Part shown: piece after piece, positions 1-24,612 of the stretch
How positions within the stretch are numbered: position 1 is the stretch's first letter
Layout: each line of letters starts with the position of its first letter
Virus record (IMG/VR): IMGVR_UViG_3300042453_003020
Span: 1 to 24,612 of that record
Source of the DNA: a virus
Length of the DNA stretch: 24,612 nt
Strand: one strand, 5' to 3'
Notes under the pieces: model-generated
Told to the model about the DNA's origin: nothing
Seen by the model: only the letters and a program-made list of their open reading frames with translations
Databases searched by the model: none
Program-made: the position numbers and the translations under genes

Positions 1-127
1 TCTAGTGCCACCCTGGCCTGGTTCCTCATCAGGCTCAGCACTTTGTAACGGCTTACCTGGCTCTTGATAAAATTTAGGATTTCATCGAGTAGCGCCTCCC
101 TGGCTGCGTCTATAACTTCGCCGGCTA
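1..127. repeat. Terminal direct repeat, left copy (circular closure)
   Basis: These 127 bases are identical to the last 127 bases of the window (24486-24612). Joining the two ends restores an uninterrupted reading frame of the tail chaperone gene, so the repeat marks closure of a circular map. The length of 127 equals a k-mer size common in short-read assemblers, so it is probably an assembly overlap and not a physical phage terminal repeat. Confidence 0.95.
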
Positions 128-368
128 ATACGTCCTCTAGTTGCTCTTTGCTGCGGTCTAGGTGTTGCTTTCTAGCAGCTGCCCAAACCAAATCGCAGAC
201 CAGCACAGGGTTGGTGAACAGGGCTGGAAACCATACTTCAATGAGTCCTGGGTTTAGCCGCTGCTCATTGCCCTCGGCGTCTAGGTACCCCAGCCCCTGG
301 CAGTCTCGGCAGACACCCACCGTCCAGCGCAGATGCCAGGTTTTCTGTCCGTCGCTGAAAGTTATCAT
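1..368 (-). CDS. Tail assembly chaperone (G-like), N-terminal part, continues at 24485
   Basis: The gene begins at ATG 368-366, overlapping the tail tube stop as ATGA, and runs off the window at base 1. Across the circular junction it continues from 24485 to a TAG at 24410-24412, giving 147 residues. Residues 18-26 contain a CxxC pair (VCRDCQG) that might bind metal; the rest is mostly helical and polar. No strong sequence signature is recognised. The assignment comes from position (after tail tube, before tape measure) and from the overlapping -1 frame that continues the protein, the typical G/GT arrangement of siphophages. Such chaperones bind the tape measure protein during tail assembly and are absent from the mature virion. 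Confidence 0.7.
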   Translation of the reverse strand, partial: MITFSDGQKTWHLRWTVGVCRDCQGLGYLDAEGNEQRLNPGLIEVWFPALFTNPVLVCDLVWAAARKQHLDRSKEQLEDVLAGEVIDAAREALLDEILNFIKSQVSRYKVLSLMRNQARVAL

Positions 369-814
369 GGTGGTGGTGCTGTTCCTGTTGCTACGGCCAC
401 AGCGTTGGCTACAGCTGCTGGAACGTAGGTAGCGTCAACAGTAATGGCATCCTCAAGCGGCTGCGATTCTGTCCAGCTGCTAAAGAATCCCAGGACGCGC
501 CAGCCATCGCTAGTGGCTACCGTTTGCAATCCATCCAAAATCAACAGATCCAAATTCGCTCGGGTCTGGGCTGCGGTTTCGAGTGCCAAAAAATCTGCGT
601 CGTCTTTGTCTTTGTGAAACCGAAAATCTACGCTGATGTCGGTCAGCGCTGGCAACTGTAGCCTGTAGTTGCTGTCGCGATTCGATGCGTCAAACGTGCT
701 GTTTTCTAGGTTAACAGTCACTTCTATCGTTGGGTTAACCAGCGCCCACGTTGGTGAGCCGTAGGTTGCCGTGTTGCGATATACCTTGCAGTCAATGCCC
801 TTTAGCACTGCCAT
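365..814 (-). CDS. Major tail tube protein
   Basis: The 149-residue protein starts at ATG 814. It has the usual length and beta-rich character of siphovirus tail tube proteins: an N-terminal MAVLKGIDCKVYRN strand, a central FRFHKDKDDADFLAL segment, and a Pro/Ala/Thr-rich flexible tail. In the family, hexameric rings of this protein stack around the tape measure to make the tail tube. It follows a gp10-like head-tail protein and overlaps the tail chaperone by 4 bp, which is the standard siphophage order. Identification rests on fold-like pattern and context; a related minor tail protein is the main alternative. Confidence 0.7.
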   Translation of the reverse strand: MAVLKGIDCKVYRNTATYGSPTWALVNPTIEVTVNLENSTFDASNRDSNYRLQLPALTDISVDFRFHKDKDDADFLALETAAQTRANLDLLILDGLQTVATSDGWRVLGFFSSWTESQPLEDAITVDATYVPAAVANAVAVATGTAPPP

Positions 815-825
815 ACTATCAATCC

Positions 826-1260
826 TTACTTGAATGCGTTTTTAAATAGCTCCGGTACTTTTGGTGCGTTTTTGTCTAACGCTGGGTTCATGTAGGGGTG
901 CGGCTTGTAATCAGCTTTTACTGCTTGCTTTCTACCCCTCACTAGCCTCATCGTTGTTCTGGCTCCGCCGTATTCCAGCGTTCCAGGTGCTTTGGTGTTG
1001 CTCAGCTTAATTGGCCCTATAGTCACGCTCTCGGCTTTGTCTACGACAAAAAACAAAAACTTCTTTAACTGACCTTTGACTTCTCTAGGCGGCTGCCCTT
1101 CCTCGGCTGGCCGCTTTCGTTTTTTCATGCTTCGTTTGGCATCGCTGCGAACAAACGCGCCGGCCTTTATCAGCGCTCGCCTGGTGCCTTTGTCTTTGGC
1201 TGATAGCACAGGTCGCGCGTTAAACTGCACCTTTGCTAAATCGAGCCTCAGGTTAATCAT
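826..1260 (-). CDS. HK97 gp10-like head-tail/tail completion protein
   Basis: The 144-residue, very basic protein starts at ATG 1260, overlapping the previous stop as ATGA. The segment around residues 32-65 (KAGAFVRSDAKRSMKKRKRP, then GQPPREVKGQLKKFLFF) matches the pattern of HK97 gp10-like proteins, as does the C-terminal YKPHPYMNPALDK motif. In the family these proteins sit at the head-tail interface or finish the tail terminator. It lies just upstream of the tail tube, as expected. The Lys/Arg-rich stretch at 42-50 could contact DNA or the neck. The family call is fairly secure; the exact structural position is inferred. Confidence 0.7.
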   Translation of the reverse strand: MINLRLDLAKVQFNARPVLSAKDKGTRRALIKAGAFVRSDAKRSMKKRKRPAEEGQPPREVKGQLKKFLFFVVDKAESVTIGPIKLSNTKAPGTLEYGGARTTMRLVRGRKQAVKADYKPHPYMNPALDKNAPKVPELFKNAFK

Positions 1261-1442
1261 CGGCAGCCACGCAGCAGCTTACGGCCAAACAAACGCACCC
1301 GCTTAACTGGCTTGCTAACCAACTGACGCACTGGCTGGCTAACTACCACCGCTGCGGCTGGTGCCGGCTTTTGGGGCATCTGGCATTGGCCGTTAGGGCA
1401 ATCCTGGGCAAGTGCTACGGTTAAAATCATGGTTGCAATCAT
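1257..1442 (-). CDS. Tiny exported Cys-containing protein (planctomycete type)
   Basis: The protein has 61 residues, ATG 1442, with ATGA junctions on both sides. A very short hydrophobic leader (MIATMILTVALA) ends in an Ala-x-Ala cleavage pattern. The mature part starts QDCPNGQC, has a Pro/Ala/Val-rich middle, then a basic tail KPVKRVRLFGRKLLRGC. Cys at residues 15, 20 and 60 could form disulfides. I recall similar CPNGxC plus basic-tail exported peptides from planctomycete genomes, but no function is known to me. Its place directly after the C1 peptidase suggests a joint envelope role: substrate, inhibitor or lysis helper. The basic amphipathic C-terminus would also fit a membrane-active peptide. 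Confidence 0.65.
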   Translation of the reverse strand: MIATMILTVALAQDCPNGQCQMPQKPAPAAAVVVSQPVRQLVSKPVKRVRLFGRKLLRGCR

Positions 1443-2272
1443 GCTACTGCGCTCTCCTCGGTAAAGTCGATTTCTCGCGGCTTGACGTCGGTCATATCAC
1501 TTAAACCAACGAAAGTCGTAAATCTTGATTCCAGCATCTGGCGTACGGCGTTAGGGGCCACATACGCCCAGCCATTCATGCCCCAGCGCTTTGACCAGCT
1601 GTTATGTAGTAAATACCAATATCCGTCGCCGCTGCTGACGCCCACAGCTGCATCTGGTAAATAGCCACCTAGTACAACTGCATGGCCGCCACCACCTGGC
1701 CTGAATGACTTGATACAACCTCGGCTGTCTGGCGTCATAGCCTGGCCCCAGGCGATCCCGATGTTGACTAGCCCAGCTCCTGCGGCTAGCCAGGTCTTAG
1801 CCTGTGGCTCGGTTTCGATAAACTGCGCTGTGGCGATCTTGAATTTTGTCGCTGCGTCCCAGGCTGCACTGCTCATGCTTTGCCAGCCACCGCGGGGGTA
1901 AACCGCTGGCACTGGGTAGGGCAAGATGTTTTCTGGGCAGATACCGTAGTCTTTGGCTAACCTGGCGCCACCGTGTAACGTGCTGCCGTTGTCGCCAATA
2001 ATGCCATCAAGGCGCTGCGATCCCAGGTAAGCAAATAGCCGGCTCAGTTGCAGGTAATGGCCTTTAGTCGCCAGATAGTGGCACCACTCTAAGCAACTCG
2101 ATAGGCTATGGCCCTGGCAGCTGCCCATGCTGCCCTGATCCTCTGTAACCAAAATTGGCCGCGGGTCTACGCGCTCTGGCTCGGTACTCATTTTAAGCAA
2201 AAACGCTGGCGATTGCTCAATAATGGCGTCGCGGTTTTCGAGGTCTAATCTGTAGCCGTAGTTATCGTCCAT
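1439..2272 (-). CDS. Papain-like cysteine peptidase (family C1)
   Basis: This 277-residue protein starts at ATG 2272, overlapping the lipoprotein gene by 11 bp. All papain catalytic elements are visible: Gln46 of the oxyanion hole (EDQGSMG), nucleophile Cys52 (GSCQGHS in place of papain GSCWAFS), His197 in GGGGHAVVLGGY, and Asn224 in LLHNSWSKRWGMNGW. There is no signal peptide or long propeptide, so the enzyme is cytoplasmic until lysis or is packed into the virion. It is embedded among head-tail genes, next to a lipoprotein and an exported peptide. No lysozyme or amidase is seen anywhere, so it may be the lytic enzyme or a virion-borne envelope-degrading enzyme. The fold is secure; the role is inferred. 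Confidence 0.88.
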   Translation of the reverse strand: MDDNYGYRLDLENRDAIIEQSPAFLLKMSTEPERVDPRPILVTEDQGSMGSCQGHSLSSCLEWCHYLATKGHYLQLSRLFAYLGSQRLDGIIGDNGSTLHGGARLAKDYGICPENILPYPVPAVYPRGGWQSMSSAAWDAATKFKIATAQFIETEPQAKTWLAAGAGLVNIGIAWGQAMTPDSRGCIKSFRPGGGGHAVVLGGYLPDAAVGVSSGDGYWYLLHNSWSKRWGMNGWAYVAPNAVRQMLESRFTTFVGLSDMTDVKPREIDFTEESAVA

Positions 2273-2642
2273 AAACGCCCCTAAACTGCTGCCCGAGGTC
2301 GCGTAGTACGGTAACGTCTGATTTCTTTAGCTCGCCGTTGCTTAGGTTGTTTTCGAGGTACTGGTCAATGCCAATGGCTGCCTCTTTGCGCGCTTGGGCA
2401 GTCACTGGTTGCAAAAACTCTAGCAGCTCTGCATCGGTTTTGATTACACCATTCTCCACTGCGGCTGCTGCTTCAATAAACGCACCACTCATGCCAATTG
2501 CGTAATCCTTCAAAAACCGGCTTGCGGTCGTTTCTACCTTTGGCTGGCCGCGCTGGCAGCCTAGCACTAGACCGAACGACAATAGCGAGGTCAGCATTAG
2601 CAAATCAAAAATAAGTTGTGCGCGGTTATTGCTGATTAACAC
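2262..2642 (-). CDS. Predicted phage lipoprotein
   Basis: The chosen start is GTG 2642, preceded by AAGGA at suitable distance and overlapping the upstream gene by 17 bp. ATG 2597 is possible but lacks a ribosome site. The 126-residue product begins with a short Arg-containing region, then a hydrophobic stretch (about residues 10-27) ending VLGC, so Cys29 is a likely lipidated residue. The rest is helical and soluble, with no known domain. In other phages, small lipoproteins can mediate superinfection exclusion or outer-membrane steps of lysis; either would fit its place directly before the C1 peptidase. Lipidation is predicted, function unknown. Confidence 0.6.
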   Translation of the reverse strand: MLISNNRAQLIFDLLMLTSLLSFGLVLGCQRGQPKVETTASRFLKDYAIGMSGAFIEAAAAVENGVIKTDAELLEFLQPVTAQARKEAAIGIDQYLENNLSNGELKKSDVTVLRDLGQQFRGVYGR

Positions 2643-2934
2643 GGTCAATGATCCTTGCAGCAATAGCCAAAAACACTTCGCGCAGCATGGCATCCAGTTG
2701 CGCTTCAATCAAAATGTTTGGAATGCCTGGAATGTCCAGCGGCCCGATGTAGTCGTCGTACGCCTGGCCCAGCATCTCTAGGATTTTCTCTTTAGGCAAA
2801 TCGCCAATAAACGCCACCAGCTGGCCCAGCTTGTCTAGTAGGCGGTCAATCACGCCTAATTTGTTCATCAGGCCGCCACTCATGGGGATACCAGCGGTCA
2901 GCGTCGTTTCTAGTTCCTCGATACTCTCGATCAT
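2626..2934 (-). CDS. Hypothetical helical protein in head-tail region
   Basis: The start is taken as ATG 2934, overlapping the previous TGA as ATGA, giving 102 residues; a longer upstream reading would overlap the previous gene by 60 bp and is less likely. The protein is predominantly helical, with amphipathic segments rich in Leu, Ile and Glu (IDRLLDKLGQLVAFIGDLP near the middle) and a Pro-rich kink (LDIPGIPN). No signal peptide, Cys or recognisable motif is present. It lies between the gpU-like protein and the lipoprotein/C1 peptidase pair, so it could be structural or could belong to that accessory module. I do not recognise its family. Confidence 0.65.
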   Translation of the reverse strand: MIESIEELETTLTAGIPMSGGLMNKLGVIDRLLDKLGQLVAFIGDLPKEKILEMLGQAYDDYIGPLDIPGIPNILIEAQLDAMLREVFLAIAARIIDRVNQQ

Positions 2935-3353
2935 GCTAGCTCCTCGTAACTCGCTCGTAACACACTTGAAAACTGGCTGTAATTTCGCCACCTATCCTCA
3001 CTGATAGGTACTGGCCACTCTACCTCAATAGCTCGCCAGCCCTCTGGCGGGTCGTCCATCAGGTTTTTCTGTATCAACTCTACATCACCCAGCCACAGCT
3101 CGGCGTCATCGTCCCAGGTCGCTGTATCTGTTCCAAGTGGGGCAAAAAACGCAACAAAAACGGCCATGGTTTTGGGGGTGTTGCTGCGGTTTCTAAACCC
3201 AATCGTTGCGTCGGCTGGCGTTACTAAAATCTTAGGTGCGGTCAGTTCGGCGCGGTCTATCGTAGGTATGTTGGCTACGATGGTTTCGTAACCAGTCAAA
3301 CCGTTAATCTGTGTCTTAATCTTGTTTCTCAGGCCAAACCAGACGCTGGTCAT
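2931..3353 (-). CDS. Minor tail / tail-terminator-like protein (gpU position)
   Basis: This 140-residue protein starts at ATG 3353 and overlaps its neighbours by 4 bp on each side. It contains an N-terminal helix (GLRNKIKTQI), a VTPADATIGFRNRS segment, and an alternating hydrophobic AVFVAFFAPLG strand, then a long acidic helix region. This resembles the alpha/beta layout of siphovirus tail-completion proteins. Its place after the head-tail connector and before the gp10-like protein supports a neck or tail-terminator job. No diagnostic residues are seen, so the family is not certain. Confidence 0.55.
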   Translation of the reverse strand: MTSVWFGLRNKIKTQINGLTGYETIVANIPTIDRAELTAPKILVTPADATIGFRNRSNTPKTMAVFVAFFAPLGTDTATWDDDAELWLGDVELIQKNLMDDPPEGWRAIEVEWPVPISEDRWRNYSQFSSVLRASYEELA

Positions 3354-3733
3354 ATCGCGCCGGCTCCTGTCTCAATGCTGTGTATCCTCAGTGTCTTTTG
3401 CTGGCGATCATGCCAGCGCCAAGCAGCCTCACCGCCAATCTGCACCACTGTGTACTGGATCGCTGATGCGCCGCTGCCGGCCTGTATCCTGTCGCCAGGT
3501 AGCGGGCGCGTCCCTGCACCCAGCGTTGCCTCTAAATCTGCTACGTCTATCAACCAATCCACCTGCCTACCAGTTAACAAAACACCGTCGCCGGTATCGG
3601 TCTCAAATCTGGTTTCAGCGCTGGTAGCTGTAACGCTGACGGTATCACCATCCTGGGCATACACCACAGTTTGCCCTAAATAGCTTTTCCGCTGCGTTCG
3701 CAGCCACTCAGCGCCGTTGGCAAGTAAATCCAC
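3350..3733 (-). CDS. Head-tail connector / head completion protein
   Basis: The gene begins at GTG 3733, overlapping the capsid stop by one base, and makes 127 residues. The pattern is an N-terminal helix (LLANGAEWLRTQRKS), then a beta-rich barrel-like region with DIADLEATL-type and PLPGDRIQAG turns, ending in a WRWHDRQQKTLRIHS strand. The PxPGDRI turn followed by a C-terminal WRW...LRIH strand is a layout I associate with small neck proteins encoded directly after the capsid gene. These seal the portal and provide the tail-docking surface. The call is from pattern and context. Confidence 0.6.
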   Translation of the reverse strand: MDLLANGAEWLRTQRKSYLGQTVVYAQDGDTVSVTATSAETRFETDTGDGVLLTGRQVDWLIDVADLEATLGAGTRPLPGDRIQAGSGASAIQYTVVQIGGEAAWRWHDRQQKTLRIHSIETGAGAI

Positions 3734-5658
3734 TATGCTGCGCCTTTGCTCTTAACCCCAGCTCGCTTTTCCATCAGGTTAACACCGAAGTCGTGATAGC
3801 CTCGCATGGAAATACCAAGTAGATCAAAATCAGCGTCGGCCATTTCCACGGTCGGGGTTTCCACGCCATTGAGGAAAACAACTTCGATGGTTGCCATTTC
3901 AGCTGGGCTAGCCAGCAGATACCAGGCGGTTGTGCTGTAGCCTGTGTACGTGCTGTTGCTTAGGTACGGGGTCGAAACCGGAATGAATCGGTTAGCAAAC
4001 ACGTTAGCGTTTGGTACTCGCTCAGTCGTTGCAGCTCCGCCAGTATTGTTGTTAGTCGAAACAAACAACTCACGGGCAATGCTGTCCAGTTCTGGCGGTA
4101 CTAGCAGAATGCGTGGCATGATGCCCAACGGCTCACCGTCTGGGTCAGTCTGTTTCATAAACTTTTCAACACCTTGGCGCAGACCTTCACTTGCAAGGTT
4201 AGTTGTCGCGCCGCTGATGTAATTGTTGTTGCCCGAGGCAAAAAACGATGAGTTGTCCATAAACTCAGTCCAGAACACTTTGTTCAGTTTGGTTGCAGCC
4301 CCTCGGCCCAAACGCTGACGAACGCGGTTAAATGCGCCCATGTCGTCGTTAATAATGTCGCGGCGATCAATGCCCATAAACTTGGCATAGGTGTCGGCCT
4401 GGTTGGTGTACTGAACTTCGTTCAGCGTACCGTGTTTGATTCGCTCGCCTCGGCCCAGCTTTTCGTAGTCCACGTCGCCTACTAGGCTATACGTTTCCAT
4501 CTGCTTGAAGTCGCTAACTGGGCTAATGAGGGCGATCTGTCGCCAAGCGTTATCGACTGCGTTAAAGGCGTCCATAATCATCTTGTTAGCGACGTTGGAC
4601 AAAATGCCCGATACGTCGTAGGTCGATACACCGCTGGCGGCTTCGACTGGGGCAAATGCTGCTCTCAGCAGACTCTTAACGTCTTTGTTGCTTTCACCCG
4701 TCCAGCCATTGCTGCGGGCTGCCATGCGCAAAAACTCGGTAACGGTCAAACCGCGCTTCCAGTTTTCTCGGGCAGCTTCCAGCGCCTGCGGCTTGTAGTA
4801 TTTTTCGCTGTCAAACGCGCTGCCCATTGCCAATGCCAGGCCGGCCTCGATGACTTCACCGGTCAGCTTTTGGCCGCTGCTGCGTCGGATGTTCACGCCG
4901 CGGCTGCTGCGTACCAGGCCCAGCTCAAATTGCTGCGCGTCGGTTTTGTTGTCTAGGGCATGGGTTGCGGCTGCCTGTACCGTGTTGACGTCGTAACCTA
5001 GCTCAATGTATCGCTTAGAAATGTCAACAATTTCTTTTTGTCGCTGTTTTTCCAGCTTGATCTGGTCGAACAGTCCTTGAACGTCTGCCGAGTCTGTGCT
5101 TTCTGTTCTATCTTCCATTTTCTCAGTTTCCTCTCTTTGCGCGGCCACCGTTGCTTTGGTTGTGCGGTCTGCGCCTAGTGTCACAAAACTTACCTCGTAC
5201 AACTCACCACCTCGCACAACATATGCGGGGCCATTTACCTTTGATCCATTTACCATGGCCATTTCGCCATCAGCCAAAAACTGCGGCTTGGCGATCACAT
5301 CCACGCCTACCGATGCCTGCCAGGGGAATCCGCCTTTAGCCAGGTCGATAACCTGCTCAGCGTCGGGACTGCTGGCGCTAATCACGCCGCCAATGTCCAG
5401 GCGGTTAGGCGGCAGCACTGTTGGCGATCCATGGCCAATAATGCGGTCGCTGTCGTGATTGCGAAATAGCGGTATGCTGGTTGGCGTCTGTAGGCTTTCC
5501 AGGTCGATAACAACTGGGTGCCGATAGCCGCCTACGCGTACTGGGCCACCGTTGTAAGCGTTAATAGCCACAGTCGGCCTGGCTGGTATGCCCTCGATGT
5601 CGGCCTGTAGCTCAATTGTGGCTTGGCTTGATAATTCAATGCGTTCAGGCTTGCTCAT
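3733..5658 (-). CDS. Prohead protease-major capsid protein fusion
   Basis: A single 641-residue reading frame starts at ATG 5658, 14 bp inside the portal gene. Residues about 1-175 look like an S78-type prohead protease: His68 in RNHDSDRIIGHG, a probable nucleophile Ser116 in WQASVGVDV, and a conserved LYEVSFVTLGAD strand (152-163). A charged, helical linker follows (about 176-240; EETEKMEDR, then KLEKQRQKE), resembling an HK97-type scaffolding delta region. Residues about 330-641 form an HK97-fold major capsid protein. Protease, scaffold and capsid therefore appear joined, so self-cleavage would be needed to release mature capsid subunits. The third catalytic residue and cleavage site cannot be placed by eye. 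Confidence 0.85.
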   Translation of the reverse strand: MSKPERIELSSQATIELQADIEGIPARPTVAINAYNGGPVRVGGYRHPVVIDLESLQTPTSIPLFRNHDSDRIIGHGSPTVLPPNRLDIGGVISASSPDAEQVIDLAKGGFPWQASVGVDVIAKPQFLADGEMAMVNGSKVNGPAYVVRGGELYEVSFVTLGADRTTKATVAAQREETEKMEDRTESTDSADVQGLFDQIKLEKQRQKEIVDISKRYIELGYDVNTVQAAATHALDNKTDAQQFELGLVRSSRGVNIRRSSGQKLTGEVIEAGLALAMGSAFDSEKYYKPQALEAARENWKRGLTVTEFLRMAARSNGWTGESNKDVKSLLRAAFAPVEAASGVSTYDVSGILSNVANKMIMDAFNAVDNAWRQIALISPVSDFKQMETYSLVGDVDYEKLGRGERIKHGTLNEVQYTNQADTYAKFMGIDRRDIINDDMGAFNRVRQRLGRGAATKLNKVFWTEFMDNSSFFASGNNNYISGATTNLASEGLRQGVEKFMKQTDPDGEPLGIMPRILLVPPELDSIARELFVSTNNNTGGAATTERVPNANVFANRFIPVSTPYLSNSTYTGYSTTAWYLLASPAEMATIEVVFLNGVETPTVEMADADFDLLGISMRGYHDFGVNLMEKRAGVKSKGAA

Positions 5659-7177
5659 CTGGGCTATCCTCTACCGAGTCCTCTAGGTCGTCCTCGATTT
5701 CATCCTCTGGGCTGTCCTCTATTTCCTGTGGCTGCTCGATGGGCTGCGGCTGCGGCTGGGCTTGTGGCTGCGGCTGTGCCTGGGCTGCGGTCAGCCCTAG
5801 TTCGCGCATAACTTCCAATTCCCTCGCTCGCTGCTTTAGCTCATCTTCCCAGTCCAAACCCCTGCGGGCATATTCTCGGGCTAGCGTCGTGGTATGGTTC
5901 GCCAGCTCGGCTGCTTGGCCGGCTGCCTCTTTTGCCCTGTCCACATGCTCGGCCTCGCTCCAGCGCCATAGTGGCGCCCAGTCGTAGGCAGTCTCGGCAA
6001 ACAGGTCGGGCAGGTAGCCAGGTATTAACAAGGCTTCGTCTAACCAGTCGCGCCATAGCGGGTCTAAAAACTGTCGCTCGTAAATCAAAACGCGTTCAGC
6101 CCCGCGGGTTCGCCAGAAGGCTTGCAGGTCAAGTCGGCCAGATGCGTAGTTGTATTTGGAGGCGTCTATAGCCAGCACTGCTGGCATATCTACGCAGCGG
6201 GCCGCCTCACGCACCATGCTTGTAATAAATTGCTCAAACGTCGCGTTGGGGTGTTCAGCTTTGAATTGGCTCAGCTTGGCGCCGGCTGGTAGCGTTACCA
6301 TCGCCCCGCGCTCAATCTCCATGCGCTCCCAGGGTTCGGCCTGATCCTCGTCATCAGCGCCCGCCATCTGCTCTAAAACGGCTGCATGGTCTGCGGCTGT
6401 CTCGGCTGCGGTCAGCGTGGCTAAAACAAATCTACGCAGCTGGGCGAAAATGTTTAGCGAGGGCGTTAGCCAGGGGATACCACGCAGTTGCCCAGGGCGA
6501 TCTGCTCGGTACAGGTGATAGACGTCGCGGGCGCTAACCCTGATGGCTGACTGGATCGGACTAAAGGTGTCGCCTGGGTGATAGGGCAACAGGTAGTAGG
6601 CCATGATGTCGCCGTTTTGGTCTAGCTCCACGCCGCTTTCGTCGCTGCCCAGTTGGCCCTGCAAATTGTCGGTTTCAAACTGATCGGCTTCCAGCAGCCT
6701 AACATTGAGGCGCACTGGTGAACGCCAAAACGGGTTAGCGCTGGTGTACTTTGTGAAAAACGCCTCACCATCCCGCGGCACTGTTTCGCCAGCAGTCGCT
6801 AGCTTGTTTTGAATCTCGGCTTCCTGCCACCATTCATGGAATAGCCGCATGACGACAGCAGATAGTTCGCTGACGTCCTGGCGCTCTAGCATGTTACCCA
6901 GATAGGTAATTCCAGGCGTTGGGCCGCTGCCGATAGTGTAGTTGGCAAGCGTAGAAACAATGCCTCGGGCGTAACTGTTGTTAGCGATTTCGTAGCGGCT
7001 GCGTTTTCTTAGCTGCCGGCGCACATGGGCATTATTGGCACTTTTAGCCGATAGGTCGTCTGCCGCTGCCCAGTGCCGCTGGTTGTCGTAGGTGGTCTGG
7101 GCTGCGTCGTATTTCGCTCGCACCCTGACCAGCCGTGTTTTGGTTTTTGGGAATAGGCGCCGAAACAGGTTTATCAA
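5645..7177 (-). CDS. Portal protein, lambda gpB-like family
   Basis: The gene starts at TTG 7177, making a TTGA overlap with the preceding stop; AGGTG lies just upstream. The 510-residue protein has the usual portal length. Recognisable segments are the N-terminal QLRKRSRYEIANNSYARGIV region, the LLEADQFETDN turn, the VYHLYRADRPGQLRGIPWLTPS motif, and the helical ATLTAAETAAD segment, all typical of lambda-type portals. Twelve copies would form the ring through which DNA enters and leaves the head. The last 45 or so residues are unusual: a Gln/Pro repeat (AQPQPQAQPQPQP) followed by an extremely acidic tail, probably disordered. Confidence 0.9.
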   Translation of the reverse strand: MINLFRRLFPKTKTRLVRVRAKYDAAQTTYDNQRHWAAADDLSAKSANNAHVRRQLRKRSRYEIANNSYARGIVSTLANYTIGSGPTPGITYLGNMLERQDVSELSAVVMRLFHEWWQEAEIQNKLATAGETVPRDGEAFFTKYTSANPFWRSPVRLNVRLLEADQFETDNLQGQLGSDESGVELDQNGDIMAYYLLPYHPGDTFSPIQSAIRVSARDVYHLYRADRPGQLRGIPWLTPSLNIFAQLRRFVLATLTAAETAADHAAVLEQMAGADDEDQAEPWERMEIERGAMVTLPAGAKLSQFKAEHPNATFEQFITSMVREAARCVDMPAVLAIDASKYNYASGRLDLQAFWRTRGAERVLIYERQFLDPLWRDWLDEALLIPGYLPDLFAETAYDWAPLWRWSEAEHVDRAKEAAGQAAELANHTTTLAREYARRGLDWEDELKQRARELEVMRELGLTAAQAQPQPQAQPQPQPIEQPQEIEDSPEDEIEDDLEDSVEDSPDEQA

Positions 7178-7377
7178 TTGGCACCTGGCGGCACTATCCG
7201 CGTATAACGCAGCCCTCGATTTTTGCGCCTCGATGCCTTTTTGGCCTGTAGATATTTATCGGCTTCGATGAGTTCCGACAAACTGCGCTGGGTAACGGTG
7301 ACACCGTCTACGCTGGCAGACTGCGGGTTCTCTGCTGCGGTTTCAATCGTGTTTTCAAGGTCGCTGGGGTTGCTCAT
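7174..7377 (-). CDS. Small head-tail joining protein in gpW position
   Basis: This 67-residue protein starts at ATG 7377. It has an acidic N-terminus, a central SLSELIEADKYLQAKKASRRK helix, and ends RGLRYTRIVPPGAN. The SL..LIEADKYL...K.....RGLR....VPPG pattern is one I associate with small proteins encoded between large terminase and portal in lambda-like packaging clusters, the place held by gpW in lambda. gpW stabilises the filled head and joins the tail. The gene lies between the zinc-ribbon protein and the portal, with a 4 bp overlap into the portal. Position supports the role; direct homology to gpW is not shown. Confidence 0.6.
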   Translation of the reverse strand: MSNPSDLENTIETAAENPQSASVDGVTVTQRSLSELIEADKYLQAKKASRRKNRGLRYTRIVPPGAN

Positions 7378-7408
7378 CCCCCAAGTTTTTAGAATGCCAC
7401 AGCGCTAG

Positions 7409-7603
7409 TCAATTGCCTGGCGGCTTATCTTTTGGCTTTCGTCCAGTACTGGACAAATTGCCCAAAATTTTTTCCGCTGTCAGCACTCGATGATTGCAAT
7501 TCCTGCAAATCCTGACGCGGCTTTTGGTGGCACCTGCGTTGCGTGTTGTCCATGCCCGCAAATCAGCGCAGCCGCACTTTGGGCAGGTCAGACCCTGACT
7601 CAT
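7409..7603 (-). CDS. Small zinc-ribbon protein
   Basis: The protein has 64 residues, starting at ATG 7603 with a GGAG site five bases upstream. It carries two Cys pairs, CPKCG (residues 7-11) and CRNC (33-36), separated by a basic segment with TTRNAGATKSRVR, then VLTAEKI. This is a treble-clef or ribbon pattern reminiscent of Ogr/Delta-type phage activators and of the N-terminal ribbon of NrdR. It could be a DNA-binding late regulator or a packaging factor, since no small terminase is otherwise visible. Its leader has two GGA motifs, one in a hairpin apex, which suggests translational control by CsrA. The metal-binding fold is likely; the role is inferred. Confidence 0.7.
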   Translation of the reverse strand: MSQGLTCPKCGCADLRAWTTRNAGATKSRVRICRNCNHRVLTAEKILGNLSSTGRKPKDKPPGN

Positions 7604-7608
7604 GGAAA

Positions 7609-7636
7609 CTCCTTTTTATTTTTCCAAGTCCCTTGG
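7609..7636 (-). promoter_or_regulatory. Two-site CsrA-target-like leader of the zinc-ribbon gene
   Basis: On the minus strand, CCAAG-GGA-CTTGG (7636-7624) forms a five-pair stem with GGA at the apex, and a second AAGGAG (7614-7609) is the Shine-Dalgarno. Both fit the ANGGA core bound by CsrA. The GGA centres lie 19 bases apart, a spacing suited to bridging by one CsrA dimer. This is sequence-level evidence only. Confidence 0.45.
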
Positions 7637-7647
7637 CTGGAAATTAC

Positions 7648-9720
7648 TTACCGAGTATGCCGCTTAGCTTGCTGCTGCTCACGCCAGCTCACTTTTTGCT
7701 TGTGCTGCTTGACGGTTTGGCCTGGCAGGGCTGCACCTAGAAAACTGGCTGCCACGGCTGAACCCACCAGGCCGTCAAACCATTCATTGTCGCGGTTCGG
7801 CCTTAGCTTCCACTCCAACACCCGCCGGCCCGTAGACTCGCTGCTAGAGTCTATGGCGTATTCGCTGCTCAAATGGTCGGCCAGCATTGCATGGGTATCT
7901 GGGCGATCCCCGAACACCGTAATGCCTGTTTTGTCGTCGGTCGTCTTAATTCGCTGGCCTACTACGGTTTTCCACTGGTTCACATCGCAAATCAGGTGCC
8001 GCTGATTTCTCCGGCCCAGCTGCGTTTTCCAGCCTGGCCCTACTTTGTCGCTTGGCTCCCGTTTCCAGCTTTCAATAGGGGCTGTCGTCGCGCTGACGTA
8101 TCTACCGTGCCAGGGCATCAGCCGGCCTGCGCCAAGTGTTCTGGCTACCTGGTAGACAATATCCGTGCTGGGTTGCCAATTGGCATCAATCAGCAGTAGG
8201 TTAACGCTGGTTGTACCGCGGGTTTGGTAGGCGTACTGCTTGCTCAGTAGTCGCTCGCTTATCTCGGTAATACCTGCCAGCAGTCCATGCTGTACGGTTG
8301 CTACGCCGTAATGCTCTTGCAGCGTCTTTCTAATGTCCTGCTTCGTGAAATACTGCCGGCCCTGCTCAGGCCAGCTGCCGTAGTCCACCACATGCCCGCG
8401 CAATTGCTGATCCCAGGCGGCCACTAGGTAAAACAGGGCATCCTGCTGAACGTCACAAAATGCGGTTAGCTGCTCGGCCCAGTCTGGCACATATCCCCGC
8501 GGTACTCCGCTTAGCTTTTTGCCGATGTCGGCTGGCACTAAAGCAAAAGCGTTTTCTACATCCTGACTGCGGGGGCTGTTTTGGTATTCACTTAAAAAAG
8601 CGTCCTCATCTTTGGCCCACAAATCCATGGCGTATTGGATTGCACTCACCTGGTCAGGCTCGTGCCGATATTCCCAGGCTACTTGACACCCCGCGTCGGC
8701 TGTTTCTCGGTTCGCGCGGTAATAATCGTTCAACTGCTCTAGCGGCTGCTCTAATCGGATTAGCTCGTTGCGTTTGTCCCTGTAGCCTCGCCACCAATCC
8801 ATATTGTCGGGCATCCTGTAAACCAGTTTCATCAAGTCGCCTCGCCAATCTGGGTTTCGTTTGCGATCCAGGAGCCTGGCCGCTAGGTCATCTTGTTGAA
8901 TCACCGTAACCGCCGCAAACGCTGCTAGCCGCTTTCGAGCGCCACCGAGTCCCAAAACCGCACGGCTTGTTGTGCGTTCTCGCTCAGCTGTGCTGTGGGC
9001 GCTTTTTGCGCTGCGTTCGGTCTGCGGGTCATCAAGCAGCACCAGCTCAGGGCGTATGGTAGTACCGTCGGGCAGCTTATCCGATAAACCGCGTATAGCC
9101 CCTGTAATACTTCGGCAGTACAAACGCGCGCTGCTGCTGGGCGCTCCTGGCACAGTTGGAAATACCAGCTCCTCCCGAGTCCAGCGTATTCTGGTTTGTT
9201 CACCATCGAGGGTTTGGCCGCCAGTTCTGTGGTTGATACCTTCCAGCCGCTGAATGGGGTAACACGCTTCAGGAAAGTCGCCGCTTAGGTTTTCATCGGC
9301 CTCGATGGTTATTTTCACATTGTTGGCAATCTTGATACTGTCGGCCTTAGTCGCAGCCACAACCACCACAAACTTGCAATGGCCGTAAAGAATAGCCCAC
9401 AGCGTCGCCCCAGTTATCAGGGTTGTCTTGCCTTGCCGCCTAGGCATAGCCAGCGCGTACTGGCCACCGTGCAAAATTACGTCCTGCATTACCTCGATCG
9501 CGCGTAAATGATCGTTCGACCACGGCAAGTTAAACGTTTCTTTAAGATAGGTTTCCAAAAACAGTTTTAGGCTATCCTTGCATCTGGCCCGCCTGGCTGG
9601 ATCAGCCACCGCTGGCAGCGGCCCTATCTCACGGCTACTTTGCGCTCGCTCTCGGCTGCGCCTAGCCATGTCCTCTTTATGCCGCTGATATTGCTCACTG
9701 GTTTTGTCAATCGTCGCCAC
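7648..9720 (-). CDS. Terminase large subunit
   Basis: This 690-residue protein starts at GTG 9720 with GAGGTGATAA just upstream, overlapping rusA by 14 bp. The ATPase half shows a Walker A-like MPRRQGKTTL (residues 92-101) and a Walker B LVLLDDPQ (226-232). The nuclease half, beginning near residue 440, shows the acidic strands FCDVQQDALFYLVAAWD and LLLIDANWQPSTD expected of the RNase H-like terminase fold. It cuts concatemeric DNA and pumps it through the portal. It is longer than most TerL proteins and resembles the gpA-type subgroup, which fits the lambda-like portal downstream. No small terminase is recognised beside it. Confidence 0.92.
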   Translation of the reverse strand: MATIDKTSEQYQRHKEDMARRSRERAQSSREIGPLPAVADPARRARCKDSLKLFLETYLKETFNLPWSNDHLRAIEVMQDVILHGGQYALAMPRRQGKTTLITGATLWAILYGHCKFVVVVAATKADSIKIANNVKITIEADENLSGDFPEACYPIQRLEGINHRTGGQTLDGEQTRIRWTREELVFPTVPGAPSSSARLYCRSITGAIRGLSDKLPDGTTIRPELVLLDDPQTERSAKSAHSTAERERTTSRAVLGLGGARKRLAAFAAVTVIQQDDLAARLLDRKRNPDWRGDLMKLVYRMPDNMDWWRGYRDKRNELIRLEQPLEQLNDYYRANRETADAGCQVAWEYRHEPDQVSAIQYAMDLWAKDEDAFLSEYQNSPRSQDVENAFALVPADIGKKLSGVPRGYVPDWAEQLTAFCDVQQDALFYLVAAWDQQLRGHVVDYGSWPEQGRQYFTKQDIRKTLQEHYGVATVQHGLLAGITEISERLLSKQYAYQTRGTTSVNLLLIDANWQPSTDIVYQVARTLGAGRLMPWHGRYVSATTAPIESWKREPSDKVGPGWKTQLGRRNQRHLICDVNQWKTVVGQRIKTTDDKTGITVFGDRPDTHAMLADHLSSEYAIDSSSESTGRRVLEWKLRPNRDNEWFDGLVGSAVAASFLGAALPGQTVKQHKQKVSWREQQQAKRHTR

Positions 9721-10069
9721 TTATCACCTCGATTTCAATCACCAGTTGCCCCAGCTTCATTACGTCGCCGCGCTTAATCGTTAGCTCATCTATCTGCTTG
9801 TCGTCTGCGTAAACGCCGGCTTTGGCGAGGGCATCAAGGGGCGCTTTGAGTAGGTTATCAAGGTCGCGCGCTCGCTGATCTGGCGGGTTAGCTGTGATGC
9901 TTACGCGCAGCTTGCCGGTCATCGGCCTGGGTGCGCCACGGTTGCAGGCAAACACGGCGAGCAGGGTATCAACTCGGTACTGCTTGCCCTTTGCGGTCAG
10001 GTAGCGGTATTTGTCGCGGCTGCCCCAGTAGTGATTGTTCGATGGTGGCCAGGGTAGGATTAGCTTCAT
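9707..10069 (-). CDS. rusA: RusA-family Holliday junction resolvase
   Basis: The 120-residue product matches RusA in length and layout. It has an N-terminal LPWPPSNNHYW strand-turn, and the catalytic aspartates are visible as Asp69 and Asp71 in RARDLDNLLKAPLDAL and Asp90 in GVYADDKQIDEL. These correspond to E. coli RusA Asp70, Asp72 and Asp91. RusA dimers cut four-way junctions; in phages this clears branched DNA before packaging. The gene starts at ATG 10069, overlapping the previous stop as ATGA, and leads directly into the terminase, which fits a role in resolving packaging substrates. Confidence 0.93.
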   Translation of the reverse strand: MKLILPWPPSNNHYWGSRDKYRYLTAKGKQYRVDTLLAVFACNRGAPRPMTGKLRVSITANPPDQRARDLDNLLKAPLDALAKAGVYADDKQIDELTIKRGDVMKLGQLVIEIEVISGDD

Positions 10070-10419
10070 AACTCTGTCCTAACTTTTTCCGGCACAGATA
10101 AATAATCAATTACCGCGTTAAAAATCACATGCGCACCGTAAACTGCTGGTTGAACATAAATTTCTAACACATCATCTTTTACGCCAGTACCAATAACAAA
10201 CACGCAAACATCGTGCGGGCTATTCGAGGCATCTTCTTTCGCCTGCGCTAGCAACGATTCGTACTCTTTATCAAACGTAAATAAAAAATGATCAAAAACG
10301 GTACAGCTTAAATTTGGTTTGCAATTTTTGATTGCATCCTTTACTAAATTTGCCATAGGGCTTTTCATCGCTGCTACTGGCCCTTTTATAAAAACGTAAA
10401 TTTTATCTTTATTAGTCAC
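10066..10419 (-). CDS. AT-rich orphan protein with degenerate P-loop-like start
   Basis: The start is taken as GTG 10419, five bases after the previous stop and eight after GGAGG; an upstream GTG at 10434 is less well placed. The 117-residue product begins with a hydrophobic strand and turn, KIYVFIKGPVAAMKS, like a beta-strand plus Walker A loop, but the usual Gly before Lys is Met. Later strands TVFDHFLF and VCVFVIGTG suggest an alpha/beta fold. The DNA is visibly more AT-rich than its neighbours, pointing to separate acquisition. I do not recognise the family. A moron gene acting on host physiology or defence is a possibility, but that is only inference. Confidence 0.6.
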   Translation of the reverse strand: MTNKDKIYVFIKGPVAAMKSPMANLVKDAIKNCKPNLSCTVFDHFLFTFDKEYESLLAQAKEDASNSPHDVCVFVIGTGVKDDVLEIYVQPAVYGAHVIFNAVIDYLSVPEKVRTEL

Positions 10420-10424
10420 CTTAC

Positions 10425-10745
10425 TTACCTCCACTGACTAGACCAATAAACAACACCGTTCTTACCAATTGCAAACGCCCTTGCCACCATTCGATACTTT
10501 TTGCTAGTGCAATGATTCGGCCTGGCTGTCGAATTACTGCTACCCACGCCCGCAAATCTGCACCCTGGGGCGATGCCCAGCAAATGCCCAACAACACCCC
10601 TGGACGCTTGCAGCTCGGCTTCACGCTTTGCAAAAACATAAGCAGCTTGGTCTGTGGCCACTTCGGCTGTGCCGGCCTGTTGGCCAAAACACTCGGTACT
10701 TAGTAGCCCCAGGATAAATGCCAGGGCAATTAAAATCTTGTTCAT
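10425..10745 (-). CDS. Small exported protein (planctomycete-type)
   Basis: The best start is ATG 10745, sharing one base with the previous stop (TGATG) and following AAGGAGGT, a near-perfect ribosome site. The 106-residue product opens with a classical signal peptide (MNKILIALAFILGLLS, cleavage probably near residue 21). The mature part contains an Ala/Glu-rich helix, GHLLGIAPGCRFAGVGSSN, and ends ARAFAIGKNGVVYWSSQWR. The GxRxxGVGxS plus GxNGxxYxSxxxR layout resembles small secreted proteins I associate with planctomycetes; this is recollection only. Cys62 and Cys79 may pair. No function is known to me. It sits oddly within the replication/packaging block. Confidence 0.7.
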   Translation of the reverse strand: MNKILIALAFILGLLSTECFGQQAGTAEVATDQAAYVFAKREAELQASRGVVGHLLGIAPGCRFAGVGSSNSTARPNHCTSKKYRMVARAFAIGKNGVVYWSSQWR

Positions 10746-11209
10746 CACTCCACCTCCTTTGCGCACTGATAACACCATTCACTCCACTGCTCGCTTGTCA
10801 TTTGGCCAGCTTTGTACTCCGGAATCCTGGTTAGGATTTTATCGTAGGCCGCTTTCATGCTGCCAGCAAACCTCGGTAAAGGCTTATAGGCAGCCCTGCG
10901 AGCTTTTACGTCTGCTGACACCTCCTGGGCTGCTTGCTCGCGTCTATGCCGCAAATTTGCTAATTCTCGGGCATTTGCTGCCAGTCGGTAAATTGTCTGG
11001 TCGCGTTCAAACCCAGCGGGCGGCTTTTGCTTGCCAGTTGCCCAGGCATCCAGTACAGCCAGGGCGTCAACGTAGTCAACAGCCCCGAGCGCATCCATCC
11101 ACGCTTTGCCGGTCGCGTTGCGGCTGGGCAGTTCGTCAAACCAGCTCTTAAAACTTGGGAACAGCACAAAAACGCGGTTAATCAGTTTGGTTGTTTCGTC
11201 GCGATTCAT
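10745..11209 (-). CDS. G39P-like protein (helicase loader/inhibitor type)
   Basis: The 154-residue product starts at ATG 11209, overlapping the upstream replication gene by one base (TAATG). Its first 70 residues (ETTKLINRVFVLFPSFKSWF, then WMDALGAVDYVDALAVLDAW) follow the helical pattern of the SPP1 G39P-like domain, which binds and loads the replicative helicase. Basic residues dominate the middle (VKARRAAYKPLPRF). The phage shows no helicase, so this protein could deliver the host DnaB-type helicase to the origin in the preceding gene. The domain call is from pattern and context and is moderately sure. Confidence 0.55.
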   Translation of the reverse strand: MNRDETTKLINRVFVLFPSFKSWFDELPSRNATGKAWMDALGAVDYVDALAVLDAWATGKQKPPAGFERDQTIYRLAANARELANLRHRREQAAQEVSADVKARRAAYKPLPRFAGSMKAAYDKILTRIPEYKAGQMTSEQWSEWCYQCAKEVE

Positions 11210-11964
11210 TAGAAACCTAGCTCCTCGGTAAATGATTCATGCTTGCGAACGCTGCGCTGCCAAGTTGGATCGGGCGCAGATAGCCCTTGCCAGCCTTTGG
11301 CGATGGTGTAGTTAATCCACTCCGTTGCCACTTCTGGCCCCAGCTTGGCCAGCTGCGCCAGCTGCCTAGTTGCAGATGTCGGCTTCAGGGGCTTTTTGAT
11401 TTCGACTCTGTGGCGTAGCCAGTCTTTCCAGGCTACTCGAAAGGCGTCTGTGTTTAGGCTTTCGCTAAACTCGTACAAAACTCCCATTTCCCCCACAGGG
11501 GGTTTAGGGGGTGTATTGTTATTCTTATCTTCTCTTCTCTTCTCTTCTCTAGGTAACGCTGCACTAACGCTGAGTGCGTTACCTTTGCGTTTCTCATGCG
11601 TTACCTGTTGCGTTACCTTTTCGTTACTTGCCTTATGTTCGGCCACTCTTTTTGAGGTTAAAGCCCTCTTTTTAGCGGTGCTTCCGTTATGCCTATCAAA
11701 GTTTGGTAAAGATATTTGATTTTCTAATTCAATCATCCAGCCGGCTTCAATCATCGCGTCGCAAAATCCGGTAACGCTCAATTTGCGATCCAGTAACGCT
11801 TTGGTAACGCTCGGTGCGTTACCGTCCTGCGTTTGCTCATCGAACCACGCCCAGACCCTCAGTAGCTTTCCAACTACAGCATCTGGGTCGATACTCAGTC
11901 TCTGTGCGATCTGCCACACCTCCGGCTTATCGCTTGTGCAAATCTCAAATTTAATCCATGCCAT
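11209..11964 (-). CDS. Phage replication protein (initiator/DnaD-type), contains iterons
   Basis: This 251-residue protein starts at ATG 11964, with TTGGAG eight bases upstream, directly after a strong terminator. The N-terminal 90 residues (KPEVWQIAQRLSIDPDAVVGKLLRVWAWFDE and GFCDAMIEAGWM) have the winged-helix-like pattern of phage replication proteins acting as origin binders or primosome parts. A polar, low-complexity middle (KRREDKNNNTPPKPP, near residues 135-155) joins a C-terminal helical part (FRVAWKDWLRHR). That layout parallels lambda O. Ten copies of a GGTAACGC-type motif and a polypurine tract lie inside the gene, as lambda ori lies inside O. Replication function is likely; exact family is not certain. 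Confidence 0.7.
   Translation of the reverse strand: MAWIKFEICTSDKPEVWQIAQRLSIDPDAVVGKLLRVWAWFDEQTQDGNAPSVTKALLDRKLSVTGFCDAMIEAGWMIELENQISLPNFDRHNGSTAKKRALTSKRVAEHKASNEKVTQQVTHEKRKGNALSVSAALPREEKRREDKNNNTPPKPPVGEMGVLYEFSESLNTDAFRVAWKDWLRHRVEIKKPLKPTSATRQLAQLAKLGPEVATEWINYTIAKGWQGLSAPDPTWQRSVRKHESFTEELGF
11528..11823. other. Probable replication origin: iterons and polypyrimidine tract
   Basis: GGTAACGC or its complement occurs exactly at 11552, 11576, 11598, 11610, 11770, 11803 and 11816, with three one- or two-mismatch copies at 11564, 11622 and 11792. Beside them, 11528-11550 is a pure pyrimidine run of TCTCT units on the plus strand. The motif is translated differently from copy to copy (GNA, VT, ALP, SVT, ALL), so it is a DNA signal, not a protein repeat. 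Iterons plus a strand-biased tract inside a replication gene parallel lambda ori. Confidence 0.65.
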
Positions 11965-11979
11965 TTGTATGGCTCCAAC

Positions 11980-12021
11980 AAAAAACCGCCTGCCCAGGCT
12001 ACCAGACCCAGACAGACGGTT
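11980..12021 (-). terminator. Strong intrinsic terminator after csrA
   Basis: On the minus strand AACCGTCTGTCTGGGT (12021-12006), loop CTGGTA and GCCTGGGCAGGCGGTT (11999-11984) form a 16-pair stem with G-U wobbles and no mismatches, followed by four more T. It ends 16 bases before the ATG of the replication gene, so it could also act as an attenuator of that gene. Confidence 0.8.
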
Positions 12022-12047
12022 CAGCGGTTTCCCGCGTTGTTGTTACT

Positions 12048-12071
12048 ATAGCCTGCTGGTAGTCAGGCTAT
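12048..12071 (-). other. Hairpin at csrA stop codon, loop complementary to terminator loop
   Basis: ATAGCCTG, loop ACTACCAG, CAGGCTAT make an eight-pair stem that includes the csrA stop codon. The loop bases TACCAG are exactly complementary to the whole six-base loop (CTGGTA) of the terminator 27 bases downstream, allowing a kissing interaction. There is no T tract, so it is not itself a terminator. Confidence 0.55.
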
Positions 12072-12256
12072 TCCGTTTTACCACCTTCACTGTCGCTTTG
12101 CAAATTTACAATCTCTTGCCGCAGCACCTTAACATCCTTTGGTGCTTCAATAGCGATCCTTACTGTATTGCCTTTGATCGACACCACCTCTACAGCAATG
12201 CGATCCCCAATAATAATCCGTTCGCGCACCTTGCGGCTCAAAACTAGCTTGCCCAT
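12068..12256 (-). CDS. csrA: CsrA/RsmA-family RNA-binding translational regulator
   Basis: The 62-residue product matches CsrA along nearly its whole length: [16 protein letters not shown], then [28 protein letters not shown]. The N-terminal Leu-containing RNA-contact strand and the key Arg in VLRQEI (equivalent to Arg44 of E. coli) are kept. A Gly usual after RKV is Arg here, and two residues are added at the N-terminus. CsrA dimers bind ANGGA motifs, usually blocking translation. Its own leader has a near-consensus site over the Shine-Dalgarno. The gene stands alone between two terminator hairpins. In a phage it could retime late genes or override the host Csr network; the family call is secure, targets are inferred. 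Confidence 0.93.
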
Positions 12257-12260
12257 GGTT

Positions 12261-12272
12261 ACTTCCTTGTAA
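12261..12272 (-). promoter_or_regulatory. Predicted CsrA-binding site over the csrA ribosome site
   Basis: The minus strand reads UUACAAGGAAGU, ending five bases before the csrA ATG. It matches the published CsrA SELEX consensus RUACARGGAUGU at 10 of 12 positions, and its AAGGAAG is the Shine-Dalgarno itself. Bound CsrA would block ribosomes, giving negative autoregulation. Confidence 0.6.
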
Positions 12273-12274
12273 AA

Positions 12275-12296
12275 AACTGATAACTAACTGGTAACT
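12275..12296. repeat. Tandem 11-bp direct repeat upstream of csrA
   Basis: AACTGATAACT and AACTGGTAACT lie head to tail with one mismatch, about one DNA helical turn per unit. They fill the space between the upstream terminator and the csrA leader, where a csrA promoter would have to be. A protein-binding site is plausible; I see no clear -35/-10 pair. Confidence 0.5.
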
Positions 12297-12324
12297 AAAA
12301 CGCCCCGATTTAACGCCTCGGGGC
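12297..12324 (-). terminator. Terminator-like hairpin of the recombination operon
   Basis: The minus strand has GCCCCGA, a nine-base loop and TCGGGGC (12324-12302), followed by GTTTTA. The stem is GC-rich but short and the T tract is weak, so read-through into csrA is possible. Confidence 0.6.
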
Positions 12325-12430
12325 CACGGCGTCATCACCACTCCCTGCCGCGGTTAATGCTGTCGATACGCGCACTCACGGCTAGCGCAGTCGTTTGGCA
12401 GTCCCTGCCGGCCAGACCAGGCCCGTTGCA
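12325..12430. other. Non-coding leader/3' region with GGA-apex hairpin
   Basis: This 106-base stretch has no convincing gene. On the minus strand it contains GGCAG-GGA-CTGCC (12409-12397), a five-pair stem with a GGA apex that shares AGGGACU with the hairpin before the zinc-ribbon gene. The octamer GGCAGGGA recurs at 12349-12342. It may be a CsrA-binding or CsrA-titrating element. Confidence 0.4.
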
Positions 12431-12751
12431 CTATTTAGGTTCAAAATGGCTGCACCACGCATCGTCCCAAGTAATAGGAAACCCTTCGTCGGTAGGCGGG
12501 TTTTTTCTACAGGTGCCTCTACGTGATAGGGCAGGCGCGATACAAAAATGAATACACATTTTGCACTCTTTCACTGGCTCAGCCTCGATAATCTCTAGCC
12601 ACTCATCATCGAGCGAAACTACGTTAAGCAGCTGTGACCAATTGCGAACCAAAAACGTATCATCTGACTTAATTATCACATCGTCGTCTATGTCCAAACT
12701 AGCCTGATCTTTACTGCCTGGAAATCGTTCTGAAAATTTAACCCACCTCAT
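12431..12751 (-). CDS. Small Cys-rich protein after RecT
   Basis: The 106-residue product starts at ATG 12751, overlapping recT by 14 bp. The N-terminus (MRWVKFSERFPGSKD) resembles DUF551-type phage proteins. The C-terminal 45 residues carry CKMCIHFC (Cys63, 66, 70), a GTCRKNPP turn (Cys81) and DDAWCSHFEP (Cys100), a Cys-spaced pattern seen in many small phage proteins and likely to bind zinc. No enzymatic motif is present. It closes the YqaJ-RecT operon just before the terminator-like hairpin, so an accessory or regulatory role in early DNA metabolism is possible but not shown. Confidence 0.65.
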   Translation of the reverse strand: MRWVKFSERFPGSKDQASLDIDDDVIIKSDDTFLVRNWSQLLNVVSLDDEWLEIIEAEPVKECKMCIHFCIAPALSRRGTCRKNPPTDEGFPITWDDAWCSHFEPK

Positions 12752-13364
12752 CTATCAAATCCTCCAATCTTTTTGGTGCTGCCTGTACAGGCTCGATGTC
12801 TACAACTTCGTCCTCGGTTTGCATTCCCAGCAGCAGTTCAGGGCAATGCTGGCGGGCAAAAAAACTAGCTGATCTGTAAATCAACATTTGCTCGGGCATG
12901 GTTTTCCACTTGCTGCCTTCCTTGTGATACCAGCCTTCCGCCTTAGCCATGGCCAGGTCAACAATAGTTCCCTCAATACGCTCGCCAGTAGCTCGATCCT
13001 TGGTAACGACGCGGCAGCCGTAGCTATCCTGGCCCCGAGTACCACTGAACACATAGGTAAGGCGCTCGAATTGCCGGCTGTTGTTGATTAGGGCGATTAA
13101 GAATTTAGCTTCCCAGGCTGGTTTGCCATGAATGATCGCCACATTTTGCATGACCATGGTTGGATCAAAACCGAACCTACGGGCTAAATTCATGGCTATG
13201 ACGCAGTTTGGTACGTTGCCCTTGAATGCCTTTGGGGCAAAATCGCTACTGGCTAGTAGCTTGGCTTCGCGCTGGGCAAATTCAAAAGCATCTTTTAGGT
13301 GTGCTAGCTGCCTCTCGGCCCTTTCTAGCGGCTCGGTCTGCTGTTGTTCAATTAGTTCACTCAC
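12738..13364 (-). CDS. recT: RecT-like single-strand annealing protein
   Basis: The start is GTG 13364, which overlaps the YqaJ stop as GTGA and follows CAGGAG nine bases upstream. The open frame extends further, but that extension only runs antiparallel through the YqaJ frame. The 208-residue protein shows RecT family landmarks: FAQREAKLLASSDFAPKAF, NCVIAMNLARRFGFDPTMVMQN, a GKPAWEAKFLIALIN segment, and a C-terminal MLIYRSASFFARQHCPELLLGM. RecT anneals complementary strands made by its partner nuclease, here the YqaJ protein encoded immediately upstream. It is shorter than E. coli RecT (269 residues), but the core is complete. Confidence 0.88.
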   Translation of the reverse strand: MSELIEQQQTEPLERAERQLAHLKDAFEFAQREAKLLASSDFAPKAFKGNVPNCVIAMNLARRFGFDPTMVMQNVAIIHGKPAWEAKFLIALINNSRQFERLTYVFSGTRGQDSYGCRVVTKDRATGERIEGTIVDLAMAKAEGWYHKEGSKWKTMPEQMLIYRSASFFARQHCPELLLGMQTEDEVVDIEPVQAAPKRLEDLIDEVG

Positions 13365-14248
13365 TTGGGCTGGCTCCTGCGAAAAACTCGAAACGTAGAT
13401 TCCTCGACGACATAGCTTTTGCGCGTCTGCTGCTTGTAGCTCAGCTTGACGCCGTTGGGCAGCTCGACCAGCTCGGCCCCGCCCATCAGTTGCAGCAGCT
13501 GGTTTTCTAGGTAACGCTTTTTGGTTTCTAGGTCGCTCAGCGTATCCTTGATCTGCGTTAGCTGCTGATCTAATTCCATGGCAGATATGCCCTGCTCGTA
13601 ACCCATTGGCATGGCCTCGGGCGTCCATTTAAACATGGTGCCGATAGCTCGCCTGGCCGACTCGCTGGCGTCCACAGGTGGAGGCTGGTGATTCAGTAGG
13701 TTTTCCCAGAATAGCTGCTCACGCTGCACCATAAATTGCTGGAAACGCTCGTTAGGCTCAACTTCGTGAATGACCAAACGCTGCCCACCAATCAGGATCG
13801 CCAAATAGGCTCGGCTGGCACCAGTTACACATAGTTCATGCTGTACCTGCACCTGATAGTTCAGCGGCACTTCCTCAGCTGCGTCGCGGTTGCTGGTCGT
13901 CTTGATCTGTACAATCTGCTCACCATCATCGAGCAGGGCATCGGGCGTACAGCCTTGCCAGTTGCGCTCGGGGTGCCGAATGATCGCTGACTGATCCCAC
14001 AGCTCTACAGGCCGGCCCAGGCGATCTGCCACCTCGGTAGCTATCACTGGCTCCAGCTTCTGGCCCCACAGCATGGCCTCGCTGGCCTGTACTGGCTCCA
14101 GCAGCCCCAGCTTACGGGCGTAAACCTCGATGGCTGACGTATACGGGCAGGCGCCCATGATCCCAGCAGCATCGCTGCCGCCAATGTAGGTCGCGCGGTT
14201 AGCGGCCCACGCCTCGCGGCTTCCAAATGTTTCGACAATTCCTAACAT
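13361..14248 (-). CDS. YqaJ-type viral recombinase/exonuclease
   Basis: This 295-residue protein starts at ATG 14248, with AAAGG just upstream. YqaJ motifs run in order: RATYIGGSDAAGIMG (19-32), MLWGQKLEPVIATEV with Glu66, WQGCTPDALL with Asp103, VQIKTTS (113-119) and VPLNYQVQVQHELCVTG (127-143). It is a PD-(D/E)XK nuclease expected to resect DNA ends for RecT. At the usual E-x-K position the residue is Gln114 with Lys116 kept; Gln occurs here in some relatives, so activity may persist. The C-terminal 90 residues hold a coiled-coil-like helix (LDQQLTQIKDTLSDLETKK). An operator-like repeat lies 11 bp upstream of the start. Confidence 0.88.
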   Translation of the reverse strand: MLGIVETFGSREAWAANRATYIGGSDAAGIMGACPYTSAIEVYARKLGLLEPVQASEAMLWGQKLEPVIATEVADRLGRPVELWDQSAIIRHPERNWQGCTPDALLDDGEQIVQIKTTSNRDAAEEVPLNYQVQVQHELCVTGASRAYLAILIGGQRLVIHEVEPNERFQQFMVQREQLFWENLLNHQPPPVDASESARRAIGTMFKWTPEAMPMGYEQGISAMELDQQLTQIKDTLSDLETKKRYLENQLLQLMGGAELVELPNGVKLSYKQQTRKSYVVEESTFRVFRRSQPK

Positions 14249-14258
14249 GCTAAACCTT

Positions 14259-14278
14259 TCGTAACAACATCGTTACAA
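14259..14278. promoter_or_regulatory. Operator copy 2, upstream of the YqaJ gene
   Basis: The plus strand reads TCGTAACAACATCGTTACAA. It contains the inverted repeat GTAAC-N6-GTTAC and is identical at 17 of 20 positions to the copy inside the promoter before the HTH gene. It abuts the YqaJ ribosome site. A binding site of the neighbouring HTH protein is the simplest reading. Confidence 0.6.
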
Positions 14279-14295
14279 TCCAAAGAAATAAAAAG

Positions 14296-14478
14296 CTACT
14301 TTCTACGGTTGTCAGTTCTCTGGCTCAGTCGCTGTAGGTCAGCCTCGGTAAATAGATAACCGCCACCGATTATCTTTGGCCGAGGTTTCAGCTTGCCACG
14401 CAGCAGCCACTGCCTGACGGTCACTGGGCTAACACCGATCCTTGCTGCAACTTCTTTGGTAGAAAATAGCTTATCCAT
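14296..14478 (-). CDS. Small excisionase/MerR-type helix-turn-helix protein
   Basis: The start is taken as ATG 14478, giving 60 residues; a GTG at 14499 would lie inside the predicted promoter. The sequence FSTKEVAARIGVSPVTVRQW followed by LLRGKLKPRP, GGYLF and TEADLQRL is a clear winged HTH of the excisionase family. Such proteins bind DNA as regulators or recombination directionality factors. No integrase is present, so control of the YqaJ-RecT operon is more likely. Two near-identical inverted repeats flank the gene and are probable operators. The predicted start of transcription falls on the ATG, so the mRNA may be leaderless. Confidence 0.8.
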   Translation of the reverse strand: MDKLFSTKEVAARIGVSPVTVRQWLLRGKLKPRPKIIGGGYLFTEADLQRLSQRTDNRRK

Positions 14479-14484
14479 GTCGGG

Positions 14485-14513
14485 GTTATATCGTAACACC
14501 TGCGTTACAACAA
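14485..14513 (-). promoter_or_regulatory. Predicted promoter of the HTH-YqaJ-RecT operon
   Basis: The minus strand has TTGTTG (14513-14508), exactly 17 bases, then TATAAC (14490-14485). The -10 is near consensus and the -35 is moderate. The spacer is occupied by operator copy 1. Transcription would start at about 14478, the first base of the HTH start codon. Confidence 0.55.
14491..14510. promoter_or_regulatory. Operator copy 1, within the promoter spacer
   Basis: The plus strand reads TCGTAACACCTGCGTTACAA, an inverted repeat GTAAC-N6-GTTAC between -35 and -10. Binding here would directly exclude RNA polymerase, the classic layout for autorepression. Confidence 0.6.
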
Positions 14514-14531
14514 TAGACCTTTTGCAAATTT

Positions 14532-14945
14532 TTACGCTTTCTGGATGCCAGTCGCCACAATGTTAATCTGCAAAATGGCTGTCGTCTTAGCATGGCCCAG
14601 GATCGTGACGTAATCGTTTGTGGTCAAATCGCCAAATGGTGCGATCCCGCCAACTGCGTTGCTGACGTAGTAGGGCGATCCTTTAACCAGGGTTCCGCCA
14701 ATGTTGATTTCGCCATCGGTAGCGATAAGAAAATAGCCATCGCTGCTTGCTGGCGTTAATGCGATCCCGAGTGCCTCAGCCTTTGTGGCTGTATCGTTGG
14801 CGTCAGCTCTCAAGTATTTGCCGGTGCTGCTGCTGCGGTACACTGGCTGCCCCTGCGTAATTGATTCTCCGGCCTGTACGGTCAGGATTGTTGTCGCTTC
14901 GGCACTAATTGCCACGTTGCCGGCTGTTACGCTTACGTCGGCCAT
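14532..14945 (-). CDS. Small beta-rich virion protein (head-fibre/decoration-like)
   Basis: The 137-residue protein starts at ATG 14945, preceded by an unusual run of seven G as ribosome site. It is Ala/Thr/Gly-rich, with alternating strands: ITQGQPVYRSSSTGKYLRAD, ALGIALTPASSDGYFLIA and GSPYYVSNAVGGIAPFGDL. The order of GQPVY, GIAL and GSPYYVS segments resembles DUF2190-like capsid decoration or head-fibre proteins. It is the last gene of the long late unit, after the fibre genes, and is followed by the early promoter. A virion surface role is likely; the exact family is not certain. Confidence 0.6.
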   Translation of the reverse strand: MADVSVTAGNVAISAEATTILTVQAGESITQGQPVYRSSSTGKYLRADANDTATKAEALGIALTPASSDGYFLIATDGEINIGGTLVKGSPYYVSNAVGGIAPFGDLTTNDYVTILGHAKTTAILQINIVATGIQKA

Positions 14946-15041
14946 AACTTACCCCCCCTAAAACAAACAATTGCTAAAAATATGACCGATTCGCTCGAAC
15001 GCTTCCGTTAACATTGCCCGCCGGAGTACCTTTTAGACCCC
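14946..15041. other. Intergenic gap between fibre and decoration genes
   Basis: This 96-base AT-richer gap contains the poly-G ribosome site of the downstream gene and a weak AACG-GAAG-CGTT hairpin. I see no convincing promoter or terminator. Confidence 0.4.
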
Positions 15042-16625
15042 CTAGGCGTCCTTCAGAGCCACTCTGGACACTACCCATGGCCCGTAGGCTAACACCTTCT
15101 TTGCGCTCTCCGTGCGTAGGCTCCAGCGATGCTTATCAACGGTTGCTACAGCAGCTGCGTTAGGCGTCCAGGTTGCTCGCCTGTTACCTGTGCCGCCTAT
15201 CGTTATGCTCGCATGCGCCACTACTTGTAGGTCGGTATTGTTTCGGCTTTCAATACACACTTCTAGATTACCCTGGGCTGATAGGTCAACAGCCACATCG
15301 TTAGCATCGAACACATCTACACTGACTGGGCTGCGATCCCCAACTGCGATGTCAATGGTTGTGCCTACTACTCGCTCTGGCGCCTGGGCAGATAGTGGGC
15401 TAACAATCACAGTTGCCCCACCGCTGCCCGAGGCGTCGCTAATCTTTTCGAGTGTATCCGTTGCCGAACTCCAACCTGCTCCCTTAATCTCCGTGAATGC
15501 ACTTGTAACGCCGCTCGACGTTGCCAGCCCCGCTTGCATTTCCACAATAGTCCAAGTCAGGTTTGGAATCATCACATAGGCACTCGTTGTATCTGGCACG
15601 ATTGCCCATTCACCGTTGGCGGATCGCGTGCGTATCGTCGCAACTTTGGTCGAGCCAACATAATCCTCGACAAGTGCAATCTGGTCTTGACCTGTACCGC
15701 TGCGAATAAAGACTAGCTGCCCGTTGTAAGCATCGTCGCTAGTCGAGGCACTTGTGTTAAGCGTTATCGTTGTTGTCGTCGCTGCTTGTGCCAAACCTTC
15801 GTTGACGCTTTCGCGGCCTGCGTCACCGAGGATAACGAACTCAGAAGTATTGTCTGGATTCACTCGCCAGTCACGGTCAACAGTTGCAACTTTCGTGCTG
15901 CCGTTGTACTGAAGGATGAGTCTCGTTTGTCCTGCCCCCGTTCCAGTTTCGATATACACTAGGCCAGGATCGTACGCACCATTGATTGAGCTTGCACCTG
16001 TATCAAACTGAATCTGATTATTTCCAGTTCCTGCACCTTGCGCCGTACCACTGTGAACAATCACGGATGCTAGTTGCCTTAACCTCCGGCCTGCTGATGC
16101 TGCTACGTTGTGCGTTGCGCCGGTCAACACCTCATCCCAAACACCGTCAACGATTTCATCAACTGCATCGGTTGCAAGTGCTGCCGCTGTTATCGCATTG
16201 CTCGCCATTGCCCCTACGCTTGCATCCATGCGACCGCTTACAAGTGCCGCTGGAATGCGCGTTTGAATGTCGTCTGTGTCTGCTTGGATCGCAGTTGCTT
16301 GGGCACTCGTTGCAATTCCATTGGTTACAATCGCGTCGTAGGTCGCAGCAACGAGCACATCATAACGATGGTTGCTCATACTCATCGCGGAGTTGTTCAC
16401 AATCAAATCTAACCGTCCCAGCGTATCCACGTTGCCAGTCGTCAGTGCAACTGTGTAGTACCCATTTGTCGAATGCGTGACCGTTGCACCCGTCAGCGTT
16501 GCCACTGAACCATTCTTGGCAATTGAGAAATCGGCAAGCACTGCGGTTGTCACGGCAACACCATCGGCATCTAGCACAGGCCCGACTGTTACGGTTGCGG
16601 TCGTGGATTGTTTCAAAAGTTGCAT
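15042..16625 (-). CDS. Tail fibre / baseplate-associated structural protein
   Basis: The 527-residue product starts at ATG 16625, sharing one base with the LamG gene stop (TAATG). The first 95 residues (TVTVGPVLDADGVAV, GYYTVALTTGNVDTLGRL) form a beta-sandwich-like module common at the N-terminus of phage fibre proteins. A helical ITAAALATDAVDEIVDGVWDE linker (about 147-167) follows. Next come two similar blocks around TGTGAGQTRLILQYNGSTKVATVDRDW and SGTGQDQIALVEDYVGSTKVATIRTR, and a C-terminal domain (GDRSPVSVDVFDANDVAVDL) that resembles the N-terminal module again. A fibre or baseplate role is inferred from composition, repeats and place. Confidence 0.65.
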   Translation of the reverse strand: MQLLKQSTTATVTVGPVLDADGVAVTTAVLADFSIAKNGSVATLTGATVTHSTNGYYTVALTTGNVDTLGRLDLIVNNSAMSMSNHRYDVLVAATYDAIVTNGIATSAQATAIQADTDDIQTRIPAALVSGRMDASVGAMASNAITAAALATDAVDEIVDGVWDEVLTGATHNVAASAGRRLRQLASVIVHSGTAQGAGTGNNQIQFDTGASSINGAYDPGLVYIETGTGAGQTRLILQYNGSTKVATVDRDWRVNPDNTSEFVILGDAGRESVNEGLAQAATTTTITLNTSASTSDDAYNGQLVFIRSGTGQDQIALVEDYVGSTKVATIRTRSANGEWAIVPDTTSAYVMIPNLTWTIVEMQAGLATSSGVTSAFTEIKGAGWSSATDTLEKISDASGSGGATVIVSPLSAQAPERVVGTTIDIAVGDRSPVSVDVFDANDVAVDLSAQGNLEVCIESRNNTDLQVVAHASITIGGTGNRRATWTPNAAAVATVDKHRWSLRTESAKKVLAYGPWVVSRVALKDA

Positions 16626-19006
16626 TAAGGCATCCCCGTTAAGATTCGTCGGCGTTTGCTGCCGCTTGGGAATTGGTAGAAGGTAAATTGTTTGGGTCGT
16701 GGTTGTAGTCCGATGCCTCTACGGGATGCAAGGAGACGGATTTCGGGAGGGGTAAGAACGCGATTGTAAATGCGGATGTCGTCCAAATAGCCGCTGAAGT
16801 CTGTTTGACCGTTCAAATCTCTGCGAATACCAAAAAGCACAGAAGTTGTCGATGCTCCAGCCCCAACATTATTTGCAGCATTTCCAGTTTGCTTCGTGCC
16901 ATTTACAAACAAATCTACGGAACTAATAGTCGAATTGACATTAGCGAACACGTGATACCAGACATTAGATGAATGCGTAAACCACGCTGTTGCTGATATT
17001 CCAGACTGCCATTGCGTATGCTTGGTATTTATCATTCCATTACCACCACCAGCAATTGCATCATCTAAAACTATTTGAAATGTATTTGTGCCATCACCAA
17101 TATCTATAAGTCTAGGAAAATCTTGAACTGCTGTCCTTAAAAACCATAAAGAAACAGCAAATGTCGCACTTGTGATTGAAAGCGTATTGTTTGCGGAAAC
17201 GTAATCTAAACTATTTTCAAATCTTAACGCTCCTGCCCCTCCACTAACAACCCAATCTTCGCTGGTCATATTGGTGAGAGTCCCATGATTGCCGTAACCA
17301 CTGCGGTCAACGAGGCGATAGCCACTTGCACCGAGTGATGGACACCACGCACCAACCAAGCCTTCGGACAGCGAGCTATGCTCTTGCTGCGACTTGACAA
17401 TGACGCTGTAGGTTTTCTCGCGGGTTTCGAGGTAGTTAAATTTCGGTGATGTTGGCTTTAGTCCAACTCCGCGACCGGATGCTAGGCGGCGGATTTCTGC
17501 TGGTCGCACCGCTCGTGCATAGAATCGAACATCATCAATTTGCCCTAAGTACGGTGTGTTCAAGTCGCGCACGTTGTAGCCAATGAATAGCGGTTTACCT
17601 AAATCAAGCAGACGCAATGTATTGCTTGCGGTTGCATTTAAAACACCGTCTATCCAAATTTCGCCAATACTGCCTACCCGCGAAGCGAAAACGTGATGCC
17701 ACTTTCCGTCTGAACAATCTACGCCAGTAGTTTGTAATCCATCCCAATCTGAACCAAATTGAAAGCCATAGCTGGTTGGGTTCGCAACTGTTCCACCGAA
17801 AATTTGAAAAGCTATTTGTCCAGAGGCAGACCAATTACTAGACAACCAAAAAACATTACCGTTAGTGGAACCGCCAGCTAAAGGCCTATTGTTAGCTATT
17901 GTTTGAATTATTGTTCTGCTAGTTTTAATAAAACATGAAATTCCAAAGTCCTGCGTCAACGGGACACTGGTTCCGTATTCTGGAATTGAAACATAATCAT
18001 TCGATCCGTCGAAATCCAAACTTAACGCCCCGCCACTCGGAACCCAGTCCTCGGGAGTCATATTCTGAAGTGTACCGTGATTGTTTTTGCCTGACACATC
18101 AACCGCCCGATACCCCGTTGCTCCGCTTACGCTTGGGCAGATGGCTAAGACGAGGCCTTCTCTCAGCGAATCGTAGTCCGATTGGCTGCGGGTTATGGCT
18201 GCGTAGGTTTTATCTTTCGGAGGTTTGTAGGCGTAGCGTTTAGCGAAGGCGGAAGAAGTGCGGGAGGATGTTTTGAAACCGATGCCACGCTCTTTGGAGA
18301 GGAGGGAAACTTCGGTCGCGGAAAGTGCGCGGTTATAAATGCGGATGTCGTCGGAAATCATATCTGCTTGATTACCAAGCGTTGGAAAGTTGTTGAAATC
18401 CGTTCCTATAGCTAAGGGTGTTGTTTGGGTGACTACACCTGTAAAAGTTCCTAAATTCTGATCGGTTGTATCTGACCTAACTCCGTTGATATAGATGGCT
18501 ATTCCGCTATTTGCGCCGTTGCCAGTGTAGGTGCAAATAAAATTCGTAAATTGATTTAGTGGGATACTTGCATTAGGCAAGCTTCGACCAATGCGATTGG
18601 CAAAACTGGTTGGATTCATTATCACAAACGCAAGAGAATCAGTAGGCGTAAGATCGGTTCCTGATACATAAAACAGAAACTCTCTTTTGTTCGGTGTCGA
18701 TCCAAAATCAGACTTAGTAAAAATTAATCTATATCCGGTTTTGCTTCGCAAATTTGCCCAAATTGAGAAACTGAAGGCTCCTGTAAAATTATGGTTTGCT
18801 CCCAAATTCACATAATCGCTTGTCCCATCGAAATCTAACGCTAGATTGTTATTGCTCACCACCCAATCACTGGCAGCATCCATGTTGGTGAGCACACCGT
18901 GATTACTTCCAACTCTATCAACGAGCCGATACCCAGTCGCGCCCAAACTGGGTATCCACGCTGCTACGAGTCCGTTTTTCAAGTTGGCTAAGTCACGACT
19001 CGACAT
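16625..19006 (-). CDS. Triple LamG-like (concanavalin A-like) adhesin, probable receptor-binding protein
   Basis: The 793-residue protein starts at ATG 19006, sharing one base with the preceding stop. It consists of three tandem units of about 265 residues. Each opens with a GLV.A..PSLGATGYRLVD type segment followed by NHG.L.NM..EDWV and LDFDG..DYV. Each closes with DDIRIYNRALS.TE type strands and a short GRGIGL linker. The pattern is that of LamG/pentraxin-like jelly-roll domains, which bind sugars. Its size, repetition and place after the tail-tip genes suggest a receptor-binding protein recognising surface polysaccharide. The DNA is more AT-rich than flanking genes, consistent with exchange. 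Three diverged units imply old duplication. Confidence 0.78.
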   Translation of the reverse strand: MSSRDLANLKNGLVAAWIPSLGATGYRLVDRVGSNHGVLTNMDAASDWVVSNNNLALDFDGTSDYVNLGANHNFTGAFSFSIWANLRSKTGYRLIFTKSDFGSTPNKREFLFYVSGTDLTPTDSLAFVIMNPTSFANRIGRSLPNASIPLNQFTNFICTYTGNGANSGIAIYINGVRSDTTDQNLGTFTGVVTQTTPLAIGTDFNNFPTLGNQADMISDDIRIYNRALSATEVSLLSKERGIGFKTSSRTSSAFAKRYAYKPPKDKTYAAITRSQSDYDSLREGLVLAICPSVSGATGYRAVDVSGKNNHGTLQNMTPEDWVPSGGALSLDFDGSNDYVSIPEYGTSVPLTQDFGISCFIKTSRTIIQTIANNRPLAGGSTNGNVFWLSSNWSASGQIAFQIFGGTVANPTSYGFQFGSDWDGLQTTGVDCSDGKWHHVFASRVGSIGEIWIDGVLNATASNTLRLLDLGKPLFIGYNVRDLNTPYLGQIDDVRFYARAVRPAEIRRLASGRGVGLKPTSPKFNYLETREKTYSVIVKSQQEHSSLSEGLVGAWCPSLGASGYRLVDRSGYGNHGTLTNMTSEDWVVSGGAGALRFENSLDYVSANNTLSITSATFAVSLWFLRTAVQDFPRLIDIGDGTNTFQIVLDDAIAGGGNGMINTKHTQWQSGISATAWFTHSSNVWYHVFANVNSTISSVDLFVNGTKQTGNAANNVGAGASTTSVLFGIRRDLNGQTDFSGYLDDIRIYNRVLTPPEIRLLASRRGIGLQPRPKQFTFYQFPSGSKRRRILTGMP

Positions 19007-19512
19007 TAAGACACCGTGTCAAATTCAGGTTGAATTCTAATCTGGTGATTGCCTGAAGTTGCGTTCAAAGCAACTCCTGTATTGTGCGTAATAAATAGAC
19101 TCCACCGGGCCGGAACGCTTCCACCAAAGACCGAAGAAATCAGCACCGGCCCAAAATCATACTGCTGATTACTTGTTGATGTTGTTGCCATCTCAGCAAC
19201 GAATTTACAAACAGCATTTTTGATTTCTGCAAGTGGTATGGTCTCTGCGGAATTCGTCCCGTCGAAAACAGTTGGCCAAAGTGAACCCGATGAGTCCATA
19301 GCCCCTACGGCCCATACTTGAATGGATCGACTTGCCGTGGGCGAAGTGCCAGTCATCACTTTGCCACTAACCCAGTAATCACGACGACCATCAACGGTGT
19401 TATCCACTGCACTCGACTCTTGACCAGCCAGCAAGTTGGTATCACTTGCCAAGCTAGCTAGCGTCATCGAAAGGTCGGATGCTGTTGCGTAATTAATTTT
19501 TCCGGTTGCCAC
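19006..19512 (-). CDS. Putative virion structural protein before the adhesin
   Basis: The gene starts at GTG 19512, preceded by AGGAGAATAACAA, and makes 168 residues. It is rich in Ser, Thr and Ala and alternates short strands (RDYWVSGKVMTGTSP, SIQVWAVGAMDSSGSLWPTV, ARWSLFITHNTGVAL), suggesting a beta-sandwich. No catalytic motif, signal or coiled coil is evident. It sits between a small hypothetical protein and the LamG adhesin, so a fibre-linker, tail-decoration or adhesin-attachment role is likely. I do not recognise a named family. Confidence 0.6.
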   Translation of the reverse strand: MATGKINYATASDLSMTLASLASDTNLLAGQESSAVDNTVDGRRDYWVSGKVMTGTSPTASRSIQVWAVGAMDSSGSLWPTVFDGTNSAETIPLAEIKNAVCKFVAEMATTSTSNQQYDFGPVLISSVFGGSVPARWSLFITHNTGVALNATSGNHQIRIQPEFDTVS

Positions 19513-19515
19513 TTG

Positions 19516-19965
19516 TTATTCTCCTGCGTTGATTTCTTTGCGTGCGTTGATTACTAAGCCGATGCCGATTTCTGGCAAGCCGTTCTGAGATGTCCAGCTA
19601 ACCGTTGCATCTGCCAGTGCATCGAGGTCATTAGCCTGTGTACTTGTAATGAACCCAAACGTAAGCAGACCGTCTATCATCTGTTGCACGCCTGGTATGT
19701 CCATGTCTGTGCTTTCAATCTTTGGGTCTGTTACCCAGTCGATAACACTCACGCACAGGCCGGCTGCAATCGTGTTGGCCGACAACTGGCCGGATTTAAC
19801 TGCGGCCCAGTAGCCAGACAAAATTGCTGTCTGTTTAATCTTCCAGTTGGGTACCAGTTGCCGGATCGCTACGGTTTTAGCATTCACCGCCGCTGCCGCT
19901 TCGGCGTCGCTCATGCTTTGATACTGCGGCTTACGCAGTTCATCTATTAACGCTTGGGTACTCAC
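19516..19965 (-). CDS. Hypothetical phage protein (tail region)
   Basis: The 149-residue protein starts at GTG 19965 with CAGGAGAATAATTAA upstream, nearly the same ribosome site as the next gene. The N-terminus, LIDELRKPQYQSMSDAEAAAAVNAKTV, is a helical segment whose YQ.MSDAEAAAAVN pattern I recall from many uncharacterised siphophage proteins near tail genes. The rest is helical with WDYWAAVKSG-like segments and ends in a short charged tail. No enzymatic residues are visible. It may assist tail or fibre assembly; function unknown. Confidence 0.6.
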   Translation of the reverse strand: MSTQALIDELRKPQYQSMSDAEAAAAVNAKTVAIRQLVPNWKIKQTAILSGYWAAVKSGQLSANTIAAGLCVSVIDWVTDPKIESTDMDIPGVQQMIDGLLTFGFITSTQANDLDALADATVSWTSQNGLPEIGIGLVINARKEINAGE

Positions 19966-20184
19966 TTAATTATTCTCCTGCGTCTTTGTAATATGCTCCC
20001 ACAACTTTACCCTGTCCGCTTGGCAGTCTTTCAGCTCATGCTCGATGCGCTCGGTTGTTTTATCCATCCTGGCCATGGCTTCGCTGTGCAGCTTTTCGAC
20101 GTGCCGCCACAGCATCCCAACAGCGCCGCCCATAGCGGTCATGCCAGTTAAAAGCGTCCCTAGCAACGTCAAATTCTCTTGCAT
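19966..20184 (-). CDS. Small membrane protein, holin-like candidate
   Basis: The 72-residue protein starts at ATG 20184. Residues 6-25 (TLLGTLLTGMTAMGGAVGML) form one membrane-spanning helix. The remainder (WRHVEKLHSEAMARMDKTT and onward) is a charged amphipathic helix, likely a coiled coil. A single N-terminal membrane helix plus coiled coil occurs in XhlA-type and other small phage lysis proteins, and also in some tail-tip accessory proteins. It is the only obvious membrane protein of holin size in the genome. It lies away from the C1 peptidase, so a lysis role is plausible but unproven. Confidence 0.55.
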   Translation of the reverse strand: MQENLTLLGTLLTGMTAMGGAVGMLWRHVEKLHSEAMARMDKTTERIEHELKDCQADRVKLWEHITKTQENN

Positions 20185-20195
20185 ATTTTGGCACC

Positions 20196-21089
20196 TTATG
20201 GCGGTTCACTTACGGTCTGAAGGTTGGTTATCGTTGTCCCGCGGTTAACAGAAATAATGTAGCCAGTAATATCAGGCAGGTTCGTCTGTTCGCTGGTTGC
20301 TTCTAGCAGCCCTTGGCTTATCTCAATGCCGCAAGGAATGCTACAACTGCCGGTTGGCAAATCAGTCGTGTTAGGCATCACGCTCCAAACGTCAAAAATC
20401 TTGATAGTTGACCAGGTGAAACTACCGTATGCCGACAAATAACCATCAAACTCTAGGGAATCGACGCGGTTAGTCAGCACTGCGCGCCACACTGTATTTC
20501 TTTGGTGTAGTTTAACCAGCGATCTGTGGCGTTCTGGAAAAGTTTCTTTGCTCGCTTGTAACAACTCGGCATGGCCAAAAAACGTGCTAAATTCTCTTTC
20601 TGGAAAAAATATACCGCCTGCTTGGGTAGATTGCTGATCCCAGTCCTGAAGCGCCACTTTAACGCCTAGCATCTGATTCGTAGATATGCCTGAATATCTA
20701 ACCTGCGCAAAACTAACGCCGTTAATGGCGCACGGGACTATTTCGCCTATGCCTGCGCGTTGCTGAACTACGCCATGCCTAAACCAATGCTTTTTAAGGC
20801 GTATTAGCTGTGCGGAGTAAATAACTGATTGCTGTCTATCTCTGCGAGGTAAATTTCTGACGTCGTACAGATACTGCGCTGGCCCTACGCCAGTCACTGC
20901 AAACGCTGGCAAATATACACCCCAATCGTTACGCACTAAAATATGGCCGTTTTCCCAGGCGTTCCTGATCTGCTTGGTTGTCAAGTTACCCGCGCCGGCT
21001 TCCGCTTCCTGGGCCACTTTTAGCATCCGGTTAGCGTCTTTGGCTGTCAGGTTTCGGGTTAGATTTTGCCCTGTTAGAAAAACGGTCAT
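20196..21089 (-). CDS. Tail-tip / distal tail-associated protein
   Basis: The start is ATG 21089, overlapping the previous stop as ATGA; an upstream ATG would overlap the neighbour by 60 bp and is less likely. The 297-residue product begins MTVFLTGQNLTRNLTAKDAN. It contains LRNDW-type and beta-rich segments (LYDVRNLPRRDRQQSV, GVKVALQDWDQQS) and ends with strands around DITGYIISVNRG. A GSCSIPCG pair could form a disulfide. It follows the tape measure and one other tail gene, where siphophages encode distal tail and tail-associated proteins. No protease or glycosidase motif is visible. Confidence 0.55.
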   Translation of the reverse strand: MTVFLTGQNLTRNLTAKDANRMLKVAQEAEAGAGNLTTKQIRNAWENGHILVRNDWGVYLPAFAVTGVGPAQYLYDVRNLPRRDRQQSVIYSAQLIRLKKHWFRHGVVQQRAGIGEIVPCAINGVSFAQVRYSGISTNQMLGVKVALQDWDQQSTQAGGIFFPEREFSTFFGHAELLQASKETFPERHRSLVKLHQRNTVWRAVLTNRVDSLEFDGYLSAYGSFTWSTIKIFDVWSVMPNTTDLPTGSCSIPCGIEISQGLLEATSEQTNLPDITGYIISVNRGTTITNLQTVSEPP

Positions 21090-21898
21090 TGGCCGATCCC
21101 CAGTAGCGAGAAGTCGGCATCCTCGTAAACCTTTTCGACGTAGGCACAAACTGGCCGCTTGACGATGGCCTGCCCTGTGCTGTCGTCTTGGTCAGCGTAC
21201 AAAAACCAAACAAAATCATGGCCCTTTTTGTTAATAAACATCCCGTTGACGTTCAGGTTAGCCACGTTAGGCGAGGCGACAAACGAAAACTGTAGAGAAA
21301 ACTCATCTTCGTTGCGTAGCCGGCCTCGTGCGCCCGCAAACAGAACCTCACCGGCTGCCTTCTGCCTGAAACTCGCATTGTTTTTAGTGCCAGTCAGGTT
21401 GTACAGGGTGTTCTTGTAGGTTTCGGTTACTACGTTAGCTGGAAAAATAAAAGTCTCAGACCAACTAAACGTAGGCAGCAGTACGTCGACGCCGTTAACT
21501 CGGCCATCCTGCACGTTGATTGCACCCTGAAAATTGGGTGCCTGGGTTGTGCCGCTGTTGGGTATTCTGTACCTAGTCGTCTGCTTGCTCTGCGTAATGT
21601 TTTGGTTCTGGGTGCCAATGTCAAACTCGTACTCGTACTCATTGACAAGCAAACGCCTAGCTTTGTCGTACCGAACGCGTATTTTCCAGGCGTCATTGCT
21701 CATGGCCTCGTAGCCTAGACCACGCTTAACGCAGCCCTGAAACGTTGCTGGGGCTACGTCGTCTGCTGCATCGAGCGCCACGCCTAAAATGGCAGTACCA
21801 CTGACAATGTACACCAACTCGGCGCGGCTATCCTTTCCGTCCCTCGATGCGTCACCGCTGCGGCTCTCTGGTGAATGCTCTATAACGCTTATCGTCAT
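21086..21898 (-). CDS. Distal-tail-like structural protein
   Basis: The 270-residue product starts at ATG 21898, overlapping the tape measure stop as ATGA. It has a beta-rich pattern (AELVYIVSGTAILGVALDAAD, YEAMSNDAWKIRVRYDKAR, then PTFSWSETFIFPANVV) and a late GHDFVWFLYADQDD segment. The gene directly after the tape measure in siphophages usually encodes the distal tail protein, which forms the hub at the tail tip, and this fits by position and size. Sequence alone does not establish the family, and a minor tail protein is the alternative. Confidence 0.55.
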   Translation of the reverse strand: MTISVIEHSPESRSGDASRDGKDSRAELVYIVSGTAILGVALDAADDVAPATFQGCVKRGLGYEAMSNDAWKIRVRYDKARRLLVNEYEYEFDIGTQNQNITQSKQTTRYRIPNSGTTQAPNFQGAINVQDGRVNGVDVLLPTFSWSETFIFPANVVTETYKNTLYNLTGTKNNASFRQKAAGEVLFAGARGRLRNEDEFSLQFSFVASPNVANLNVNGMFINKKGHDFVWFLYADQDDSTGQAIVKRPVCAYVEKVYEDADFSLLGIGQ

Positions 21899-23427
21899 TG
21901 CAGACCCCCGTTGGCAACTTCGTCCACAATGGCGCCGGTATTAGCAGCCACTTTATTAAGGGCGTTTAGCATGTCCTGCTGGAGGCTCTGCGCCCCAAGT
22001 CCCGCAATGGCCTGTGCTGCAAACGTCCCAGCGGTTTCCATGCCACCACCTGCACCCGCAAAGGCTACACCTGCCTCTAACTGCGCTCGCTCGGCCCGCT
22101 TGGCCGCTTCCTCGCTGGCCCGCTTCTGGTCAGCTGCCATAGACTCGGCTAACTTGGTTTGAGCATCTACCACGGCCTGGGTTCGCTGCGATCGCGCCCT
22201 GGCTGCGTCCTCTTGAATGTTCGCCAGCATGGCGGCCTGGTCTAGCTCACGCTGCTGCCTACGCTTTTCTAGCTCAGTACCTAGCTTGGCTGACTCTTTG
22301 CTTTGCTCTGCTGCGATCATGGGGGCGCCTACGCCAATGCCAGTCGCTGCACCCTGGATAAAATTCGCTGCACTATCCAGCCCAGCTCCTCGTAGCACAT
22401 CGGCCAGCGGTTTGCTGATTTTCTGTACCATGCTAAAGGTCGCGCCAGTCATGGCCTGCATGGCTTTGGCCCAGACGATTTGTATGTTTGTCGCTACTGT
22501 ATCGAAAACGCCCTCGATTGTGGTTTGCATTACTACCAAGGCTGACGAGATTCCCTGCACCGCGTAGCTAAATGCGTTACCAAAAAATTCGGTCGTAGCT
22601 GCCCATGCCACTTGCAATGTAGCAAACGCAGTTTGTGCTGACGCGACAAATTTCAAAACATCCATTAGCCACTGCGCAAACGCCTGGCCGGCTATTAGCA
22701 CAGCGTCTGTGAGGTAAGTTAAAATCGGGGCTAATGCGCCACCAATCAAATTAGCCACGCCCTGTAGGGCCATGCCCATTTTGTCGATAGCATCGTTAAA
22801 ATTCGCGGCTGCTGCTACCTGCTCGGCTGATAGGCTTACGCCAAACTTTTTGGCTTCCTGCCGCATGGCTGCCATTTCTTCGCCACTGGCAGACAATAGC
22901 GGTATCATATCCGCGCCAGCCTTGCCAAATACCTGCATCGCTAGGGCTGCCCGCTGCGTCGGGTTGGTTATTTTCTGGAACGCGGCAAAGATAGCCTCCA
23001 GTTGTCGGTCAGGCGATTGCTGCTTTAGCGTTTCAGGGTCTAGGCCCAGTTGCTTTAGTGCCTGGACGTTGCCGCCAGACACCAGCGCCTTAGTGAACGT
23101 CCGAAATCCCTTTTCTAGCGTACCGAGGTCGCTGCCTGATAGCTTGGCCGCGTAACCAAGCTCAGACAATGCCTCTGTCGTTAATCCTGTTCGCGCGGCT
23201 GCGTCACCGACCTCATCGCCATAGTTTGCGAAACTGCGAGTAGCAGCAGCAGCTGCGGCACCAGACGCCAATAGGGCGCCGCCAATTAACTTGGAAGCGC
23301 CTATTAACGGCTTAGCAAACGCTTTCAGTCGGTCTGCTGCTTGCTTTAGTGTTCGGCGCAAGGGCGAGTCGTCCGCGAAAATGCGAACAAATGCGCCCCC
23401 TGCCTCAATGCCTTGCTTGGATGCCAT
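21895..23427 (-). CDS. Tape measure protein
   Basis: This 510-residue protein starts at ATG 23427. It has features typical of tape measure proteins: an N-terminal DDSPLRRTLKQAADRLKAF amphipathic helix, a Gly/Ala-rich ASKLIGGALLASGAAAAAATRSFA, the conserved GDEVGDAAARTGLTTEALSELGYAAKLSG block and a PTQRAALAMQVFGKAG segment. Hydrophobic segments near 230-300 and a charged C-terminal coiled coil (ESAKLGTELEKRRQQRELDQ) follow. In the family, length sets tail length at about 0.15 nm per residue, so a tail near 75 nm is expected. It also helps DNA cross the inner membrane. It is small for a tape measure but complete. Confidence 0.9.
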   Translation of the reverse strand: MASKQGIEAGGAFVRIFADDSPLRRTLKQAADRLKAFAKPLIGASKLIGGALLASGAAAAAATRSFANYGDEVGDAAARTGLTTEALSELGYAAKLSGSDLGTLEKGFRTFTKALVSGGNVQALKQLGLDPETLKQQSPDRQLEAIFAAFQKITNPTQRAALAMQVFGKAGADMIPLLSASGEEMAAMRQEAKKFGVSLSAEQVAAAANFNDAIDKMGMALQGVANLIGGALAPILTYLTDAVLIAGQAFAQWLMDVLKFVASAQTAFATLQVAWAATTEFFGNAFSYAVQGISSALVVMQTTIEGVFDTVATNIQIVWAKAMQAMTGATFSMVQKISKPLADVLRGAGLDSAANFIQGAATGIGVGAPMIAAEQSKESAKLGTELEKRRQQRELDQAAMLANIQEDAARARSQRTQAVVDAQTKLAESMAADQKRASEEAAKRAERAQLEAGVAFAGAGGGMETAGTFAAQAIAGLGAQSLQQDMLNALNKVAANTGAIVDEVANGGLQ

Positions 23428-23439
23428 AGCGGCCCCGCG

Positions 23440-24189
23440 TTAGCTGATTACCGTCTTGTAGCTGATTAGTACGTCAATATGCGTTGCGGTCGCCAGGTCG
23501 CTACCATCTTTGATAATGGTGATAGCCGTGTTGGCGTCGTTTGGCACAAATGATGCGCCATCGGCCAGGATTAGGCCGTTGGTGGCCGTTCCGATTCGCA
23601 ACAGCGTAGACTGGGTAAGTCCAGCTACCTTGGCGTCCATGAGCTTAACCACGCTGGCCGACTGGGTGCCGCGTACCATAACGCCGGTTGCAGTTTGTGC
23701 GTTGCCGCCAATCGCAATAAGGGCCAGGTCTGTTAGCTGATACTGAACCCCTGCAATCGCTGGCAACAAGGTAAACCCTGCGTTAACCTGGGCGGTTGTG
23801 ACTCGGAAGCGCTTTTGCTGTACGCCCTGTTCGCCTGAGCCGGTCAAATAGACCACTACAGACGCGTCGCCGCTCACTACGCTTTCCACACAGTAGCCGA
23901 CAAAACTGCCGGAGGTTTCCGTTACGGTCGCCGCGCCGCTGCCGGCTGTGCCGCTGACTGGATCGCCGGTAGGGTTCCAGAATACCTTAGCGCCGCGGGT
24001 AATCGCGCCGGTAATCTTAGGCAGCTTGACTGTGCCATTGACTACTAGCGATCCTCGCTCACTGGCTGCGAGGTCGGTTGCTACTACGCCTAAAATACCT
24101 CCAACTCGGGCTACGTCACCCGCTGCCGCTGCGCTGCTTGGCACATAGGGCAAAATGTCTGTCACTGTCTTTACTTCGGCCTGACTCAT
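23440..24189 (-). CDS. DUF2190-like structural protein with extra C-terminal domain
   Basis: The 249-residue protein starts at ATG 24189, overlapping the chaperone T frame as ATGA. Residues 15-120 (AAAAGDVARVGGILGVVATD, GTVKLPKITGAITRGAKVFW, DASVVVYLTGSG) match the DUF2190 pattern of small capsid decoration or head-fibre proteins. A second domain of about 125 residues follows (QKRFRVTTAQVNAGFTLLPA onward), beta-rich and ending in a DVLISYKTV strand. DUF2190 proteins normally accompany the capsid gene; here the gene lies between tail chaperone and tape measure. Either the domain serves as a tail decoration or a head gene has been relocated. Confidence 0.65.
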   Translation of the reverse strand: MSQAEVKTVTDILPYVPSSAAAAGDVARVGGILGVVATDLAASERGSLVVNGTVKLPKITGAITRGAKVFWNPTGDPVSGTAGSGAATVTETSGSFVGYCVESVVSGDASVVVYLTGSGEQGVQQKRFRVTTAQVNAGFTLLPAIAGVQYQLTDLALIAIGGNAQTATGVMVRGTQSASVVKLMDAKVAGLTQSTLLRIGTATNGLILADGASFVPNDANTAITIIKDGSDLATATHIDVLISYKTVIS

Positions 24190-24422
24190 TGCTTTGGTTT
24201 CCTTTTCTTAAACTGCTCTACTGCCTGTTTCCAGCTCACATTTGATTCGCCTAGCGGCTTGTAAAAATCGCTCGGCTTAATTGTTTTGCCGCCTTTGCGT
24301 TTGTGTACGTTGTACACTGCTGCGGCTATTGTACCCGCCCTGGCCCATTCTGCTTTGCGCCTACTGCCTACCATCAGCAGCAGCTCGCCCAGCGTCAGGT
24401 CAGTTGGGTCTATTCCGATTTC
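24186..24422 (-). CDS. Tail assembly chaperone T region, expressed by -1 frameshift from G
   Basis: The -1 frame relative to the chaperone gene continues past its stop for 78 codons to TGA at 24186. Its sequence EIGIDPTDLTLGELLLMVGS, then RRKAEWARAGTIAAAVYNVH, KRKGG and KPSDFYKPL matches the phage pattern DPxxxTLxELxxMxxxRxxxEW...KPxDFxP known from tail chaperone C-terminal parts. The conserved segment begins before the first in-frame ATG (24374), which lacks a ribosome site, so fusion to G is favoured, giving about 222 residues. The product would be the GT-type chaperone that recruits tail tube to tape measure. Confidence 0.65.
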   Translation of the reverse strand, partial: EIGIDPTDLTLGELLLMVGSRRKAEWARAGTIAAAVYNVHKRKGGKTIKPSDFYKPLGESNVSWKQAVEQFKKRKPKQ

Positions 24423-24612
24423 CCCTGCGCATTCAATTGATAATCTGTACCCGTCAATTGGTTTGCTATTTCCGCGTAGCTTTCCTCTAGTGCCACCCTG
24501 GCCTGGTTCCTCATCAGGCTCAGCACTTTGTAACGGCTTACCTGGCTCTTGATAAAATTTAGGATTTCATCGAGTAGCGCCTCCCTGGCTGCGTCTATAA
24601 CTTCGCCGGCTA
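24410..24612 (-). CDS. Tail assembly chaperone (G-like), C-terminal part
   Basis: This is the downstream end of the gene that starts at 368. It runs from the circular junction to the TAG at 24410-24412, and bases 24486-24612 duplicate 1-127. The frame reads VALEESYAEIANQLTGTDYQ, then LNAQGKSE and stop. The last codons include a GGGG-AAA run overlapping the T frame. Confidence 0.7.
   Translation of the reverse strand, partial: AGEVIDAAREALLDEILNFIKSQVSRYKVLSLMRNQARVALEESYAEIANQLTGTDYQLNAQGKSE
24419..24425 (-). promoter_or_regulatory. Candidate -1 frameshift site G-GGG-AAA
   Basis: In the chaperone frame the codons are CAG GGG AAA TCG GAA TAG. Slipping back one base on GGG keeps full pairing of the glycine tRNA and continues with GAA ATC GGA in the T frame. 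The site is four codons before the stop. It resembles, but is not, the lambda G-T heptamer GGGAAAG. Confidence 0.5.
24486..24612. repeat. Terminal direct repeat, right copy (circular closure)
   Basis: These bases are an exact copy of 1-127; see the left copy. Unique sequence is therefore 1-24485. Confidence 0.95.

Follow-up and report, generated by a model that had tools for sequence, protein, structure and literature searches.

Modular and recombining adhesins are a known kind of phage protein. In T4-like phages, short conserved motifs in the fibre adhesins flank hypervariable segments, and recombination at these motifs alters specificity; swapping of the distal tail fibre/adhesin in T-even phages was reportedly described by Tetart, Desplats and Krisch in 1998. 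The locus reported here resembles T-even adhesin swapping in that conserved stretches inside an adhesin gene flank a variable segment, but differs in that a whole LamG lectin core is replaced, in one slot at a time of a tandem array that has three or four. In the R pyocin (PMC6363177), the foot domain places a jelly roll of the lectin type where the receptor is bound, and a conserved scaffold is combined with a variable binding part, as proposed in our case. However, the R pyocin foot is discoidin-like, sits on a trimeric fibre and varies in its loops, whereas here tandem LamG units undergo replacement of the whole core. Tentaclins, which are among the targets of diversity-generating retroelements (DGRs), are likewise diversified phage adhesins with lectin domains (PMC10743442), but the phage with the LamG array has no reverse transcriptase match and varies by cassette replacement. 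What appears to be new here is the probable refilling of tandem LamG slots one by one. Neither LamG core exchange nor LamG arrays in phages were found in the titles and abstract starts of the open-licence PubMed Central articles listed.

In this study, we analyzed a 24,612-nucleotide stretch of viral DNA (hereafter the window), corresponding to the IMG/VR record IMGVR_UViG_3300042453_003020. Because it carries a terminal repeat of 127 bp, the contig probably represents the full genome of a small uncultivated phage, and profile matches point to capsid, portal, terminase, head decoration and tape measure genes on it. No close relative of its terminase was found among isolate phages, and the only isolate-phage matches to the protein under study were records of Synechococcus phage S-PM2 (27% identity over 41%). 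A capsid search in five genomes behind MAG loci found none, a result that carries no weight as it was obtained without a positive control.

The gene of interest (16625..19006; minus strand, as are all of its segments given below) encodes a protein of 793 residues, a proposed tail adhesin. The original prediction of three tandem LamG-like domains was confirmed, as the Pfam family Laminin_G_3 (PF13385) matches it in three stretches (E 3e-55, 187 bits; curated cut-off 27.6), and the units span residues 6-263, 278-535 and 542-793. A GLV motif starts at residues 12, 284 and 549, giving a unit spacing of 272 and 265 residues. The predicted unit signature, end motif and GRGIGL linker recur in all three units with some variation (DDIRIYNRAL, DDVRFYARAV and DDIRIYNRVL at the unit ends; ERGIGF, GRGVGL and RRGIGL). 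The gene is also AT-richer, as had been claimed, with a GC content of 45.5% (GC3 0.41) against 49-58% for most other genes of the contig; one gene (10066-10434, 37% GC) lies below even this value. Alignment of the three units gave 83-93 identities over 216-223 residues per pair (85/218, 83/216 and 93/223), with scores of 218, 254 and 299 that are far above chance (maximum 58-65 in 200 shuffles each). This likeness sits in both ends of the units, and the cores align at background level.

Based on cross-phage comparison and a sliding identity profile, each unit was divided into an N-terminal end segment, a core and a C-terminal end segment with linker (hereafter N segment, core and C segment). 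Slot 1 consists of an N segment extending to ALDFDG (18824..18991, residues 6-61), a core that is replaced between phages (18353..18823, residues 62-218) and a C segment with linker (18176..18352, residues 219-277). The corresponding parts are 18005..18175 (residues 278-334), 17537..18004 (335-490) and 17384..17536 (491-541) in slot 2, and 17213..17383 (542-598), 16784..17212 (599-741) and 16628..16783 (742-793) in slot 3, the last of which comprises the C-terminal end segment and the C-terminal tail of the protein. The length of the replaced core is about 140-155 residues.

Unit 3, including its core, was modelled with AlphaFold2 (pLDDT 83.9, pTM 0.83) from an alignment of 67 of the approximately 92 unit sequences at hand (the window's three and 89 others), near-duplicate and partial sequences having been picked by eye and omitted. 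In a structure search, the highest score went to AbnA domain 4, part of an arabinanase (5hp6, Z 24.7), and comparison with 5hon_A, a structure of the same domain solved with bound arabino-oligosaccharide, gave Z 24.2 and an rmsd of 2.2 over 196 aligned residues at 19% identity; other lectin-like jelly rolls followed. Although AbnA domain 4 is among the best structural matches to unit 3, it is a single domain of a GH43 arabinanase, and the likeness is at the level of the fold. The LamG unit is therefore predicted to be a ConA-like jelly roll nearest a sugar-binding domain, and the non-lectin fold that would have spoken against the original prediction did not appear in the unit 3 model. The model of the full-length 793-residue protein was poor (pLDDT 52.6), and units 1 and 2 were not modelled well. 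The lists of structure matches were dominated by the arabinanase domain, clostridial neurotoxin binding domains and trans-sialidase lectin domains; these families were taken as evidence for the fold only, and no functional link was drawn from them.

The locus lies in the tail/adhesin region, downstream of the tape measure gene and syntenic in relatives, which agrees with the earlier suggestion of a lectin-like module in a phage tail protein. A real cassette array could nevertheless decorate the virion and attach it to mucus, polysaccharide or particles, and not be the receptor-binding protein of the phage. In a PHROG search the top match of the 793-residue protein is indeed named 'virion structural protein', and most of the other matches have no function. 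However, the position downstream of the tape measure argues against such a decoration, as does the close relative L023, which has at the array position a 447-residue protein that lacks a LamG or Pfam match but resembles a PHROG family named 'tail protein'. We consider this alternative unlikely. The 793-residue protein is likely a host-binding lectin, and we infer that the array serves as a phage receptor-binding protein whose cores bind surface glycans; the multivalent sugar binding or broadened host range proposed with the original prediction is hypothetical.

A scan with the 793-residue protein retrieved 17 loci, among which L004 and L005 have three LamG units each and L006 has one. The nine units from the window, L004 and L005 were compared in nine same-slot pairs and in 18 pairs from different slots of different phages. 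Along the gene, conserved ends and linkers alternate with blocks of background identity. N segments in the same slot are 89.9% identical in amino acids (range across phages 82-98%) and 80.9% in nucleotides, as against 65.3% and 57.2% in different slots; for the C segment with linker these values are 82.4% and 78.9% as against 41.6% and 51.8%. The cores show 20.8% and 37.0% in the same slot, and 19.7% and 36.6% in different slots. Conserved segments flank a variable one within a single gene. Because the ends are slot-specific and core identity is independent of the slot, the slots, as judged from these sequences, predate the split of the window phage, L004 and L005, and the cores keep no memory of their slot. 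The original idea of a triplication of the entire module is thus an oversimplification: the cores are unrelated to one another and to the same slot elsewhere, and the array looks less like one lectin in triplicate than like a row of slots that can be filled anew. The ends of the window array (mean 79-81% nucleotide identity to L004 and L005) are less alike than the neighbouring genes of L022, the contig that carries L004 (90-95%), so exchange tracts may also enter the ends.

The same profile might arise without any cassette exchange, if the cores diverged fast by point mutation under selection and the ends were kept for the fold; ends are conserved in all units seen, including those of cellular arrays. 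Codon use counts against this explanation. At identical amino acids in the same slot, the same codon is used at a frequency of 0.65 in N segments, 0.68 in C segments and 0.40 in cores, where codon usage would give 0.32-0.35 by chance. The synonymous memory of the cores is near chance although the ends and linkers are about 80% identical in nucleotides; selection on the protein would spare synonymous identity, and its loss in cores only therefore implies replacement and not fast drift. In the wide set (the best 80 of 184 relatives), 91 unique units gave 4005 scored pairs, and 62 pairs among the matches listed had N segments at least 80% and C segments at least 70% identical in amino acids. Core identity among these 62 was below 30% in 43 and at least 60% in 19, with no pair in between, and this bimodal distribution without intermediates among the matches listed speaks against gradual mutation. 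Relatives were picked in the wide scan by N-segment motifs, which biases the family-wide conservation of the N segment; this selection affects neither the tape-measure relatives nor the C segments.

Cellular LamG arrays have similar features. With 94 cellular units and 1703 scored pairs, 14 pairs had N segments at least 70% identical, and their core identity was 0.14-0.27 in 13 cases and 0.41 in one. Since cellular arrays share high identity of the ends and low identity of the core, this protein-level pattern alone is not specific to phages and may hold for tandem LamG proteins more widely; conservation of the ends stems in part from the LamG_3 family itself and in part from ascertainment. Phage and cellular units were not told apart by this protein-level contrast, and the claim of exchange therefore rests on DNA evidence.

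Such evidence was obtained from two pairs of phages, and the test for exchange between phages that had been proposed with the original prediction gave a positive outcome. First, the core in slot 2 of L004 (equivalent to 17537..18004 of the window) is shared with the one-unit gene of L044 over 586 bp at 86.0% nucleotide identity, from ALDFDG to just beyond RGIG. In blocks of 12 residues, nucleotide identity is 75-100% inside this stretch, 22-64% before ALDFDG and 44% after RGIG. Elsewhere, the longer regions of head and tail genes that align between L004 and L044 are 66-71% identical in nucleotides, and the region from the 3' end of the LamG gene through the gene downstream of it is 80.6% identical; their tape measure proteins are 99% and 47% identical to that of the window, respectively. 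A variable segment is common here to phages that differ outside it. Second, L065 and L071 are an unrelated pair with four-unit arrays, in which nucleotide identity of the cores is 34, 87, 42 and 42% in slots 1-4, that of the N segments 68, 94, 94 and 82%, and that of the C segments with linker 81, 97, 80 and 88%; one core (slot 2) has been kept and three have been replaced. A common core in different surroundings (L004/L044) and a kept slot adjoining replaced ones (L065/L071) contradict the point-mutation explanation for these genes, and we regard it as improbable in general. It is suggested that binding parts are exchanged between phages one slot at a time. Two further observations were made: the three slots of L050 have N segments mutually 77-80% identical in nucleotides and cores at 37%, and a stretch of 589 bp inside the gene is 81.5% identical between L072 and L077, whose flanks (3 kb each way) gave no blastn match. 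Three scans for donors of the cores in the window itself used exact 8-mer patterns, which find close copies only, and returned only contigs of the window strain; the slot 1 core matched only that strain's own contigs in viral_contigs.

All datasets are metagenomic contigs, and assembly might have joined the arrays of different strains at conserved segments; exact shared runs of 41-67 nt exist among the window, L004 and L005 genes, and one of 122 nt between L065 and L071. However, two other contigs of the window strain (L002 and L003) carry its array at 100% identity, the reading frame is intact in every array, and the same pattern is seen in unrelated phages. Between slots of the window gene, exact shared runs do not exceed 9-17 bases, so joins within the array are unlikely. 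Chimeric assembly is thus a quite improbable explanation. A DGR acting on the lectins has a negligible probability: receptor-binding proteins of phages, including ones that contain lectin domains, are indeed diversified by DGRs (PMC10743442), but the array was rejected as a DGR target since no reverse transcriptase family was matched among the scanned window proteins of a contig that looks complete, and whole cores are replaced with length changes, as opposed to adenine-directed substitution in a repeat of 100-150 bp.

In order to find close relatives by a LamG-independent handle, we scanned with the tape measure protein (21895..23427, minus strand; phrog_9483, E 2.6e-36) and obtained 18 loci, and these relatives gave the same picture as the LamG-based set. 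Six genotypes had a tape measure identity of at least 86% and the adhesin locus in view, while L024 and L025 end short of it. The number of LamG units is three in the window strain and L022, one in L020 (the contig of L006), in L027 and in the contig carrying both L026 and L061, and zero in L023. The five genotypes that carry LamG have nine cores between them, and no pairing of these was among the 60 most similar core pairs listed, which extend down to an identity of 0.27. The one-unit relatives L006, L027 and L044 carry the C-terminal end segment of the window's slot 3 together with its tail (16628..16783), and L006 and L027 keep this tail while the unit number differs. As near-identical phages have either three units or one, gain or loss of slots is suggested as well.

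Taken together, we consider it probable that this gene encodes a tail-region host-recognition adhesin with three LamG/ConA-like units, whose cores are exchanged in cassette fashion through recombination at the conserved ends. The three units, slot-specific ends, unrelated cores, the core shared by L004 and L044 and the unequal replacement of slots are apparent at the level of sequence comparison. Each unit would combine a conserved scaffold specific to its slot (an N end of about 57 residues, a C end of about 27 residues and a linker) with a core of about 140-155 residues in the centre, and this core would be swapped as a cassette. Recombination between phages, within or beside the conserved ends, would replace single cores, and because replacement would proceed slot by slot, a single phage lineage could show differing combinations of lectin cores. 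Such exchange may occur by homologous recombination, possibly via the phage's own proteins, all encoded on the minus strand: a RecE-like exonuclease (13361..14248; phrog_434, E 4.2e-71; YqaJ, E 2e-22) as candidate driver, a RecT-like annealing protein (12738..13628; phrog_561, E 1e-67) and a RusA-like Holliday junction resolvase (9707..10069; PF05866, E 5.4e-16; phrog_34, E 2.6e-39), the latter two with putative roles in exchange. A broader scenario is possible but rather doubtful, in which small phages like this one draw on a common circulating pool of LamG cores, each suited to several standard slots, and exchange across the conserved slot ends by phage-encoded RecE/RecT/RusA-like proteins creates combinatorial adhesins through one-slot changes in a near-clonal lineage; if this were true, each phage could have three or four independent specificities.

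In this system, change in the likely host-binding part is visible as discrete replacement of cores slot by slot, and the rest of the gene serves as an internal control. Metagenome time series could thus be used to measure the rate, breakpoints and donors of core replacement. L065/L071 (kept core) and L004/L044 (shared core) offer specific pairs for testing. In addition, the slots hint at a naturally occurring scaffold in which lectin cores could be interchanged.

Variation extends to both genes adjoining the array on the minus strand. The 168-residue gene (19006..19512) is part of the same variable tail locus, and the amino acid identity of its product is 92% in L004 and L005, 53% in L027 and 35% in L006/L020. 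The 527-residue gene (15042..16625) is a mosaic: the C-terminal part of its product (about 168 residues) aligns in most close relatives, and the remainder is variable.

Besides the proposed exchange of whole LamG cores, exchange may also occur inside them. In the cores of L049 and L061, two loci of LamG relatives, the overall identity is 52% and the nucleotide match (73%) is limited to 219 bp in the later part, as such within-core events might leave it. A further likeness was found in L065 and L071, a pair of loci with four-unit arrays from phages unrelated to that of the window: the slot 1 end of the former and the slot 3 end of the latter share 49 bp at 94% identity (gene positions 680-728 and 2228-2276, respectively); it is possible that this reflects exchange between slots.

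Tandem LamG proteins were also observed on MAG contigs (L115, L116, L117, L118 and L119), several of them of Patescibacteria. As in the phage arrays, their cores are unrelated and their unit ends are very similar.

The LamG gene as a whole has a different occupant in L023, a near-identical phage, which encodes at this locus (11827-13167 of L023) a different protein of 447 aa with a PHROG tail-protein match. The gene downstream of the array (window 15042-16625) is mosaic: its C-terminal ~168 aa could be aligned in most close relatives, and the remainder often could not.

Elsewhere in the window, a short ORF (10066-10434) has the lowest GC content among the genes measured (37%), and a Pfam search with it returned no match. 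A papain-family cysteine protease (PF00112, E 8.7e-11) is encoded at 1439-2272, within the head/tail gene set. Both ends of the window (1-24612) share an exact terminal repeat of 127 bp and the start/end junction of the contig is spanned in relatives; the phage genome is thus probably complete in this record.
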